Of a stretch of 64,000 nt of DNA, positions 1 to 64,000 are shown one piece after another. Source of the stretch: Melioribacteraceae bacterium. Lineage in GTDB: Bacteria > Bacteroidota > Ignavibacteria > Ignavibacteriales > Melioribacteraceae. The stretch spans positions 1 to 64,000 of the forward strand of contig JALSTB010000043.1 in the NCBI GenBank assembly GCA_026983955.1, given 5' to 3'. The position numbers were made by a program, and so were the translations under genes. The notes under the pieces are model-generated. The model was not told the origin of the DNA, did not search any database, and was given only the letters and a program-made list of their open reading frames with translations. The stretch's first letter is position 1, and every line of letters begins with the position of its first letter.

Positions 1-619
1 GGAAAAATTGACTGTTTTGTTGAATTTCCCCTTCTACAAAATGCTGAAAAAAGATGTGTCTTATCATCCCGGAATTTACGGCAATCTTGAAAAAAATAGC
101 GGAATTGGTGATCCGGATGTCGGATTACGGTACAATATGTATTCGTCAGGTCAAACGGTTTTATCTGCTTCGTTAATTTTTGGAATACCACTTGCCAATG
201 ATGTGGAAAGTGTTTTGCCTTTGGGTGACGGGGAGTTTAATCAAATTTACGGTTTCGAGATAGGGCATTCTTTTTATCCGTATCCGGCATACTTTACCGG
301 TGAATTTAAGTTTAACAACAGAACACAAGGATATTCCGATCAATTATACTATGCAGTTGAAGCAGGTTATAATCTGTCGGCAAAAGTACTCGTTAATTTA
401 CGTTTGCATGCAATCCAATCATTACATAACGGAAGCAAAGAAAATAAAAATTCCACACTATTATTTGCAAACAACCAACAATTCATTGCTTATAAATTCG
501 GTGCATTTTATAATCTGAATAAAAATTTGGGAATTGCCGCCAGTTTTGAATCGGGTATTATTGCTTACAATATTCAATCCGCGCCGGTCTTTACAATCGG
601 TACGTTTTTGAAGTTCTAG
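1..619 (+). CDS. C-terminal part of an outer-membrane beta-barrel-like protein (5' end outside window)
   Basis: The reading frame is open to the left edge, so this is probably the last 200 or so residues of a longer gene; the TTG at position 8 is unlikely to be the true start. The protein is a series of short amphipathic strands with alternating aromatic and polar residues, glycine-rich turns and a C-terminal phenylalanine (ending FLKF), which is typical of a transmembrane outer-membrane barrel. I do not recognise the family. It could be a transporter-like or phenol-degradation-type porin. The barrel call is an inference from strand pattern; substrate and role are unknown. Confidence 0.5.
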   Translation, partial: EKLTVLLNFPFYKMLKKDVSYHPGIYGNLEKNSGIGDPDVGLRYNMYSSGQTVLSASLIFGIPLANDVESVLPLGDGEFNQIYGFEIGHSFYPYPAYFTGEFKFNNRTQGYSDQLYYAVEAGYNLSAKVLVNLRLHAIQSLHNGSKENKNSTLLFANNQQFIAYKFGAFYNLNKNLGIAASFESGIIAYNIQSAPVFTIGTFLKF

Positions 620-722
620 CACAAAAGGAAAAACAAATAAATGTTATTTTTTTATTAGTTTTGAAATCTCAAATTTTGTGCAATTCACGATTTAATTTAC
701 AATTAAAAAGAAAGCGATTAAT

Positions 723-1973
723 TTGGCTGATATAAATAAAATGGAAGTAATGGCGCCGGTGGGTTCCTACGAAGCCTTGAGTGCGGCACTTAAAGCCGGA
801 GCCGATTCGGTTTATTTCGGAATTGAACAACTTAACATGCGGGCGCGCTCATCAATAAATTTTACTCTCGATGACCTTCAAAAAATTTCGGATATATGTA
901 AAGAAAATAATGTAAGATCTTACATTACACTTAATACGATAATGTATGATCACGATTTGCAATTAATGCGTTCAATTGTTGATAAAGCAAAAGAGTGTGA
1001 TATTACCGCCATCATAGCTTCCGATCATGCCGTAATGAATTATGCAAGAAAAGCGGGAATGCCGGTTCATATTTCCACACAAGCGAACATAAGCAACATA
1101 GAAACGGTTGAATTCTATTCCATGTTTGCGGACGTGATGGTTTTGGCGCGAGAATTAAGTTTAATGCAAGTTAAGGCAATCACAAAAGAAATCAAACGGA
1201 GGGGAATTACAGGTCCGGGTGGCGAACTTGTAAAAATAGAAATTTTTGCCCACGGCGCTTTGTGTATGGCTATTTCCGGCAAGTGTTACTTAAGTCTGCA
1301 TGCACACAATTCATCTGCAAACCGGGGTGCATGCGCCCAGGATTGCCGCAAGCAATACATAGTTACCGAGAAAGAAGAAGGCACCGAATTTCTGATTGAT
1401 AACGAATACATAATGAGTGCAAAAGATTTGTGCACAATAGATTTTCTCGACAAAATTGCGGATGCCGGTGTGTCTGTAATTAAAATAGAAGGAAGGGGCC
1501 GCTCGGCCGATTATGTTTACACAACAACAAAGTGTTACCGTGAAGCGGTCGATTCGATTGCTGAGGGAACTTATACATCCGGTAAAATTAAACGGTGGAA
1601 AGATGAACTTGCTACCGTTTATAACCGCGGGTTCTGGGACGGATATTACCTCGGGCGTAAAATGGGTGAGTGGAGCGATACTTACGGTTCTAAAGCTACT
1701 AAAAGAAAAGTGTTTATCGGCAAAGGCGTAAATTATTTCAAGAAAGTAAAAGTTGCGGAATTTAAACTTGAAACCAAATATTTGCGTGTTGGCGACGAAA
1801 TATTAATAACCGGACCTACAACCGGCGTAATAAAAACAAAAGTCAAAGAATTAAGACTCGAGGACAAACCGGTTGAGCAAGTAAACAAAGGCGATAATTT
1901 TTCGATGCCTCTGGATGAAATCATCCGCCCCTCCGATAAACTTTACCGGATGGAAGACGTAGCGAATGTTTAA
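723..1973 (+). CDS. U32-family protein (annotated peptidase U32; likely RNA hydroxylase-type)
   Basis: A 416-residue protein with a TIM-barrel-like N-terminus (starts MEVMAPVGSYEAL after six residues) and the U32 signature around residues 175-190 (FAHGALCMAISGKCYLSL). Four cysteines lie in the classic U32 pattern at residues 181, 188, 204 and 208. The family was named for peptidases, but characterised members such as RlhA, TrhP and UbiU/UbiV act in hydroxylation of rRNA, tRNA or ubiquinone, and UbiU/V bind a 4Fe-4S cluster through conserved cysteines. The start used is TTG at 723 after a purine-rich stretch; ATG at 741 is the alternative. The last 8 bases overlap a ferredoxin gene, suggesting co-translation and an electron-transfer partnership. 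Which RNA or molecule it modifies cannot be read from sequence. Confidence 0.85.
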   Translation: MADINKMEVMAPVGSYEALSAALKAGADSVYFGIEQLNMRARSSINFTLDDLQKISDICKENNVRSYITLNTIMYDHDLQLMRSIVDKAKECDITAIIASDHAVMNYARKAGMPVHISTQANISNIETVEFYSMFADVMVLARELSLMQVKAITKEIKRRGITGPGGELVKIEIFAHGALCMAISGKCYLSLHAHNSSANRGACAQDCRKQYIVTEKEEGTEFLIDNEYIMSAKDLCTIDFLDKIADAGVSVIKIEGRGRSADYVYTTTKCYREAVDSIAEGTYTSGKIKRWKDELATVYNRGFWDGYYLGRKMGEWSDTYGSKATKRKVFIGKGVNYFKKVKVAEFKLETKYLRVGDEILITGPTTGVIKTKVKELRLEDKPVEQVNKGDNFSMPLDEIIRPSDKLYRMEDVANV

Positions 1974-2190
1974 AATAATTCATTACAGAAAAAAATGCAT
2001 CGGCTGTAATGCATGTGTTGAAGTTGCGCCTTTTCGCTGGCGAATGTCCAGAAAAGACGGGAAGAGTGTTCTGCTTGAAAGTAAAGCCAAAAAAGATTTT
2101 TACATCGTAGAGGTTAGCGATGACGAACTTGAGGAAAATAAAATTGCAGCGCAAAACTGTCCCGTAAACATTATAAAAATCGAAGAGTAA
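1966..2190 (+). CDS. Small single-cluster [4Fe-4S] ferredoxin
   Basis: A 74-residue ferredoxin. Cys11, Cys14 and Cys17 form a CxxCxxC motif and the fourth ligand is Cys65 in the terminal CPVNII segment, as in monocluster ferredoxins of the Thermotoga/Pyrococcus type. The extra cysteine that often follows the third ligand by four residues (a disulfide partner in some of these ferredoxins) is Ala21 here. The ATG lies inside the end of the U32 gene, so translation is probably coupled. The likely job is to supply electrons to, or build the cluster of, the U32 protein; this is inferred only from overlap and from the Fe-S nature of U32 relatives. It could also be a general electron carrier. Confidence 0.85.
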   Translation: MFKIIHYRKKCIGCNACVEVAPFRWRMSRKDGKSVLLESKAKKDFYIVEVSDDELEENKIAAQNCPVNIIKIEE

Positions 2191-2307
2191 AAAATAGTTT
2201 CTTTCCTTTTCGTACATTTCATTTTTAATTGCATAAGGTTGTTAGCTTATTATTTCGATATTCGTTAAATTTACCGTTCATCGGAAACACTATAATCGGA
2301 GAACAAT

Positions 2308-3111
2308 TTGATTAATTGGGATGTCAGTCCGGAAATTATATCAATCGGACCAATCACAATCCGCTGGTACGGTTTGCTTTTCGCTTCGGCTTTTTTAGTC
2401 GGTTTTCAAATAATGACCAAAATTTTCAAACAGGAGAAGAAAAACCTCGATGATCTGAACGATTTGGTTTGGTATATGATTTTGGGAACAGTAATTGGGG
2501 CAAGGCTTGGTCATTGTCTTTTTTACAATCCGTCGTATTACCTTTCTCATCCCTTGGAAATTTTAATGGTTTGGAAAGGTGGTTTGGCCAGCCACGGCGC
2601 TGCAATAGGTATTTTAATTGCAATTTATTTGTATTCGAAAAAGAAAAAAGACCAACCGTTTCTTTGGGTGATGGACAGAATAGTAATTACCGTGGCGCTT
2701 GGAGGTTCATTCATTCGTTTGGGAAACTTGTTCAATTCCGAAATAATAGGAAAACCGACCAGTTTGCCCTGGGGTTTTAAATTTATCCGCGCCCACGTTG
2801 CCGATCCGCTTACTCCACGTCATCCTGCGCAGTTATACGAATCAATAGCGTATCTGATAATTTTCTTTATTCTTTACAAAATTTACAATGCTACTAAAGG
2901 AAAAATTCCTCAAGGTTATTTGTTCGGATTGTTTTTGATTCTTGTGTTCGGTTTCAGATTCCTTGTAGAGTTTCTGAAAGAAAATCAAACTTATTTCGAA
3001 GAAGGAATGATTTTGAATATGGGCCAAATTTTAAGTATTCCGCTAATCTTGCTCGGAATTTATCTATTAATCAGAAGTAAAAAAGATAATTTACAAAAGG
3101 GGAAGCAATGA
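2308..3111 (+). CDS. lgt: Prolipoprotein diacylglyceryl transferase
   Basis: Lgt is an inner-membrane enzyme that transfers diacylglycerol from phosphatidylglycerol to the lipobox cysteine of prolipoproteins. This 267-residue protein has about seven hydrophobic segments, the early RWYGLLFASAF segment, SHGAAIG near residue 96, the family signature region RLGNLFNSE near residue 137, and HPAQLYES near residue 170. Length matches the family. The start is TTG at 2308, preceded by a GGAGAA ribosome-binding site. The stop overlaps the start of the next gene by 4 bases (ATGA). That gene encodes a lipoprotein, so an Lgt substrate is made from the same message. Confidence 0.95.
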   Translation: MINWDVSPEIISIGPITIRWYGLLFASAFLVGFQIMTKIFKQEKKNLDDLNDLVWYMILGTVIGARLGHCLFYNPSYYLSHPLEILMVWKGGLASHGAAIGILIAIYLYSKKKKDQPFLWVMDRIVITVALGGSFIRLGNLFNSEIIGKPTSLPWGFKFIRAHVADPLTPRHPAQLYESIAYLIIFFILYKIYNATKGKIPQGYLFGLFLILVFGFRFLVEFLKENQTYFEEGMILNMGQILSIPLILLGIYLLIRSKKDNLQKGKQ

Positions 3112-4274
3112 AAAAAACTATTGTTTTTGCGTTGATAATTATAACGGGGCTTGTTTTAATTTCTTGCGGGAAAGGAAATAAACAACCGGCATATAATCCG
3201 TCGTTAGATTCTTTAAGGTTTACGGGTGAAATTCACCTCCGGAATATTAAGCAACTCACTTTCGGTGGAAACAATGCCGAAGCATATTGGAGTTTTGACA
3301 ACAAGCAATTGATTTTCCAAAGCGACTGGAAAAAAATAAATCCGCAAGGTTGCGACCAAATTTTTATAATGAATGCCGACGGTTCACTTTTGCCCGGAGG
3401 AAAACGTTACCGTTTGGTTTCGACCGGCAAAGGCAGAACCACATGCTCTTATTTTCTGAAAGACGGTAAAAAAATCATTTACGCCTCAACACATGCTGCA
3501 AGTCCCGATTGCCCCGAAGCCCCGATGTTTGTTAACGGAAAATACGTTTGGAAAATTTTCCCAACTTACGATATTTATATTGCCAATCCGGACGGTTCGG
3601 AGCCCAAAGTTCTAATTGGCGGAGACGGTTACGATGCCGAAGCCACGGTTTCGCCCGACGGAAAATACATAATTTTTACTTCTACACGCTCCGGCGATTT
3701 GGAATTGTGGCGGTATGAGATTGCAACCGGCGAATATTTACAACTTACGTCAGAATTGGGTTACGACGGTGGCGGATTTTTCTCGAACGATTCCAAAAAA
3801 ATCGTTTGGCGTGCAAGCCGGCCTAAAGGTGAAGCAGCCGCTCAATATAAAGAACTTTTGGCGCAAGACCTCATCGAACCCAAAGCGCTCAATATTTACA
3901 TTGCCGATATAGACGGTAAAAACGTACAGCAAGTTACCGATTTGCCCGGTGCAAACTGGGCTCCGTTTTTTGCCCCGGGCGATAAAAAAATAATTTTTTC
4001 CTCGAATCACCATTCCTTAAAAGAAGGTGGACGACTGTTCGATTTGTTTATGGTTAATCTGGACGGTACCGGACTCGAACAAATTACTCACAGCGGAACT
4101 TTCGACGCTTTCCCGATGTTTTCTTTCGACGGGAAAAAATTGGCTTTCGCTTCCAACAGAAGAGTTGACCGTAAAGACAGCAGGGAAACCAATATTTTTG
4201 TTGCCGACTGGATTGAAAACCCAGAAGAAGTTGATTTGAATTTCAAAACTTTAAATACCCGTAATAAAAAATAA
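3108..4274 (+). CDS. Lipoprotein with TolB-like (PD40) beta-propeller
   Basis: A 388-residue protein with an N-terminal lipoprotein signal; the lipobox is LISC with Cys20 as the lipidated residue. The mature part contains repeated PD40/TolB-like blades, recognisable as DNKQLIFQSDW, PDGKYIIFTSTRSG, NDSKKIVWRASR, PGDKKIIFSSNHH and DGKKLAFASNRR. This indicates a six- or seven-bladed propeller exposed in the periplasm or on the outer membrane. Such proteins usually bind peptides or other proteins; no catalytic domain is visible. It starts inside the lgt stop and is followed immediately by an unknown gene whose ATG directly follows its TAA. The specific function is unknown. Confidence 0.8.
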   Translation: MKKTIVFALIIITGLVLISCGKGNKQPAYNPSLDSLRFTGEIHLRNIKQLTFGGNNAEAYWSFDNKQLIFQSDWKKINPQGCDQIFIMNADGSLLPGGKRYRLVSTGKGRTTCSYFLKDGKKIIYASTHAASPDCPEAPMFVNGKYVWKIFPTYDIYIANPDGSEPKVLIGGDGYDAEATVSPDGKYIIFTSTRSGDLELWRYEIATGEYLQLTSELGYDGGGFFSNDSKKIVWRASRPKGEAAAQYKELLAQDLIEPKALNIYIADIDGKNVQQVTDLPGANWAPFFAPGDKKIIFSSNHHSLKEGGRLFDLFMVNLDGTGLEQITHSGTFDAFPMFSFDGKKLAFASNRRVDRKDSRETNIFVADWIENPEEVDLNFKTLNTRNKK

Positions 4275-4700
4275 ATGGATTACAAAGAATTTAAGAAACG
4301 TTGGATAAACCGTATTGCAAAAGAATTGAAAAATTTTCCCGGCGGGTTCTTAAATTCTGTTGAAACTGAGGAAATGATTTTGCCCGGAGCTTCATTAATG
4401 CCCGGCGCCGAATTGTTCGGGCATTTCGAAATTTTAGATGGCAATTCGAATTTGTTTATGCAAACCGGAAGTAAAGCGAAGATGAAATACATTTTATACG
4501 CTAACAGAAACAAACCCCGCAAAATAAATATTCCCGTATCCGAAAAAGAAATGGAAGAGGCTGTTAAACGCTATGAAAAACATTTGTACGGATTTTTGCG
4601 TGAGATGAAAAAGGATTATGAAATACAATTCCGTTCGGTGAAAAATTTTAATGAGGTTGCCACCTCCGTTTTTAATTCGCTAAACTTACATTTATTATAA
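4275..4700 (+). CDS. Small conserved-looking protein of unknown function
   Basis: A 141-residue soluble protein that I do not recognise. It begins with a basic helix (YKEFKKRWINRIAKELKNF), has a middle section with probable beta strands, and ends with charged helices (EKEMEEAVKRYEKHLYGF). There is no signal peptide, membrane segment or cysteine motif. Its ATG directly follows the stop of the propeller lipoprotein, and the rRNA methyltransferase starts 6 bases downstream, so it is almost certainly part of the lgt operon. No function is proposed. Confidence 0.65.
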   Translation: MDYKEFKKRWINRIAKELKNFPGGFLNSVETEEMILPGASLMPGAELFGHFEILDGNSNLFMQTGSKAKMKYILYANRNKPRKINIPVSEKEMEEAVKRYEKHLYGFLREMKKDYEIQFRSVKNFNEVATSVFNSLNLHLL

Positions 4701-4706
4701 TCCGCA

Positions 4707-6140
4707 TTGGCTGTTCTGAGTGAAAAAATATCGAACTACATTTTGAAAAATTTCGGTGAAGAATACCTCCGGAATTATTTGGAATTTATCGATAGCGATA
4801 TTACAACATATCTAAGGGTTGCCGGAAATGTTAATCATACCAAATTGATTGTGGATTTGGGTAAATACGGAATTGAACTTGAACCGCATGGAAAAATTCC
4901 TTACGCTTATGAAATTAAATCCGGAAAAGACAAAGCCGGAAAAACGGTTGAGTTTACGGTAGGGAAATATTACATACAAAGTTTGTCGTCAATGATTCCG
5001 CCTTATGTTTTAAATCCCTCCGGTGATGAAAAAGTGCTCGATTTAAGTGCGGCACCGGGTTCCAAAACCACACAACTATCACAAATAATGGGAAACCGAG
5101 GGACGCTTGTGGCAAACGATCCTAATCTCAACCGTGTTAAAGCCCTTGCACACAACGTCGATAAAATGAATTGTATTAATACGGGAATTCTAAAAATCAA
5201 AGGTGAATTGTTAAGCAAGTATTCCGATGAATATTTCGATAAGGCACTTGTTGATGCACCGTGCAGTGCGTTGGGTATTCTGCAAAAAAAAGGGGAAGTT
5301 AGCGGTTGGTGGAACGAAAAACAAGTTGAGAAAATCGCATACCTGCAAATAAAATTGCTGGTAAGCGCAATCAAAACGTTGAAGGTCGGTGGTGAAATCG
5401 TTTATTCAACTTGTACTCTAACTCTGGAAGAAAACGAATTGGTTATAAATACTATTTTGAAAAAGTATCCCGTTGAGTTACTGGAAATTTCATTGCCTGT
5501 AAAATCGGTTGACGGATTTACCGAATTCGAAGGAACAAAACTTAATACCGGTCTGGCAAAAACAAAAAGAATTCTGCCATGGGAAGTAAATTCCGAAGGA
5601 TTTTTTATTGCCAAATTACGTAAGACGGGTAAAACGGAACCCAAAGAAAAATTCAAAATTCCGGAAAGAAAACTGGACTTGCTCGAATACGGTGACAAAA
5701 AAGTGCAATCCTTTTTGGAAGATATCGGAAAACATTTCGGTGTGAGCAAAACCGCGCTTTCAAATTTCAAATACTTGATTAAAAACCGGGAAATATTTGT
5801 TGTTAGTAAAAATTTCGATTCACCGTTGATCAATTTAATGATTAGAACCGGTATTCCGTTTGCCACAATTGATAAAAGAAAATTAGCCCATTTGCACACA
5901 CACGGAGCTCAAATTTTGAACGGGGAAATAACCGGAAACATTATTGAACTTGATAATCCCGTTCAACTGCAAAATTATTTTTCCGGCAGCTCCTTTTCCG
6001 TTGGAGAAGAATCCGGAGGTCAGAAAGTAGTAAAATTCAAGGATTACATTTTAGGCACAGGCACCGTTTCCGGCGGTAAATTGAAAAGTCAATTTCCCCG
6101 CTCAAAACGTACTCACGATGTATTGATTCCCACGTTTTAG
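4707..6140 (+). CDS. RsmF/RsmB-like rRNA (cytosine-5) methyltransferase
   Basis: A 477-residue NOL1/NOP2/Sun-family SAM-dependent methyltransferase. The SAM-binding region is LDLSAAPGSKTTQLSQ, motif IV is VDAPCSALG and motif VI is VYSTCTLTLEENE; the two PCS/STC cysteines are the release and nucleophilic cysteines of the family. A C-terminal extension of about 180 residues after the catalytic domain resembles the PUA-like RNA-binding tail of RsmF (YebU), which makes m5C1407 in 16S rRNA. The start is TTG at 4707, six bases after the preceding stop. The target base is inferred from the architecture and is not certain. Confidence 0.85.
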   Translation: MAVLSEKISNYILKNFGEEYLRNYLEFIDSDITTYLRVAGNVNHTKLIVDLGKYGIELEPHGKIPYAYEIKSGKDKAGKTVEFTVGKYYIQSLSSMIPPYVLNPSGDEKVLDLSAAPGSKTTQLSQIMGNRGTLVANDPNLNRVKALAHNVDKMNCINTGILKIKGELLSKYSDEYFDKALVDAPCSALGILQKKGEVSGWWNEKQVEKIAYLQIKLLVSAIKTLKVGGEIVYSTCTLTLEENELVINTILKKYPVELLEISLPVKSVDGFTEFEGTKLNTGLAKTKRILPWEVNSEGFFIAKLRKTGKTEPKEKFKIPERKLDLLEYGDKKVQSFLEDIGKHFGVSKTALSNFKYLIKNREIFVVSKNFDSPLINLMIRTGIPFATIDKRKLAHLHTHGAQILNGEITGNIIELDNPVQLQNYFSGSSFSVGEESGGQKVVKFKDYILGTGTVSGGKLKSQFPRSKRTHDVLIPTF

Positions 6141-6508
6141 TTATTTACATGCGCGTTATTTGTGACTTGTTGACGCAAATATTCAAGCAACGGATTAATC
6201 AGCCGCTCACAACGTTTTTTATCGTAAGAATTAAATTCTTCCTTACCGAAAACTTGCGATAGGGATTTTATTGCTTTTGTAATTATATCAACAATATTAT
6301 TTTCTTTAATCAATAGCTCCAACGGTAAAAACGAAACCATATCGAAAGCGGCAATTTCTGCCAATTCCAATAATTCTTTATAATTCAATTTGAATAAATC
6401 GGCATTTTCTTTCACCATTCCGTTCCTTTTACGGAATTCAAGTTCGTATTTCATCCTTTCCGTTAATAAAATTAACGCTGTTGTTTGCGGTATTCTTAAA
6501 TTAATCAT
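6137..6508 (-). CDS. Hypothetical protein, mostly helical
   Basis: A 123-residue protein convergent with the methyltransferase gene, with a 4-base overlap of the stops. It is rich in Leu, Glu and Lys, predicted all-helical, and contains no motif, signal peptide or membrane segment I recognise. The ATG at 6508 has an AAGAGGTGATGAG-type Shine-Dalgarno just upstream on the minus strand, which supports a real gene. Function unknown. Confidence 0.55.
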   Translation of the reverse strand: MINLRIPQTTALILLTERMKYELEFRKRNGMVKENADLFKLNYKELLELAEIAAFDMVSFLPLELLIKENNIVDIITKAIKSLSQVFGKEEFNSYDKKRCERLINPLLEYLRQQVTNNAHVNN

Positions 6509-6669
6509 TTCTCATCACCTCTTTCTTACCCTCTAACGGGCTTTCCTTTTGTTTTACAACACCTGAATAATAATTTGTTCCCTTTTCATTTTAATTATTT
6601 CCGCTTTTGGGTTGAATGTGAAAGAAATTTCAATATATTTATAATACAATATAAATACGACTTTCAATA

Positions 6670-9480
6670 ATGAAAAATAAATCCAAATCCGATCTGATAA
6701 ATGAAGTTCTCCATTTAAAAAAAGAAATAGAAAAACTAAAAAAAGAAAAAACTTCCGGGCGAAAAACCGGTAATAACCCCTTTGAAAATTCTTTTGCTTT
6801 CAAAGACTTTTACGGACAAGTCGTACAAAACTCTCCCAATCCGATTTTTGCAATTAACGAAAAAGGAAAATTGATTTACTGGAACAATTCGTGCGGAATT
6901 TTCCGGAATTGTGACAAAAACGCACTTGGCAAAAAATACACAAGATTTTTAGCGAGGAATCAAAATAAAAAAGAGCTGGATTCAATAATAACCGGAATAT
7001 TTGAAAAGAGAAAAAAGAAAAAGCTGATCGAAATTTCTTTTCAGAAGAAAAACGGAGATGTATTCGTTGCCAATAGCGGAATTTATCCACTTGTAAATGA
7101 CAAGAAAGAAGTTGAAGCATGCATTTTTATAAATACAGATATTACAAATTTGAAGCAAATTGAAAAAGAATTGCATGACAGCGGGGAAAAATTCAGAGCC
7201 GTAGCGGAAAGTTCGCACGATGTTATTATGCGGTTCGACAGGAATTATAAACATTTATACGCCAACCCGGTTGTGGTTGAATCGACCGGGATTAAGGCCA
7301 AAGATTTCATAGGAAAAACCCACGAAGAGCTCGGTTTCCCAGCGCATTTAGTTAAGATTTGGGAAAGAGCCATACAAAAAGTTTTCGATACTAAAAAACC
7401 CAACCGCATCGAATTTCAATTGCCAAGCGGGGTGTGGATTGATTGGTTGCTTGTGCCCGAATTTTCGCGGGACGGCAAAGTTCAATATGTATTAACTACG
7501 GCAAGGGACATTACGGAAAAAAGAAAGTATCTTGAAAAAATTAAAAAATTGAATGCCGAACTTGAAGAAAAAGTAAAAGAAAGAACCGCACAGTTGGAAA
7601 AAATAAACGATGAGCTTTTGGAAGAAGTTAAAGTAAGAAAAAAAATCGAAAAGGAATTAAGGGAAAGTGAAAAACGCTACCGTAGCATTTTTAATTCGTT
7701 AAACAGCGGATTAATAATTAGCGACAAAAAGGGGAAAATCGTTGAAGCCAATCCGACGGCATGCAAAATGTACGGGTACGAATATGATGAATTTTTGGAA
7801 GTTAATATCAGAGACCTAATCGATCCGGAGAGCTCGGAATCATTCGTTAAAGTATTGCGTGAACTGAAAAGTAAAAAATCCGTTTTCTACGAAGCGAAAA
7901 CATTAAGAAAAGATGCCACGCCTTTGTTTATCGAAGTTTATGTAAACAGCTTCAAATTTAATGACCGGGTGCATTTTATAATGTCGATTGTGGATGTGAC
8001 CAAAAGAAAACTGTCCGAAAGAAAATTAGCCGACCGTGAAGAAAATTACCGTGCACTGTTTAACTTTATGCCAAGCGGTATTTTGCTTGAAGATTTGGAG
8101 GGAAATATTTTAGATGCCAACCCCACTTTCTGTAATATGTTGGGATTTAAAAAAGAAGAATTGTTAAATATGAATATCCGCGATTTTGCACCGGCCGGGC
8201 AGGAAGATAAAATAGAGCGCAACTTAAAATATTTAAATGAAAATAAATACCTCCGCCATACGGTATCAAATTATAAAAAAGACGGTTCATTGATTTATTT
8301 GGATTTAAGTGAAACAAAAATTTCTTTGGCTTACGGCGGTGAGTTTATTTTGGTAATTGCCAATGATGTAACCGAACAGAAATTAACTTACCAGAAACTT
8401 CGTGAAAATGAGCACAGATACAGAACTTTATTCGATACTTCCCCCAGTGGAATAATTGTTTTGGATTCAAACGGAATGATACTGGATGTAAATCCAGCAA
8501 TGTGCAGTTCGTTAGGTTTTCAATACGAGGAAATGATTGGCAAACCCGTGTCGTTTATATTTCCCGCTGAATCTTTGTTTACCGGTAACCGTTCGGACAA
8601 TAAAGAACAAATTATAAACGAAATATTTAAGCTTAAAAGGAAAAACGGTTCGGTTGCCTATTACGAAATTAATAAAACCTTGTTTCCCCTTCTCGATAGC
8701 TCCGAAGGCATTTTGATGACAATTAACGATGTAACCGACCGGATTAATTATGAGAATGAGTTGATTCGTTCCAAAGAAGAAGCGGAAAAATCGAACAGAT
8801 TGAAATCCGAATTTCTTGCACAAATGTCTCATGAAATACGCTCACCCATAAATGTAATTTTAAGTTTTGTCTCCTTGCTCAAACAGGAATTGGAAGATTT
8901 GGGAATTACGAATTTAAAGGATTATTTCGACAGCATTGACAGAGGCGGAAGAAGGATTATAAAAACCATCGATATGATTTTGAACATGTCCGAGCTTCAA
9001 ACGGGTGTTTTTGAAGTGGTACCGAGAAAGTTGAATTTAGAAAAGGATATTTTCAAGAGCATAATTAAAGAATATGAAAAAATTTCAACTGCAAAAAATT
9101 TGGATTTGAAATTAAACGTAAGAACCAGAAAACCGGAAATTACAGCCGATGCATATTCGGTAATGCAATTGTTTTCGAACTTGGTGGACAATGCAATCAA
9201 ATATACCGAACATGGTGGAATAGAAATAGAAATTTTCAGAAACAAGAAAAGGGAACTGTGTGTGTCCGTTGCGGATACAGGAATCGGGATTTCAAAAAAC
9301 TATTTGCCTAATTTATTTGAACCTTTCACACAAGAAGAAAGCGGATATACAAGGAAATACGAAGGTACCGGTTTGGGCTTGGCGTTGGTTAAACAATATT
9401 GCAGTGTGAACAATGCGGAAATAAATGTTGAAAGCAAAAAAGGGAAGGGAACAAAATTCACCATTGTATTCAAAAAATGA
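6670..9480 (+). CDS. Sensor histidine kinase with five PAS domains
   Basis: A 936-residue cytoplasmic kinase without obvious membrane segments. It starts with a Lys/Glu coiled coil (residues 1-40). PAS domains follow near residues 55-160, 172-285, 335-455, 457-575 and 580-690, each opening with the typical YRxLFxxxPSGI-like helix and an xxxxANPxxC core; a coiled coil separates the second and third. The HisKA domain carries FLAQMSHEIRSP with the phospho-accepting His near residue 721. The C-terminal HATPase has N-box (NLVDNAIKYTEHGG), DTGIGI and GTGLGLALV boxes. There is no receiver and no adjacent response regulator, so it is an orphan kinase, perhaps feeding the regulators at the right end of the window. 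The signal sensed is unknown. Confidence 0.93.
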   Translation: MKNKSKSDLINEVLHLKKEIEKLKKEKTSGRKTGNNPFENSFAFKDFYGQVVQNSPNPIFAINEKGKLIYWNNSCGIFRNCDKNALGKKYTRFLARNQNKKELDSIITGIFEKRKKKKLIEISFQKKNGDVFVANSGIYPLVNDKKEVEACIFINTDITNLKQIEKELHDSGEKFRAVAESSHDVIMRFDRNYKHLYANPVVVESTGIKAKDFIGKTHEELGFPAHLVKIWERAIQKVFDTKKPNRIEFQLPSGVWIDWLLVPEFSRDGKVQYVLTTARDITEKRKYLEKIKKLNAELEEKVKERTAQLEKINDELLEEVKVRKKIEKELRESEKRYRSIFNSLNSGLIISDKKGKIVEANPTACKMYGYEYDEFLEVNIRDLIDPESSESFVKVLRELKSKKSVFYEAKTLRKDATPLFIEVYVNSFKFNDRVHFIMSIVDVTKRKLSERKLADREENYRALFNFMPSGILLEDLEGNILDANPTFCNMLGFKKEELLNMNIRDFAPAGQEDKIERNLKYLNENKYLRHTVSNYKKDGSLIYLDLSETKISLAYGGEFILVIANDVTEQKLTYQKLRENEHRYRTLFDTSPSGIIVLDSNGMILDVNPAMCSSLGFQYEEMIGKPVSFIFPAESLFTGNRSDNKEQIINEIFKLKRKNGSVAYYEINKTLFPLLDSSEGILMTINDVTDRINYENELIRSKEEAEKSNRLKSEFLAQMSHEIRSPINVILSFVSLLKQELEDLGITNLKDYFDSIDRGGRRIIKTIDMILNMSELQTGVFEVVPRKLNLEKDIFKSIIKEYEKISTAKNLDLKLNVRTRKPEITADAYSVMQLFSNLVDNAIKYTEHGGIEIEIFRNKKRELCVSVADTGIGISKNYLPNLFEPFTQEESGYTRKYEGTGLGLALVKQYCSVNNAEINVESKKGKGTKFTIVFKK

Positions 9481-9487
9481 TTTAGAT

Positions 9488-10378
9488 TCAAATATTTGAA
9501 TTAATAATTTTTCTAATTGCAACTCTCGCATCTCCGGGTCTGATACCCGCCGAAGTTAATTTCCCGGTATTCATTGAAACATCTTTCACTTTCGGAAGGC
9601 TTTGAATTTCATACATTGATGATTTTACAAGCAAATTTTTATCGCATCCCATTTCCTCACAAAGGATTTCGCCAAGTTCGAATCTCGAAAGACGTTCCCG
9701 CCCACCGAAGTTAAATGTTCCGCGTAAATCTTTGTCGATAATTTCCCCAATCATTCTTGCTGCATCATGCAATGCAAGGGGACTGCGGAATTGATCGGTA
9801 AATAATTTTACCGGAGTGCCGGTTCTCAAATTTTTGTACACTTGGGTAAAGTGGTTTGTTGCTCCGTTTAAGCCGAAACCATAAAGCAGCGCGGTTCGTA
9901 AAATGACATAATTACCGGAAACCGATTTTATTTTTTCTTCAGCACTAAGTTTCGACCTGGCATACAACGATACCGGACGGACCGGGGCTTTTTCGGTTAA
10001 CATTCCTTCGCCGTTACCGTCGTAAACCAAATCGGTTGATGTAAAAATCAATTTTGTACCGTATTCCTTGCAAAGTCCGGCTATAAATTCCGGCGCTCCG
10101 GAATTGATTTTCATTACTTCATGTTCCGGTAGTTTTTCTGCGGCCGCCGGATTTGAAACGGCTGCGGCTAAAATAACGGCAGCGGGTTTAAAATTTTCGA
10201 AAATGTTTTTTATACCGGTAAAATCCGATAAATCAATTTTGGCATTCTGAAAATCCTTGCAGTTACCGGCATTGGTAAAATAGGTAGAGAAAATTTCGTG
10301 TTTCTTCGCCAACTCAATATTTAAGTATTGACCGAGAAGTCCGCTTCCACCAAAGATTAAAATTTTTAAGGTAGACAA
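9488..10378 (-). CDS. RmlD-like NAD(P)-dependent sugar-nucleotide reductase (SDR)
   Basis: A 296-residue extended short-chain dehydrogenase. The Rossmann motif is FGGSGLLGQY near residue 10, the catalytic YxxxK is YARSK near residue 140, and the preceding FTSTDLVYDG strand matches RmlD_sub_bind proteins (dTDP-4-dehydrorhamnose reductase and relatives). It may act on a nucleotide sugar, but there is no rml cluster nearby, so the substrate is open. Its start lies 13 bases inside the end of anmK, indicating one transcript with that amino-sugar kinase. It ends 7 bases from the stop of the convergent five-PAS kinase gene. Confidence 0.8.
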   Translation of the reverse strand: MSTLKILIFGGSGLLGQYLNIELAKKHEIFSTYFTNAGNCKDFQNAKIDLSDFTGIKNIFENFKPAAVILAAAVSNPAAAEKLPEHEVMKINSGAPEFIAGLCKEYGTKLIFTSTDLVYDGNGEGMLTEKAPVRPVSLYARSKLSAEEKIKSVSGNYVILRTALLYGFGLNGATNHFTQVYKNLRTGTPVKLFTDQFRSPLALHDAARMIGEIIDKDLRGTFNFGGRERLSRFELGEILCEEMGCDKNLLVKSSMYEIQSLPKVKDVSMNTGKLTSAGIRPGDARVAIRKIINSNI

Positions 10379-11553
10379 ATTTTCCCCAGAATTGTTTTGC
10401 GCGTAGCTCCGGTTGTTTTCGGAATGTTAGTCGGTACTCCGTTTATGGTTTCATTGGCCAAAACGGCAAAGCAAATTGCTTCTTTGGCATCGGCTGAAAC
10501 ACCGATTTGATCTATTATTTTTACTTCAACGCTATCGCCGAAACGTTCGGCAATGCATTTATATAAAAATTTGTTTTTTGCCCCGCCGCCGCTGATAATC
10601 AGTTCGTCTATCGGGGTTGTGTCTTTAATGAATTTCTCATAATTGCGGTAAATTCCGTACGCTGTAAATTCCGTTATAGTGTTTAGCCAATCTTCTTTCG
10701 GAACGTCCGAAAATTCATCGTATAAATCGATTAAAAAGTTTTCGCCGTAATATTCGCGGCCTGTTGATTTCGGAGGTGATTTTTCTATAAAATTATCTTT
10801 GGTTACCAAAGCATTGAACAAATCTTCATTGAATTTGCCCGATTGTGCAATTTTTCCGTCTTCATCGTAATTTTTGTTGAAAAATTTTTTGGTTAAAGTA
10901 TCAATCATCATGTTGCCCGGACCGGTATCGAAAGCGAAGACATCATCTTCCGTTCCTTCTTTGTTCAGAACAGTGATATTGGAAATTCCGCCGATATTAA
11001 GCAAAGCCCGGTTTTTGGAATCGGAATGGAAAATAATGTAATCGAAGTAGGGAACAAGCGGTGCACCTTGTCCGCCTAATGCCACATCACCCGAGCGGAA
11101 ATTTCCAACGGTTACCACGCCGGTTAATTTTGCCAAAACCGAAGGATCACCTATTTGCAACGTGGAAGAAATTTTATATCCGAACCAATCGGTTTTTTCC
11201 GGGAGATGGTGAATTGTTTGTCCGTGGCTTCCGATTAAATCGATTTTTTCCGGTGGGAAATTTATCTCATTGCAAAGCGCAAAAATTGCATCTTTATAAA
11301 TGTTCGGAAGCAAAAAGTTCAATTGCGAAATGTCTTCAACATTACTGGTTTCTTTAACGGAGTTTTTCAGAATAACCAGGTCAAGTCCCGGAGGGAACGG
11401 GTATTCCATAAATCCGAGCATGTTGATTCTTGTACCTACTCCGCTACCCTCAAGTTCCAATAAAGCAACATCAACGCCATTCAACGATGTGCCGGACATT
11501 ACGCCGGCCACCACCCTCTTTTCTTTCTTCTGCAACTCGAATAATTTTTCCAT
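10366..11553 (-). CDS. anmK: Anhydro-N-acetylmuramic acid kinase
   Basis: AnmK opens the anhydro ring and phosphorylates 1,6-anhydro-MurNAc released by peptidoglycan turnover, giving MurNAc-6-P. This 395-residue protein has the N-terminal phosphate loop VMSGTSLNGVDVALLEL, IGSHGQTIHHLPE, the QIGDPSVLA strand, FDTGPGNMMID and the C-terminal ISGGGAKNKFL nucleotide-binding motif, all characteristic of the family. Length matches. It is the first gene of a two-gene unit with the RmlD-like reductase. No murQ or nag gene is adjacent, although a NagB-like fusion lies at 43.6 kb. Confidence 0.95.
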   Translation of the reverse strand: MEKLFELQKKEKRVVAGVMSGTSLNGVDVALLELEGSGVGTRINMLGFMEYPFPPGLDLVILKNSVKETSNVEDISQLNFLLPNIYKDAIFALCNEINFPPEKIDLIGSHGQTIHHLPEKTDWFGYKISSTLQIGDPSVLAKLTGVVTVGNFRSGDVALGGQGAPLVPYFDYIIFHSDSKNRALLNIGGISNITVLNKEGTEDDVFAFDTGPGNMMIDTLTKKFFNKNYDEDGKIAQSGKFNEDLFNALVTKDNFIEKSPPKSTGREYYGENFLIDLYDEFSDVPKEDWLNTITEFTAYGIYRNYEKFIKDTTPIDELIISGGGAKNKFLYKCIAERFGDSVEVKIIDQIGVSADAKEAICFAVLANETINGVPTNIPKTTGATRKTILGKICLP

Positions 11554-11728
11554 ATTTTCTCCGGTTTCTCTTCAATAAAATTTAATAAATTTCGGTTTCA
11601 AGGTAAAATTATAAACCGGAATTCTTAATTTAGTTCCACTTCTTACAATACGGGTTCCGGAAAAATTAAATCGGCTTACAAAAAAAATGTAGTTTGAATA
11701 TTGATATAATATCGGAAAGGAAACTCTG

Positions 11729-12583
11729 ATGAAACAATTACTCGGCGCGCATACTTCAATTGCCGGTGGCGTATCTACATCCGTTGACAGAGCGGTTAAA
11801 CTTGGCTTTACGGCAATGCAAATTTTCACTAAAAATAACAACCGCTGGTTTGCCAAACCTTTGGATGAAAAAGAAATTATTTTATTCAAAAAAAAATTGG
11901 CCGGTTCGGAAATAAAATTTGTTGTTGCCCACGATTCATACTTGATTAATTTATGTGCCGCGAATAAAGAGATGCTTGAAAAATCACGTGATGCTTTTGT
12001 TGACGAACTGGAGCGGTGTGAATTGCTCGGAATTCCTTACTTGAATTTCCATCCTGGTTCACACGGCGGACAAGGTGAAAAGGACGGTTTGAAAATAATT
12101 GCCGAATCGATAAATATTGCGCACGACAAAACCAAGGACTTCAAGGTAAGCAGCATGCTTGAGCTTACGGCCGGACAAGGAACTGCGCTGGGTTACAGAT
12201 TTGAACATATTGCGGAGATAATTGATATGGTGGAAGACAAAAGCAGAATGAGTGTATGCATCGATACGGCACACATTTTTGCCGCCGGTTACGATTTCCG
12301 CTCGACCAAAGCATATAAAAAAACTATGAAGGAGTTCGATGAAATTATCGGTCTCAACCGCCTGCAATGTTTTCACATGAACGACAGCAAAAAGGAATTG
12401 GGCAGCAGAGTGGACAGGCATGAACATATCGGCAAAGGATTCATCGGGCTGGATGGATTCGCAAATATAATGAACGATAAAAGGATTGAAAAAATTCCCA
12501 AAGTACTTGAAACTCCGAAAGGCAAGGAGCAACTGGAAGATTTGGAAAATCTGAAAATATTGAAAAGTTTAATCAAAAAATAA
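11729..12583 (+). CDS. nfo: Endonuclease IV (AP endonuclease)
   Basis: A 284-residue metal-dependent apurinic/apyrimidinic endonuclease that cleaves 5' of abasic sites in base-excision repair. The TIM-barrel zinc-site motifs are all present: LGAHTSIAGG at the N-terminus, NFHPGSHGG, LELTAGQG, SVCIDTAHIFAAGYD, CFHMNDSKKELGSRVDRHEH and VLETPKG. The ATG at 11729 is preceded by GGAAAGGAAA. It is transcribed divergently from anmK and appears monocistronic. The family-4 uracil-DNA glycosylase at 16.2 kb could supply its abasic-site substrate. Confidence 0.96.
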   Translation: MKQLLGAHTSIAGGVSTSVDRAVKLGFTAMQIFTKNNNRWFAKPLDEKEIILFKKKLAGSEIKFVVAHDSYLINLCAANKEMLEKSRDAFVDELERCELLGIPYLNFHPGSHGGQGEKDGLKIIAESINIAHDKTKDFKVSSMLELTAGQGTALGYRFEHIAEIIDMVEDKSRMSVCIDTAHIFAAGYDFRSTKAYKKTMKEFDEIIGLNRLQCFHMNDSKKELGSRVDRHEHIGKGFIGLDGFANIMNDKRIEKIPKVLETPKGKEQLEDLENLKILKSLIKK

Positions 12584-12771
12584 AATTCCTTCTTAAACCG
12601 GAAATATTTTTTTGTAAGTATATCAACCACAAATTGTCAAAAGGAAACTGCCGGTACCGGAAATTCCGGTCTCTCCGTAGAAAATAAATTGGTAAATATT
12701 TTCATTCCCTGCTAATCAAATCCGGAAAATCTTCGATAATCTGGTAAAAAAAGAGAGAGAAAAATACACCC

Positions 12772-13911
12772 ATGAAAAAAATATTTATAACAATACTTAT
12801 GCCCTTTATCCTTCTGACGGTAATGGCGCTGTCATGTAAAGATGATTCACAAGCACCCGTTGAGCCTACTCCATCGGAATACGGAACAATTAAAGGAAGC
12901 GTTTTGGAGTTCGGTTCAAGCGCTCCGATGGGAATGGTAAATATTTATTCCGAACCACCGACGAGTTTCGTAAAAACCGATGCAAGCGGGAATTATGTAA
13001 TCAGAACCGTTGAGCCGGGTCAATACAAAGTGTATGCCGCTAAAATCGGATTCGATACGCTATCGGTTGACGTTACGGTTACTGCAAATGCGGTAACTGT
13101 TGCCGATTTTATTCTGGTAAGCCGGACTTCGAAAGACAGTGTTAAATACGGTCAAATTAGCGGCGCCATTTTCGATTCGAAAACCTTTACACCAATAGAC
13201 AAAGTGAATTTGGTTACCGAACCGGCTACGGGTTCAATTACGTCTGACAGTTTCGGAAAGTATTTATTTGTTAATGTTCTTCCTGGTCAATATGTGATTA
13301 AAGCCGAAAGAGTTGGGTACGACACAACATCCGTCAGCGTTACTGTTCATGCCGGTAGTGTTGCCAGAGCAGATATATACATGGATGAATTGGATACTGC
13401 CGGTGTAATTACAACAGGTTCGATTGTCGGAATTGTAAAAGATTCCCAAACCCTCGAACCGATAATCGGAGCATTGGTTAATACGGATCCGGCAAGCAGT
13501 TCGGTGTTTACGGATAGCAACGGAGCTTATAAGTTTGAAAATGTTGAACCGGGAGATTATACCGTTCAAATTTCGAAATCGGGCTATGAAAAAGCAAGCG
13601 CACAAATTACGGTGGTAGCCGGACAGGCCACACAAGCCGATTTCACATTGATATCCGAAACCGGAACAATTGAGGGAACGGTTACCGATGCTTCAACATT
13701 AAGACCACTTTCGGGTGTGAACATCCAAACCGAACCTGCAACTATTTCGATAACTACCGACAGTTCCGGAAAATACAGGTTGGAAAATATTCCACCGTCA
13801 AATTATACTGTGAAAGCCACTTTGGCCGGATACGGCGTGGTATCGTTAAACGTCGTTGTAAACGCCGGACGGGTAACGCAAGCGGATATTGCAATGTCGC
13901 AACAACCGTAA
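12772..13911 (+). CDS. Lipoprotein of four tandem carboxypeptidase-regulatory-like domains
   Basis: A 379-residue protein with a lipoprotein signal (lipobox ALSC, Cys22) and a short Pro/Thr-rich linker. Four consecutive repeats of about 80-90 residues follow. Each begins YGxIxG or TGxIxGxV, contains PGQY or PGDY before a KVYA/TVQI-type strand, and ends with VTVxAGxVTxADxxL. This is the transthyretin-like CarboxypepD_reg fold common in Bacteroidota surface proteins. No catalytic or binding domain is attached, so it is probably a structural or adhesive element on the cell surface. Repeats 2-4 are spaced evenly and are clearly alike, suggesting internal duplication. Function otherwise unknown. 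Confidence 0.8.
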   Translation: MKKIFITILMPFILLTVMALSCKDDSQAPVEPTPSEYGTIKGSVLEFGSSAPMGMVNIYSEPPTSFVKTDASGNYVIRTVEPGQYKVYAAKIGFDTLSVDVTVTANAVTVADFILVSRTSKDSVKYGQISGAIFDSKTFTPIDKVNLVTEPATGSITSDSFGKYLFVNVLPGQYVIKAERVGYDTTSVSVTVHAGSVARADIYMDELDTAGVITTGSIVGIVKDSQTLEPIIGALVNTDPASSSVFTDSNGAYKFENVEPGDYTVQISKSGYEKASAQITVVAGQATQADFTLISETGTIEGTVTDASTLRPLSGVNIQTEPATISITTDSSGKYRLENIPPSNYTVKATLAGYGVVSLNVVVNAGRVTQADIAMSQQP

Positions 13912-13926
13912 TATTATTAAATCAAT

Positions 13927-14778
13927 TTAAGGTTCAAGCGGGCGTGCAACCATTATGCCCGTATGCCTTTTTATTTTTTTTACATATTCCGCCAGTGGTT
14001 CTTCCGTTATTTGAACTTTCTTTCCTGCAAGCGGCGCATGGAGAAAGTGAATCCTTTTGTCGTTCAGCCTTATTGCCAAACCGGTGTGTGAAATATCCAA
14101 TCCTTTTGCGCTGGCTGTTATTAAAATTATATCCCCGGAGTGGATTTTCGATTCAACGTTCTCTATTGAATCTTGTGGAACGTAATAATATTCCCGGTGG
14201 TTTATACTGTCTTCAATTTCTTTCATCTTTTTAATAAATCCGGGATGTTTTTGCAATTGTGGATAATATTGCGGATGGGTTGTCATAAAATCAATTTTTT
14301 TCTTGAACGGAATTCCGCCTATTTCTTTTGTAACATCTTTTACAATCCCCCTTCGTGCATTATCGTAAAGCCAGTCGGATGCATAATGTAACCGCGAAGG
14401 ATATCCGTTAATTACGCCGTTTCTGTACCGGATGGTTTGAAGTTCATTCAGAAAGTCATTGAAAGTTGTTTTGCCTTTTTTTACGCAACGGGCAAGTGTT
14501 AACGTCGATTCAAAAAACGTATAACAATCCAGTCCGCTCAAATGAACCACAAGGTGTTCGTTATCCCCTTTTTCCAAAGTGTGTGCAACGTACGGGGTTT
14601 CCAAAAACGTTTTGCCTATTTCTATCATTACCTCGTTAATTGGCAGCCATGCAAGTTTTTCATCGGCTGCAAATTCGAATTTCGTATTGCAAATTTCAAC
14701 ATCTTGCTTTGTGTAAGTAACATCTTGTGCCGAAACGGTTAAAGTTGTAAACAGAATTAAGATTAATAATTTTTTCAT
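13927..14778 (-). CDS. DUF1460 (N-acetylmuramoyl-L-alanine amidase-like) secreted protein
   Basis: A 283-residue protein with a Sec signal (cleavage after VSA, residue 17). It belongs by motif to the NlpC/P60-fold DUF1460 group: the presumed catalytic Cys is in GLDCYTFFES near residue 85 and the His is in DISHTGLAIR near residue 237, with GDIILI just before it. Characterised relatives are peptidoglycan amidases or recycling endopeptidases. It overlaps the end of dnaB by 4 bases, so it is co-transcribed with dnaB and the uracil-DNA glycosylase. That is a location, not necessarily a functional link. Confidence 0.8.
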   Translation of the reverse strand: MKKLLILILFTTLTVSAQDVTYTKQDVEICNTKFEFAADEKLAWLPINEVMIEIGKTFLETPYVAHTLEKGDNEHLVVHLSGLDCYTFFESTLTLARCVKKGKTTFNDFLNELQTIRYRNGVINGYPSRLHYASDWLYDNARRGIVKDVTKEIGGIPFKKKIDFMTTHPQYYPQLQKHPGFIKKMKEIEDSINHREYYYVPQDSIENVESKIHSGDIILITASAKGLDISHTGLAIRLNDKRIHFLHAPLAGKKVQITEEPLAEYVKKIKRHTGIMVARPLEP

Positions 14779-16208
14779 ATCGGTAAATCCTCCTCTTCAT
14801 CTGTTGGAGCCGGTCCAACTTGTTCTGGAATAAAATCCGTGTGGAAAGTATCGAGGTTTTCAAATTTTGCAAATTCTTTTATGAAAAAGAGTTTTATTTC
14901 GCCGGTAGGTCCGTTTCTTTGTTTTCCGATAATTATCTCGGCAATTCCTTCGGTCGGGTTACCGTCGGAGTCTTGAGTAAAACCGTAGAATTCCGGCCGG
15001 TTTAAGAAAATCACAACGTCTGCATCTTGTTCAATCGAGCCCGATTCACGTAAATCGGATAATTGCGGTCGCTTGTCATGACGGGATTCCACCGCTCTGT
15101 TCAACTGCGAAAGTGCGATAACCGGAACGTTCAGTTCTTTGGCAAGAGCTTTAAGCGAACGGGAAATTTGTGAAATTTCTCGTTCCCTGCTTTCCATGCG
15201 TGCGCTTGAGTTCATCAACTGCAAATAGTCGATTATAATTAATCCGATATTTTTTTCCGCTTTTAACCTGCGTGCTTTTGCGCGTATTTCCAGAACTGTT
15301 TGTGCAGGAGTATCGTCTATGTAAATCGGTGCTTTCATAAGTTTGTGTGCCGTACGGCTTATTCGCGAACCGTCTTGAGCTTTGAATTTGCCTGTACGGA
15401 TACTGTGTGCATTAATTTTTGCTTCGGAGCTGATTAATCTTGTAACCAATTGGTTAGTTGACATCTCGAGGCTGAATATAGCAATAGGCACGCCGTGATC
15501 GACGGCGGCATTCCGTGCAATTGAAAGGGCGAAGGCGGTTTTACCCATTGAGGGTCGTGCCGCAATAATAATCAAATCCGATTTTTGAAATCCGCCCAAC
15601 ATGTCGTCCAACTGCAAATAGCCTGTGGGCACGGCAAAAGCCGATTTTTGATTTGAATGTATCGCTTCGATATGTTCAATGGCTTCTTTTACGGCTTTGT
15701 CCATCGACTTGAAAGATTCTTTCAATCCGGATTCGGTAATTTGAAAAATTTCCGTTTCCGCCGCATCAAGCAAATCGAAAACATCATCCGAAGCGCGGAA
15801 AGCCCTTCCGGCAATGTCGATTGAAGTGGAAATTAATTTTCTTAAAATCCATTTTTCCAAAATTACTCTTGAATGATAATCCACATTTGCTGCGGAAGTT
15901 ATGTTTTGCGATAGCTGTGCAATATATGCGGCGCCACCGGCAGCATCGAGCTTGCCTTCTTTCCTTAATTCTTCAAATATTGAAACATTATCGATCGGTT
16001 CGTTCGCTTCGAAAAGTCTGACCATTGCCTCAAAGATAATTCTGTTTCTCCTGTCGTAAAAGCATTCGGGTTTCAGAACTTCCAGCGCTTTGGGAACTGC
16101 TTCGGCTTCAATTATCATAGCGCCGAGTACCGCTTGTTCAACTTCCACCGCAGCGGGCGGTTTGTTGATTCCTTGTTGCAGATTTTCCAAATTTAATTTT
16201 TCACTCAT
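14775..16208 (-). CDS. dnaB: Replicative DNA helicase
   Basis: A 477-residue DnaB. It has an N-terminal primase-interacting domain (PPAAVEVEQAVLGAMII at residues 17-33) and a RecA-like motor with Walker A ARPSMGKTAFALSI, Walker B IGLIIIDYLQLM, and the sensor/arginine-finger region LSDLRESGSIEQDADVVIFL. Length is normal and no intein interrupts the P-loop. The ATG at 16208 is one base from the stop of the uracil-DNA glycosylase gene upstream. The C-terminal tail is acidic (EEEDLPI), as is common in the family. Confidence 0.97.
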   Translation of the reverse strand: MSEKLNLENLQQGINKPPAAVEVEQAVLGAMIIEAEAVPKALEVLKPECFYDRRNRIIFEAMVRLFEANEPIDNVSIFEELRKEGKLDAAGGAAYIAQLSQNITSAANVDYHSRVILEKWILRKLISTSIDIAGRAFRASDDVFDLLDAAETEIFQITESGLKESFKSMDKAVKEAIEHIEAIHSNQKSAFAVPTGYLQLDDMLGGFQKSDLIIIAARPSMGKTAFALSIARNAAVDHGVPIAIFSLEMSTNQLVTRLISSEAKINAHSIRTGKFKAQDGSRISRTAHKLMKAPIYIDDTPAQTVLEIRAKARRLKAEKNIGLIIIDYLQLMNSSARMESREREISQISRSLKALAKELNVPVIALSQLNRAVESRHDKRPQLSDLRESGSIEQDADVVIFLNRPEFYGFTQDSDGNPTEGIAEIIIGKQRNGPTGEIKLFFIKEFAKFENLDTFHTDFIPEQVGPAPTDEEEDLPI

Positions 16209-16209
16209 T

Positions 16210-16959
16210 TTATTTTCCTGCTAACTCGTCGTACAACTTTCTGAATTTTTGTACGTCTTCCCAGCAACCTCGTTTCCAATTGGGATTGCGTAAAAGTGCC
16301 GCGGGATGATAAGTAACCATTGTTTTAATTCCCTCAACATCGTAAACTTTCCCGCGCATTTGTGTAAGTGTATATTTTTTCCCGAACAAATTTGTAGCGG
16401 CAACACGTCCCAAACATAAAATTACTTTGGGTTTTATTAATTCAATCTGTTTGTATAAGTAAGGCATGCAAGTTTCCACTTCCGAGGGAAGCGGGTCGCG
16501 GTTATTGGGCGGCCGGCATTTCAATATGTTTGCTATGTAAACTTCATCCCTGCTGAAATTTATAGCTTTTAATATATCAGTTAAAAGTTTTCCCGCTCTT
16601 CCGACGAATGGAATTCCTTGTTTGTCTTCTTCGGCTCCGGGCGCTTCACCAATTAGCATTACATCGGCATCGGGATTTCCCACACCGAAGACAAATTTGT
16701 TTCTCGTTTTTCCCAAAGAACATTTTTGGCAAGTATGAATTTTTTCGTAAAGTTCTTCCAGCGTTCCGGCGGATTGATATTCTTCGAAAAGCAACCCTTC
16801 ACTGTATTTTGTTTCTATTTTTTCCGTCACTTTAAGCTCTTCATGTTTTTCAGGTTTATATTTCGCGTTACCGTTTTTTAATTCTTCGAATAATAAATCC
16901 CCGAAAATATCTTTTTGGTCTTCGAGTGCGTTAAATATTTTTGTAAAATCAAAATTCAT
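16210..16959 (-). CDS. Family-4 (Fe-S) uracil-DNA glycosylase
   Basis: A 249-residue uracil-DNA glycosylase of the thermophile-type family 4. The core has motif 1 [12 protein letters not shown] and motif 2 HPAALLRNP. Four cysteines are placed for a 4Fe-4S cluster: CQKCSLGK near residue 80, and one Cys each in ILKCRPPN and ETCMPYL. An N-terminal extension of about 75 charged residues precedes the catalytic domain. It excises uracil from DNA, creating abasic sites for enzymes such as endonuclease IV. It heads a tight operon with dnaB and the DUF1460 gene, downstream of the rpoZ terminator. Confidence 0.93.
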
Positions 16960-17030
16960 CGGAATTAAATGGTTAACATAAAACGTTCATTCAATATAAA
17001 ATTTTTTTTGAAAGAATTCAGACAGAATAT

Positions 17031-17064
17031 AAAAAAGCGGAGACCGGTAGTACGGAATCCGCTT
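17031..17064 (-). terminator. Rho-independent terminator after yicC-gmk-rpoZ
   Basis: Read on the minus strand, a hairpin with 7-base arms AAGCGGA/TCCGCTT, a small symmetric internal loop and an inner CCG/CGG stem is followed directly by six Ts. It lies about 20 bases after the rpoZ stop and before the uracil-DNA glycosylase start, separating the two minus-strand operons. Confidence 0.75.
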
Positions 17065-17082
17065 AACAAAAATAAAATTATT

Positions 17083-17391
17083 TTATTTGCTTTCTTTTTC
17101 GCCGTCTTCTTTGTAACGGTATTTGATTTCGCCGTCCATCAATCTTTGGAGTGCAAGCATATGAGGTTTCGGGCGCTTTTCGAATTCAAGCGAAATTTTA
17201 ATTTGCTCGGTATTATCCCTTTCTTCGAATTCGTCTTCGTAACCTGCAATAAGATTATTTAGCAAAGTGTTAAATTCGATTTTATTTTCGTCGTTTATTC
17301 TCCGTGCTTCCAATGCTGCAACGATAACCGCCTCGTAAATGTTTGCGGCTTTATCGTTCAGCTTTGTCAGTTCAATCGGTTTAATTGGCAT
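17083..17391 (-). CDS. rpoZ: RNA polymerase omega subunit
   Basis: A 102-residue omega-type subunit that helps assemble beta' in RNA polymerase. The segment NIYEAVIVAALEARRIN matches the conserved region of omega (NRYELVxxAAxRARQL in classic forms). The C-terminus HMLALQRLMDGEIKYRY resembles the Bacteroidota/Chlorobi variant. It follows gmk by 4 bases, the usual yicC-gmk-rpoZ gene order, and is followed by a strong terminator. Sequence divergence from the Escherichia coli protein is high, so position supports the call. Confidence 0.85.
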   Translation of the reverse strand: MPIKPIELTKLNDKAANIYEAVIVAALEARRINDENKIEFNTLLNNLIAGYEDEFEERDNTEQIKISLEFEKRPKPHMLALQRLMDGEIKYRYKEDGEKESK

Positions 17392-17395
17392 AGCT

Positions 17396-17959
17396 TTACT
17401 CCTTTAATTCGTTTTCTATTATTTCAAAAACTTCTTTTTCCGCGCTTTCCAAATTTTCGTTTACCACGTTGTAATCGAATTTGTCTTTGAAATCCAGTTC
17501 CATTTTAGCGCGTTCTATTCTTTTATTAAAATCTTCTTCGGTTTCCGTTTTTCTGTTCTTCAATCTTTTTTTAAGCTCTTCTATGCTCGGCGGTAATATA
17601 AAAATAAGAACGGCTTCGGGAAAATTCTTTTTTATGTTCAAGGCACCTTTTACGTCAACTTCCAAAACTACCGATTTCCCTTCTTCAAGATTTTTTTCAA
17701 CATAACTTCTTAATGTTCCGTAATAATATCCGTAAAACTTTTCCCATTCAATAAATTCGTTATTCTTAATCTTTTCTTCAAATTCTTTTTCGGAAATAAA
17801 GAAATAATCTTTTCCGTCTTCTTCATAAAATCTTTTTTTCCGTGTTGTAGCCGATACTGAAAATACAAGCCCGGGAAATTTTGCAAGAACATCTTTAATT
17901 ATTGTTGTTTTACCGGAACCGCTCGGCGCCGAAAATACGAACAGCTTACCTTTTTTAAT
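17396..17959 (-). CDS. gmk: Guanylate kinase, apparently starting at an ATT codon
   Basis: A 187-residue guanylate kinase (GMP + ATP to GDP + ADP). Reading the minus strand gives P-loop SAPSGSGKTT near residue 11, GMP-binding SATTRKKRF, EEDGKDYFF, EWEKFYGYYYGT and VLEVDVKGALN, with no stop or frameshift. No ATG, GTG or TTG occurs in frame before the P-loop. The only plausible start is ATT at 17959-17957, giving MKKGKLFVF, with AAAGGAG placed 8 bases upstream. The only classical in-frame start (TTG at 17665) would remove the P-loop. The gene lies 13 bases after yicC and 4 bases before rpoZ. Confidence 0.92.
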   Translation of the reverse strand: MKKGKLFVFSAPSGSGKTTIIKDVLAKFPGLVFSVSATTRKKRFYEEDGKDYFFISEKEFEEKIKNNEFIEWEKFYGYYYGTLRSYVEKNLEEGKSVVLEVDVKGALNIKKNFPEAVLIFILPPSIEELKKRLKNRKTETEEDFNKRIERAKMELDFKDKFDYNVVNENLESAEKEVFEIIENELKE

Positions 17960-17961
17960 TT

Positions 17962-17976
17962 TCCAAACTCCTTTAT
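17962..17976 (-). promoter_or_regulatory. Ribosome-binding site deciding the ATT start of gmk
   Basis: On the minus strand AAAGGAG follows the yicC TAA stop and sits 8 bases before ATT at 17959. This ideal spacing is the main evidence that ATT is used as the initiation codon. Confidence 0.7.
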
Positions 17977-18848
17977 TCTATATTCTGGATTTGTTCTCTA
18001 ATTTTTTCCAATTCTTCTTTAATTAAAATACCCGTGTGTAAAATATCGGTTGAAATTGCCTTGCTGTTAATTGTATTTGCCTCCCGGTTCATTTCCTGTG
18101 AAATAAAATTAAGTTTTCTGCCAATCTCACCGTTGCTTTGCAAAGCATCTTTGAACATATCGAGGTGACTTTTTAATCTGACACATTCCTCGGTAACGTC
18201 ATATTTTTCAACCAACAGGGCAAGCTCCGTGTTCAACCTCAATTCGTTATCTTTTAATTCGGCCGAAAGTTGTTCGGCTCTTTCAACCAGCTTTGAAAAA
18301 TACTCTTGCACGGATGATTTATTTATCGATTCAATTTTATTTACCAAAGACGAAATTGTTTCAAGTCTTTCCGTAATATCTTTTCCCAGAGCTTGTCCTT
18401 CTTTCGCCCTCATCGTTTTCAAATCTTCCAAAGCATTGGCAAGCGATTCTTTTATTACCTCAAAACCGTTTTCCGTGTCGAGTTCCTGTTCTTTGAAAAA
18501 GAAATGTTGCAAACTTAATACATTTTCCAAAGTAGGTTCTTCATCAATCCCGGATTTATCCTTTATTTTATGCAAAAGTTCCATTGTGGAGTTAAGTGCT
18601 TCCTCATCCAATAAATTCCCCAAAACTTCAGCTTCATTAAATTGAAGCTTGATGTTAACAGTCAGCTTGCCGCGACTGACATACTTTTTGATTAAATCCC
18701 TGAGTTCAAATTCATTAACAGAAACATCTCTGGGAAATCTAAAAGATATATCCAAAAAACGGCTGTTAAGACTTTTAATTTCCGTTTCGACCGTTAATTC
18801 GCCGGCTTGGGCTATTCCTCTGCCAAGACCGGTCATACTCGAAGGCAT
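17973..18848 (-). CDS. yicC: YicC/YloC-family endoribonuclease-like protein
   Basis: A 291-residue YicC family protein. The N-terminus (MPSSMTGLGRG, then EIKSLNSRFLDISFRFPR) and the C-terminus (GRKLNFISQEMNREANTI, then SKAISTDILHTGILIKEELEKIREQIQN) are the two signature regions of the family. Characterised members are endoribonucleases implicated in mRNA turnover and stress survival. It heads the yicC-gmk-rpoZ operon, a conserved bacterial order. Start ATG 18848 is preceded by GGAGAGTATATGCC on the minus strand. Confidence 0.93.
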   Translation of the reverse strand: MPSSMTGLGRGIAQAGELTVETEIKSLNSRFLDISFRFPRDVSVNEFELRDLIKKYVSRGKLTVNIKLQFNEAEVLGNLLDEEALNSTMELLHKIKDKSGIDEEPTLENVLSLQHFFFKEQELDTENGFEVIKESLANALEDLKTMRAKEGQALGKDITERLETISSLVNKIESINKSSVQEYFSKLVERAEQLSAELKDNELRLNTELALLVEKYDVTEECVRLKSHLDMFKDALQSNGEIGRKLNFISQEMNREANTINSKAISTDILHTGILIKEELEKIREQIQNIE

Positions 18849-19146
18849 ATACTCTCCGGAAAAATGTAAACTTAAATTTAAATAAATATATTCTTTCAGT
18901 CAAAATTATTATCGGCAGACTGCTATACGGAATGTTTAAACATTGTCTAAAATACGGTACTGGGAATTAACGGTTATTTAATCCGGATAAAATTACATGT
19001 TTTTTGATAATGGAAAAGTCGATATAAAAAACGTTAAAGGGAACCGGATGTAAAAAAATTAAATTTTTGCTTTCTTGACATTCAATTCGCATTCAGATAT
19101 ATTTGTAAGCTCTAAAAAAATCTCTTTTTCGTAGGAGGAATGATTT
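18849..19146. other. 298-base divergent intergenic region (yicC / rplM)
   Basis: No gene is visible. It must hold the promoter of the yicC operon near its left end, where I see no convincing consensus, and the rplM promoter near its right end, annotated separately. The base composition is very AT-rich, with no clear inverted repeat. Confidence 0.6.
19075..19103 (+). promoter_or_regulatory. Strong promoter for the rplM-rpsI operon
   Basis: TTGACA at 19075-19080 is followed after 17 bases by TATATT at 19098-19103, a near-perfect housekeeping promoter. The -10 extends to TATATTTG, which also fits the TAnnTTTG -7 box described for Bacteroidota. It is 44 bases upstream of the rplM start. Confidence 0.7.
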
Positions 19147-19587
19147 GTGAAACAGGAAAAAATGACAAAGTTTATTAAGACCGAGGATGCCGATAGAAAA
19201 TGGTACGTTGTGGATGCCAGCGATCAAGTTCTTGGTCGGCTTGCTACGCGGGTTGCCAGTGTGATACGCGGAAAACATAAACCGGTTTTCACACCCAATA
19301 TGGATACCGGTGATTTCGTAATAGTGATAAATGCCGATAAAATCAAATTAACCGGTAAAAGGGCAAATGAGAAAACATATTTCCACCATACCGGTTACCC
19401 TGGCGGTGGAAAAACAAGAACCATTACTGAAATGTTACAGAAAAATCCCGAGTTTGTTATCAGACAAGCCGTAAAAGGCATGTTGCCCAAAAACAGATTG
19501 GGAAGGAAATTAATTAAAAAGTTAAAAGTGTATGCCGGTGCGGAGCATCCGCATACTGCTCAAAAACCCGAAACATTAAGTTTATAA
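19147..19587 (+). CDS. rplM: 50S ribosomal protein L13
   Basis: A 146-residue L13. Motifs include [19 protein letters not shown] near residue 20, [17 protein letters not shown], and the signature [13 protein letters not shown] followed by [14 protein letters not shown] at 19147 is the start because a GGAGG sits 8 bases upstream; ATG at 19162 lacks such a site. It precedes rpsI by 13 bases, the universal L13-S9 pair. Confidence 0.98.
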
Positions 19588-19600
19588 CAGAGGAATTTGA

Positions 19601-19987
19601 ATGGCTGACAAAATATTTATCGGTAGAAGGAAAAATGCCGTTGCTCGTGTTATTTTAAGAACCGGTACGGGAAAGATTACAATTAATAAAAGGGAATTTG
19701 AAAATTATTTTCCCCAAAAAAATAATCGCGATCAAGTATTGTTGCCGTTTGCCCTTACCGAAACTTTGGGCAAATATGACGTTTACGCAAATGCAAAAGG
19801 CGGTGGCGTTACAGGTCAATCCGAAGCCATACGTCTTGGAATTGCAAGAGCTTTGGTCGATATCAATCCCGATTTCAGGAAAGTGCTGAAACCCGAGGGA
19901 TTATTGACAAGAGACCCGAGAATGGTGGAAAGAAAAAAACCGGGTCAACCCAAAGCAAGAAAGAAATTCCAATTTTCGAAAAGATAA
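19601..19987 (+). CDS. rpsI: 30S ribosomal protein S9
   Basis: A 128-residue S9 with the N-terminal [19 protein letters not shown], the signature [19 protein letters not shown] near residue 64, and the C-terminal [19 protein letters not shown] tail ending in KR, which reaches the P-site tRNA. It is co-transcribed with rplM. Start ATG 19601 is preceded by AGAGGAATTTGA. Confidence 0.98.
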
Positions 19988-20061
19988 TTTTCGATATTAT
20001 ATCAAATTAATTACAAACGGATTTTATTCGTTAATTATTATTAAAACACATACTTTCCGAT

Positions 20062-20101
20062 TTGCCTCCTGTGTCCCGCCCCAAAAAGGGATTTAAGGCA
20101 A
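20062..20101 (+). promoter_or_regulatory. Candidate structured leader of the rpsB operon
   Basis: Between rpsI and rpsB, TTGCCT (20062) can pair with AGGCAA (20096), and inside it TCCC pairs with GGGA around a CCCC/AAAAA loop. It lies 35 bases before the rpsB start. Ribosomal protein S2 binds its leader in other bacteria, so an autoregulatory site is possible. No poly-T follows, so it does not look like a terminator. Confidence 0.3.
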
Positions 20102-20135
20102 AGTTGACGAAAGTAGAAGTTAAACAGGAGATGTT

Positions 20136-21152
20136 ATGGAAAAAGTTACACTTACGCAGCTTTTGGAAGCTGGTGCACACTTCGGGCATTTGACACGCCG
20201 TTGGAATCCCAAAATGAAACCCTATATCTTCATGGAAAAGAACGGGATTCATATAATCGATCTTAAAAAAACCCAAAAAGCAATTGAAGTTGCCGCCGAA
20301 AAATTAAGGGAAATTGTTGCAAGCGGTCAAACTGTTCTCTTTGTTGGAACCAAAAAACAAGCAAAGGAAATAATTGCCTCGGAAGCCAAAAGATGTGAAC
20401 AAAACTGGGTTAGCGAACGCTGGTTGGGTGGAATGCTTACGAATTTCACTACCATCCGCAAAAGCATTAAAAGAATGCAAAACATCGAAAAGATGGAAAC
20501 CGACGGAACATTCGATCAGTTGACTAAAAAAGAACAATTGATGCGCCTGCGTGAAAAAGAAAAACTTAAAAAAGTTTTGGAAGGTGTTGAAACATTAAAG
20601 AAAATGCCCGGTGCACTCTACATAGTCGATATTAAAAAGGAAGAAATTGCAGTTAAAGAAGCTGTAAGGTTGAATATACCGATTTTTGCAATTGTGGATA
20701 CAAATTGTAATCCCGATCCCATTGATTACGTAATTCCGGCAAACGATGATGCGGTTAGAACAATTGAACTAATAACAAAAGTAATGGCGGATGCTGTAAT
20801 TGAAGGATTGCAAAAACATAAAGAATTAAAAGCCGAAGAAGCTGCAAAAAAAGAAAGGGAAAAGAAAGAACAAGAGACCGAAGAAGAAACCGAAGAAAAG
20901 AAAACCAAAAAACCCAGAGTGAGAAAAGTAAAACTTGATTCGAAAGACGATAAGAAAAAAGTCAAACCGAAAGTTGTTAAGAAAAAAGTAAAAGATGCTG
21001 ACGCTAAAAAAGATGAAAAAACCGGGGAAGCGGAACAAGAACAAAAAGCCGAACCGGAAAAAAGCGTAGAAACTCCGCAAGAAGAAACAAAAGCGGAAAC
21101 GACTGAAGACAAAGAAGAAAAAACGGAAACAAATAACGAAAATAAGGAATAG
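20136..21152 (+). CDS. rpsB: 30S ribosomal protein S2 with a long charged C-terminal tail
   Basis: A 338-residue S2. The first 225 or so residues are a standard S2: [36 protein letters not shown], and [21 protein letters not shown] followed by [13 protein letters not shown]. After that come about 105 residues of Lys/Glu-rich low-complexity sequence, first basic ([22 protein letters not shown]), then acidic (many E, T, Q), ending in EENKE-like residues. Typical S2 is 230-260 residues. Such tails occur in some Bacteroidota and mollicutes and are probably disordered. It sits 6 bases upstream of tsf, the usual order, and has a clear AGGAGA site upstream. Confidence 0.96.
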
Positions 21153-21158
21153 ATTAAA

Positions 21159-22025
21159 ATGGCTATAACCGCACAACAAGTTAAGGAGCTAAGAGACAAA
21201 ACCGGCGCGGGAATGATGGATTGTAAAAAAGCGTTGGTTGAAGCCGACGGCGATTTTGAAAAGGCAATTGAAATTTTACGGAAAAAAGGCGCTTCGGTTG
21301 CAGCCAAAAGAGCCGAACGTACGGCTAATGAAGGTATCGTTAAAACCCAAATTTTGGATGACGGTCAAACCGGCGTAATGCTCGAAGTAAATTGTGAAAC
21401 CGATTTCGTCGCTAAAAGTGATGATTTCGTAAAATTTGCAGATACCGTAATGAACGTTATAGTTGAGCACAGTCCCGCCGATTTAAATCAATTAATGGAA
21501 TTGGAAGCCGGCGGTTTGAAAATTAAAGACTTGCTTCTTGAAGTAACGGGAAAAATCGGTGAAAAAATTGAAATCTCCCGCTTCGTAATAGAAAAAGCCG
21601 ATAACGGATTGGTAGTTGATTATGTTCATCACGGAGCAAAACTCGGTGTTTTGGTACGTGTAGACAATATTGGCGATAAAAAAGATGAATTCGCCGCTAC
21701 CGTTAAAGACATTGCCATGCAAATTGCGGCAATGAAACCGTTGTACGTTTATCCCGGAGACGTACCGGCGGAAGTTATCGAAAAGGAAAAAGAAATTTAC
21801 CGGGAAGTTGCCAGAAAAGAAGGTAAACCGGAACAAATTCTCGATAGAATTGCAGAAGGTAAATTGAAAAAATTCTTCCAGGAAAATTGCCTGGTAGAAC
21901 AAACATTCATTAAAGATAATACCAAAACGGTTGGCGATGTAATGAACGAGCTAAACAAACAATACGGCACCGAAGCTAAAATAAAGCTGTTCCATCGCTT
22001 CCATTTGAGCGACGAAAATAAATAA
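21159..22025 (+). CDS. tsf: Translation elongation factor Ts
   Basis: A 288-residue EF-Ts, the nucleotide exchange factor for EF-Tu. The N-terminal UBA-like signature VKELRDKTGAGMMDCKKAL, the EF-Tu-contact motif CETDFVAKSDDF and the core VDYVHHGAKLGVLV are all present. Length is normal for the two-subdomain form. It follows rpsB by 6 bases and ends with a strong terminator 6 bases after the stop. Confidence 0.98.
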   Translation: MAITAQQVKELRDKTGAGMMDCKKALVEADGDFEKAIEILRKKGASVAAKRAERTANEGIVKTQILDDGQTGVMLEVNCETDFVAKSDDFVKFADTVMNVIVEHSPADLNQLMELEAGGLKIKDLLLEVTGKIGEKIEISRFVIEKADNGLVVDYVHHGAKLGVLVRVDNIGDKKDEFAATVKDIAMQIAAMKPLYVYPGDVPAEVIEKEKEIYREVARKEGKPEQILDRIAEGKLKKFFQENCLVEQTFIKDNTKTVGDVMNELNKQYGTEAKIKLFHRFHLSDENK

Positions 22026-22031
22026 TTTATC

Positions 22032-22065
22032 AAAAAGGTCTTATTTAAGTAAGACCTTTTTTTTT
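22032..22065 (+). terminator. Rho-independent terminator after rpsB-tsf
   Basis: A perfect 12-base stem (AAAAAGGTCTTA pairing with TAAGACCTTTTT) with a 6-base loop runs directly into a T tract. It lies between tsf and pyrH, so pyrH-frr would need readthrough or a promoter of its own in the 20 bases left. Confidence 0.9.
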
Positions 22066-22084
22066 ATTATATTTGAGATTAACT

Positions 22085-22822
22085 ATGACGGAAAACCTAA
22101 AATACAAAAGAATATTACTCAAGCTAAGCGGCGAAGCACTTGCAGGTAAAAAAGAATTCGGTATCGATCCGGAAATTCTGGAATTCTTTGCCAGGGAAAT
22201 TAAAAAAATTCACGAGCTTGGTGTGCAAATCGGCATTGTTATCGGTGGAGGCAATATTTACCGTGGATTGAATGCAAATGCACAAGGAATAGACCGCGTA
22301 ACGGGCGACCAGATGGGAATGCTGGCAACAATGATAAATTCACTTGCGCTTCAAAACGCATGTGAAAATGCCGGAATGTTCACCAGATTGATGAGTGCAA
22401 TAAAAATGGAAGAAATCGCCGAACCCTACATCAGAAGGCGGGCAATACGGCATTTGGAAAAAGGAAGAATTGTCATATTCGGCGCCGGAACGGGGCACCC
22501 TTATTTCAGTACCGATACCGCAGCTTCGCTTAGAGCCGTTGAGATTGAAGCCGATGTAATTGTTAAAGGAACCAAAGTAGACGGTGTTTACGATTCCGAT
22601 CCCAAATTAAATCCCGATGCCTCTTTCATTCAAGAAATTTCATATCTCGAAGTCTTGAAAAAAAATCTGAGAGTAATGGATTTAACCGCCATCAGTTTAT
22701 GCAGGGAAAACGAATTGCCAATTGTTGTGTTTAATATTAATAAAGAAGATAATTTGGTAAAGTTGGTTGCCGGCGAAAATATCGGAACTGCGGTTAGCAA
22801 CAAAGCCGAATTGGAAAATTAG
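22085..22822 (+). CDS. pyrH: Uridylate kinase
   Basis: Hexameric bacterial UMP kinase (UMP + ATP to UDP), about 245 residues. Motifs are [12 protein letters not shown] at the N-terminus, [52 protein letters not shown] and [13 protein letters not shown] 22085 is chosen rather than the TTG four codons earlier, which lies next to the terminator tail. It precedes frr by 21 bases, as in most genomes. Confidence 0.97.
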
Positions 22823-22843
22823 TTAATCAAATTTGAGGTTAAA

Positions 22844-23404
22844 ATGCAACAACATCCGTTTGTAAAAGATGCCAACCATAGAATGGACAAATCGATTGAA
22901 GCATTCAAACACGAAATTGCCAAAATACGCACAGGTAAAGCCACCACAGCATTGCTCGACGGAATAAAAGTGGAATATTACGGAAATCCCACTCCACTTA
23001 ATCAAGTTGCAAATGTAAGTGTGCTGGATTCCCACACACTTTCTATTACTCCTTGGGATAAATCCGTTGTTCAGGAAATCGAAAAGGCAATTCTTACTGC
23101 CGATTTGGGATTGAACCCTGCAAACGACGGCACTAACATTAAAGTTCCCATTCCCCCGCTAACCGAAGAAAGAAGGAAAGAATTGGTTAAACTTGTTAAG
23201 AAATTTGGTGAAGATGCAAAAATTGCAATTAGAAATGTTAGACGCGATGTGAACGAACATATTCGTAAAGCGGAAAAAAACAAGGAAATTTCGGAAGACG
23301 ACAGAAGACATTTGGAACACGAAGTTCAAGAGCTGACCGACAAACACATCAAACGGATTGACGAAATAGTCAAAATTAAAGAAGCGGAAATAATGGAAGT
23401 CTGA
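22844..23404 (+). CDS. frr: Ribosome recycling factor
   Basis: A 186-residue RRF that splits post-termination ribosomes with EF-G. It has the hallmark three-helix-bundle start (RMDKSIEAFKHEIAKIRTGKA), YYGNPTPLNQVANVSV, and the C-terminal VRRDVNEHIRKAEKNKEIS region with ELTDKHIKRIDE. Start ATG 22844 follows TTGAGGTTAAA. It ends within a terminator hairpin whose left arm lies in its last codons. Confidence 0.98.
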   Translation: MQQHPFVKDANHRMDKSIEAFKHEIAKIRTGKATTALLDGIKVEYYGNPTPLNQVANVSVLDSHTLSITPWDKSVVQEIEKAILTADLGLNPANDGTNIKVPIPPLTEERRKELVKLVKKFGEDAKIAIRNVRRDVNEHIRKAEKNKEISEDDRRHLEHEVQELTDKHIKRIDEIVKIKEAEIMEV

Positions 23405-23424
23405 TTATCCGGACTTCCGCTTTT
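23395..23424 (+). terminator. Terminator hairpin overlapping the frr stop codon
   Basis: GGAAGTCTG (23395-23403) pairs with CGGACTTCC (23410-23418) as nine bases with one G-T pair, followed by GCTTTT. The stop codon lies inside the stem-loop. The T tract is short, so moderate strength is expected. Confidence 0.6.
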
Positions 23425-23575
23425 ACCCCTTTGCTTTGTTAACTCTTTCTGCACTACGGCATTTCCATAGCTGATTCATTCTTTTTCTCTCAATTATTTT
23501 ATGCAATAAACTTTTTTGTTGATACCAGAATGATTATTTTTAAGAGACAAAAATATCTTAATTGAGGTTTATAAA

Positions 23576-25843
23576 ATGAAAATAAGAAAACAAGAAGCGC
23601 TCGAGTATCACAGTAAAGGCAGACCCGGCAAAATCGAGGTCAGATCAACAAAGCCTTTTTTCACCTCACGCGATTTGTCTTTGGCTTATACACCCGGCGT
23701 AGCTGAGCCTTGCTTGGAAATTAAAAAAAATCCCGACGATGTTTACAAATATACCGCACGTGGTAATTTGGTTGCGGTAATCTCAAACGGTACAGCCGTG
23801 CTTGGACTTGGCTCCATAGGTCCGGAAGCGGGTAAACCGGTTATGGAAGGAAAAGGTGTGCTTTTTAAGAGATTTGCTGATATCGACGTTTTCGATATTG
23901 AAATTAACACAACCGATCCGGACGAGTTTATAAAAACCGTAAAATTACTGGAGCCTACTTTCGGTGGAATAAATCTGGAAGATATAAAAGCGCCGGAATG
24001 CTTTCAGATTGAAGAAGAACTTAAAAAATCGATGAACATTCCCGTTTTTCACGACGATCAACACGGAACCGCAATAATTTCGAGTGCCGCGTTAATTAAT
24101 GCAGCGGAAATTGCAGGTAAAAAACTCGAAGATTTGCGAATGGTAATTGTAGGTGCCGGAGCCGCCGGAATCGCTTGTGCAAAACTTTACGTTCAAGCCG
24201 GTGTGAAAAAAGAAAATATTGCAATGTTCGATTCGAAAGGGCATATTACCAAAGACCGTACCGATTTAAACAAATACAAATCGGAATTTGCCACCGAGAA
24301 AAAATACGCTTCCCTCGAAGAAGCAATGATGGGCGCCGATGTATTCGTCGGACTTTCGAAACCGAATCTCGTATCGAAAGAAATGGTTAAAAATATGGCG
24401 CCGAATCCGATAATTTTTGCACTTGCCAATCCCGATCCCGAAATAACTTACGAAGATGCAATTTCCGTAAGAGACGATTTAATAATGGCAACCGGCAGAA
24501 GTGATTACCCGAATCAAGTAAATAATGTGCTCGGATTCCCCTTTATTTTCAGAGGTGCACTCGATGTTCGCGCAAAAGCAATAAACGAAGAGATGAAAAT
24601 GGCAGCGGTTAAAGCTTTGGCAAATTTGGCTAAAGAAAAAGTACCCGAAGTGGTTGTTAAAGCTTATGGTAACGTTGAATTTTCTTTCGGCAGGGAATAT
24701 ATAATTCCCAAACCGTTCGATCCGCGTGTACTTTGGAAAGTTGCTCCGGCCGTGGCAAAAGCGGCAATCGAATCCGGTGTTGCCCGCCGTAAAATTGAAA
24801 ATTGGTTTGAGTACGAAGAACAACTGAAAGAACGCCTCGGGTATTCGCAAGAAGTGATCAGGGCAATGATCCATAAAGCTCAGCGGAATCCCAGAAAAGT
24901 TGTTTTCCCGGAAGGTGAAGAAGAAAGAATTATTCGTGCTGCTTACGACGTTGCAGTCCACGATAAAATTGCTCAACCGGTTCTTTTGGGTAAGAGGGAA
25001 AATATTCTAAATAAAATTAAGGAATTGGGATTCGATAGCAAGATTTTTACCGTTATCGAACCGGAAAGAGATGAAAAATTGGAAAAATATGCAGATGAAT
25101 TTTATCAACTGCGACAAAGGAAAGGAATAACCCGCAGAGAAGCTTTACGTTTGATGAAACAACCTAATTATTTCGGTTCTATGATGGTTCGTTTTGGCGA
25201 TGTGGACACATTGCTGGGGGGATTGACCCAGAATTATCCCAACACCATACGGCCTGCTCTGGAATGCATTGGCGTTAAAGAAGATTTGGGGTTGGTCAGC
25301 GGGCTCTACATTGTTATTATAAACCGGAAAGTTTATTTCTTCGCCGATACTACGGTTAATATCAATCCCACTGCCGAAGAACTTGCTAAAATCGCCATAA
25401 GTACAGCCGATACTGTAAGGGAATTCGACATCGAACCGAGAGTGGCAATGCTTTCGTTCAGTAATTTCGGTAGCGTCAAACATCCCGAAACTCTTAAAGT
25501 TAAGAAAGCCGTTGAAATAGTTAACGAACAAAGACCCGATATTATTTTGGATGGGGAAATGCAAGCCGATACTGCAGTTGTAACCGAAATACTTAATTCC
25601 GAATTTCCGTTCGCAAGATTGAAAACAGCGGCAAACGTGTTGATTTTCCCCGACTTGAATGCCGGAAATATTGCTTATAAGTTATTCGAAAGAATTACGG
25701 ATGCATCCGTTATAGGTCCGGTTTTAATGGGAATGAAAAAACCGGTTCATATTTTACAAAGAGGTGCTTCGGTAAACGATATTGTTAATATGACAGCAAT
25801 AGCAGTAGTGGAAGCAAGTAAACACGAAAGTATAATAACTTGA
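23576..25843 (+). CDS. maeB: NADP-type malic enzyme fused to phosphotransacetylase-like domain
   Basis: A 755-residue MaeB-type protein. Residues 1-420 are the malic enzyme (oxidative decarboxylation of malate to pyruvate), with [30 protein letters not shown], the metal/substrate motif [16 protein letters not shown] and the Rossmann loop [12 protein letters not shown]. Residues 430-755 are phosphate-acetyltransferase-like ([20 protein letters not shown] at the start). In MaeB the C-terminal domain usually senses acetyl-CoA rather than catalysing. It appears monocistronic and links central carbon flow to acetyl-CoA, next to the acetylation cassette at 28.7-32.9 kb. Confidence 0.95.
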
Positions 25844-25900
25844 TTTAGGGCAAAAAAAATGCACAAATTCCGTTTTATTTAAATTCCACTTAAAATCTGA

Positions 25901-25908
25901 TATCTTTG
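25901..25908 (+). promoter_or_regulatory. Possible Bacteroidota-type -7 box (TATCTTTG)
   Basis: TATCTTTG fits TAnnTTTG and lies 37 bases before the start of the L,D-transpeptidase-like gene. No clear TTG -33 element is present at the expected distance, so this is tentative. Confidence 0.3.
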
Positions 25909-25944
25909 TACCGGTTATAAAATTATTTTCCGTATATTCGTTAA

Positions 25945-26571
25945 ATGTTAAGAAATGTCATCTATATTTCGTTAAGCATAATCTTATTTTTTGCGGGAAC
26001 GTTAATTTACGGTATTATTTTAAATCTTAACGAAATAACCCTTAAAGAATCGATGAGGCTGAAGGGAATTCAACGAATTGATAATCCCTACTTAATTGTT
26101 GACAGAAAAAATTATTTAGTCGAGTTATATTCCGGCAATATACAAATTAAAAAATACCGGGCGGCATTCGGCAAAAACAGAAGCAGTATTAAAACTTCAC
26201 CGGATGATTTTGTTACACCGGTAGGTGAATTTAAAATATGTGATAAAACCGACAGCACAAAATATTATAAAAAATTGACGTTAAATTACCCTACGGTAAA
26301 AGATGCCGCAGAAGGCTTGAAAAAAGGAATAATAAATAAAACGGAGTTTAATGAAATCAAGCGGGCACAAGAGCAAGGTGGTTGCCCGCCTTTCAATACC
26401 CAATTAGGTGGAAACATCAGCATTCACGGCTTGGGGAAATTTAATATTGTTTTGAAAAACCTTCCCTTTGTTTTTAATTGGACCAACGGTTCAATCGCAA
26501 TAAGTAATGAGGGAATGGATGAGTTGTTTTCCGTTATGCAAATAGGAAATAATGTTAAAATTATTAATTAA
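25945..26571 (+). CDS. YkuD/L,D-transpeptidase-fold protein with catalytic Cys replaced by Ser
   Basis: A 208-residue protein with one N-terminal membrane anchor or signal (residues 5-27) and a YkuD fold: YLIVDRKNYLVELYSG, TPVGEFKICDKTD, and SIHGLGKFN carrying the conserved His161. The active-site segment is NWTNGSIAISNEGMDELF. Relatives read xWTxGCIAxSNExMDEL, so the nucleophilic Cys is Ser183 (TCA). Two base changes separate TCA from either Cys codon, which argues against a single read error. L,D-transpeptidases cross-link peptidoglycan or attach proteins to it in the periplasm. This one is either inactive (binding only) or uses an unusual serine. Its end overlaps the outer-membrane barrel gene by 20 bases. 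Confidence 0.85.
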   Translation: MLRNVIYISLSIILFFAGTLIYGIILNLNEITLKESMRLKGIQRIDNPYLIVDRKNYLVELYSGNIQIKKYRAAFGKNRSSIKTSPDDFVTPVGEFKICDKTDSTKYYKKLTLNYPTVKDAAEGLKKGIINKTEFNEIKRAQEQGGCPPFNTQLGGNISIHGLGKFNIVLKNLPFVFNWTNGSIAISNEGMDELFSVMQIGNNVKIIN

Positions 26572-28669
26572 AATATTGAAAATTAATAAAAATTCGTTCT
26601 ATGTTTTAATTATTTCCATCATTGGGTTTTCGGGAAGCTTGTTTGCTCAACAGCAGTATGAATTGGTCAGTATAGAATTTACCGGCGATCCGGTTTTTTC
26701 TTCATCCGAATTGGAAACCGTTATTTCTTCACAAGAATCACCGGGCTGGTTTTCGAAAGCAATTAAAAGTATAACCACCTTCGAGACCAATACCGTCTTT
26801 TTCGATTCGCTTTTGATTCCGGACGATATTGAAGCGTTGCGGCAATTTTATATGTCCCACGGATATTTTAAAGCCAAAATAAAATCCGGTTATGTTTTAA
26901 TCGACAGTGTTTACGAAGCCTATTTAACGTATAATATAAATGCAGGTCCCCGGTTTACAATACGTAATGTTGAAATAAAAGGCTTGGAGGCAATTCCGGC
27001 GGAATTTAACGAAATGATTTTATCCGATATTACATTGGATTCGAATTCTTTTTATTCCGACCGCCTGGTGGAAGATAACCGGAATTTCATTTTAAATTTT
27101 CTGTACGATCACGGATATATGCTTGCAAAATCGCTGCTTCCCGTTGTGGATATCGATACAATGAACAACATTACGGATGTAAAGCTTGAGTTTACTCCCG
27201 GAGGCCGTTACAAGATAAATAAAATTTCAATCGAGCGAACAGGCGACGGTAAAGATTTGGTGAAAGACGATTTGATAAATGAAATAGCGGATTTGAAACC
27301 GGGTAACTATTACAGTTTATACGATTTGAAAAAAGCGCAAATACGTTTATACCGGACAAATTTATTCACCTCCGCATTGGTGAGTGGAGTGGTAAGCGAT
27401 ACCGTCGATCATTTTGTGCCAATAAAAATTGCAGCGGATGTTGGACTTCTTCACGAACTGTCGCCCGAACTGATTTTGATTAATGAAGAAAATACATTTA
27501 AATTCGGATTCAGCCTAAGCTTTATGAAAAAAAATTTTTTTGGTGGAGCCAGAAAATTTACTACCCGCATTTCTTCGGCGGCACAAAATATTGCCGATTT
27601 TATTTCCAATCCCTCACTGAGTGAAAATAATGTTTACGGTTATGTTGATTTCCGTTTGGGACTTGAACAACCTTTCATTTTCGGAAAGCCGGTTTATACC
27701 AAACTGGAAAATTACTATACTCTTCAAAAAAAGCAGAATCAATATAACACCAGATTAATTGGTGCGCAGCTCAGTCTGAATTTCGAATTGCCTAAATATA
27801 CTTACCTTACTTCACTTTCCGGTTACCTGAATATTCAGGCATCGGAATATATTTTTCAAACCGGATATATTAGAAAAGTATTTTCACTTTTCACCGATAC
27901 TTTAATTATCAATCCGCTCACAAGTAAAAGTACAAACGTTTTACTCGGTATTCACCTTGGTGCAAACAAGACCGACAAATATGTTTTCCCAACCCGCGGA
28001 TACAGTTTGGCACTGGAACTTGAAGACGGTAATTCACTTTCGTATCTGGCAAGTAAGTTAGGCGGATATAATATGAATGCACCGCTTTACTACAAAGCAT
28101 TGCTTACAACCTCTTTTTACCTGCCGGTTTATAACAGCGATAAAAATGCTTTCGGGGTTAAAATAAAAACGGGTTTTATTCACACTTACCGCGGTGATAA
28201 ATTCGGTATTCCGCTTAACGAAAGATTCATAGCCGGAGGCAGTAATTCCGTTAGAGCTTGGAAAACCAACGATTTGACGCCGCCGCTTACAACTATCAAT
28301 CAATTACCGACCAACATAACAAAAGAAGAATTGGAAAGCGTTTTGCTAAAGGGAATTACTCCGGGCGGTTTCTTTTTATTCGAAAGCTCAATCGAGACAA
28401 GAAACCGCATATATGATAACTTCGGTGGTGTTCTGTTTGTTGATATTGGAAACACGTGGAACAGTTATAAAGAATTCAGATTTGACGGGCTTGCTGTTGG
28501 CGTTGGCTTCGGGTTCCGTTATTATTCCAGTTTTGCGCCAATTAGAATCGATCTTGGTGTAAAAGCATACGATCCGTTCGACAGGCGACCGTTTTGGCAA
28601 AGAATAAATGATTACAGAGGTTTTTGGAATACAACTTCAATTCAACTGGGAATAGGAGAAGCATTTTAG
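26552..28669 (+). CDS. Omp85/BamA-TamA-like outer-membrane protein
   Basis: A 705-residue protein with a signal peptide ending near LFAQ, POTRA-like domains (residues about 35-290, with the typical IRNVEIKGLEAIP strand and YSLYDLKKAQIRLYRTNLF) and a C-terminal 16-strand barrel domain. The barrel includes the conserved GGSNSVRAWKTNDL region and an FPTRGYSLALELE strand, and the chain ends in phenylalanine. This is the bacterial surface antigen family that inserts or exports outer-membrane proteins. Two or three POTRA domains suggest TamA-like rather than BamA. The start at ATG 26552 overlaps the upstream gene; TTG 26576 would give a tidier signal peptide. Confidence 0.85.
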   Translation: MLKLLIKILKINKNSFYVLIISIIGFSGSLFAQQQYELVSIEFTGDPVFSSSELETVISSQESPGWFSKAIKSITTFETNTVFFDSLLIPDDIEALRQFYMSHGYFKAKIKSGYVLIDSVYEAYLTYNINAGPRFTIRNVEIKGLEAIPAEFNEMILSDITLDSNSFYSDRLVEDNRNFILNFLYDHGYMLAKSLLPVVDIDTMNNITDVKLEFTPGGRYKINKISIERTGDGKDLVKDDLINEIADLKPGNYYSLYDLKKAQIRLYRTNLFTSALVSGVVSDTVDHFVPIKIAADVGLLHELSPELILINEENTFKFGFSLSFMKKNFFGGARKFTTRISSAAQNIADFISNPSLSENNVYGYVDFRLGLEQPFIFGKPVYTKLENYYTLQKKQNQYNTRLIGAQLSLNFELPKYTYLTSLSGYLNIQASEYIFQTGYIRKVFSLFTDTLIINPLTSKSTNVLLGIHLGANKTDKYVFPTRGYSLALELEDGNSLSYLASKLGGYNMNAPLYYKALLTTSFYLPVYNSDKNAFGVKIKTGFIHTYRGDKFGIPLNERFIAGGSNSVRAWKTNDLTPPLTTINQLPTNITKEELESVLLKGITPGGFFLFESSIETRNRIYDNFGGVLFVDIGNTWNSYKEFRFDGLAVGVGFGFRYYSSFAPIRIDLGVKAYDPFDRRPFWQRINDYRGFWNTTSIQLGIGEAF

Positions 28670-28725
28670 TAAATTAATTTTAATTTTAAATAACGGAATT
28701 TTCCACACCTAACCGCAGGGTAATT

Positions 28726-31131
28726 ATGTTTCGCATTATTACGGAAGGTTTGGATTACAAAGAACATGTTCTACTGAAAAACGGACAAGGGATTTTGCTT
28801 AAACCCGCTACCGTCGAAGATTTTCAGCTAATTAAATCTTTCATGAAACGTGTTTCACGCGAAAGTTTGCACATGCGCTTTATGGCAGCTGTATCGGAGG
28901 TTTCCGATAAGTTGATTAACGATTTGTGCAGTGGGGATTTTAAAGATTCCGGATGCTTGCTTGCAATTACGGGTGAAGGAGAAAATGCCAAAGTGGTTGG
29001 CGTTGGAAATTATACCGCCACAGGCAACGGTCGTTCGGCCGAGGTTGCTTTTCTTATTGAAGATGAATATCAAGGCAAAGGAATTAGCACTTTGTTGCTG
29101 GAAAGGTTGGCCGGACTTGCAGCGGCAAACGGCATAATTGAACTGGAAGCGGAGGTTTTACCCGACAACCAGCCAATGATAAATGTGTTCAAAAATTCCG
29201 GTTTCACTGTTCACCAAGTATGGAATTCCGATACAATTCATATCGAATTGCCTGTGGGGAGCGCAGCTGCTCTTTGGAAAAAAGCGGAACTGCGGGAAAG
29301 AATAGCAGTGGCAAATTCTTTATCTCCCATTCTCAATCCGGAAACAGTTGCCGTAATCGGTGCTTCGAGGGACCCCGACTCGATTGGAAATATAATTTTC
29401 AAAAATATTTTAAATGGAGGATTTACCGGAACCCTTTATCCCGTCAATCCGGAAGCCGTTTCGATTAGCGGAGTAAAAGCATATTCCAAAATTTCCGAAT
29501 TGCCGGAAAAAATCGATTTGGCGGTTGTTTCATTACCGGCTGAAAAAGTACTTGGCGCCGTGGAAGAAGCAATTAAAGCTGGTGCAAAAGGATTTGTTAT
29601 TGTCTCGGCAGGTTTTGCAGAAGCCGGTGAAGAAGGTAAAATCAGGCAACAAAAATTAGTCGATTTAATTCAAGCCAACGGTGTAAGATTAATCGGTCCC
29701 AGTTGCCTTGGGGTGATGAATACCAGCCCACAGATTTTGTTGAATGCAAGTCTTGCCCCGTTGATGGCAAACCGGGGTCCGGCAGGATTTTTTTCACATT
29801 CGGCCGCATTGGGTTTGGTTATACTCGAATATGCAACCGAGAACGGATTGGGTTTCACATATTTTGTTTCCGCCGGAAACAGGGCGGATGTAACGGGAAA
29901 CGATTTATTACAATTTTGGGAAGAGGATCCCGATACCAAAATGGCAATAATGTATCTGGAAACATTCAAAAACCCGCGGCGGTTTGTTCGAATTGCAAGA
30001 CGTATGTCGTACAAAAAGCCGATTCTTTGTGTGAAAAGCGGAAGGAGCCGTGAAGGTAAAAAAGCAACCGAACAAAGAAGCGGAATTCCCGGAGCAGGCA
30101 AGGTTGAAGTGGAAGCTCTGTTTCAGCAGACGGGTATAATTTTAGCCGAAACATTGGAAGACCTTTTCGATGTAGCGCTCGTTCTTGCTCATCAACCGTT
30201 GCCTAAAGGAAACAAAGTGAGTATTATTGCAAATTCCGCAGGAATGGCTACCATATTTGCGGATGCATGCGAGGCTAACGGATTGGAAATAAAAGGACCG
30301 GGCTTGGTGAACTTGGGTGCTTTTACGTCACCAGGGCATTATCGCGATTCGGTGAAAAAAGCTCTTACGAACGATGACGTAGATGCCTTGTTAATCGGTT
30401 ATGCATGTGTGGGAAATTGTACTACACAACCATTCGCACAAGCAATAAGATTGGGAGTGAAAGAAGCAGAAGAGCAAACGGGTATACGTAAACCGGTGTT
30501 GCTTTGTTTAATGGGTGAAGTCGGTTCCGTATCTTTAATCGAAGAAGATGAAGAACAGAGAATGTTTCCCGCTTTCCGTTTTCCCGAAGCAGCTCCCAAA
30601 GCATTGGGTAAAATTGTGAAGTATGTTGAATTTAAAAACAGTCCGCACGGCGAAATAGTTTGGTATGAAAACGTAAACGCCGATGAGAGCAGAAAATTGG
30701 TTCAAAGTTTGATTAAAAATTATTTAACGAACGAAGAAGTGTTTGAGGTTGAAAAATCCGGTGCTCTGCAGATTCTCCGTTATTACGGAATAGAATTTTC
30801 GGATGTTCCCGCAATTGAAACTAATGAATTGGAAATTTCAGTAAAAACCGATCCGTTGTTCGGACCCTTAATCGAATGTAAAAAAGAATCCAAATCGGTT
30901 TTGCGAATTACGCCTTTAACCGACCGTGATATTGATGAAATATTAAAAAGTATCAATATTAATAATACCACTTTAATTAAAGAAGTGCTCGGAAAAATAT
31001 CGCAGCTTATCGAAGAAATTCCATGGTTATGGTGTTTGAAATTAAAATTGAATGAAAAAGATGGAAATTTGGTATTGTATGAAATTTCAATGAAGCTAAA
31101 ATCTTCGGGTATTAAAAGACCATCGTATTAA
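28726..31131 (+). CDS. GNAT acetyltransferase fused to degenerate NDP-forming acyl-CoA synthetase (Pat-like)
   Basis: An 801-residue protein, probably a protein lysine acetyltransferase. Residues 20-170 are a GNAT domain (acetyl-CoA loop EDEYQGKGISTLLLE). Residues 190-490 are the CoA-binding and ligase subdomains of an ADP-forming acetyl-CoA synthetase (AVIGASRDPDSIGN; FVSAGNRADVTGNDLLQF). The phospho-His segment, SSHTGA in active synthetases, is TEQRSG with Arg451 in place of His. The ATP-grasp part (665-801) lacks its ATP-binding half but keeps LFGPLIE and RITPLTDRDIDEI. Salmonella Pat has the same domains in the reverse order and has also lost the His. The next genes are a CBS-ACT protein and a deacetylase, as in acuABC. 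Confidence 0.85.
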   Translation: MFRIITEGLDYKEHVLLKNGQGILLKPATVEDFQLIKSFMKRVSRESLHMRFMAAVSEVSDKLINDLCSGDFKDSGCLLAITGEGENAKVVGVGNYTATGNGRSAEVAFLIEDEYQGKGISTLLLERLAGLAAANGIIELEAEVLPDNQPMINVFKNSGFTVHQVWNSDTIHIELPVGSAAALWKKAELRERIAVANSLSPILNPETVAVIGASRDPDSIGNIIFKNILNGGFTGTLYPVNPEAVSISGVKAYSKISELPEKIDLAVVSLPAEKVLGAVEEAIKAGAKGFVIVSAGFAEAGEEGKIRQQKLVDLIQANGVRLIGPSCLGVMNTSPQILLNASLAPLMANRGPAGFFSHSAALGLVILEYATENGLGFTYFVSAGNRADVTGNDLLQFWEEDPDTKMAIMYLETFKNPRRFVRIARRMSYKKPILCVKSGRSREGKKATEQRSGIPGAGKVEVEALFQQTGIILAETLEDLFDVALVLAHQPLPKGNKVSIIANSAGMATIFADACEANGLEIKGPGLVNLGAFTSPGHYRDSVKKALTNDDVDALLIGYACVGNCTTQPFAQAIRLGVKEAEEQTGIRKPVLLCLMGEVGSVSLIEEDEEQRMFPAFRFPEAAPKALGKIVKYVEFKNSPHGEIVWYENVNADESRKLVQSLIKNYLTNEEVFEVEKSGALQILRYYGIEFSDVPAIETNELEISVKTDPLFGPLIECKKESKSVLRITPLTDRDIDEILKSININNTTLIKEVLGKISQLIEEIPWLWCLKLKLNEKDGNLVLYEISMKLKSSGIKRPSY

Positions 31132-31144
31132 TTTAGGGGGAAAA

Positions 31145-31774
31145 ATGTTAATTAATGAAATTATGCACCGTGAGCCCGTAACAATTTCTCCGGACACAAA
31201 ATTATTTGCGGCTTATAAACTGATGCATGAAAAAAATATCCGTCATTTACCGGTAATTGAAAACGGTAAATTGGTGGGAATTATAACCGACCGGGATTTA
31301 CGAAGCGCAACCAGCAAACTTTCCGAAGAACCGTTTCAACCGGAGGACGAAGTAGGGAAAGTTATGAAGAAGGATGTAAAAACAATTCATCCTCTCGATC
31401 CGGTGGATATTGCTACGAAAATTATGAGGGAAAATAAAATCGGTTGCCTGCCCGTTTTGGAAAACAATAAGCTCATCGGAATTGTTACGGTAACCGATAT
31501 GCTGGATGCTTTGTTAATGCTTACCGGTATTCACCGCCCTTCGGGAAGATTGGAAATAAGTTTGCCGGATAAGCCAGGTAAATTGGCAAAACTTGCACAA
31601 CATCTAGCCGAAAAAAGAGTCAATATTCATTCGATATTAACGTACCCGGCAATAAACGGAAGAATAAGAATTGTGTTAAGAATAAGTACCATCGATATTC
31701 GTGGCATTGCGCAAGGTCTTTGCAATGCGGGATTTGAAATTATTTGGCCTCCTCAAATGTCATGTGCGGAATAA
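31145..31774 (+). CDS. acuB: AcuB-like protein: two CBS domains plus ACT domain
   Basis: A 209-residue protein with tandem CBS domains (residues 5-60: MHEKNIRHLPVIENGKLVGI; residues 75-130: MRENKIGCLPVLENNKLIGI) and a C-terminal ACT domain (RLEISLPDKPGKLAKLAQ, residues 140-205). This is exactly the domain order of Bacillus AcuB. CBS domains bind adenine nucleotides and ACT domains bind small ligands, so it is probably the energy or metabolite sensor of the cassette. A GGGGGAAAA ribosome-binding site precedes ATG 31145. It lies 13 bases after the acetyltransferase and overlaps the deacetylase start, so the three are co-translated. Confidence 0.88.
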   Translation: MLINEIMHREPVTISPDTKLFAAYKLMHEKNIRHLPVIENGKLVGIITDRDLRSATSKLSEEPFQPEDEVGKVMKKDVKTIHPLDPVDIATKIMRENKIGCLPVLENNKLIGIVTVTDMLDALLMLTGIHRPSGRLEISLPDKPGKLAKLAQHLAEKRVNIHSILTYPAINGRIRIVLRISTIDIRGIAQGLCNAGFEIIWPPQMSCAE

Positions 31775-32895
31775 TTTATCACCCGAAATACTTGGAGTAT
31801 GATTTAGGCGACCAACATCCGTTCAGTCCGGTCCGTATTGAAATGGTAATGGATTTGCTGCATGAATTTGGTATTGAGCCGGAAGTTGAAACTCCGGAAG
31901 TTGTAACACCGCAACAGCTTGAAGTGATTCATGAGCCTGAATATATTGAAGTTGTTGAAAAAGCCGGAAGGGGAGAAACAGATACGAGATTTGAAAAATA
32001 CGGATTGGGCACAGCCGATAATCCGGTAAAAAAAGGAATGGCGGAAGCGGCAAGATATATCTGCGGCGGAACTTTGCTCGGCGCCCGGCTACTTTTGGAA
32101 AACAAATACAAAAAAGTCCTGCAAATGGGCGGGGGGTTTCATCATGCTCAAAGAAATTTGGCTTCCGGATTTTGCCTCTACAATGATTTGGCTTTGGCAA
32201 TTAAACACATGACGGAAAACGGTTGGCATGTAGCTTACCTCGATATAGATGTTCACCATGGTGACGGAGTGCAAAATATTTTTTATGAAGATGATAAAGT
32301 AATGACTTTGTCTTTACATGAATCGGGTGAATATCTTTTCCCTGGAACAGGTTGGATTTACGAATCGGGAAAAGGAATGGGAAAATCCCTTAAACTGAAT
32401 TTACCTTTCGAACCTTTTACCGAAGGGGAATCATATATCGGTATTTTAGATGAATTATTGGAATCGGCGCTCGGGTATTACCGTCCGGATGCATTGATTG
32501 TTCAAGCCGGTGCCGATGCTCATTTCTCCGATCCGCTTGCCGATTTATTGCTGACCACACAAGATTATGAACGGATTTTTAAAGCCGTTATCCAAAAGGC
32601 GGATGCCTATGCCAACGGAAGAGTTCTTTTTACTTTCGGTGGAGGTTATTCTTTTGAAGCAACGGCAAGAATATGGTCACTTTTATTTTTTATATTAGTA
32701 AATTCAAATATTGAAGAGAAATTACCTGAAACATGGTTGAAAAAATGGGAGGAAAGATTGGGTGTGAAAATTAAAGAAACGTTTCACGACCCAAATCCAT
32801 CCTACAAGCAAATTCCACGGAAGAGTGAAATTGAAAATCATAACAAAGATATGCTTAGGCGTTTACTCGATATTGTAATGCCCGATTGGTTCTGA
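31762..32895 (+). CDS. acuC: AcuC-like zinc-dependent (histone-deacetylase family) protein deacetylase
   Basis: A class I/II HDAC-fold deacetylase of about 377 residues. The active-site dyad is GFHHAQRN, the zinc ligands are in YLDIDVHHGDGVQ (Asp and His) and QAGADAHFSDPLA (Asp), and the transition-state Tyr is in TFGGGYS. Family members such as AcuC remove acetyl groups from acetyl-CoA synthetase lysines. ATG 31762 is preferred to the TTG at 31744 because MCGIIYHPKYLEYDLGDQHP begins the family's conserved N-terminus. It overlaps acuB by 13 bases and ends 1 base from the convergent hydrolase gene. The substrate here is inferred; no acs gene is in the window. Confidence 0.9.
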   Translation: MCGIIYHPKYLEYDLGDQHPFSPVRIEMVMDLLHEFGIEPEVETPEVVTPQQLEVIHEPEYIEVVEKAGRGETDTRFEKYGLGTADNPVKKGMAEAARYICGGTLLGARLLLENKYKKVLQMGGGFHHAQRNLASGFCLYNDLALAIKHMTENGWHVAYLDIDVHHGDGVQNIFYEDDKVMTLSLHESGEYLFPGTGWIYESGKGMGKSLKLNLPFEPFTEGESYIGILDELLESALGYYRPDALIVQAGADAHFSDPLADLLLTTQDYERIFKAVIQKADAYANGRVLFTFGGGYSFEATARIWSLLFFILVNSNIEEKLPETWLKKWEERLGVKIKETFHDPNPSYKQIPRKSEIENHNKDMLRRLLDIVMPDWF

Positions 32896-32896
32896 T

Positions 32897-33928
32897 TTAT
32901 TTTTCTTTGTTGAATCTTCCGTAGTGTACATCTTTAATAAATTTAATCACGCCGTTCATAAAAAATTCCTGGTCATCCCACATTGCCATATGACTGCCGT
33001 TGGGGCAATACAAATACCTGCCGTTTTGTACAAGTTCGGCTATCTCTTTCATATCTTCGGGATTCATAGTATCGTACTTGGCGCCAACCGAGAGGGTGGG
33101 CACTTTGATCTGCGGTAATCTGTCGGTAATTGTCCATCCCTTCAAATTTCCGCCGGGTACAAATTCACTTGGTCCTTGCATAAATTCGTAAACGTGTGGA
33201 TTCATGTGTTTAAAACTTCGCATAACCGGTTCCGGCCATTTATCCACAGGCATGCGTAGAATATGGCGTGTGTAATATTCTTTAAAAACCAAATCCTGGT
33301 AAACCGGATTATGAAAGTCTTTCCGTTTTTCGTAATAAGATAAGGTATCGAGAAGTGAAGGCCTTAATTGGTTTCTTAATTTGGTATTGTAAACTACGTA
33401 TTTATCGAAACTGGATGTCATGTTGCAAATAATCAAACCTTTTAAGTTTTCTTGATATTTTACAGCATATTCCATCGCAAGCAATCCGCCCCATGAATTG
33501 CCGAGCAAGAAAAAATTATCTTTATTCAGTCCCAAAGCTTTTCTTACTTGCTCAACTTCTTCTACAAATCTGTCGAGAACCCAAAGGCTGTCGTTATCGG
33601 GTTGGTCGGAATAGTAAGAACCCAATTGATCGTACTCGTAAAATTCAATATTTGCCTTCGGGAAGAAACTTTCGAAGCATTCCATATATTCGTGCGTAAA
33701 CGCCGGTCCTCCGTGCAGCAGTAGTACTTTCATCGGACTGTTACCGAACCGTTTCGTCCAGACTTTATATCCTTCTTTAAGTTGAATCATCTGAATGCCA
33801 GCAGCCTGGTATTCACCGGGTGTTTTGAAATCGAGATATTCACAAGTTCCGTTTTGAGCAAAAAGAGTGAATGGAATGATAATTAAAATAAGGGATAAAA
33901 CCAGTATTGTTGTTTTGGATTGATGCAT
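32897..33928 (-). CDS. Secreted proline-iminopeptidase-like alpha/beta hydrolase
   Basis: An alpha/beta-hydrolase of about 343 residues with a signal peptide ending near LFAQ. The oxyanion motif is LLLHGGPAFTHEY, the nucleophile elbow is GNSWGGLLAMEY, and the acid and His appear in VGAKYDTMNPED and NGSHMAMWDD. This pattern matches proline iminopeptidases (S33), which release N-terminal proline from peptides. The extracytoplasmic location suggests peptide scavenging. The start is ATG 33928, which has AGAGGTAG upstream, rather than the earlier TTG at 33955. It is transcribed divergently from the sigma-like factor gene. Confidence 0.85.
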   Translation of the reverse strand: MHQSKTTILVLSLILIIIPFTLFAQNGTCEYLDFKTPGEYQAAGIQMIQLKEGYKVWTKRFGNSPMKVLLLHGGPAFTHEYMECFESFFPKANIEFYEYDQLGSYYSDQPDNDSLWVLDRFVEEVEQVRKALGLNKDNFFLLGNSWGGLLAMEYAVKYQENLKGLIICNMTSSFDKYVVYNTKLRNQLRPSLLDTLSYYEKRKDFHNPVYQDLVFKEYYTRHILRMPVDKWPEPVMRSFKHMNPHVYEFMQGPSEFVPGGNLKGWTITDRLPQIKVPTLSVGAKYDTMNPEDMKEIAELVQNGRYLYCPNGSHMAMWDDQEFFMNGVIKFIKDVHYGRFNKEK

Positions 33929-34050
33929 AATGCTACCTCTTGATTTAATTTGCACGGGATAAAACTTGCGAAGAAAATGTTTGGGAACAAATTAGCAATT
34001 TCAGATTATAAATGCACGGAAGAATTTGAGTGAAATAAAGAGAGGTGAAA

Positions 34051-34776
34051 ATGAACGGGATGAAGAATGAAATTGCAGAATTAACCGAATACAAAAGCAC
34101 AAACAATATTAAAGAATTCGGAAAAGTGTTATCAAAGTTTATTCCCTCTTTGAGAAAGTATATCAGAACAAAGTTGAAAGTGGCGGAAGCAAAGAAAAAA
34201 ATACCTAAAGGAATGTACACACCTGATGATATTTTGGACGAAATTTATCTGAAAGTCTTTAATGAATTCGGGGATACGGATAAAGACGCCGGGGCTTTGA
34301 AATTAAAATTGTTCACTTTAACAAATGAGTTGCTAAAGGAAAAATTAAAAACGGAGGACTGGAGAACACGGAAAATTGATATCGATGAACTTCTTAAAAA
34401 CGAATTGAAAACACTTGAAGAAGAATTCACCGTTGACGCCGACGGCGACTTTGTAATGATGGACGAATTGGAAGACATTTCGTATAAACAAGAAGAGTTC
34501 GAACCTAATTTAATTATTTTGGAAAAAAGCCAGGAAGAAGATTTGATTAAATCCCTAGAACTGGAAGGGAAAGAAATACCGGACGATATGGAAAAACGGA
34601 AAGCACTTGGTCAGCTTTACTCCGAACTGAGCGAGTTAAGTCAAGCTGTGTTGGACCTTTATGCCTTCGGTAACCTGACGATTGAAGAAATTGCCGAAGT
34701 ACAAAATATGAAGGTTGAAGATGTTGAGAAATTGATAACGAAAATTAAAATCCGTTTTCAAACTAACATTGCATAG
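34051..34776 (+). CDS. Divergent sigma-70-like factor
   Basis: A 241-residue protein. The C-terminal 50 residues look like sigma region 4 (LSELSQAVLDLYAFGNLTIEEIAEVQNM, then a recognition helix VEDVEKLITKIKIRF). The N-terminal part has a helix pattern like region 2 (YTPDDILDEIYLKVFNEF, corresponding to the AEDLVQETFLKVW motif of ECF factors). Between them lies an unusually long acidic linker (residues about 105-190, including ELEDISYKQEEFEPN). It could be an ECF-type sigma factor or a sigma-like regulator. ATG 34051 has AGAGAGGTG just before it. No anti-sigma gene is recognisable, though the next gene encodes a small membrane protein. Confidence 0.6.
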   Translation: MNGMKNEIAELTEYKSTNNIKEFGKVLSKFIPSLRKYIRTKLKVAEAKKKIPKGMYTPDDILDEIYLKVFNEFGDTDKDAGALKLKLFTLTNELLKEKLKTEDWRTRKIDIDELLKNELKTLEEEFTVDADGDFVMMDELEDISYKQEEFEPNLIILEKSQEEDLIKSLELEGKEIPDDMEKRKALGQLYSELSELSQAVLDLYAFGNLTIEEIAEVQNMKVEDVEKLITKIKIRFQTNIA

Positions 34777-34787
34777 TTTCCAACCGG

Positions 34788-34824
34788 AAAAGGGGAGAAT
34801 TTTATTTTTTCTCCCCGCTTTTGT
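34788..34824 (+). terminator. Terminator hairpin after the sigma-like gene
   Basis: GGGGAGAA (34792-34799) pairs with TTCTCCCC (34809-34816) across a T-rich loop, followed by GCTTTTGTT. Flanking AAAA/TTTT bases extend it imperfectly. It lies 15 bases after the stop. Confidence 0.6.
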
Positions 34825-34892
34825 TATAAAAGGATATTTTGTATTTTTTCCCCCATACGAAATCGAACATTTTTCATTATAGAACATAATCC

Positions 34893-35399
34893 ATGCAAAG
34901 TGATAATTTTGGAATAAAACTAAAAAAACGGTATGAAATAAGCGGCTCGCCGGAGGGAATATTAACAGCTTTCAAAAACAAATTGGCAGATAAAAACAAT
35001 CCGGTTTACGGTCATGTGGTAAACGAAAAAGTATTTCTTAAAATTCCACCCGAACAACACCAATGGTGGTCTCCTCAAATGACAATCTCGGTGGAAGAAT
35101 GTACCGATGATAAGACCAAAACAAAAATCTTTGAGAACATTGGTCCAAATCCTTCCACTTATACATTAACGATGTTCATCTTTTTCGGTGCGGGTACAAC
35201 AATTGTGCTTTCGTTGATGTGGCTTTTTTCGTTAATGACTTTAGGGCACGATTACTCGGTTGCATTAACCGTAATAGCGTTCGCCGTGGTTCTTATTGCC
35301 TTGGTTTTCACTATAATTTATAACGGCAGAAGAAAAGCACTTTCCCAAATGCAATTGTTAAGGGATTTTGTAAACTCCGTACTGGGAAATAAAATTTAG
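34893..35399 (+). CDS. Hypothetical two-helix membrane protein
   Basis: A 168-residue protein I do not recognise. Residues 1-85 are soluble (KKRYEISGSPEGILTAFKNK, then KVFLKIPPEQHQWWSPQM), followed by two membrane helices (residues about 93-118 and 122-145) and a basic cytoplasmic tail. The N-terminal part could be a small sensory or lipid-interacting domain. It follows the sigma-like gene after a terminator, so a functional link such as an anti-sigma role is only a guess. Confidence 0.6.
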   Translation: MQSDNFGIKLKKRYEISGSPEGILTAFKNKLADKNNPVYGHVVNEKVFLKIPPEQHQWWSPQMTISVEECTDDKTKTKIFENIGPNPSTYTLTMFIFFGAGTTIVLSLMWLFSLMTLGHDYSVALTVIAFAVVLIALVFTIIYNGRRKALSQMQLLRDFVNSVLGNKI

Positions 35400-35484
35400 G
35401 ATTATAAATATCAAATAATTAAATTTAGAACATTTCAAATAAATTATATTTCCGGAAAATTTTTCCCACCTTTTCGAGGAAAAA

Positions 35485-37770
35485 ATGAAAATTATTTCTT
35501 TGTTATTGCTTGTATTGTCGGTTGTGAAAATTTATCCTCAACCGGTTGCCGGCACTGCGTGGACTAAAACCGCAAGGTTAGCGGGTGCGGATATTTATTA
35601 TGATATGTCAACTGATGAAATTCACCAAAAAATTGACAGGCTACATGACGAAGGCGTTTCGGTAATGCTTTTTTGGGCGCGGATTTCAGGCTATTTATAT
35701 GAGTGGACAACGGAAGATTCCCTTTACATTTCGGATATTGCAAATTACGTGCACACTAATTATCCGGGGATGAAAGCAATAATGTACATTGCACCACTCG
35801 AAAAGCAAACTACGGATGTGGATTTGGATAAAAACGGAATTATCGATTCCGGTAAAACAAGCGTTTATACCGAACATCCCGAATGGTTGCAAGTCGGTAT
35901 CAGCGGTAATCCTGCGGTGTTTTACGGAGCCGTAGCATTTTGGATTGATTCTACGTCCGAAGATGTTTTCCTTTGTCCTAACGACCCCGTTTACAGGCAA
36001 ATATGGATTAACAATTTTGCAAAAATTGCGGCAACCGGGCTGGACGGAGTATGGTGGGATGTGCCGTTCTTCTTTCATTATTTCGGAAATAACTGGGATG
36101 GGGAATGGCCGTGCCATTGCTCCGATTGCCAAACGGCTTTTCAGAATTTTTCCGGCTCGCCTATTCCAAGCAATGAAGATTGGTCTAATCCGCTTTGGAG
36201 AAAGTTCATCGATTGGCGTTATCAATCGATGGGTAAATTTATTTCCAGTTGTAAGAATTCAGCCCGGGCGGTCAATCCGGATTTTGTTCTTTTCAACGAA
36301 GCATGGAATCCCGTCGGACGTTTCGAACCGCAAGACGGTTTCGAATCTTTTCTTAGTAGAGTAAATAATTATAACGATGGTATTGCTCACGAGTTTTATC
36401 CTATTAAACCGGATGATTACCATTATTTTTCATGGTTGTACGATGCAACCGTTGAAAAAATTCACAGAGGAATTGACAGAAAAAGGGCATCGTGGATATT
36501 GAATTATTCTCAATCGGTTGAACATTCCAAACTGCGGGCGGCAACCAATCTGTTTACTCATTGTAATTTTTACGAAGTGAATTATCCTATGATGGTTTCC
36601 ACAGTTGGTTTGCAATGGCGGAAAGATATTTTTAACTGGATTAAAACTCACGAAGAATTTTACTACAACGGAAACATAAAACCTTATGCCAATACGGCGG
36701 TTATCTATTCACCATTCGCTTTATCATATTACGGGAATAATCCCGAAGCGTTTGCCGAAGAATTGAAAGGTATTGCAATGATGTTGTTCGAATCCCATAT
36801 TCCGTTTGAAATCCTTCCTGTCGATATGCTTGATGAAGCATCAAACTACGATGCACTGATTCTACCCAATGTAACGGCATTAAGTGATTCCAGTTTGGAT
36901 AAAATCCGCTCTTATGTGAATGCCGGTGGTAAAATTATTTCAACGGGATTTACTTCTTATTTGTATGAAGACGGAAGCGAAAGGGGAGGTTACGGTTTGA
37001 TTGATGTTTTCGGTGCCGAACCCGATTACGGAGTTTACAATTTAAATTCTTACGGTAACGGAGTTGCGGTTTCTACGCTAAGTATTTTTGGCAATGAATT
37101 TTATGTCGCTGCAAATCCGCAAGTGGAGGAAACATACACCAATCCGGCCGCCGCGGAAACCAACAGGCAAACTTTTTTGAATGAATTGTGGAATAAATTA
37201 AATATTAATAATTTAATATCTACGAATGCTCCGGAAGAAGTGATTTTTAATTTGTTCAGAAAAGGTGATTCCATTTTGGTAGCAGTGAACAACTATTCGG
37301 GTTTAACACAAGGCGGTTTCGTTCCCCAACAGCAAAGCAATATTTCACTTACACTTCAAATTCCCCGGGATATGAAAATAAAATCGGCTCTACAAATTGA
37401 TTTTCTTGGTACCGGAAGCGAATTGGAATTCAGTGAAATTTCGGGAAATAAAATCACTTGCTCTTTTGATTTGAATATTCATAAAGTGTTATGTTTTTCT
37501 GCCACCGGAATAACATCGGTAAAAGATACCGGAGGCAAGCGGAATAGTGTGTTTGTTGGACCTAACCCAGTACACGGATTATTAAAAATTACAATTCCTG
37601 CAGAAGAAAAATTCAGTTGGGAAATTTACAATTCAATCGGACAAATAATAAAAAAATCATCCCGTCCGCAAAGTGCTGTAAACGTTAAGGATTTTGCAAA
37701 CGGGATTTATTTCATAAAAATTAATACGAAAACCAAAACATATTTGAAGAAGTTTGTTATTCTAAATTAA
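35485..37770 (+). CDS. Secreted glycosidase-like protein (GHL6-type) with T9SS sorting domain
   Basis: A 761-residue secreted protein. A signal peptide (residues 1-20) is followed by a TIM-barrel-like domain (about 25-370: ADIYYDMSTDEIHQKIDRL, GLDGVWWDVPFFF, FVLFNEAWNP) resembling hypothetical glycosyl hydrolase 6. A beta-galactosidase-trimerisation-like domain follows (390-590: YEALILPN-type strand YDALILPNVTALSD and AGGKIISTG). The last 75 residues are a T9SS type A sorting domain (VGPNPVHGLLKI, then NSIGQIIKK, FANGIYFIKI and a basic KKFVILN end). It is predicted to be exported across the outer membrane and anchored or released by T9SS. Substrate and catalytic residues cannot be assigned with confidence. 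Confidence 0.75.
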   Translation: MKIISLLLLVLSVVKIYPQPVAGTAWTKTARLAGADIYYDMSTDEIHQKIDRLHDEGVSVMLFWARISGYLYEWTTEDSLYISDIANYVHTNYPGMKAIMYIAPLEKQTTDVDLDKNGIIDSGKTSVYTEHPEWLQVGISGNPAVFYGAVAFWIDSTSEDVFLCPNDPVYRQIWINNFAKIAATGLDGVWWDVPFFFHYFGNNWDGEWPCHCSDCQTAFQNFSGSPIPSNEDWSNPLWRKFIDWRYQSMGKFISSCKNSARAVNPDFVLFNEAWNPVGRFEPQDGFESFLSRVNNYNDGIAHEFYPIKPDDYHYFSWLYDATVEKIHRGIDRKRASWILNYSQSVEHSKLRAATNLFTHCNFYEVNYPMMVSTVGLQWRKDIFNWIKTHEEFYYNGNIKPYANTAVIYSPFALSYYGNNPEAFAEELKGIAMMLFESHIPFEILPVDMLDEASNYDALILPNVTALSDSSLDKIRSYVNAGGKIISTGFTSYLYEDGSERGGYGLIDVFGAEPDYGVYNLNSYGNGVAVSTLSIFGNEFYVAANPQVEETYTNPAAAETNRQTFLNELWNKLNINNLISTNAPEEVIFNLFRKGDSILVAVNNYSGLTQGGFVPQQQSNISLTLQIPRDMKIKSALQIDFLGTGSELEFSEISGNKITCSFDLNIHKVLCFSATGITSVKDTGGKRNSVFVGPNPVHGLLKITIPAEEKFSWEIYNSIGQIIKKSSRPQSAVNVKDFANGIYFIKINTKTKTYLKKFVILN

Positions 37771-37772
37771 CG

Positions 37773-40700
37773 TTACCGTTCCCCCAAAGTTAATTCCACT
37801 TTAACGGTTTTTCCGTTTCTATCGATTGTGATAACAACTTTATCGCCGGGTTTGTGTTGTTTCAACAAATTGGAATAATCGCGTAAATTATTCACTTCTT
37901 CCCCGTCGAATTTTTTAATCACGTCGCCTTTTTTCAAACCGGCTTTTTCTGCGGGGGAATCCGGAACGGTTCCGCCGATTTTAACTCCTTTACCGTTGTA
38001 TGCAAAATCGGGAATGGTGCCGGTACTTGCCCGTCTTACCGTTTTGATGCGGTCGCCACTTTGTTTTTGTTTGTTAGCTGTTTTCTTTTCACCGCGGAAG
38101 TTCAGCAGTTCTTTTCTGTCTGCCAAATAATTGATTACTTCTTTTGCAACGGTAGCAACTTTAACCATTCCGTCGGCATCAATTTTATCTGCAGTATCTG
38201 TTGGGCGGTGATAATCGGCATTGGGACCGCTGAAAAACTGTACTGCGGGTATACCGTTTCTAATAAAAGAAACTTGATCGCTTGCGTCGAGCTGTTGTGA
38301 AACCAAATCTGTTTCTATGCCTGTAACGAAATCCGTTCCCATGAAAATAAATTTCCATTCGCGGGCGGTATTGCCGTTCAGAATAAGTATTTTTTTGCCT
38401 TCAAGTCTTCCCACGGTATCCAAATTTATATTTGCTATGGTGTTATCGGGTGTTGCAGGAAAATGCTTTACAAAATATTTTGAACCGAGCAGGCCTGCTT
38501 CTTCAGCGGAAAACGCAGCAAAAACAATTGTCCGTTTCGGTTTGGAGGTTTTGCCCATTGCTTTTGCAAGTTCAAGCAAAACGGCAACGCCGCTGGCATT
38601 ATCATCTGCACCGAAATGAATTTTGCCTTTGTTTCCTTTTCTTACGTCGGGCCAACCTAAACCGAGGTGATCGTAATGTGCTGAAACCACAACGTATGTG
38701 TTTTTTAATTCCGGGTCGTTTCCGGGAATAATCCCGATGATATTTTTTATTTTTATCTTTCCTTTGTCTTTAAATTTATGAATAAAGTTTTGGAAATAGC
38801 TTTTGTCATCGCCGGCCGGAATTAAACCGGCTTGCTTGAATTGTTCTGCAATATAGCCGGCAGCTTCTTCCAATTCCTTTGTTCCGAGTCCACGCCCTTT
38901 CATTTTTCTTGAAGCTAAATATTCAACATGTTTCATCATTCTTTTCGCCGAAAAAGCGGGAGCCAGAGTTGCAAGCGCTTTTCTTTTTTTGAACCGGGGT
39001 TTAAGGTTCCGTGCACTTGGATCGAGAGTTTTTACCAAAGGGGAGTTAATTACATCCCATTGTCCTTTAGCAATGTTGGTAGGTTCATCCCCTTCAAATG
39101 CCAAATAGCTGTATTTGCCGTAATGTGGCAGTTTCCTGACCAATCCCGGAATTGCATTTTCATTCCCGATTGCCAGAAACACAAATACTTCTTTCGGTTT
39201 AACGGGATTCCGGACGGAAATAATTACCGAGTTGCCGTCTTTTGCTATTTTCTTTTTTCCGGATTGAAAAAAATCGTTGCTGAGAGATGAGTTGTATTTT
39301 TTCATTAAAGCGGAAAATTCCGGACGGAATTTATTTTCAAATCCTAAAATCCAAACGGTCTTTTCTGTAGGAAGTTTGTCCACTTCGTTATCGTTAACAA
39401 TTTCGAATTTATCCTCTTTATTTTTTGTCCAGCTCGCAGTAAATTTTTGGTAAAGTGCCTGATTTTGTTGGGCGGAGGGCAGAACGATTAATGATTTTCC
39501 GGCACCGAATGCACTTGAAAGTGCAGGCGGAACTTCATTCGGGTCGACTTTTCTGAATACATCGTATTGCGGATCGATATAAATTTGCAGAGGTTTCGAT
39601 TTCACATTTACACTGAATTTTTCGCTTTTATTCCGCATTGTCAAAGTTTCGGAATATGTACCGTTATTGGTAAGGATAACAACCGGCACATCTATTGTAA
39701 ACGGCTCTTCTTTTTGTGTTTGATTTAACTCAATAGAAATATCATAAAAATCACGAACCGGTTTAACTTTGATATTGCCCAGTTTTAGTTGCGGTGCACC
39801 TTTTCTATTCACCCATTGATCGAAAAACCATTTAAAATTTTCGCCGGTCACTTCTTCAAAAGATTGACGAATGTCGTTGAAAGAGGCAAATTTAAATTTA
39901 TTGTTTCTGTAAAAATGTTGAAGACTTTTGATAAAATTGTCGTCACCAACTTTCATTCTGAGCATATGCCACATCATCAAAGATTTGCCGTAACCGATTG
40001 CTTCGCTCGATGCATTGTAGCGGGAGCGGAATTTACTAAGTGGGAAATCGTTTTTTGCGTTGACGTAATCGGTAAACTTTTGCAACGTCGATCTGCGGTA
40101 TTCCACACCTTGTCCGCGTTGTTCTTTTATCAAATGATCCGCCATATAAGCGGTTAAGCCCTCGCACCAGTTTCCGGTTGAAAAATCCACGTAAACACTG
40201 TTGCCCCACCAATTGTGAAGAAGTTCGTGAGGATAAGAAGAATGAAGAATAAACGGAAAACGTATGATTTTTTCTCCCAACAAAGTAAACGAAGGCATAC
40301 CGTATCCGGTTTCCCAAAAGTTTTCCACCAATGCAAATTTCCAATACGGGTAAGGTCCAACCAACTGGCGATACATTTCCAAATATTGTGCTGTGGTTTC
40401 CAGGTATTTGTTCGCCAAAGCCTCATCGGGAGTGCGTAAGAAAGCCATTGCCATCACGTTTCCAACGGGATATTGATATTCCGTAAACTTCCCGCCGATT
40501 AGAAAAACTTCTTCTTGCGGTTCGGGCGAATCCCAAATATCGATGTGTGCTCCGTTTTCATCCGAAGTGGAAATACGCTTGCCTTGTGATACGCTTTTCC
40601 AATTTGCGGGAAGTATTGTTTTAAGTTTAAAGGTAATCAACTGTCCGGTAAATTGCGGCACCCAATATGTGGATCCGGCCAAATAAATTCCCATTGTGTC

Positions 40701-41147
40701 AATTATGCCGGGTGATTCGCTGAATCCGCGTTGATAATTTTCAACACTTTGTTTTACGGGGGAATGAATATTGCCCTTGTAAACCAATTTAAAAGTCACA
40801 TCCCCTTCGAATTTATCTTTCAATAACAACTCGTATTCGTTTAAAAGTAATTTGTTTTTGCCTGCTGCATCGTCTCTGTCCATTCCCACATCTTTTGCAG
40901 GCACGTTAACGCCTGTTATAATTAGCCTTATGCCTTTTGTTTTGAGACGCGGTTTTAAATTTGCATGTAATTTAAATTTTATGGTTTTTTGTGCCAGGTG
41001 TTTTGGAACGGTTATTTCATCCGTTGCTTCAATATAAGATTTGCCAGGATAAACTTTAGCTTCAATGTTATGGTGGATTTTATTTGTTTGTGCAAAACTT
41101 TGTAAGTTAAAAATTAAGAGTAAATACAAAACAAAAACGGTTCTCAT
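37773..41147 (-). CDS. Secreted M1-like / M28 metallopeptidase fusion with C-terminal PDZ
   Basis: A 1124-residue secreted protein with a signal peptide ending SFAQ. Residues about 25-480 are an M1-like aminopeptidase: zinc motif YPHELLHNWWG near residue 310 with the third ligand Glu in NWCEGLTAYM. Residues about 750-1020 are an M28 aminopeptidase: SAHYDHLGLG, GADDNASGVAVLLELA, FSAEEAGLLGS, NLDTVGR and DYHRPTDTADKI, all metal ligands present. A PDZ domain closes the protein (residues 1040-1120: PAEKAGLKKGDVIKKFDGEE). Two complete peptidase active sites in one chain suggest processive peptide degradation in the periplasm or outside. It converges with the T9SS glycosidase gene (2-base gap). Confidence 0.9.
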   Translation of the reverse strand: MRTVFVLYLLLIFNLQSFAQTNKIHHNIEAKVYPGKSYIEATDEITVPKHLAQKTIKFKLHANLKPRLKTKGIRLIITGVNVPAKDVGMDRDDAAGKNKLLLNEYELLLKDKFEGDVTFKLVYKGNIHSPVKQSVENYQRGFSESPGIIDTMGIYLAGSTYWVPQFTGQLITFKLKTILPANWKSVSQGKRISTSDENGAHIDIWDSPEPQEEVFLIGGKFTEYQYPVGNVMAMAFLRTPDEALANKYLETTAQYLEMYRQLVGPYPYWKFALVENFWETGYGMPSFTLLGEKIIRFPFILHSSYPHELLHNWWGNSVYVDFSTGNWCEGLTAYMADHLIKEQRGQGVEYRRSTLQKFTDYVNAKNDFPLSKFRSRYNASSEAIGYGKSLMMWHMLRMKVGDDNFIKSLQHFYRNNKFKFASFNDIRQSFEEVTGENFKWFFDQWVNRKGAPQLKLGNIKVKPVRDFYDISIELNQTQKEEPFTIDVPVVILTNNGTYSETLTMRNKSEKFSVNVKSKPLQIYIDPQYDVFRKVDPNEVPPALSSAFGAGKSLIVLPSAQQNQALYQKFTASWTKNKEDKFEIVNDNEVDKLPTEKTVWILGFENKFRPEFSALMKKYNSSLSNDFFQSGKKKIAKDGNSVIISVRNPVKPKEVFVFLAIGNENAIPGLVRKLPHYGKYSYLAFEGDEPTNIAKGQWDVINSPLVKTLDPSARNLKPRFKKRKALATLAPAFSAKRMMKHVEYLASRKMKGRGLGTKELEEAAGYIAEQFKQAGLIPAGDDKSYFQNFIHKFKDKGKIKIKNIIGIIPGNDPELKNTYVVVSAHYDHLGLGWPDVRKGNKGKIHFGADDNASGVAVLLELAKAMGKTSKPKRTIVFAAFSAEEAGLLGSKYFVKHFPATPDNTIANINLDTVGRLEGKKILILNGNTAREWKFIFMGTDFVTGIETDLVSQQLDASDQVSFIRNGIPAVQFFSGPNADYHRPTDTADKIDADGMVKVATVAKEVINYLADRKELLNFRGEKKTANKQKQSGDRIKTVRRASTGTIPDFAYNGKGVKIGGTVPDSPAEKAGLKKGDVIKKFDGEEVNNLRDYSNLLKQHKPGDKVVITIDRNGKTVKVELTLGER

Positions 41148-41341
41148 TTTTAATTTCCCTTGAGATTTGAAAAAAAATATTATTGACTGAGTTTAATATA
41201 TAAAAAAACCGCTTGCCGTATTTCCAATCCGGTTCGAATTTAAAATTTATTAAAAAAAATGAGTTTAGGTCTTAAAATTTTATACCGGGCGTTCGATAAT
41301 CATTAACACAAGCAAAACAGTTCAAAATACGGAGAAATACA

Positions 41342-41743
41342 ATGGCACTTCTGGAATGGTCTGACAAATTAAGCGTTAATGTTGACGAAATTGACGCTCA
41401 ACACAAAAAGTTAATCGAATTAATCAACCGCTTGAACGATGCATGGAAAAATGATTTCAAGCGGGAAGATGTTCGCAGCGTTTTTATGGAATTAATCGAT
41501 TACACAAAATATCATTTCTCTTCTGAAGAAAAATATATGGAAGAAAACGGTTACCCCGATCTCGAAGCTCACAAAAAACAACATGAAAAGTTTGTCAAAA
41601 AACTGCAAAATTTACAATCAAAATGTTCCTACAATTCAAAAGAAGTTTACACCGATTTGTTAAGTTTCTTATCAAATTGGATTGTAGTTCACATTATGCA
41701 TAGTGATCAGGAATATGTTCCTTATTTGTCGGGTGCAAAATAA
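41342..41743 (+). CDS. Bacteriohemerythrin
   Basis: A 133-residue single-domain hemerythrin, a non-heme di-iron O2-binding protein. The ligand motifs are all present: LEWSDKLSVNVDEIDAQHKK near the start, HFSSEEKYM, HKKQHEKF and HIMHSDQEY. Roles in known bacteria include O2 storage or delivery, or sensing in microaerobes. It is a single-gene unit with a terminator overlapping the stop codon. Start ATG 41342 has ACGGAGAAATACA upstream. Confidence 0.95.
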   Translation: MALLEWSDKLSVNVDEIDAQHKKLIELINRLNDAWKNDFKREDVRSVFMELIDYTKYHFSSEEKYMEENGYPDLEAHKKQHEKFVKKLQNLQSKCSYNSKEVYTDLLSFLSNWIVVHIMHSDQEYVPYLSGAK

Positions 41744-41770
41744 AAGCACCCTTCCTTTTCTTATTTTTTT
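41731..41770 (+). terminator. Terminator overlapping the hemerythrin stop codon
   Basis: GGGTGC (41731-41736) pairs with GCACCC (41746-41751); the TAA stop is in the loop. A long pyrimidine tail with TTTTTTT follows. Confidence 0.75.
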
Positions 41771-41921
41771 ATTTGATTAACATTATCCTCCCCTTCTTAA
41801 AAAGATTTGAAATCCTTGTGGTTTAGTCAAAATTTTTGGTAAATTCACAAGCGTTTAACCGGCTGGATTTCATAAATACTAACTATACTACTCAAAATAT
41901 TAAATATGAAAGGAGTTTGTA

Positions 41922-42368
41922 ATGTATAAATACATTGTACTTATTCATATTCTTGCGGCAACAATATGGACGGGAGGACATTTGATTCTTAGTCTTGCCG
42001 TTTTGCCCAAAGCTATTAAAAACAAGTCATTGGCGATGTTAAAAAATTTTGAAGCATCGTTTTGGAAAATAGGAATTACCGCCTTGGTTTTGCAATTTCT
42101 GACGGGAATATTTCTGGCTTTTCATTATATGCCACATTTTTCCGAATGGTTTTCATTTAAAGTTCCCGTTTCACATTTGGTGGTAACCAAACTAACGCTA
42201 CTTATTATTACTGCCGTATTAGTGTTCCGTGCCAAGGTGTCAGGATTTAAAAATGTCAGTGAACATAATCTGAAGCCGTTGACAATTCATATCATTGTAA
42301 TGACGGTAATTTCGGTTGTTTTTGTTTTTCTTGGTGTTTGGTATAAAACGGGTTCTTTCGGTAATTAA
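41922..42368 (+). CDS. CopD-like four-helix membrane protein
   Basis: A 148-residue integral membrane protein with four hydrophobic helices (residues about 3-27, 47-70, 84-104 and 121-143). The first helix has IHILAATIWTGGHLILS, with two His residues as in the CopD/HemJ-like membrane family. Conserved histidines at 9 and 20 and near 70 could bind heme or copper. The ATG follows AAAGGAGTTTGTA. It precedes the DapB-like gene by about 75 bases. Function is uncertain: a copper or heme-related membrane protein is the best guess. Confidence 0.65.
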   Translation: MYKYIVLIHILAATIWTGGHLILSLAVLPKAIKNKSLAMLKNFEASFWKIGITALVLQFLTGIFLAFHYMPHFSEWFSFKVPVSHLVVTKLTLLIITAVLVFRAKVSGFKNVSEHNLKPLTIHIIVMTVISVVFVFLGVWYKTGSFGN

Positions 42369-42443
42369 AAATTTGTGAATTTTCATAACGGTATTATATT
42401 TACCATAACGTTTGATTTTCTTATCAACGGGGGAGGTCTAAAG

Positions 42444-43433
42444 ATGATTAAAATTTTACAAGTCGGTGTTGGTCCTTTGGGTAAAAAAATAGTAAAGCTC
42501 GGAACCCGTAAATCCAATTTGAAATTTGTTGCGGCAGTTGATTTGAACGAAAATCTTGAAGGGAAAGATCTTGGTGAAGTATGTGAGGTGGAAAAGCTGG
42601 GTGTGAAAATCCGGAACAATTTGGCAAAAGCGGTGGGGAAAAAGAAAATTGATGTTGCCGTTCTTACCACTGTTTCAAGCGCAAAAGCCATTGCAAAGCA
42701 AGTGGAAGCGATTGCCAAATTTGGAATTAATATTGTTACCACTTGCGAGGAACTTTCGTATCCATGGAAAAGACATAAAGCAATTGCAAAAAAGCTGGAT
42801 GAAATTTGTAAAAAGCACAGAGTTGTGTGTTTGGCTACGGGAGTAAATCCCGGCTTTATGATGGATTATCTTCCTTGCGCGCTGACTTCTATAAATTTTA
42901 AGGTTGAAAAAATTAAAGTATTAAGGTACCAAAATGCATCATTCAGAAGAATTCCGTTCCAAAAGAAAATCGGGGTTGGATTGACGAGAAAAGAATTTAA
43001 TGAAAAAGTAAGAAACGGAATAATCCGCCATGTCGGTTTGCCGGAATCGATTGATATGATTGCGGCATGCATGAATTGGAAATTGGATAAAGTGACGGAA
43101 ACTATTAAACCTGTAATCGCAAAACAAAAACTAACAAACGGCTTTACAGTTGTGGAAAAAGGAATGGTGTGCGGTGTAGAACAGACCGGAAAGGGTTATG
43201 TGGATGAAAAAGAAGTAATCAGATTGCATTTCCGTGCATCAATTGCGGAAAAAGAGCCTCTCGATGCCGTTGAAATCAAAGGGGTTCCAAATATAAAATC
43301 GGTTATAAACGGTGGTGTAAACGGCGATGTAGCTACAAGTGCGATAACATTGAACGCATTGAATGTAATAGATAAAATGACTCCGGGTCTTAAAACAATG
43401 TTGGATACTCCAGTACCCGGATGTAAGGAATAA
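42444..43433 (+). CDS. DapB-like / 2,4-diaminopentanoate dehydrogenase-like oxidoreductase
   Basis: A 329-residue NAD(P)-dependent protein with a dihydrodipicolinate-reductase-type N-terminal Rossmann domain (IKILQVGVGPLGKKIVKL), then VNIVTTCEELSYPW-like sequence and a C-terminal catalytic domain (ATGVNPGFMMDYLP; NGGVNGDVATSAITLNAL). These features match the 2,4-diaminopentanoate dehydrogenase group of ornithine fermentation rather than true DapB, which is shorter and has a different active-site motif. ATG 42444 is chosen because GGGGGAGG lies just upstream; an in-frame GTG at 42375 has no such site. No ornithine pathway genes are adjacent, so the substrate is uncertain. Confidence 0.75.
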   Translation: MIKILQVGVGPLGKKIVKLGTRKSNLKFVAAVDLNENLEGKDLGEVCEVEKLGVKIRNNLAKAVGKKKIDVAVLTTVSSAKAIAKQVEAIAKFGINIVTTCEELSYPWKRHKAIAKKLDEICKKHRVVCLATGVNPGFMMDYLPCALTSINFKVEKIKVLRYQNASFRRIPFQKKIGVGLTRKEFNEKVRNGIIRHVGLPESIDMIAACMNWKLDKVTETIKPVIAKQKLTNGFTVVEKGMVCGVEQTGKGYVDEKEVIRLHFRASIAEKEPLDAVEIKGVPNIKSVINGGVNGDVATSAITLNALNVIDKMTPGLKTMLDTPVPGCKE

Positions 43434-43439
43434 GTTAAT

Positions 43440-43464
43440 CAAGCACGGTTCAAAGCCGTGCTTG
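43440..43464 (+). terminator. Hairpin after the DapB-like gene
   Basis: CAAGCACGG pairs perfectly with CCGTGCTTG (9 bases, 7-base loop) just after the stop. The following ATTTAAATT is T-poor, so it may be a weak terminator or an mRNA 3' stabilising hairpin. Confidence 0.55.
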
Positions 43465-43595
43465 GATTTAAATTATAAAAAAGTATATATTAAATATTAT
43501 AATTTTAACGTTTGAGTTTCATCCCAAATTTTTCTAAGTCCGCAAATAATATTAATTTTACCCTTAAAATTTTTTAAACTAATCAGGCTTCTCAA

Positions 43596-45962
43596 ATGTC
43601 AAAAACCAGAACTCATTACAATGTAAAAAATATTTCGAATGTTGAAAAATATTATCTTGACTTATCCGGGAAAAAATTGATTTACGCTCCGACCGAAAAA
43701 ATTCCGGTAATTCAAGTTCCCAATTTCCCCGAACTCGGTAAATTGACGGCACTAAGATTTATTGAGTGGGCGCAGAACAATAAAGGTGGGGTAATTTCAT
43801 TGCCAACGGGTAAAACGCCCGAACATTTTATCAAGTGGGTTTCCTATTTCGTAAACAAATGGAATACGAAAAAGGCACAAAGTGAAATGGGTAAAGTGGG
43901 AATCGACACTTCCAGAAAACCCGATATGAAAAGCCTTTATTTTGTGCAAATAGATGAGTTTTATCCGATAGATTCGCGTCAGCATAACAGCTTTTATCAT
44001 TATATCAACAAATATTATATGCAAGGATTGAATCTCGATCCGAAAAAAGCAATGCTGATAAACGTTAACGAAATCGGTACTGCAGAGAATCTGCCGCTTA
44101 CGGAAATTTTCCCCGGTCAAAAAGTCGATTTGTCTTTAAGAACCAGATTTGCTTCAAATAGATTGGAACGGTTGCAAAAACACACAATTGAAATTGTGGA
44201 TGAGTTTTGTACAAACTATGAAAGTAAAATCCGTGAGATGGGCGGCATCGGATTCTTCTTGGGAGGAATTGGGCCCGACGGTCATATCGGTTTTAACGTA
44301 AAGGGCAGCGACCATTATTCAACTACAAGATTGACCGAAACCAATTACGAAACACAAGCCGCTTCGGCTACGGATTTGGGCGGAATTGAAGTTGCCCGGA
44401 ACAGATTGGTTATTACAATCGGTTTGAACACAATTACGTATAATAAAGATGCAACCGCAATAATTATTGCAGCTGGTGAAGCGAAAGCTAATATCGTAAG
44501 GGATTCGATTGAAAATTCCCCTTCAAACGAATATCCGGCTACCGTTTTGCAAAAATTGAAGAATGCACGTTTTTATTTAACCAACGGGGCCTCGCTAAGG
44601 TTAACCGAACGGCGGTTCGTTGATATGAAAGCGGAAAAACCTCTTTCGCAAGCTTCAATTGAAAGGGCGGTAATCAATCTTGCAAAAGAAAAACAAAAAC
44701 AAGTGATGGATTTGAATAAACGGGATTACGAATCGAATAAATTTACGTCGCTTGTATTGAAACGAACCCGCAAATCGCCGAAACAGTTGAATGAGTTGGT
44801 CAGAAACGAAGTTGAGAAAAGATTTAACAAGGGTCTGGAATTACTTGAAGGCGAAACAATTTTGCACACCGCGCCTCATCACGATGACATTATGCTGGGT
44901 TATTTGCCGTATATTGTTCATTTGGTGCGAACACCTAATAACAAGCATCACTTTACCACACTAACAAGCGGATTCACCGCTGTAACAAATTCTTATATGA
45001 TTGAACTATTGGAATTGCTAAAATTATATTTAAGAAAGAAAGAATTTAAAACAAAATTCAAATCGGGGTATTTCAAACCTGATTTTACGGAAGGAAGAAA
45101 CAGAGATGTAAATTTATATTTGGACGGAATTGCATTTCACAGCCGGACTTTGAAAAACGAAGCTACCTCACGCAGAATGTTGAGGAACTTGGTTGAACTT
45201 TACGGTAAATACGATTATAAATATTTAACGGAAAAAACCAAAGAGCTGATAGATTATTTTAACTCCCGCTATCCCGGACAAAAAGACATTCCGGATATGC
45301 AAAAATTCAAAGGTATGTTGCGCGAGTGGGAAGAAGAAATTTTATGGGCTTACTTCGGATTTAATTCCGATAGTGTTTCGCATCTCCGGTTGGGATTTTA
45401 CCAAGGCGAAATTTTTACGGAGAACCCCGAATTGAACAGAGATGTTATTCCGGTTTTGAATCTGCTGAGGAAAATCAAACCTACAATTGTTACCGTGGCT
45501 TTGGACCCAGAAGGCAGCGGACCCGATACACATTACAAAGTATTGATGGCAATTACGGAAGCTTTGCGACTGTATGAAAAGGAAACCGATGTTTCTAATT
45601 TAAGAATTTGGGGTTACAGAAATGTTTGGTACAGATTTCATCCTTCCGAGGCTAATATTTATGTGCCGGTAAGTTTGAATTCTTTTGCAATTATGGAAAA
45701 CGCATTTCTGAAAAGTTACGGCTCACAGAAAAATGCAAGTTTCCCCAGCTGGGAATACGACGGACCGTTTTGCAGACTCGCCCAGAAAATACAAGTCGAT
45801 CAATACGAAACCGTACGTCTTTGTTTAGGAAACGACTTCTTCCTGTGCAGTGAAAGTCCCAGAGTCCGCGCAGCTCATGGAATAGTATATCTGAAGGAAT
45901 TGACGCTCGAAGAGTTTTACACCAAATCAATTGAACTTAGAAAACTTACCGAAAATATCTGA
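43596..45962 (+). CDS. Glucosamine-6-phosphate deaminase-like / PIG-L deacetylase-like fusion
   Basis: A 788-residue two-domain protein. Residues about 30-360 are a NagB/6-phosphogluconolactonase-fold isomerase (SLPTGKTPEHF, FVQIDEFYPID, LGGIGPDGHIGFN). Residues about 425-750 are a PIG-L/LmbE-like deacetylase with HTAPHHDDIMLGY, where PHHDD matches the zinc motif HPDDE. Long NagB proteins with a PIG-L tail are known in Bacteroidota. The DGH residues of NagB are present, but the FNEP glutamate of E. coli NagB is Val here (FNVKGSDH), so activity may differ. A role in amino-sugar catabolism, removing N-acetyl and amino groups, is plausible but inferred. Confidence 0.8.
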   Translation: MSKTRTHYNVKNISNVEKYYLDLSGKKLIYAPTEKIPVIQVPNFPELGKLTALRFIEWAQNNKGGVISLPTGKTPEHFIKWVSYFVNKWNTKKAQSEMGKVGIDTSRKPDMKSLYFVQIDEFYPIDSRQHNSFYHYINKYYMQGLNLDPKKAMLINVNEIGTAENLPLTEIFPGQKVDLSLRTRFASNRLERLQKHTIEIVDEFCTNYESKIREMGGIGFFLGGIGPDGHIGFNVKGSDHYSTTRLTETNYETQAASATDLGGIEVARNRLVITIGLNTITYNKDATAIIIAAGEAKANIVRDSIENSPSNEYPATVLQKLKNARFYLTNGASLRLTERRFVDMKAEKPLSQASIERAVINLAKEKQKQVMDLNKRDYESNKFTSLVLKRTRKSPKQLNELVRNEVEKRFNKGLELLEGETILHTAPHHDDIMLGYLPYIVHLVRTPNNKHHFTTLTSGFTAVTNSYMIELLELLKLYLRKKEFKTKFKSGYFKPDFTEGRNRDVNLYLDGIAFHSRTLKNEATSRRMLRNLVELYGKYDYKYLTEKTKELIDYFNSRYPGQKDIPDMQKFKGMLREWEEEILWAYFGFNSDSVSHLRLGFYQGEIFTENPELNRDVIPVLNLLRKIKPTIVTVALDPEGSGPDTHYKVLMAITEALRLYEKETDVSNLRIWGYRNVWYRFHPSEANIYVPVSLNSFAIMENAFLKSYGSQKNASFPSWEYDGPFCRLAQKIQVDQYETVRLCLGNDFFLCSESPRVRAAHGIVYLKELTLEEFYTKSIELRKLTENI

Positions 45963-45969
45963 TGTAAAT

Positions 45970-45996
45970 GAAAGTCCGGTTTTATGCCGGACTTTC
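45970..45996. terminator. Shared hairpin between convergent nagB-like and lipoprotein genes
   Basis: GAAAGTCCGG pairs perfectly with CCGGACTTTC (10 bases, 7-base loop). It sits in the 40 bases between two convergent genes and could stop transcription from both sides, although T tracts are short. Confidence 0.65.
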
Positions 45997-46002
45997 AATT
46001 TC

Positions 46003-47052
46003 CTACAAATTATTTACCGGTACAAATGCAAGAATCGTTTCGGGATGTTTATCCGTAGCAATAATAAATCCGCGATTGTCAAATTTCGCAATCCCTTCCC
46101 AGTTTCTGCTGGGTTCACCCGGAGGCAATTGCAAATAAACGGGCGCACGGTCAGCAAATTTAATCGAGCCGTTGTCAAACTTTAATTCCACCAACCGTTC
46201 AACTGCATCGGATTCGATATGTGTCCGGCCTATTCCATACTTTGAAATCAGAAAATCTCCGGCTGGTTTTAACGCCTGTCTGTCGCCCGGATATAAATAA
46301 TTTATTACCCAAAAATTTCCATTACTGTCTGGTACCGTTGCATCCGTTACTCTGTATTCGATTGCAGGGAAGGGAACAGTTGAAATAAAATCGAGGCTGC
46401 TGGTGAATTTGTATGCCTTGGGATTATCGATCAGGTTTTTGCCGTTAACTTCGAAAATAGTAAAAATATAATTATTATAAGTTAAAACCGTTTCCGTGCT
46501 CCAATTGAAAAAATATTGAGGTGCGGGAGATTGTTTAACACTTTCCGGATTTAACGTCAAGCGTTTTTGCTTCCAATCGATTATTCCGCTTACAATTAGA
46601 CTTTCGGTATTACCGTTGTTAACGTATTCGATTGTCAAGTATGCAGTATCGCCTAAAAAAACAATTGATTCATATCCCGAATCTTTTTTGTTGTACTTCT
46701 CCAACCCATTGGCAATAAATTCGATTTTACCGGGTTCAATCGCTTGGTTGGAACTGCCGGATAAGTAATTCCCGATTTCGCTTTTTGGAATTGTGTAAAG
46801 TGTTCCGCCGTTTCCAAATGTAAATTTATTAGGGAATTGAGGTAAAATAATTAAATTATCTTTATACCAAGTTAATCCGGATATTTCTGTTATCCTTTCC
46901 GATGCCGGTCCGGTTAATTTGATTTCCCGTATTTTAACTTCGTCCAGTATTTTTCGTTGTGTGGTTTCATTGTTTACGGAGGTTAATTCTTTTTCTTTAC
47001 AGGCTGAAAACAGAAGTAAAAGCAAAACGAAAACCACAAAAACATTTTTCAT
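46003..47052 (-). CDS. Lipoprotein with esterase-like-phytase beta-propeller
   Basis: A 349-residue lipoprotein (lipobox FSAC, Cys18). The mature chain resembles the esterase-like activity of phytase family (PF13449 type): an N-terminal ITEISGLTWYKDNLIILP and a C-terminal SRNWEGIAKFDNRGFIIATD, the hallmark WEGI/ExIA and D-rich strands of a propeller. Whether it hydrolyses phosphate or esters is untested for most members. It follows the DUF4412 gene by 26 bases on the same strand, so the two secreted proteins are likely co-expressed. Confidence 0.7.
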   Translation of the reverse strand: MKNVFVVFVLLLLLFSACKEKELTSVNNETTQRKILDEVKIREIKLTGPASERITEISGLTWYKDNLIILPQFPNKFTFGNGGTLYTIPKSEIGNYLSGSSNQAIEPGKIEFIANGLEKYNKKDSGYESIVFLGDTAYLTIEYVNNGNTESLIVSGIIDWKQKRLTLNPESVKQSPAPQYFFNWSTETVLTYNNYIFTIFEVNGKNLIDNPKAYKFTSSLDFISTVPFPAIEYRVTDATVPDSNGNFWVINYLYPGDRQALKPAGDFLISKYGIGRTHIESDAVERLVELKFDNGSIKFADRAPVYLQLPPGEPSRNWEGIAKFDNRGFIIATDKHPETILAFVPVNNL

Positions 47053-47078
47053 TATTTAAACCGGTAGATTGAGAAATA

Positions 47079-47789
47079 TCATTTGAAATTCATTCCGGGA
47101 ATCGACATTTTTTGGAATCCCGCAGGTACTTCGAATAAGGAATCGCTCAACGATTCTTTGTTTAGTTCAACGACTTCAAAGATTTCCTTTACCTTTCCGT
47201 TGGAATCTTTAACCGTAACTTGCATAGGAAAAACGGTAGTACCGATTTTATCCTGCCATCCGAGATTCGAATTGGGCATCATCGGATTTTGAGCGAACAT
47301 GAAATCGCCCATGTCTGTTGCATACCAAACTTCGACTTGTTCGCCGGTTTCTTCATCGTTGTAAACTAACTGTTCGCATTCATGACCGAAAATTTCTTTT
47401 GTTTTTCCTGTTTTGTATTTTTCCCAATCTTCAAATTTGAAATCGCTGTCACTTTTCCGGTCTTTTGCCTCACCGGCTTTCTCCATTATTTTGCCGATAC
47501 TTTCCTTGACCTTGTCCATTTCAAATTCAATATACATTTTTTGGTCGGGCATAAGCATTGTCATTTTTTCTTTGTTTACAATCATTGCACCGCCCATTGC
47601 TCCGGGCATTTCGATTCTAAATTGGTTCCCTTTTATAAAATAATCAATGAAGTGTTCTTTACCGTCTTCCGAAACCGATTTGAATTTAATTTTCCCTTCA
47701 AATCCTTTTTGGGCTTGTATTGAGTTTGACAAAGTTAAAAAAACAGCAAGTGTCAAAACTAAACGGACTATATTTTTTATTCTTGTCAT
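47079..47789 (-). CDS. DUF4412-type secreted protein
   Basis: A 236-residue protein with a signal peptide (cleaved after SIQA) and a DUF4412-like body: GFEGKIKFKSVS, FIKGNQFRIEMPG, MTMLMPDQKMYIEF, IFGHECEQLVYND and EVWYATDMGDF. It is rich in Met and lysine-aspartate pairs. Proteins of this group are widespread in Bacteroidota and have no known function; their fold may resemble LolA-like lipoprotein or lipid carriers. It is the first gene of a two-gene unit with the phytase-like lipoprotein. Confidence 0.75.
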   Translation of the reverse strand: MTRIKNIVRLVLTLAVFLTLSNSIQAQKGFEGKIKFKSVSEDGKEHFIDYFIKGNQFRIEMPGAMGGAMIVNKEKMTMLMPDQKMYIEFEMDKVKESIGKIMEKAGEAKDRKSDSDFKFEDWEKYKTGKTKEIFGHECEQLVYNDEETGEQVEVWYATDMGDFMFAQNPMMPNSNLGWQDKIGTTVFPMQVTVKDSNGKVKEIFEVVELNKESLSDSLFEVPAGFQKMSIPGMNFK

Positions 47790-47913
47790 TACTTTTCCTC
47801 CTTCTGTAAAAAAATAAAATATACGGAAAATTAACGTAAAATTAAATTCACCCGACTGAAATTATTTTTAGTGCATTTAATGACGCATAGCCGACATCAT
47901 TGCGGAAAATGAG

Positions 47914-47957
47914 CCGGAACTATCGTCTGGTTGTCAGTTCCGGAAGCGAAACCGCTT
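47914..47957 (+). promoter_or_regulatory. Two adjacent hairpins in the leader of a small membrane-protein gene
   Basis: CCGGAACT (47914) pairs with AGTTCCGG (47936-47943), and directly after it AAGCG pairs with CGCTT around AAAC (47944-47957). They lie 40 bases before the ATG at 47997. There is no T tract, so this is not a terminator. A regulatory leader is possible. Confidence 0.35.
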
Positions 47958-47996
47958 TACATTACTGTTGAAAATTCACAAATAACGGAGTTAAAA

Positions 47997-48458
47997 ATGA
48001 AAAACGTATTTTCTTTATCCAAAGCAGTTTCGGCCGGTATTGCCGGAACTGTAGCCATGACGCTATTTATGTTCATGGGAAAGTTTATGGGCATCAATAT
48101 GAATGTTCCTAAAATGTTAAGCTCAATGTTCGGTGGCAATCTTGCAATCGGTTGGATTATGCATTTCATGATTGGAATTTTCCTTGCAGTTTCTTTCGGG
48201 TTGATATTTTACAACGTAATAAGTGCGGAAAATAGAATAGTTAAAGGAATGCTTTTCGGTATTATTCCGTGGTTTATGGCGCAAATGATTGTCATGCCCA
48301 TGATGTCCGTAATGCAAGGAATGAATTTCTCGGACGGATTGTTCTCTGGTTCGCTCAAATTAGCTTTTGCCAGCTTAATTGCACATTTCGTTTACGGTGC
48401 TGTTGTAGGTGCAATTTATAAACCCCAACTTAAAACTGCTGCAAATCCGTCCGTTTAA
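47997..48458 (+). CDS. Small four-helix membrane protein (DUF6789-like)
   Basis: A 153-residue protein with four membrane helices and many Met and Gly residues (SAGIAGTVAMTLFMFMGKFM, NLAIGWIMHFMIGIFLAVSF, LIAHFVYGAVVGAIYKP). The GWxMHFxIG and HFVYGAVVG pattern matches a family of uncharacterised membrane proteins (DUF6789-like). ATG 47997 has CGGAGTTAAAA upstream, better than the in-frame TTG at 47931, which falls inside a hairpin. Function unknown. It is followed by a strong terminator. Confidence 0.65.
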   Translation: MKNVFSLSKAVSAGIAGTVAMTLFMFMGKFMGINMNVPKMLSSMFGGNLAIGWIMHFMIGIFLAVSFGLIFYNVISAENRIVKGMLFGIIPWFMAQMIVMPMMSVMQGMNFSDGLFSGSLKLAFASLIAHFVYGAVVGAIYKPQLKTAANPSV

Positions 48459-48462
48459 TTCT

Positions 48463-48512
48463 TACAAGAGGCTGCCTGAAAATCCTCCGGGCGGTCTCTT
48501 CTTGCTTTCCCA
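48463..48512 (+). terminator. Rho-independent terminator
   Basis: AAGAGGCTGCCTG pairs with CGGGCGGTCTCTT over 12-13 positions with a few G-T pairs and a short A/C-rich loop, followed by CTTGCTTTCCC. It separates the membrane-protein gene from the YwiC-like gene. Confidence 0.7.
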
Positions 48513-48588
48513 ATCAATGAAATTCTTTTCTTCCATTTGGCAAACGAGTTACATAATTTTGTATTCCAAAAGAAAAGAAAGTTTTAGC

Positions 48589-49374
48589 TTGGCAAATAAT
48601 CATACAAATTTTAAGGCCGTGGCATTTCCCCGGGAACATGGTTCGTGGGGATTTGTACTTGAACCGCTGGTTTTGTCTTTAATCGTTGCTTTTAGTCCGG
48701 CAGGTTTACAGATTGCTCTCGCATCCTTTTTAGCATTTCTGGCGCATCAACCGGTGCGTATCATTTTACGCAAAGCTGCTAGTAAAGCATTGAAAAAAAA
48801 TGCCGTAATATTTTTGGGAATTTATTTTTTCGCAGCCTCATTCTGTATGTTCGGTGTTATAAAAAAAACAGATATTCATTTGCTTTTCCCGCTGGCAATT
48901 GTGTTAATTTTCATGTTATATTTTTTATATCTCGAAACCGTTAACTCTGCCCGTAACGTTTATGCCGAATTAATCGGGCCGGTTGCAATTGACTTAATTG
49001 CATTAACAATTGTATTAATTGACGGCTGGACTGTTCCTTCCGCTGTTGCGTTTTTTATAGTTTTATTGAACCGTTCCGTACCTACTACCTTTTTTATACA
49101 TGAAAGATTAAATAAACTTAAACATCATAAAGTTAAGATTAAAAGAATTTATTATATATCGGTTGCCGGATTGATCGCCGTAATTGTATTGGCGGTTGTT
49201 GATTTGGTGCCGTTTTTATCTGTGGTTGCGGTCTTACTGCTTCTTGTCAGGGTAATAACCGGATTTGCGAAATTTGCGGAAAAACTGACGGTTAAACAAA
49301 TAGGAATACTCGAGTTTATATACGGAGCCCTTTTTGTAATTATTACTGCTGCAGGTTATTTGACCGGCATATAA
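48589..49374 (+). CDS. YwiC-like multi-helix membrane protein
   Basis: A polytopic membrane protein of about 260 residues with seven or eight hydrophobic helices. The N-terminal FPREHGSWGFVLEPL motif matches the P(K/R)EHGxW signature of YwiC-like proteins, whose function is unknown. A later NRSVPTTFFIHERLNK segment is also typical. The start is uncertain: TTG 48589 is chosen because it has AAAGAAAAGAAAG upstream and begins just before the conserved motif; ATG 48517 is possible but has no ribosome-binding site. In Bacillus, ywiC lies near nitrate-respiration genes, but no such link is visible here. Confidence 0.65.
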   Translation: MANNHTNFKAVAFPREHGSWGFVLEPLVLSLIVAFSPAGLQIALASFLAFLAHQPVRIILRKAASKALKKNAVIFLGIYFFAASFCMFGVIKKTDIHLLFPLAIVLIFMLYFLYLETVNSARNVYAELIGPVAIDLIALTIVLIDGWTVPSAVAFFIVLLNRSVPTTFFIHERLNKLKHHKVKIKRIYYISVAGLIAVIVLAVVDLVPFLSVVAVLLLLVRVITGFAKFAEKLTVKQIGILEFIYGALFVIITAAGYLTGI

Positions 49375-49428
49375 TAAATTAGAATTAAAATTTTTATATT
49401 CCGGTAAAGAAAAATACGGGGTTTGAAT

Positions 49429-50478
49429 ATGGCAACAAAAAAAGATTTCTTAAAGGAAACAATTGAACATATCGATATAAAACGTCATAACGTTGTCGAT
49501 TTGGTCGAATCGATGAAGCACATGGCATTTTCCGCAAGGGATTTGTACCGTGCAGCAAAAATTTACGAAAAAATGCTTGGCGATACGGATACCACGGTGA
49601 TTTTAACATTAGCGGGAAGTTTATTCAGTGCTGGCTTGAAAAAAGTGGTTTACGATATGATTACAAATAACATGGTCGATGCAATCGTTTCAACCGGAGC
49701 GATTATGGTTGACCAGGATTTTTTTGAAGCACTTGGTTTCAAACATTATATCGGTTCGCCCTATGTTGACGATAACGAATTGCGTGAACTTCACATCGAT
49801 AGAATTTACGATACGTTTATCGACGAAGACGAGTTAAGGATTTGTGATGATACAACAGCCGGAATTTTTGACAATTTGGAACCACGTCCCTATTCCTCGA
49901 GGGAATTGTTGTGGCACTTCGGAAAATATTTGGAAGAGCATGGCGGACCTAAAACGGACGACAGTGTGATTTACGCTGCATATAAAAACAATGTTCCTAT
50001 TTTCGTTCCCGCATTTTCCGATTGCTCCGCCGGATTCGGCATTGTTATGCACCAAACCAAAAATCCCGTAAACCACGTCTCTTTCGATTCGGGAAAAGAT
50101 TTCCTTGAGCTTACGCAAATAAAATTGAACAGTAAGGAAACCGGAATATTTATGGTAGGCGGAGGGGTTCCCAAAAACTTTACGCAAGACATTGTTGTTG
50201 CTGCAGATATTCTGCAAGAAGATGCTCCTATGCACAAATATGCAATTCAAATTACCGTTGCCGATGTTCGCGACGGCGCACTTTCAAGTTCCACTTTGAA
50301 AGAGGCCAGCTCTTGGGGAAAAGTTGAAACAACCTACGAGCAAATGGTCTATTCCGAAGCCACTTTGGCTATGCCGCTTATTGCCGGATACGCTTACCAT
50401 AAAGGAATTTGGAAAAACAGAAAGAAAAAAGAATTGCAGAAGTTATTTTCATTAAGTTCCGTGGAAAAAATTCAATAA
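49429..50478 (+). CDS. Deoxyhypusine-synthase-family protein
   Basis: A 349-residue homologue of deoxyhypusine synthase. The conserved core is present: MVDAIVSTGAIMVDQDFFE, FVPAFSDCSAGFGI, IFMVGGGVPKNF, and the active-site lysine in SSWGKVETTYEQ (eukaryotic enzymes read SWGKI). True DHS modifies eIF5A, which bacteria lack. Bacterial relatives make homospermidine or other polyamine derivatives by NAD-dependent aminobutyl transfer, so a polyamine role is the best inference. ATG 49429 is used rather than TTG 49423. It stands alone, without polyamine genes nearby. Confidence 0.85.
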   Translation: MATKKDFLKETIEHIDIKRHNVVDLVESMKHMAFSARDLYRAAKIYEKMLGDTDTTVILTLAGSLFSAGLKKVVYDMITNNMVDAIVSTGAIMVDQDFFEALGFKHYIGSPYVDDNELRELHIDRIYDTFIDEDELRICDDTTAGIFDNLEPRPYSSRELLWHFGKYLEEHGGPKTDDSVIYAAYKNNVPIFVPAFSDCSAGFGIVMHQTKNPVNHVSFDSGKDFLELTQIKLNSKETGIFMVGGGVPKNFTQDIVVAADILQEDAPMHKYAIQITVADVRDGALSSSTLKEASSWGKVETTYEQMVYSEATLAMPLIAGYAYHKGIWKNRKKKELQKLFSLSSVEKIQ

Positions 50479-50617
50479 CAACCGGTTGCTCTAAATTACC
50501 CCTTTTCCGGTAATTATTAAAAATTTTAAACTATAACAATATTTGGCTGTTCCCGGTATGACGAAGCAAAACGGATGCTTCAATATTTTATTATTATAAA
50601 ATAATTTTCGAATTAAA

Positions 50618-51928
50618 ATGAAAGATGAAAAAACATCACTCCCGGAATGGATAATAAAAATTCAAGAGCAAAGCTGGCAAATCGAAATACTTATAGCAAG
50701 TGGCTTGATTCTGTTTTTGTATAATTTGCCAACTGTTTTGATAAATTTTTTTGTCGACTTTAGTGAAAGCACAATGCCAAGGGCGGAACCGGTTATTTTA
50801 TTTTTCGGCGGTTATATTTTTTCGCGTGCATTGCTGCTCGGTTTTATTGTTACGCTTCTTTTAAGATCGCTGTGGCTGGCATTCTTGGGAATTAATTATG
50901 CATTTCCGGATGGAATAAATTTCGGTAAATTATCTTTTTCGGATTACTTCAGACGGAAAATTGAAAAATCGAAAAGTATTCCGGAAAGAATAATTGCGCT
51001 TGAACGAGTTTGTAGTCTTACCTATTCCGTTACGATTATGGTTACTTTGTTAACGGCGGGGTCATTTCTTTTCCTTGCGATTCTCTTTTTCGGCATATAT
51101 TATCTTGCCCCTTCCGTTTATACTCAAACTACGGGAATAATTTTACTCGTTTTGGTCATATTAATTATGATTGGCATTTTGGATTGGTTGTTTTTCGGTA
51201 AACTGAAGAATTTTCCGGTTTTTTCCAAGTTGTATTATCCTGTTTACAAATTATTTCAATGGTTAACCCTTTCTTTTGTTTTTCAAAAAGAATACCTGGC
51301 TTTTATTTCCAATATAAACCGTTGGAAAGTTTTCGGGTTGTTCGTTGTTTATTTTTTCCTCGCTTTTGAAATCAGCTTGTCCGAAATGCAAAATAGCAGA
51401 TTAACTAAAAATATGGGCTTACCCAATATTTTAAATTACGACGAACGCTCTTATCTTAATATTTCAACATTAAATAAAATCAACAAGTATCAATATGAAA
51501 ATATGCTTGAACAAAACGATAGAATAATTACCGTTGCCATACAATCGGATGTTATTACGGACAATGTTATAAAATTGTTTGTTGTGTATGCTAAGAAATA
51601 TGATGAAACGCTCGATTCATTATTCACCAAAAACGGTGTAAAGAAATTCCTTAGAGAAAGAACTTTGGAAAATTATTATAAAAACGATTCCCTAATCCAA
51701 AAAGCACTGAACGAATTTTTTACAGTGGAAATAGATAATCGATCGGTAGGAACAACGGAGTGGTATTTACACAGGCATTACAAAACGGGTGAGTACGGAT
51801 TTTTAACTTATATTCCGGTAAGCAATTTGCCGAAGGGCAGGCATGCCTTACTGGTTAAAGCCAAACATATTAGTAACGGAATAATGAAAGAGCGGGTGAA
51901 AGGTATTATCCCGTTTTATTTGAATTAG
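50618..51928 (+). CDS. Orphan polytopic membrane protein with extracytoplasmic C-terminal domain
   Basis: A 436-residue protein I do not recognise. It has membrane helices near residues 24-48, 58-88, 135-160, 165-188 and 235-252, then a soluble domain of about 180 residues (RNSRL-type linker, then INKYQYENMLEQNDRIITV, YYKNDSLIQKALNEFF, GEYGFLTYIPVSNLPKGRH). The C-terminal domain ends in IIPFYLN and looks beta-rich. It could be a sensor or a mechanosensitive/transport accessory protein; nothing in the motifs decides. It stands alone between the DHS-like gene and GH13. Confidence 0.6.
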   Translation: MKDEKTSLPEWIIKIQEQSWQIEILIASGLILFLYNLPTVLINFFVDFSESTMPRAEPVILFFGGYIFSRALLLGFIVTLLLRSLWLAFLGINYAFPDGINFGKLSFSDYFRRKIEKSKSIPERIIALERVCSLTYSVTIMVTLLTAGSFLFLAILFFGIYYLAPSVYTQTTGIILLVLVILIMIGILDWLFFGKLKNFPVFSKLYYPVYKLFQWLTLSFVFQKEYLAFISNINRWKVFGLFVVYFFLAFEISLSEMQNSRLTKNMGLPNILNYDERSYLNISTLNKINKYQYENMLEQNDRIITVAIQSDVITDNVIKLFVVYAKKYDETLDSLFTKNGVKKFLRERTLENYYKNDSLIQKALNEFFTVEIDNRSVGTTEWYLHRHYKTGEYGFLTYIPVSNLPKGRHALLVKAKHISNGIMKERVKGIIPFYLN

Positions 51929-52031
51929 TTTTATTACCGTGAAAATTGTAACATTGCGTTGAACTATGCAATTGATAAAGAATTAACAAATTTGGACGCA
52001 AAAGCGGTTCAATTCAATTAAAAAATATATC

Positions 52032-53498
52032 TCAAAATTTAAATAAATGGTATTTGTATTCATTAAGTTTAACAAACAAGCCGGGACCGGTTATTTCATT
52101 TTTGTCGCGGATATATTTTATTCCGTTTATCAAATCATTAAATTTTATTTTTTCAGGATAAGCCGAAACATCGGGTTTAATTCTGCCGTAAGAAACATAA
52201 GGGGAATAATTTACAACAACCAATCTTCGTTCGTTGCCGTATTTCCAGAGCCATGCAAGTAAATTCTCGTAGGTGTTGTCGCCTTCACCGGCGGGGAAAA
52301 CATGTTGCATTTCCCATTTGCCGCATTTGAAAATTTCATCTTTTGTTAGGCTCAAAAGATTTTCATAGAAATATTTTATTCCTTTGCGGATTTTTTCTTC
52401 CGGTTCCCTGCCGAGTTGGACGGGAAGTTTAACGGCTTTTCCTTCGAACTGACCGTCGTAATAAAGCTTCATTCCCATCACGGTTGAAATTATAACCGCA
52501 GCTGCTTTCGATTGTTTATAGCCTAAAATTTTCACGGCGCGTTCTTCATCATGATTTTCCAAGAAGCGAAGAAGTTTTTTCTGGTATTCGAATTCGGCGT
52601 TCAAATGTGAACGGACTGCGGAAGGATTGAAAATTTTTAATCTGTCGGTAAGCTTTTTGTCATACGTAAAATCAAAGCCCAATTGTTGAAGTGTCCACTC
52701 CAAATCCCAGTAAGCTTCACCAATGAACAGGAAATCTTTCTTGTATTTTTTGGTCTCACTTATCGCATCTTCCCAAAATTCTTTTTCTGGTTTACGGTAA
52801 CCTGCTTTTGAAATAACCGTTCCCCAAGTATTTTGGAAAACATGGTTCAAGTTCAGCATCGCCATATCGCAGCGTACCCCGTCGCATTTCCCGGAAATTT
52901 CAATCAGCTTGCCGGTCATAAATCTTCTTGCTGTTTCACTGAAGTAATTGATTTGAACAGTATCTTGCCAAGCCGGGAAAAACGGGTCGCGCCCGTGTGC
53001 GAGAATAATATTGGAATTATCCGGTTTGTAGTAGGTGTGCGGATCGTTCAAGTAAGTTTCTTCGTTCGCTTGCAAAAATATTTCCGGATGGGATTTTATG
53101 AGCGGACTTTCCGCACCGAAATGATTCGGTATAAAATCCAATATCAATTTTAAATTGTACCGGTGCAAAATTTCACGAAGATTATTCAAGCTGTTCTCCC
53201 CGCCCAAGGCGGGATTAACTTCATAATCGTCAATTGCATAGGGCGAACCGATTACATCTTCCGGTTTCCAATCCGGCAACGCACGGTAATATTCTTCAAT
53301 CAATCCGGGCTCGAAGCAATATTTTTCAACCGCTTTTCCGTTTGTTTTCCAAATGCCCATCAACCAAATGTAATCGATTCCTTTTGCCGCCAAGCTTTTC
53401 CAATATTCTTCCGGCACTTCATCAAGCTTTACGTTATGCCCGAAACGTTTTATCCAAACGCGGGTGTTAATTTCGTATAAATTGGGATATTTTAACAT
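52032..53498 (-). CDS. GH13 alpha-amylase-family glycoside hydrolase
   Basis: A 488-residue cytoplasmic GH13 enzyme. Conserved regions are complete: region I LILDFIPNHF, region II GVRCDMAML (nucleophile Asp), region III FIGEAYW (acid/base Glu) and region IV LENHDEERA (transition-state Asp). There is no signal peptide, so it acts on internal glucans or sugars such as glycogen or trehalose-type oligosaccharides. The subfamily cannot be assigned by eye. It ends 21 bases after dnaG on the same strand and may share its transcript. Confidence 0.88.
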   Translation of the reverse strand: MLKYPNLYEINTRVWIKRFGHNVKLDEVPEEYWKSLAAKGIDYIWLMGIWKTNGKAVEKYCFEPGLIEEYYRALPDWKPEDVIGSPYAIDDYEVNPALGGENSLNNLREILHRYNLKLILDFIPNHFGAESPLIKSHPEIFLQANEETYLNDPHTYYKPDNSNIILAHGRDPFFPAWQDTVQINYFSETARRFMTGKLIEISGKCDGVRCDMAMLNLNHVFQNTWGTVISKAGYRKPEKEFWEDAISETKKYKKDFLFIGEAYWDLEWTLQQLGFDFTYDKKLTDRLKIFNPSAVRSHLNAEFEYQKKLLRFLENHDEERAVKILGYKQSKAAAVIISTVMGMKLYYDGQFEGKAVKLPVQLGREPEEKIRKGIKYFYENLLSLTKDEIFKCGKWEMQHVFPAGEGDNTYENLLAWLWKYGNERRLVVVNYSPYVSYGRIKPDVSAYPEKIKFNDLINGIKYIRDKNEITGPGLFVKLNEYKYHLFKF

Positions 53499-53519
53499 TT
53501 AACGTAACCCCGGCTGGGT

Positions 53520-55397
53520 TTAACCGGTTTTTTCATCTTCTTCAAATTCTTTTATTAATTGCTTTCTTTGCTCTTGCAATTCTTTTATTTCCGCAAGCAA
53601 ATTGATTATTGAAGTTTCATCGGATAGCTTTTTGATTTCTTCGTTTTTGAGTTTGATTTGATAATCGATTTTATTTGTTTTGAATTTTTTCACCGCATCC
53701 ATGGCAATTTTAAGGGAATCTTTTTCAAGCCCGCCGTTGAAAGACATTTCCGACCATTTTGAACTGATCGGCTCTTCGGTTAATGTAAGCGTGAGAACGT
53801 AATTCCGGATTTTCTCATCGTCAATTTTACTTACCAGATAAGCCGTTGAAACGTTTCCATCAACCAGTCCTTCGAAAACAAGGTGTGCCAATTCTTTTAT
53901 TTTTTTGTTTGTAAAATCATCAGGTGAAATATGATCGAATATAAACTTGACAACTTCTTCCTTTCCTTCGAAAAGCAAAACAAGAAGTTCCCGCTCCACC
54001 GTGCTTATTCTTTTCTCAATTCCGTTTGTTGTGGTTCTGATTTCCGTACCGGGGATTTTTCCTCTTGTCTCCTGTGTTTTGATTGGAGAGGAGCGTTTCG
54101 TCTTGGCGCTTATTTTTTCCAATTCCGATTCAATTAATTTTTCGCGCAGACCGAATTTACGTGCAATTGATTTGATTAATAAGTTTCGTCTCAATTCATC
54201 CGTTACCAGTGCAGCGCTTTTAACCAATTCACGTATTGCTTCTGCATAGGTTTTGGGATCTTCAAATGCTCCGGCTTTCTCAAATTGTTCGGTTTGATAT
54301 TCCAAAAAGTTTTTTGCTTTGTGTATATATTCTTCGAACTCTTCTTTACCGTATTTATGTACGAATGAATCCGGGTCTTCATTTTCGGGAAGTGATAAAA
54401 TTTTAACATCGAAATCTTGCTTAAGTAAAATTTCAATACTCCGCATCGATGCCTTTTGTCCGGCAACGTCCGCATCGAAAATTACAATTACATTTTTTGT
54501 GTAGCGGGAAAGCAGTCTCGCTTGCTCATCCGTAAGTGAAGTTCCAGAAGAGGCAACCACATTTTTGATGCCGTATTGGTAAAGTGAAATCAAATCCATG
54601 TAACCTTCAACGAGAATTGCTTTATCGAGTTTACGGATTTCTTCTTTGGAATGATAAAGGCCATAAAGTGATTTCCGTTTGAGATAAATTTCCGATTCGG
54701 GTGAATTCAGATACTTTGCGGCTCTGTCTGTCTTTTCCAAAATTCTTCCTCCGAAGGCGATTACCCTGCCGTTTGGAGAAAAGATTGGGAAAATTATTCT
54801 GCCTTTGAATTTATCGTAAAACTTTCCGCCTTCTTTTGCATCGATTAAACCGAGTTGTTTTGCTTTTGCCAAATCGATATTGTTTTCCCTGCAGAAGTTT
54901 ACGAAATCGTCCCAAACCGGAAGTGCATAACCAAGTCCGAATATTTTTTGAGTTTTTAGTTTAATATTTCTCTTTTCAAAATAGTTTCTTGCAATTTCGC
55001 CTTCGGTTCTCTTCAGCAAATTTTCCGAAAAATAACGCGCCGCTTGAATGTTGATTTCGTACAATTCTTCTATAAGGTCTTTGTTTTTGTCGTCCGCTGC
55101 TTTTTCATACTCGAGTGAAATCCCGGCGTAATCGGCTACTTCTTGAACTGCTTCCACAAATGAAATGCTTTTGTAATCCATCAAAAACTTGTAAACGTTG
55201 CCGCCGGCGTGGCATCCGAAACAGTGAAAAATTTGTTTTTCTTCGCTTACGGTAAACGACGGGGTTTTTTCTTGATGAAACGGGCAAAGTCCAACGTAAT
55301 TTTTCCCCCGTTTTTTCAGTTGTACGTACCCCGATATGAAATCGACAATATTGACCGAACTGCGTATTTCTTCTATTTTATCTTCCGGTATTCGCAT
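53520..55397 (-). CDS. dnaG: DNA primase
   Basis: A 625-residue DnaG. The N-terminal CHC2 zinc finger is CPFHQEKTPSFTVSEEKQIF followed by HCFGCHAGG. The TOPRIM domain has AILVEGYMDLISLYQYG and VIVIFDADVAGQKA, with the acidic metal-binding residues intact. The C-terminal third (helicase-binding domain) is charged and divergent. It makes RNA primers for the DnaB replisome encoded at 14.8-16.2 kb. Start ATG 55397; length is normal. Confidence 0.97.
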   Translation of the reverse strand: MRIPEDKIEEIRSSVNIVDFISGYVQLKKRGKNYVGLCPFHQEKTPSFTVSEEKQIFHCFGCHAGGNVYKFLMDYKSISFVEAVQEVADYAGISLEYEKAADDKNKDLIEELYEINIQAARYFSENLLKRTEGEIARNYFEKRNIKLKTQKIFGLGYALPVWDDFVNFCRENNIDLAKAKQLGLIDAKEGGKFYDKFKGRIIFPIFSPNGRVIAFGGRILEKTDRAAKYLNSPESEIYLKRKSLYGLYHSKEEIRKLDKAILVEGYMDLISLYQYGIKNVVASSGTSLTDEQARLLSRYTKNVIVIFDADVAGQKASMRSIEILLKQDFDVKILSLPENEDPDSFVHKYGKEEFEEYIHKAKNFLEYQTEQFEKAGAFEDPKTYAEAIRELVKSAALVTDELRRNLLIKSIARKFGLREKLIESELEKISAKTKRSSPIKTQETRGKIPGTEIRTTTNGIEKRISTVERELLVLLFEGKEEVVKFIFDHISPDDFTNKKIKELAHLVFEGLVDGNVSTAYLVSKIDDEKIRNYVLTLTLTEEPISSKWSEMSFNGGLEKDSLKIAMDAVKKFKTNKIDYQIKLKNEEIKKLSDETSIINLLAEIKELQEQRKQLIKEFEEDEKTG

Positions 55398-55531
55398 ACT
55401 TATAATATAAATTTTGTTTTCCGAATTTCAAATGTTTTTCGTAAAATTCCGCTTTCTCCGCTGCAATATTTTTTATTGAGTAGTTTATTAAATTTTTCTA
55501 TTGCGGATTTCCGGTCCCCTCCGTTTTTTAA

Positions 55532-56122
55532 TTGAAAACGGTTATTGTTATATTTACGGGAATTCAAAATCAAATAAATCCGGCAGATGTGGTACAGACC
55601 AAAAGCATATTGATTATTGTTCCCGCGGAAAATTTCAACGAGCAGGAATTTTTGGGAACTAAAAATACTTTGGAACGAAACGGGCTTAACGTATTTATTG
55701 GCTCCGATGCAAACACGGTATGTACCGGAACCCAAGGAATGAAGGTTAAAGCCGATGTTTCTTTTTTCAATATTCATGTGAATAATTTTGCCGGAATAGT
55801 TTTTACGGGCGGACCCGGAGTGTTGAATTACTGGGACAATAATTTTTTGTGGAAAACAGCCGGGAAATTTTGCAACTCGGGAAAATTAACAGCGGCTATT
55901 TGCAGCGCTCCGTTAATTTTAGCCCGTGCCGGCTTGCTAAACGGAAAGGAAGCAACTTGTTTCCCAAAAGATAAAGATAAATTGGAAAGGGAAGGAGCGG
56001 TTTACATCGATCGTAATGTTGTGGTGGCGGGAAATATCATCACAGCCCAAGGTCCGTATGCCGCAGTTGAATTCGGTATGAAGATTGCCGAGCTTCTCAA
56101 ATACGGAAGAACTTACGGATGA
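55532..56122 (+). CDS. DJ-1/PfpI-family protein
   Basis: A 196-residue protein. The core (residues 25-190) is a DJ-1/PfpI flavodoxin-like fold with SILIIVPAENFNEQEFLG, GIVFTGGPGVLNYW, the nucleophile elbow TAAICSAPLILARAG (Cys near residue 130) and ITAQGPYAAVEFG. Family roles include chaperone or deglycase, protease and stress response; the exact one cannot be read here. The first 24 residues are an extra N-terminal segment and the start at TTG 55532 is uncertain. The stop overlaps ispG by 4 bases, so ispG is translated from the same message. Confidence 0.8.
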   Translation: MKTVIVIFTGIQNQINPADVVQTKSILIIVPAENFNEQEFLGTKNTLERNGLNVFIGSDANTVCTGTQGMKVKADVSFFNIHVNNFAGIVFTGGPGVLNYWDNNFLWKTAGKFCNSGKLTAAICSAPLILARAGLLNGKEATCFPKDKDKLEREGAVYIDRNVVVAGNIITAQGPYAAVEFGMKIAELLKYGRTYG

Positions 56123-58083
56123 AAAAATTTATGATAGATAAATTTCAATATTGTAACAGTCTTACGGAATACTCAAGATTTCAAACAAGGGTTGTTAACA
56201 TTGGCGATGTGCCGTTAGGCGGCAATTACCCCATACGGGTGCAATCGATGACAACCACCGACACAATGGATACGGTTGCAACAGTTGAACAATCGATACG
56301 GATGGTGGAAGCCGGTTGCGAATACGTGCGAATAACCGCGCCAAGTTTGAAAGAAGCGGAAAATCTTAAAAACATCAAAGAAGAATTGAGAAAACGCGGA
56401 TACGATGTTCCTCTTATTGCCGATATTCATTACACACCGAACGCTGCCGAAGTTGCTGCACGCATTGTTGAAAAAGTGAGGGTAAATCCGGGTAATTACG
56501 TCGATAAAAAGAAATTCCAGCAAATTGAATATACCGATGCGGAATACGAAGCGGAGCTGGAAAGAATTTACAAACGGTTTTCCCCGCTGGTTAAAATTTG
56601 CAAGGAATACGGAACCGCAATGCGGATAGGCACAAACCACGGCTCGCTTTCAGACCGGATTATGAGCCGTTACGGCGATACTCCGCTGGGAATGGTTGAA
56701 TCTGCTTTGGAATTTGTAAGAATTTGCGAAGATCATAATTATTACGATATTGTTCTTTCAATGAAAGCGAGCAATCCGCAAATAATGGTTCAAGCCTACA
56801 GATTACTGGTTCACAAAATGATGGAGACCGGCAGGAATTATCCGCTTCATCTCGGGGTAACCGAAGCCGGAGACGGTGAAGACGGCAGAATTAAATCGGC
56901 ACTCGGAATCGGTGCATTGCTTGAAGACGGTTTGGGCGATACAATCCGTGTGTCACTTACCGAAGAGCCGGAAGCGGAAATCCCGGTTGCCAAAGCGCTT
57001 GTTGAAAGATATAAACACAGAGCCGGTCATTCTAAAATTCCGCCGGTTGAAACCGTTACGAAAAATCCGTTCGAATACCAACGCAGGGAATCCTTCGAAG
57101 TTGAAAATATCGGCGGAAGTAATGTGCCGGTTGTGGTAGCCGATTTTTCAAAAACCGGAGTGAAAAATTTTCCGGATCTGGCGGGAATCGGTTTCAAATA
57201 TTTGCCCGGTACCGATAAGTGGGAAATGTCGGACTCGGCTGCCGATTACATTTATTTGGGCGCTAATATTCCGGAAATCGAACTTCCGCAATCACTAAAA
57301 GCCATTTACGATTATGAAACCTGGAAGGAATTGCAAGAAAAGAAAAACGCTTTTCCTTTGATTGGATTGAAAGATTACGTAACAAACAATGACCTCTCGG
57401 AAGTACTGAGTTTTGTTTGGCTCTCAATTGGCGATATTTTCACGGACAATTTGAATTATGCCGCAAACAAACCCGGTGTGGTTTTCGTTTTTACCACGGC
57501 GAACATGCACGGAATGGCCGAACAGCGAAGAATGTTTTTCGAATTGGAAAGCAAGGGAATAAAAAATCCGGTGGTTTTAAGCAGAAGCTATACCGGAATT
57601 ACACTTGATGAATTCAGACTTTACGCTTCAACGGATTTGGGCAGTCTGCTGATTGATGGATACGGAGACGGCGTTTGGGTTGCAGCCGGGTTAAACGATT
57701 TGAAAACAGACGGTGGCAAAACCGTTGCCGTGAACAAAACTTTATTCGGAATTCTTCAAGCGGCGCGTGCACGAATTACCAAAACGGAATACATTGCTTG
57801 CCCTTCTTGCGGCAGAACGTTGTTCGATTTGGTTGAGGTGACTACAAAAATAAGAAAACGCACGGAGCATTTGAAGGGTGTGAAAATCGGAATTATGGGC
57901 TGCATTGTGAACGGTCCCGGTGAAATGGCCGATGCCGATTACGGGTACGTAGGTTCCGGTGTTGGCAAAATTACGCTTTACAAAGGTAAAGAAATCGTGC
58001 GGAAGAATATCGATTCCGGTAAAGCCGTTGACGAATTAATCGAATTGATTAAAGAAGACGGCAAATGGGTTGACCCGCTTTAA
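56119..58083 (+). CDS. ispG: 4-hydroxy-3-methylbut-2-enyl-diphosphate synthase, long form
   Basis: IspG (GcpE) converts MEcPP to HMBPP in the MEP isoprenoid pathway using a 4Fe-4S cluster. This 654-residue protein has the TIM-barrel start (VNIGDVPLGGNYPIRVQSMT; MTTTDTMDTVATVEQ; IADIHYTPNAA; VRVNPGNY) and the C-terminal reductase-like Fe-S domain (YIACPSCGRTLFDL with two cysteines, then IMGCIVNGPGEMADAD). About 260 residues are inserted between them compared with the 370-residue E. coli enzyme. This A-A*-B layout is typical of Bacteroidota, Chlorobi and Chlamydiae. The ATG overlaps the stop of the DJ-1 gene by 4 bases. Confidence 0.96.
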   Translation: MKKFMIDKFQYCNSLTEYSRFQTRVVNIGDVPLGGNYPIRVQSMTTTDTMDTVATVEQSIRMVEAGCEYVRITAPSLKEAENLKNIKEELRKRGYDVPLIADIHYTPNAAEVAARIVEKVRVNPGNYVDKKKFQQIEYTDAEYEAELERIYKRFSPLVKICKEYGTAMRIGTNHGSLSDRIMSRYGDTPLGMVESALEFVRICEDHNYYDIVLSMKASNPQIMVQAYRLLVHKMMETGRNYPLHLGVTEAGDGEDGRIKSALGIGALLEDGLGDTIRVSLTEEPEAEIPVAKALVERYKHRAGHSKIPPVETVTKNPFEYQRRESFEVENIGGSNVPVVVADFSKTGVKNFPDLAGIGFKYLPGTDKWEMSDSAADYIYLGANIPEIELPQSLKAIYDYETWKELQEKKNAFPLIGLKDYVTNNDLSEVLSFVWLSIGDIFTDNLNYAANKPGVVFVFTTANMHGMAEQRRMFFELESKGIKNPVVLSRSYTGITLDEFRLYASTDLGSLLIDGYGDGVWVAAGLNDLKTDGGKTVAVNKTLFGILQAARARITKTEYIACPSCGRTLFDLVEVTTKIRKRTEHLKGVKIGIMGCIVNGPGEMADADYGYVGSGVGKITLYKGKEIVRKNIDSGKAVDELIELIKEDGKWVDPL

Positions 58084-58241
58084 TACATTCCTTTTTGGTG
58101 GAAAGTAATCCGCATCACAAAAAGAGCCGTTTTTTCCCGGAAAGGTACATTTTGGAATTTTTTTTTTCACGAAAAAGTTAAACTTCCGCCTGAACCTGCC
58201 GATAATTTGACATAAGGATTCATAAAAAAAGGAAATTCGTT

Positions 58242-58409
58242 ATGTCAAATCATTTTTCAGTAGTTTTAGACTCAATTAAAGCAAAAGATAACCCCGAAGA
58301 ATTAATCAGCAGTGTTGAAAGGGCACGAAGCATCAACATGATTAAGTTTTACATGGGAATTGGTTATTTTGTGGCTTTAACTGTTTTGATGGTGAAATTG
58401 TTTGTTTAA
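58242..58409 (+). CDS. 55-residue single-helix membrane protein
   Basis: A small open frame of 55 codons with an AAAGGAAA ribosome-binding site 7-9 bases upstream of ATG 58242. The N-terminal 33 residues are polar (SIKAKDNPEELISSVERARS), and the C-terminal stretch YFVALTVLMVKLFV forms a membrane anchor. Codon choice and the strong ribosome-binding site support a real gene. I recognise no family. It lies between ispG and a minus-strand gene; partners are unknown. Confidence 0.5.
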   Translation: MSNHFSVVLDSIKAKDNPEELISSVERARSINMIKFYMGIGYFVALTVLMVKLFV

Positions 58410-58499
58410 TAAAATAAATGTAATTTCCTCATCTTTCCAAGTAATCCGTGTTTGCGGAAATTTTCTTTAAGTTGCCGGGTTGGGGAAGGCGGGAATATC

Positions 58500-58940
58500 T
58501 TACTTTCTCTCTTCCCAATCGACAAGTTTTCTGTCTTTAAAATAAAACGTAATTTTACCGTAATACCACTGTGTAAACAAACCCCATTTTTCTTTGTTGC
58601 GGGTAATTCTGTCGGGTTCGCCCCAACTGTCGCGCAGCATCCGTTCGGTCATTCCTTTCCAAATTTGTTTATCAAGAATTCTGTCGCCTATTTTTCTGCC
58701 GTATCGTTTTCTGTAAATTTTTCGAAGTGCAGTGCGTAGTTTTGCATCGAGTGCAGTGGATTCTTCGCGCAGACTGTCTATTTCCGAATTGAGCATTGCT
58801 TTTTGTGTAAGGAGCTCAGCTCTAAGGTTTTGCAGACTGTCCATTTTGGCAAGTAATTTTTCTTTTGTAAGTCCGTTTTTATTTTGTGCAAGCAGAACGG
58901 TGGTGAACAATAAAAAAATAAAAATGAATTTATTTCTCAT
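58500..58940 (-). CDS. Secreted coiled-coil protein with BamE/SmpA-like C-terminus
   Basis: A 146-residue protein with a signal peptide ending LLAQ. A coiled coil follows (residues 25-70: KMDSLQNLRAELLTQKAML, EIDSLREESTALDAKL), then a C-terminal domain (residues 90-146: QIWKGMTERMLRDSWGEPD, WYYGKITFYFKDRKL) resembling the SmpA/OmlA fold of BamE, in which GMTxxxLxxxxGxPD starts the domain. There is no lipobox. It may be an envelope assembly or lipoprotein-like accessory protein; this is inferred. It is a single gene; no operon partner is evident. Confidence 0.65.
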   Translation of the reverse strand: MRNKFIFIFLLFTTVLLAQNKNGLTKEKLLAKMDSLQNLRAELLTQKAMLNSEIDSLREESTALDAKLRTALRKIYRKRYGRKIGDRILDKQIWKGMTERMLRDSWGEPDRITRNKEKWGLFTQWYYGKITFYFKDRKLVDWEERK

Positions 58941-59057
58941 TTCAGTCCTTTGATTTTCATAAATGATAAATTTTTGACTCGAATAATATTCAAATATTTT
59001 AACTTATTCCAATTTTGTATAAAAATGATTGAGGAAGAGAATGGCCATGCAAAATTA

Positions 59058-60197
59058 TCAAGCAAGGCGTTTAATGCTAATCAAGCTAACATCGTCTTCA
59101 AAATTTCCACCGGTAAATTGCGTGAATTTTTCCTTTACTGCGGAAACGGGGTTTTCATCACCGGAGAGATTGGCAAGAATGTTCTTTAAGCCCGCTTCAC
59201 CGAAAAATTCACCTGCGGGATTTCTCGATTCCGTAATTCCGTCCGTTGTTATGAAAAGTATATCGTTTGGTTCAAGATTAAATTTTATATCTTCGTAATC
59301 GCCGGTTTCCATAAAGCCGAGCAAAACGCCGTTGGAACGGATACTTTTAACTTCGCCGTTGGATTTATGAAGCAGCGGTAAATCCCCCGCTCCGCTGTAA
59401 TAAACGGTATTTTCTTTTTTGTTAATCATTATTACCGAAAGTGTAATGAACACTTCGGAAAGTCTTTCGTCTTTGTAAACGGCATCGTTCACTTTGTTCA
59501 GAATGCTTGCGGCAGAGAAGTTTTCGCCGGAATCCAACACGAAGCGGATTGCACTGCGGACGTAACCCGCATAGGCAACTGCAAAATACCACGCGCCCCA
59601 GCGTTTTCCCATAATGTCGCCGAGTACAACAATTAAATTGTCATCGTCAAGATTAAAATAATCTATAAAATCGCCGCCCGGAACATTTTTGAACGGCACG
59701 TGCCAATGCTCAATCCGATAGCCTTCGAAAACGGGAAATTCATCGGGTACAACTTTCGCTCCCATTTTTGAAGCCGCTTGTTGCACTTCATTTACCGCTT
59801 TGTCCATTTCTTTTTTCTTCGATTTTAATATGGCGCCTATTTTTGCAGTAACAACTTTAGGACTTGAAGTTTTAACTATGTAATCTTCAATTTCCAAATC
59901 GTAACCTTCAAGTATGTCCGTCTCGTCGCCTTTTGCGGTTAAAAATACAAACGGGATTGTTTTCAACTCTTCATTTTCCAATAATTTTTTTCTGAATTCG
60001 TGACCGTCCATTTCGGGCATCATAATGTCGCTTACAATGATATCGGGTTTGAATGTTTTCAGTTTTTCCAAACCGTCGATTCCGTTTTCCGCCCATTCGC
60101 AAACATAACCGGAACGTTTGAAGCTGAATTGAAAAAGCTTGGCGATATTTTCCTCGTCTTCTACCAGTAATATTTTATAGTTGGGCGAGTCCGGCAT
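59058..60197 (-). CDS. Response regulator with PP2C/SpoIIE-type phosphatase output
   Basis: A 379-residue protein. The receiver domain (residues 8-125) has KILLVEDEEN, the phospho-Asp in IIVSDIMMPEMDG and FLTAKG. A short helix links to a PP2C (SpoIIE/RsbU) phosphatase (residues 170-379: VPGGDFIDYFNLDDDNL, YYSGAGDLPLLH, FITTDGITESRN, FEDDVSLISI). It resembles RsbU-type regulators that dephosphorylate anti-sigma-antagonist proteins. It is the last gene of the minus-strand signalling cluster, 2 bases after the NtrC-type regulator. No anti-sigma or antagonist gene lies in the window. Confidence 0.92.
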   Translation of the reverse strand: MPDSPNYKILLVEDEENIAKLFQFSFKRSGYVCEWAENGIDGLEKLKTFKPDIIVSDIMMPEMDGHEFRKKLLENEELKTIPFVFLTAKGDETDILEGYDLEIEDYIVKTSSPKVVTAKIGAILKSKKKEMDKAVNEVQQAASKMGAKVVPDEFPVFEGYRIEHWHVPFKNVPGGDFIDYFNLDDDNLIVVLGDIMGKRWGAWYFAVAYAGYVRSAIRFVLDSGENFSAASILNKVNDAVYKDERLSEVFITLSVIMINKKENTVYYSGAGDLPLLHKSNGEVKSIRSNGVLLGFMETGDYEDIKFNLEPNDILFITTDGITESRNPAGEFFGEAGLKNILANLSGDENPVSAVKEKFTQFTGGNFEDDVSLISIKRLA

Positions 60198-60199
60198 AA

Positions 60200-61582
60200 C
60201 TAATCCCGTTTTGATTTAATGTTGTATTTTTCCATCAATCTGTACAAGGTTGCCCTGCCAACGTTCAATTTTTTTGAAGCCTCAACAATGTTTCCTTTGG
60301 TTACGCGGAGTGCGTGTTTAATTGCTTCGGCTTTTAATTTTTCAAATGGTATGATGGGGGAATTGTCATCGAAGAGCGGAACATCTGAATAGAAGCTGGA
60401 ACTTCCGTCGGCGTTCAGTATTTGCGGCGGAAGAACGTCAACGTCAATTTTATCATGGTCGGTTAGAATTATACAACGTTCAATTGTGTTTTCCAGTTCC
60501 CTTACGTTTCCGGGCCATTCGTAATCGTACAGCAGTTTCAATGCGGCTTTGGTAAAGCCTTTCACATTTTTACCGAGTTTCTCGTTGAACACTTTAAGAA
60601 AATGATTTACGAGAATGACAATATCACCGCGCCGTTCACGCAAAGGTGGAATATAAATTGGGAATGAACTCAAACGGTAATATAAATCCTCTCTAAATTC
60701 ACGGTTTTTCACCATTTCTTTCAGATTGCGGTTTGTAGCGGAAATTATCCGGACGTCTGTTTTAATTGTTTCCGTTCCGCCCACTCTTTCGAATTCCCTT
60801 TGTTGAATTACGCGAAGTATTTTAGCTTGGAGCGACATTTCCATTTCACCGATTTCATCGAGAAAAATAGTTCCTCCGTTTGCGAGTTCGAATTTTCCTA
60901 TTTTCCGTTGGTAAGCCCCGGTGAACGAACCTTTTTCGTGACCGAATAATTCGCTTTCGAGAAGTTCGCGCGGAATTGATGCAGAATTAACCACAACGAA
61001 CGGAGCGTCTTTTCTTACTCCGTTGTAATGTATTGCCCTTGCAATTAATTCTTTACCTGTTCCGCTTTCGCCGTGTATAAGAACTGTTATCGAATTATCC
61101 AAAACTTTTGTGACCATTCTGAACACTTCTTGCATTTTCTTATCGGCTGAAATGATATTGTCGAAACTGAATTCTTTTTGCAAATCGCCTTTAAGTTCGT
61201 CAACACGCCGTTGCAAATCGTAATTGGTAATTGCATTTTTAATTGCCGGTTGAAGCCTGTTTTTATCGACCGGTTTCGGAAAATAATCGTATGCACCGGA
61301 GCGGATTGATTCGAGCGCAACGTCTATACTGCCTTGCGCCGAAAGCATTATCACCGGCAGGTTTTTGTAACTCCGCTTGATTCTTTTTAAAACTTCCACT
61401 CCGCTTATATCGGGCAACATTATATCGAGCAGAACAAGATCAGGACCTTCGTAAAGGCTGTCGAGCAAATCGTTTCCGTTTGTAAAAGTCTTAACGTTGT
61501 ATTTCCACTCGTTTTTTACCCAATGCGTTAAAAGTTTCAGAATTGATTCTTCGTCGTCAACTATGAAAATTGTTTTGTCCAA
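60200..61582 (-). CDS. NtrC-family sigma-54-dependent response regulator
   Basis: A 460-residue protein with a receiver domain (residues 4-118; phospho-Asp in LVLLDIMLPD), a sigma-54 AAA+ activation domain (residues 145-380) and a Fis-type helix-turn-helix (residues 410-460: AIKHALRVTKGNIVEASKKL, NVGRATLYRLMEKY). The Walker A is GESGTGKELIARAI, the sigma-54 contact loop reads GSFTGA (GAFTGA in most relatives), and Walker B is GTIFLDEIGEM. It activates sigma-54 promoters when phosphorylated. The adjacent PAS kinase is the likely partner: the genes are in tandem, 19 bases apart. Confidence 0.95.
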   Translation of the reverse strand: MDKTIFIVDDEESILKLLTHWVKNEWKYNVKTFTNGNDLLDSLYEGPDLVLLDIMLPDISGVEVLKRIKRSYKNLPVIMLSAQGSIDVALESIRSGAYDYFPKPVDKNRLQPAIKNAITNYDLQRRVDELKGDLQKEFSFDNIISADKKMQEVFRMVTKVLDNSITVLIHGESGTGKELIARAIHYNGVRKDAPFVVVNSASIPRELLESELFGHEKGSFTGAYQRKIGKFELANGGTIFLDEIGEMEMSLQAKILRVIQQREFERVGGTETIKTDVRIISATNRNLKEMVKNREFREDLYYRLSSFPIYIPPLRERRGDIVILVNHFLKVFNEKLGKNVKGFTKAALKLLYDYEWPGNVRELENTIERCIILTDHDKIDVDVLPPQILNADGSSSFYSDVPLFDDNSPIIPFEKLKAEAIKHALRVTKGNIVEASKKLNVGRATLYRLMEKYNIKSKRD

Positions 61583-61601
61583 TTTTCTCTCCCTTTTGTT
61601 T

Positions 61602-62804
61602 TTATTTTTTTGGAAGCCGTATTATAAAGGTCGTACCTTTATTTATTTCGCTTTTTACTCTTATTAATCCTTTATGTAAGTCAATTATTTTTTTCGCGGT
61701 AACCAAACCCAAGCCCGTACTTTTGGTACTTTTCCCGCGGGTTTCGAGTTTACGGAATTTTTCAAATATATACGGAATCTCCTCTTGCGGAATACCGATT
61801 CCCGTATCGCTAACAATTATTTCGGTCTCTTTCAGAAAATCTTGAACTATCAATGTTACTCTTCCTCCGGAATCGGTAAATTTAACGGCATTTGAAAGTA
61901 GATTTTTAATTACTTTGGTTATTCTTTCTTTGTCTGCAAAAATTTTGATTTCGGCTTCGGGAATTTCGAGTGAGAAGGAAATGTTTTTGTTTGCTGCGGC
62001 TTCACGGAATTCTTTAGAGATTGTTTTCAACAATAAAATCAAGTCGAATTCAGTTTTGAATAACGGTTCTTTTTCCCTCTCCAATTTTGAAAAATCGAGA
62101 ATATCATCGATTAATTTTGCAAGACGTTTGCTTTCATCCAGAATGATTTTGTTGAACTCTTTGATTTTATCCGCAGTTAATTCCGTATCGGCGTCAATGG
62201 TTTCGGAGAAGCCGACGATTGATGCAAGCGGTGTTCTGAGTTCGTGCGACATATTGGAAATGAAGTCGCTTTTCAAACTGTTCAATTCTTCCAAAACGGA
62301 AATTTTCTGTTTTGCCCGGTCGCGTTCTATCGAAATGATTCTGTTCGCTTCAATTAATTTGGCGTTCAGTTCTTTTAATTTTTTTTCTTCTTTTCCCAAG
62401 TTAGTTACATCGTATGCGATTGCAATCAATCCCTCAACTTTGCCGTCTTTTACTATCGGCACTGCTTTAATATTAAAAGTTAAATTATTTCCGAATTTTG
62501 AAACTGCTTCCGTTTGAAAAACCGTTTCGGTTTTTTCGGATAAAATTTTGTTAAATGCTTCGGAAACAGCTAATCTGTCTTTTTCACTTATCAAGTCGAA
62601 CAAATGTTTACCGGCGAGTTCGTCGGGGAAGTAATCGAGTTGTCTTGCACCGTTTTCATTAATGAAAGTAAAAAATCCTTCGCCGTTAAGCATGAAAATA
62701 ACATCTTTGGAAAGTCCGGCAAGCAATAAAAACTCGTTAGCCAAACCGGCGTTTTCCGGTAATGCGTTTGTGTGCGAGGTATTTTTGTTTTCAATTTTGT
62801 TCAC
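61602..62804 (-). CDS. PAS-domain sensor histidine kinase
   Basis: A 400-residue cytoplasmic kinase with a PAS domain (residues 25-135: LAGLSKDVIFMLNGEGFFTF), a coiled coil (140-175), HisKA with FISNMSHELRTPLASIVG (phospho-His in the SHEL motif) and a HATPase with NLLSNAVKFTDSGG, DTGIGIPQ and STGLGLVTAK. It is almost certainly the partner of the NtrC-type regulator downstream. There is no membrane segment, so it senses a cytoplasmic signal. A nested inverted repeat lies just upstream of its start. Confidence 0.93.
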   Translation of the reverse strand: MNKIENKNTSHTNALPENAGLANEFLLLAGLSKDVIFMLNGEGFFTFINENGARQLDYFPDELAGKHLFDLISEKDRLAVSEAFNKILSEKTETVFQTEAVSKFGNNLTFNIKAVPIVKDGKVEGLIAIAYDVTNLGKEEKKLKELNAKLIEANRIISIERDRAKQKISVLEELNSLKSDFISNMSHELRTPLASIVGFSETIDADTELTADKIKEFNKIILDESKRLAKLIDDILDFSKLEREKEPLFKTEFDLILLLKTISKEFREAAANKNISFSLEIPEAEIKIFADKERITKVIKNLLSNAVKFTDSGGRVTLIVQDFLKETEIIVSDTGIGIPQEEIPYIFEKFRKLETRGKSTKSTGLGLVTAKKIIDLHKGLIRVKSEINKGTTFIIRLPKK

Positions 62805-63108
62805 AGAATTCTAAATTCCAGTTTGTAACATAATGAGAAATATTATTTTGTTACACTTGCCAAAGTTAAATTCCCTAACTGGTTATTTTTCTTTGAGTTG
62901 TAAACACGATAAAAAATCTTTTATATAAATCATCTTCGAAAATTTAATTAAAATTTATAGGCTATGTTTCTTTTTAATACATATTTTATTGAATCCATAT
63001 CGGTAAAAATAAGAACGAAAGAAGAAAATGCAACACTTTTTTTGAATTATTTTAAAAATGTCTCAATTTGTTTTAGTAGTAAGTGCCTTGGTGGTGAGTT
63101 TAACAGAA
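62805..63108. other. 304-base intergenic region with nested inverted repeats
   Basis: No gene is credible here. TGTAACA at 62824-62830 is opposed by TGTTACA at 62849-62855, and outside them CCAGTT (62818-62823) is opposed by AACTGG (62877-62882). These could be an operator or a hairpin in the leader of the PAS kinase gene. The rest (62890-63100) is AT-rich with no clear element. Confidence 0.5.
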
Positions 63109-64000
63109 TCAGGCAAGCGGGAGCGAGAATGCGAAAGTTGAACCTTCGCCTTGTTTACTTTTGACCCAAACTTTACCTTTATGTTCTTCTATTATTCGTT
63201 TCGCAATCCACAATCCCAAACCCGAACTGCTTTCCCCTCCGGTTGGTCTTGTGCTGAGTTTGGAGCCTTTTTCGAATGCGCGTTGAATATCTTCTTGCGA
63301 TAGTCCGAATCCGTTATCGATAACTTCAACTAAAATATTATCGTTTTCTTTTTTAGTAATAACTTCAACGCGTGCATTTTGAGGTGCAAATTTTATAGCG
63401 TTATTCACAAAGTTGTCAATTACATCTTTTATTTTATTGAAGTCCATGCTTATATCCGGCAGACTTTCATCTTTAGTGAATGTAAGTTTAATTTTTTTCT
63501 TTTGGGCAAAAGGAAGGTTCCGTTGAACGATGCTCTGGGCGGCATCGTTAATGTTGTGTAAACCGAGTTCAAGTTTGAAATTCGATTTTTCAACACTCAT
63601 TATTTTCGATACTTCGTCGGCAAGACTCAAAATATGCGTCGAAGTTTCCAACAGTCCGCTCATAATTTCCTGTTGTTCTTGTGCATTTAAGTCGTATGAT
63701 TCCAACAGCTCGATGAAATTTTTAATTGCCGAAGCAGGGTTCTTCAAATCGTGTACGATAATTGAAAAAAGTTCGTCTTTTTGGAGCTGCAGTTCTTCAA
63801 GTTTCCTTTTACTCTGATGTAGTTGTTTTGAATGTTCTTCCAAACTTTGGTTGGTTTCTTTAAGTTCTTTTATTTTGCCTTCCATTTTTTCCATTTTCAC
63901 TTCGAGGAAGGCGAGCTTTGCACTTAAATTTTTATTTTCCCGTTTAAGTTCGTTAATCAAACCGTCGTCACCGCGGTCTTCATTGGTTTCCGGTCCGGAC
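63109..64000 (-). CDS. Sensor histidine kinase, 5' end outside window
   Basis: The frame is open from 63109 to the right edge, so only the C-terminal 290 or so residues are seen. TTG at 63960 is probably internal because the preceding codons are also open. It has a long coiled coil (residues 5-70 of the visible part), a HisKA-like domain with IVHDLKNPASAIKNFIEL and a HATPase with NAIKFAPQNA, DNGFGLSQ and SSGLGLWIAKRI. Sensor domains, if any, lie outside. It is transcribed toward the PAS kinase and could be its upstream operon member, although 304 bases separate them. Confidence 0.9.
   Translation of the reverse strand, partial: SGPETNEDRGDDGLINELKRENKNLSAKLAFLEVKMEKMEGKIKELKETNQSLEEHSKQLHQSKRKLEELQLQKDELFSIIVHDLKNPASAIKNFIELLESYDLNAQEQQEIMSGLLETSTHILSLADEVSKIMSVEKSNFKLELGLHNINDAAQSIVQRNLPFAQKKKIKLTFTKDESLPDISMDFNKIKDVIDNFVNNAIKFAPQNARVEVITKKENDNILVEVIDNGFGLSQEDIQRAFEKGSKLSTRPTGGESSSGLGLWIAKRIIEEHKGKVWVKSKQGEGSTFAFSLPLA

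Follow-up and report, generated by a model that had tools for sequence, protein, structure and literature searches.

A probable AUU start codon for the guanylate kinase gene gmk in a Melioribacteraceae lineage

The near-cognate codons AUU, AUC, AUA and CUG are known to initiate translation. The gene infC, which opens on AUU, AUC or AUA behind a Shine-Dalgarno (SD) sequence, makes the very factor (IF3) that discriminates against such starts and is hence autoregulated, while E. coli pcnB is reportedly another AUU-initiated gene, whose start codon Binns and Masters are said to have found expression-limiting in 2002. Outside infC, AUU starts are reported for few genes in the parts of the literature available to us, namely pcnB, cvfC1 and bbe22. 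In Staphylococcus aureus, the AUU start of cvfC1 and the AUA start of ccpN, both conserved and served by a strong SD, reach about 10 % of the AUG reporter level in poor medium (PMC13009471). The Borrelia burgdorferi metabolic enzyme gene pncA/bbe22, truncated in databases, has an AUU start supported by genetic work and by a crystal structure (PMC13398362), and Streptomyces sigR starts on GTC and was repressed by IF3 in tests (PMC5472188).

The guanylate kinase gene gmk described here most likely joins the known class of AUU-initiated genes (infC, pcnB, bbe22, cvfC1), as it has no usable AUG, GUG or UUG before its essential residues and an AUU at SD distance. With infC it shares a near-cognate AUH start preceded by an SD, although Gmk is not part of an autoregulatory loop. 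Like pcnB it is a chromosomal gene other than infC, whereas the start of pcnB was reportedly tested by experiment. The S. aureus genes resemble it in their conserved non-canonical starts with strong SD, but encode a small protein and a repressor whose initiation was profiled directly (PMC13009471), while gmk encodes a nucleotide kinase and its start is read from sequence. Also similar is bbe22, a metabolic enzyme gene truncated in databases as gmk would be by callers, with the difference that genetics and a structure stand behind it (PMC13398362). In sigR a rare start occurs outside infC as well, but codon and gene differ, and the effect of IF3 was tested (PMC5472188).

The window, a stretch of 64,000 nucleotides, belongs to a draft Melioribacteraceae genome of 3.1 Mb in 190 contigs (G000), whose genus is represented in this analysis by four genomes, the others being G001, G002 and G003. 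The minus strand of the window carries yicC, gmk and an RNA polymerase omega-like gene in this order (Table 1). The protein matches guanylate kinase models well (TIGR03263 with 239.7 bits at a curated cut-off of 160.45; PF00625 with 168.6 bits), its P-loop is intact, and gmk is present in a single copy in the genome. The omega-like gene matches Rpb6 weakly, its PF01192 score lying below the cut-off of 26, and no NCBIfam model matched it.

Table 1. Features around the start of gmk, in positions of the window
Feature	Position	Strand	Remarks
gmk CDS from ATT	17396..17959	-	187 aa, N-terminus MKKGKLFVFSAPSGSGKTT; direct reading and profile matches
ATT (AUU), proposed gmk start codon	17957..17959	-	sole near-cognate codon at SD distance; same in G001
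SD AAAGGAG	17968..17974	-	8 nt 5' of ATT; overlaps yicC stop; same in G001
yicC (YicC/YloC family endoribonuclease)	17973..18848	-	TIGR00255, 222.7 bits, cut-off 167.5
yicC stop TAA	17975-17973	-	13 nt before gmk ATT
TTG out of frame with gmk, probably what is left of its ancestral start	17964..17966	-	near in-frame TTG of G002, G003 and G021
CTG, rival near-cognate gmk start	17942..17944	-	product would be MFVFSAPSG...
P-loop SAPSGSGKTT of Gmk	17903..17932	-	direct reading
RNA polymerase omega-like gene, next after gmk	17083..17391	-	ATG start with SD; PF01192, 16.2 bits

The gmk frame opens behind a TAG at 17980-17978 and thus extends from 17977 to a stop ending at 17396. The leader reads AAT AAA GGA GTT TGG AAA ATT AAA AAA GGT AAG CTG TTC GTA TTT and then enters the P-loop; no in-frame ATG, GTG or TTG occurs before the latter, the first canonical start being codon 105 of the open frame. 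An earlier note on this DNA had described exactly this situation, a frame intact from the P-loop to the stop and preceded by no canonical start, and direct reading confirmed it together with the ATT and the position and spacing of its SD. Of the interval 17396-17976 given there, the lower end holds, while position 17976 is out of frame. The prediction that automatic callers would truncate or miss the gene fits the frame as well: the longest canonical ORF in the frame is an 89-aa TTG ORF (17396-17665) that lacks the P-loop, so a mechanical caller would cut this essential gene to 89 residues. RNA folding near the start was nothing special (z 0.68), and an Rfam search of 16500-19700 gave no match.

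Only two near-cognate codons, ATT and CTG, lie between the opening of the frame and the P-loop. As a pattern search found the 16S 3' end in none of the four genomes of the genus, and a 16S family match was obtained in only one of seven genomes (G045), the anti-SD was read from this family member as CCTCCTTTCT. With it, the SD:anti-SD duplex amounts to -8.3 kcal/mol for ATT versus -3.9 kcal/mol for CTG. The N-terminus read from ATT, MKKGKLFVF, furthermore matches relatives whose canonical start has the corresponding position (-9 in L029 and L010, with ATG or TTG). Comparison with relatives thus favors ATT as the best reading of the start, as originally proposed, and we estimate at roughly 0.86 the probability that gmk is translated from this AUU, decoded by fMet-tRNA and placed by the strong SD, with inefficient initiation that would yield a low rate of Gmk synthesis per message.

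The nearest relative, G001, is a separate species (MAG contig JALVFE010000003.1), whose Gmk is 93 % identical to that of G000, with about 80 % DNA identity over the 3.5-kb region. It keeps ATT, AAAGGAG, the 8-nt spacing and the frame length, and within the 20 bases upstream of ATT a single one is changed, an A to G directly before ATT. For gmk we obtained a dN of 0.042 and a dS of 1.43, showing strong purifying selection and, with synonymous sites near saturation, ample time for ATT to be lost; retention of ATT, SD and spacing over this time speaks against both a sequencing error and a dead gene. Judged from this comparison, gmk is functional and its initiation region constrained. Whether related genomes keep ATT, a check suggested in the earlier note, received a split answer, as the other two genomes of the genus have TTG, so that conservation as an AUU-class gene is via one sister species.

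Among the 35 conserved window genes of the block syntenic with G001 (two further weak matches outside the block were excluded), 34 have a canonical start within the first 18 codons of their open frame, the exception being gmk. ATT codons abound in AT-rich genomes, and one alone would mean little; the weight of this one derives from gmk being unique among the 35 and from the conservation of ATT and SD. A separate gene of the window with an uncertain start is the conserved one at 9494-10426 (minus strand), whose first canonical start, a TTG at codon 17, overlaps the preceding gene. From 25 genes listed for a comparison of initiation regions between G000 and G001, one without position and one with a wrong start were dropped; in the remaining 23, gmk included, the start codon is always kept, and gmk is among the five most conserved regions together with yicC, rplM, rpsI and pyrH. 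The 44-nt conserved block over the gmk start is not unique, since four clusters of such windows (at most one mismatch) occur in the 3.5-kb alignment.

Translation from the CTG, with ATT as a mere leader codon, would be the next reading to consider, and this codon is likewise conserved in G001 and has an AAGG 4 nt upstream. Besides its weaker pairing, it would give a lead of only 4 codons before the P-loop, compared with 7 to 16 in the 92 genomes of the order with a canonical start (searched at 5-20 codons), and relatives show a TTG or GTG at -4 in their full start lists only alongside another upstream start. A single residue would then precede the first strand FVFS, against 3 to 4 in the aligned chains of the yeast enzyme, and we consider a CTG start very unlikely. 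A start at the old TTG or arrival of ribosomes from yicC, reaching gmk by frameshift, appears less probable still. Conservation of this TTG in G001 and its proximity to the in-frame TTG of the genus would fit, and a +1 shift following AAT/GAT would lead into the gmk frame. The TTG frame, however, ends after three codons (TTG GAA RAT TAA; in G000 TTG GAA AAT TAA, with the TAA overlapping the last base of ATT), GGAG lies just 1 nt from TTG but 8 nt from ATT, the A run is interrupted in G001 (GAAG) and hence offers no common slippery run, the frame relation of yicC and gmk differs among relatives, and the TAG blocks the gmk frame on its upstream side.

An assembly error concealing an ATG, GTG or TTG is hardly credible: the genome is a draft, but the other species shows the same bases and the same length from SD to P-loop except for two single-base differences. 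Reads with ATG at the proposed start, named by the earlier note as a refutation, are made unlikely by the ATT in this second assembly. Equally hard to credit is a pseudogene, which the missing canonical start might suggest, given the dN and dS values and the fact that this is the only gmk of the genome and intact to its stop. Sequencing error, pseudogene, CTG start and frameshift from TTG or yicC were all rejected on the evidence of SD, lead length, G001 and dN/dS. Points that count against the AUU reading include its occurrence in only two genomes, the conservation of the rival CTG and the rarity of such an event: a survey of start switches gives changes to AUU for 1 of 61,358 ancestral AUG and 1 of 5,080 GUG codons and lists none for 2,468 UUG codons (PMC5622118), making a UUG to AUU switch in gmk unusual.

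A more general feature than the ATT case, and one that the earlier note does not mention, is the weak gmk start throughout the order Ignavibacteriales. Out of 97 genomes searched, including that of the window, three had no gmk match; taking the canonical codon nearest the P-loop at 5-20 codons upstream, the remaining 94 start on TTG (50), GTG (23), ATG (19) or none of these (2, G000 and G001). Under a looser rule accepting any ATG in the 5-20-codon stretch, 25 have ATG, 67 only TTG or GTG and 2 none. The ATT-type start is thus confined to two of the 94 gmk-bearing genomes, and a scan of genome contigs, returning 41 loci, found one ATT-type locus (L031), on the same contig as G001. Relative to the yicC stop, 76 of 93 genomes measured have the start between 8 nt inside and 5 nt past it, and an SD-like core within 20 nt upstream is present in only 7 of 94, two of which are the ATT genomes. 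Loci L001-L030, L072-L131 and L146-L149 show TTG or GTG starts that overlap the yicC stop or directly follow it, in most cases lacking an SD. From its arrangement, the gmk start of relatives looks like termination-reinitiation.

The neighbors in the order use ATG almost throughout (rpoZ in 29 of 30 loci, yicC in 27 of 28; other fetched loci were too short to include them). Outside the order, ATG starts gmk in 15 of all 16 genomes listed for the same class and in 18 of 24 from the rest of the phylum, hand-picked from 89 listed (same phylum or so) at no more than one per family with few exceptions; three of these have TTG or GTG, one an ATG 28 codons up, and two were unread. Leaving out the distant-ATG locus and the two unread ones, Fisher tests gave p values of 4e-13 to 5e-12 for these contrasts; they are uncorrected for shared ancestry, hence overstate the independent evidence, and do not take base composition into account. 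A literature search returned no report of an order-wide weak gmk start or of gmk with a non-canonical start. An essential nucleotide kinase here has a conserved AUU as its putative start in an order where the gmk start is almost always weak, and the natural series of ATG, GTG, TTG and ATT could serve to test why this enzyme would be held at a low level and whether the influence of IF3 extends to central metabolism.

In the alignment, the distance from yicC stop to P-loop is 4 bases longer in the ATT clade than in G002, G003 and G021, and the TTG of this clade is close to their in-frame TTG but one base out of frame. Because the aligner set the gap beside the TTG, the two are likely rather than certainly homologous. 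Throughout the order gmk is kept on a weak start, TTG or GTG right after the yicC stop and usually without SD; in the common ancestor of G000 and G001 an indel with a net gain of one base between TTG and the GGT codon would have put the TTG out of frame. This reinitiation-type start was probably replaced by AAAGGAG and ATT, one weak signal being swapped for another. The order of steps is our reconstruction, and an ATG may have occurred as an intermediate. The strong SD would recruit the 30S subunit to AUU, where initiation would be slow, perhaps with help from ribosomes terminating on yicC 13 nt upstream.

Ribosomes of this lineage evidently initiate at such codons, as infC starts on ATC or ATT in all 12 genomes read (of 13 searched), with ATC in G000, G001, G002 and G003, in an open frame without canonical start; the host thus has an IF3 with an AUH start on its own gene. 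At the infC loci (L136, G000:C41, around 2370; L132-L135, L137-L142, L144) callers probably misplace the start. By analogy with infC, control of gmk by IF3 is plausible, and the ATC start of infC in this genome is a point in its favor. That the gmk start in Ignavibacteriales is selected to stay weak, making GMP to GDP a translational control point, and that AUU places the clade of G000 and G001 under IF3, seems unlikely to us as a whole; IF3 would not act on the TTG and GTG starts found in relatives, which speaks against such control as a conserved point. If true, GTP supply in this clade would answer to initiation-factor and ribosome status.

Possible further rare-start cases are gmk in G017 (L092) and G072 (L123), where no canonical start follows the stop of yicC. 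The only canonical starts there are TTG codons that overlap the end of yicC (at -15 and -14 codons), and ATA or CTG near-cognates lie nearer the P-loop.

Follow-up and report, generated by a model that had tools for sequence, protein, structure and literature searches.

A pat-acuB-acuC operon in a Melioribacteraceae bacterium and its probable role as an acetylation switch of acetyl-CoA synthetase

The window, a stretch of 64,000 nucleotides from a Melioribacteraceae bacterium, carries three closely spaced genes on its plus strand in the order typical of an acu operon (GNAT writer, AcuB, AcuC). These are pat (28726..31131), encoding a type II protein acetyltransferase of 801 aa; acuB (31145..31774), encoding a CBS-CBS-ACT protein of 209 aa; and acuC (31762..32895), encoding an HDAC-type lysine deacetylase of 377 aa when read from its ATG. 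Frames and Pfam domains agree with the earlier note, made from the sequence alone, which had described overlapping or closely spaced GNAT, CBS-CBS-ACT and HDAC genes with the content and order of acuABC. The order, AcuB and AcuC hold up, as does the note's statement that a Pat-like fusion replaces AcuA. Because a two-domain protein of 801 aa stands in place of the small single-domain AcuA, we class the locus as a variant of acuABC and not as acuABC proper.

A gap of 13 bp separates pat from acuB, and a ribosome-binding-like AGGGGG (31135..31140, plus strand) stands 5′ of acuB. For acuC, the earlier note had chosen the TTG at 31744, which gives a frame of 383 aa (31744-32895). The start is probably ATG 31762 instead, since all four species of the genus share this codon, whereas the TTG stems from a Trp codon that is conserved in the overlapping acuB; with the ATG, acuB and acuC overlap by 13 bp. 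Scans of the locus for promoters and terminators gave nothing above chance level. Three genes upstream of pat, at 23576-25843 of the window, lies a gene for a malic enzyme-phosphotransacetylase fusion, and this neighborhood is kept almost identically in the related genome G711 (pyrH, frr, maeB-pta, LD-transpeptidase, Omp85, the trio, and iminopeptidase).

Pat has an N-terminal GNAT domain (residues 1-175, 28726..29250, plus strand; PF00583, 39.7 bits), followed on the same strand by a CoA-binding and succinyl-CoA-ligase-like part (residues 199-523, 29320..30294; PF13380, 88 bits; PF13607, 148 bits; a TIGR02717 match covers the same residues). Its sequence and fold matches in the PDB are Escherichia coli PatZ (9it0/9isq) and the GNAT domain of Streptomyces lividans Pat (4nxy/4u5y), and Pat orthologs share 46-59% identity. 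The structure model is of moderate quality (mean pLDDT 76.6, pTM 0.56), and we count only the GNAT match as evidence: this domain superposes on 4u5y with an rmsd of 2.1 over 164 columns. E106 aligns with E809 of PatZ, a residue that contributes to the activity of PatZ/SePat and is not essential to it (PMC8556138), and 19 of the 20 relatives aligned also have Glu there. QGKGIS forms the acetyl-CoA loop.

The NDP-forming acyl-CoA-synthetase part of Pat is probably catalytically dead. By alignment and column count, Arg451 occupies the phosphohistidine column of the ADP-forming synthetases; no ATP-grasp match to Pfam was found in the protein; and the ATP-grasp region is shortened to a remnant (residues about 700-768, 30823..31029, plus strand), seen in a weak partial alignment to 8wzu that skips about 70 residues. 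The family varies at this column: 13 of the 20 aligned Pats have His there, mostly within AHI(A/G). Type II Pats have been described as without the phosphohistidine, and the ligase part as inactive in Pats of types I and II (PMC8556138). The fusion reported in the earlier note as a large Pat-like protein is real, and its architecture is a known one, that of type II Pats such as the one from S. lividans (PMC8556138).

By sequence, the CBS-CBS-ACT protein is an AcuB ortholog. It matches two CBS domains (PF00571, 121 bits) and the ACT families PF22190 and PF01842, and the nearest solved structures are Geobacillus AcuB (9s4w, E 5.9e-41), Thermus TTHA0829 (5awe), and Bacillus subtilis AcuB (9s4v/9qs7). 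R33, H34, R50, D118, and W201 are retained. Of the nucleotide-site residues of B. subtilis AcuB (Arg33, His34, Arg51, Lys120, and Asp122), four are kept and Lys120 is replaced by Val116; Geobacillus AcuB likewise has no Lys there (Gln in the alignment). The contacts between AcuB and AcuC are partly changed: in addition to the same Lys120 to Val116 replacement, Met188 corresponds to Ile183, and the partner residue Arg197 of AcuC corresponds to Glu196 (counted from the TTG; 190 from the ATG).

Experiments published in 2026 identify AcuB of Bacillus and Geobacillus as a nucleotide-binding inhibitor of AcuC (PMC13121692, PMC13039410), which agrees with the suggestion in the earlier note that the CBS-ACT protein ties the locus to nucleotide levels. 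The two studies are at odds over the signal: in one, AcuB inhibits AcuC with AMP only and Ap4A abolishes the inhibition (PMC13121692); in the other, Ap4A enhances it (PMC13039410). Nucleotide-gated inhibition of AcuC is the likely role of AcuB here as well, with AMP and Ap4A as possible ligands.

AcuC matches the histone deacetylase family (PF00850, 273 bits). The zinc ligands and the catalytic His-His/Tyr are kept (H127, H128, D163, H165, D252, and Y296, in ATG numbering), at the positions named for Geobacillus AcuC (PMC13039410). Both the GNAT domain and the deacetylase therefore retain their catalytic residues on alignment, a point on which the earlier note had let its reading depend. The window genome also encodes two sirtuins, which could deacetylate acetyl-CoA synthetase (Acs).

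Each of the four genomes sampled from the genus carries the trio in the same order, with intact frames. It is not typical of the class as a whole: in the class sample (119 genomes) only the window genome had the trio, and AcuB and AcuC of this type were found in no other genome. Full-length Pat occurs elsewhere in that sample in only eight genomes, all of one genus of another family and all without AcuB and AcuC; in the four loci of that family inspected (4/4), pat is divergent from the gene for the same Acs type as discussed below. Among 345 Bacteroidota, 14 further genomes have AcuC orthologs, with acuB adjoining in four, and no match to Pat was found near these 14 acuC genes (in flanks of about 8 kb, shorter where a contig ended).

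A contig search with AcuC as the single query returned one locus only, since patterns taken from one sequence alone tend to be poorly conserved. This locus, on a Holophagaceae (Acidobacteriota) contig, holds the full trio together with a divergent 558-aa acyl-CoA synthetase bearing PKTISGK. AcuC is present in 37 of 297 sampled Acidobacteriota genomes. According to counts tallied by hand from tables, with tblastn used to locate acuB in high-GC loci where ORF picking had missed some, acuB adjoins acuC in 36 of these 37, and pat lies within the cluster in 30: directly upstream in 26 (pat-acuB-acuC) and just downstream in four. An AMP-forming CoA ligase is encoded beside the cluster in 26 of the 36 loci inspected. 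Many of the clusters pair with the different, 558-aa CoA ligase and not with Acs, so the target of the cluster may not always be Acs. The conservation of gene order proposed as a test in the earlier note extends to the genus and to Acidobacteriota, and not to the rest of the class sample. Its recurrence in four species of the genus and in many Acidobacteriota goes far beyond what chance would give. In two further Acidobacteriota loci (L146 in G510 and L148 in G467), an AcuC-like gene, a diverged AcuB paralog, AcuB, and AcuC stand in a row with no pat nearby, likely a duplication of the AcuB-AcuC pair.

The acs gene of the window genome is on another contig (C174:259-2286), and its product contains the motif PKTRSGKIMRR, with the acetylatable PKTRSGK. 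In two other genomes of the genus, acs lies upstream of pat on the same strand, at 77 bp in G710 and 102 bp in G709 (aligned ends), so that the order is acs-pat-acuB-acuC; it is unlinked in G711, as in the window genome. Acs of the window genome is 92% identical to the linked Acs of G710 and 83% to that of G709. Its identity is 68-70% with the Acs that goes with Pat in the other family, and no other Acs in the class sample exceeds 46%. Of 61 genomes of that sample, exactly the three that bear Pat have the Pat-linked Acs type (co-occurrence P = 2.8e-5, Fisher test, uncorrected for kinship).

The trees of Pat, AcuB, and AcuC agree: in each, the window sequence, and then the genus, falls into a supported clade shared with the same Acidobacteriota (G536, G556, G706, G619, and G490; G536 was left out of the AcuC trees, its frame having a stop). 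Acs of the window genome is 82-86% identical to the Acs of these five genomes, which are the nearest by all three proteins. We relied on these identities in preference to the Acs tree, in which rows L203 and L204 may be wrong frames. This concordance, together with the Acs identities, suggests that the whole acs-pat-acuB-acuC module is shared with Acidobacteriota through horizontal transfer; the phyla sampled for this question were Bacteroidota and Acidobacteriota only, and donor and direction are not proven. On the simplest reading, acs split off from the trio in the lineage that led to the window genome and G711. What is observed directly is the order of the genes, their domains and catalytic residues, the linkage to acs, and the shared ancestry of all four. 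Conserved linkage and ancestry shared with the AMP-forming Acs also support the earlier note's view of the trio as one writer-sensor-eraser unit, and point to Acs as its target.

We therefore read the trio as an operon that switches Acs on and off by acetylation, with Pat as writer, AcuC as eraser, and AcuB as a nucleotide-dependent inhibitor of AcuC, and put the probability of this at nearly four in five. In known systems, AcuA or Pat places an acetyl group on the catalytic lysine of Acs, and AcuC takes it off (PMC11255334, PMC13121692). By homology and from this literature, we infer the enzymatic steps, the target lysine, the sensing of acetyl-CoA, and the inhibition of AcuC by AcuB as follows. 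The dead ligase part of Pat would probably sense acetyl-CoA, and Pat would acetylate the catalytic lysine of Acs in PKTRSGK, turning the enzyme off; AcuC would strip the acetyl group by zinc-dependent hydrolysis and turn it on again. The CBS pair of AcuB would bind adenine nucleotides and its ACT domain would block AcuC, so that in an unfavorable nucleotide state Acs would stay off. The AcuB step leans on the two 2026 papers on Bacillus and Geobacillus (PMC13121692, PMC13039410).

There is some doubt whether a type II Pat acts on Acs: the best-studied example, PatA of S. lividans, is poor at acetylating its own Acs and has acetoacetyl-CoA synthetase as its preferred substrate (PMC4053389). The trio might accordingly be a broad-range protein acetylation system, whose main targets would be other proteins such as CoA ligases or EF-Tu, with Acs one of many. 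AcuC of Bacillus and Geobacillus does act on EF-Tu, MurC, and YabA besides AcsA (PMC13039410), the window genome has 25 AMP-binding domains, and the Holophaga-type clusters have their 558-aa ligase as partner. Against this, linkage and co-occurrence point to one Acs type, whether in the genus, in the second family with Pat, or among the Acidobacteriota closest to it; the genomic linkage thus favors Acs here, and we regard a broad range as possible but doubtful. With regard to the AMP-binding domains, G000 contigs C121, C69, and C34 carry open frames of 2000-4500 codons in which these domains are repeated, probably nonribosomal peptide synthetase clusters.

It is less likely still that AcuB regulates Pat, or Pat and AcuC both, instead of AcuC alone. 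The position of acuB between pat and acuC and the changes at some published AcuC-contact residues would fit such a role, but acuB stays with acuC where pat is downstream or not nearby, the class members with Pat only have no acuB, and B. subtilis AcuA is unaffected by AcuB (PMC13121692). Finally, acs has parted from the trio in the window genome, and neither promoter nor terminator rises above chance, as might be expected if the three genes were mere neighbors or decaying remnants with no joint function. We consider this extremely improbable, since the frames are intact in all four species, the order recurs in both phyla, and the trees are concordant; the conserved order also led us to reject a two-gene remnant or chance neighbors.

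Each protein family at the locus is known and the order is that of acuABC; the departures are a type II Pat as the writer, the phyla concerned, and the location of acs. Bacillus and Geobacillus acuABC with acsA share with it the order of writer, AcuB, and AcuC on one strand, the orthology of AcuB and AcuC, and a partner that is an AMP-forming Acs with an acetylatable lysine, encoded beside the cluster (here, in relatives). The Bacillus writer is the small GNAT AcuA, however, and acs is divergent there, whereas in the genus mates it is co-directional upstream. S. lividans PatA has the same arrangement as our Pat, an N-terminal GNAT and a C-terminal inactive NDP-forming acyl-CoA-synthetase part, and its GNAT is matched by the model of ours (4u5y/4nxy), but PatA is longer and has a collagen-like G-P-S motif (PMC4053389); Pat here shares its operon with AcuB and AcuC, joined by Acs in relatives. 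The type I enzymes, E. coli PatZ and Salmonella Pat, resemble it in their two domains and presumed Acs lysine and differ in their reversed domain order, longer ATP-grasp part, and sirtuin eraser, CobB. In the acuC-pat pair of Tsukamurella tyrosinosolvens, a type II pat overlaps acuC, but the order is acuC-pat, there is no acuB, and identity is about 33-35%. We found no prior description of a pat-acuB-acuC operon in the open-access literature, although absence is not proven.

We lean slightly toward a wider interpretation, that acs-pat-acuB-acuC is a self-contained module with two inputs (acetyl-CoA sensed by the ligase part of Pat, adenine nucleotides by AcuB) that may move between phyla as a unit and bring a nucleotide-gated Acs switch, until now known from Firmicutes, to Gram-negative bacteria. 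A function was assigned to AcuB as late as 2026, for Bacillus and Geobacillus alone; its pairing with AcuC beside a different, two-domain writer in two more phyla suggests that the inhibitor-eraser pair is a part that can be reused. The nucleotide site and the interface vary naturally among these proteins, and this variation could help to test the conflicting models of AMP or Ap4A as the signal. Apart from the trio, a second CBS-CBS-ACT paralog is encoded at L087:7423-8067 (G000:C41), with Arg-Arg replacing Arg-His at positions 33-34; beside it are five frames on the same strand, whose sizes suggest a putative branched-chain amino acid ABC transporter operon.
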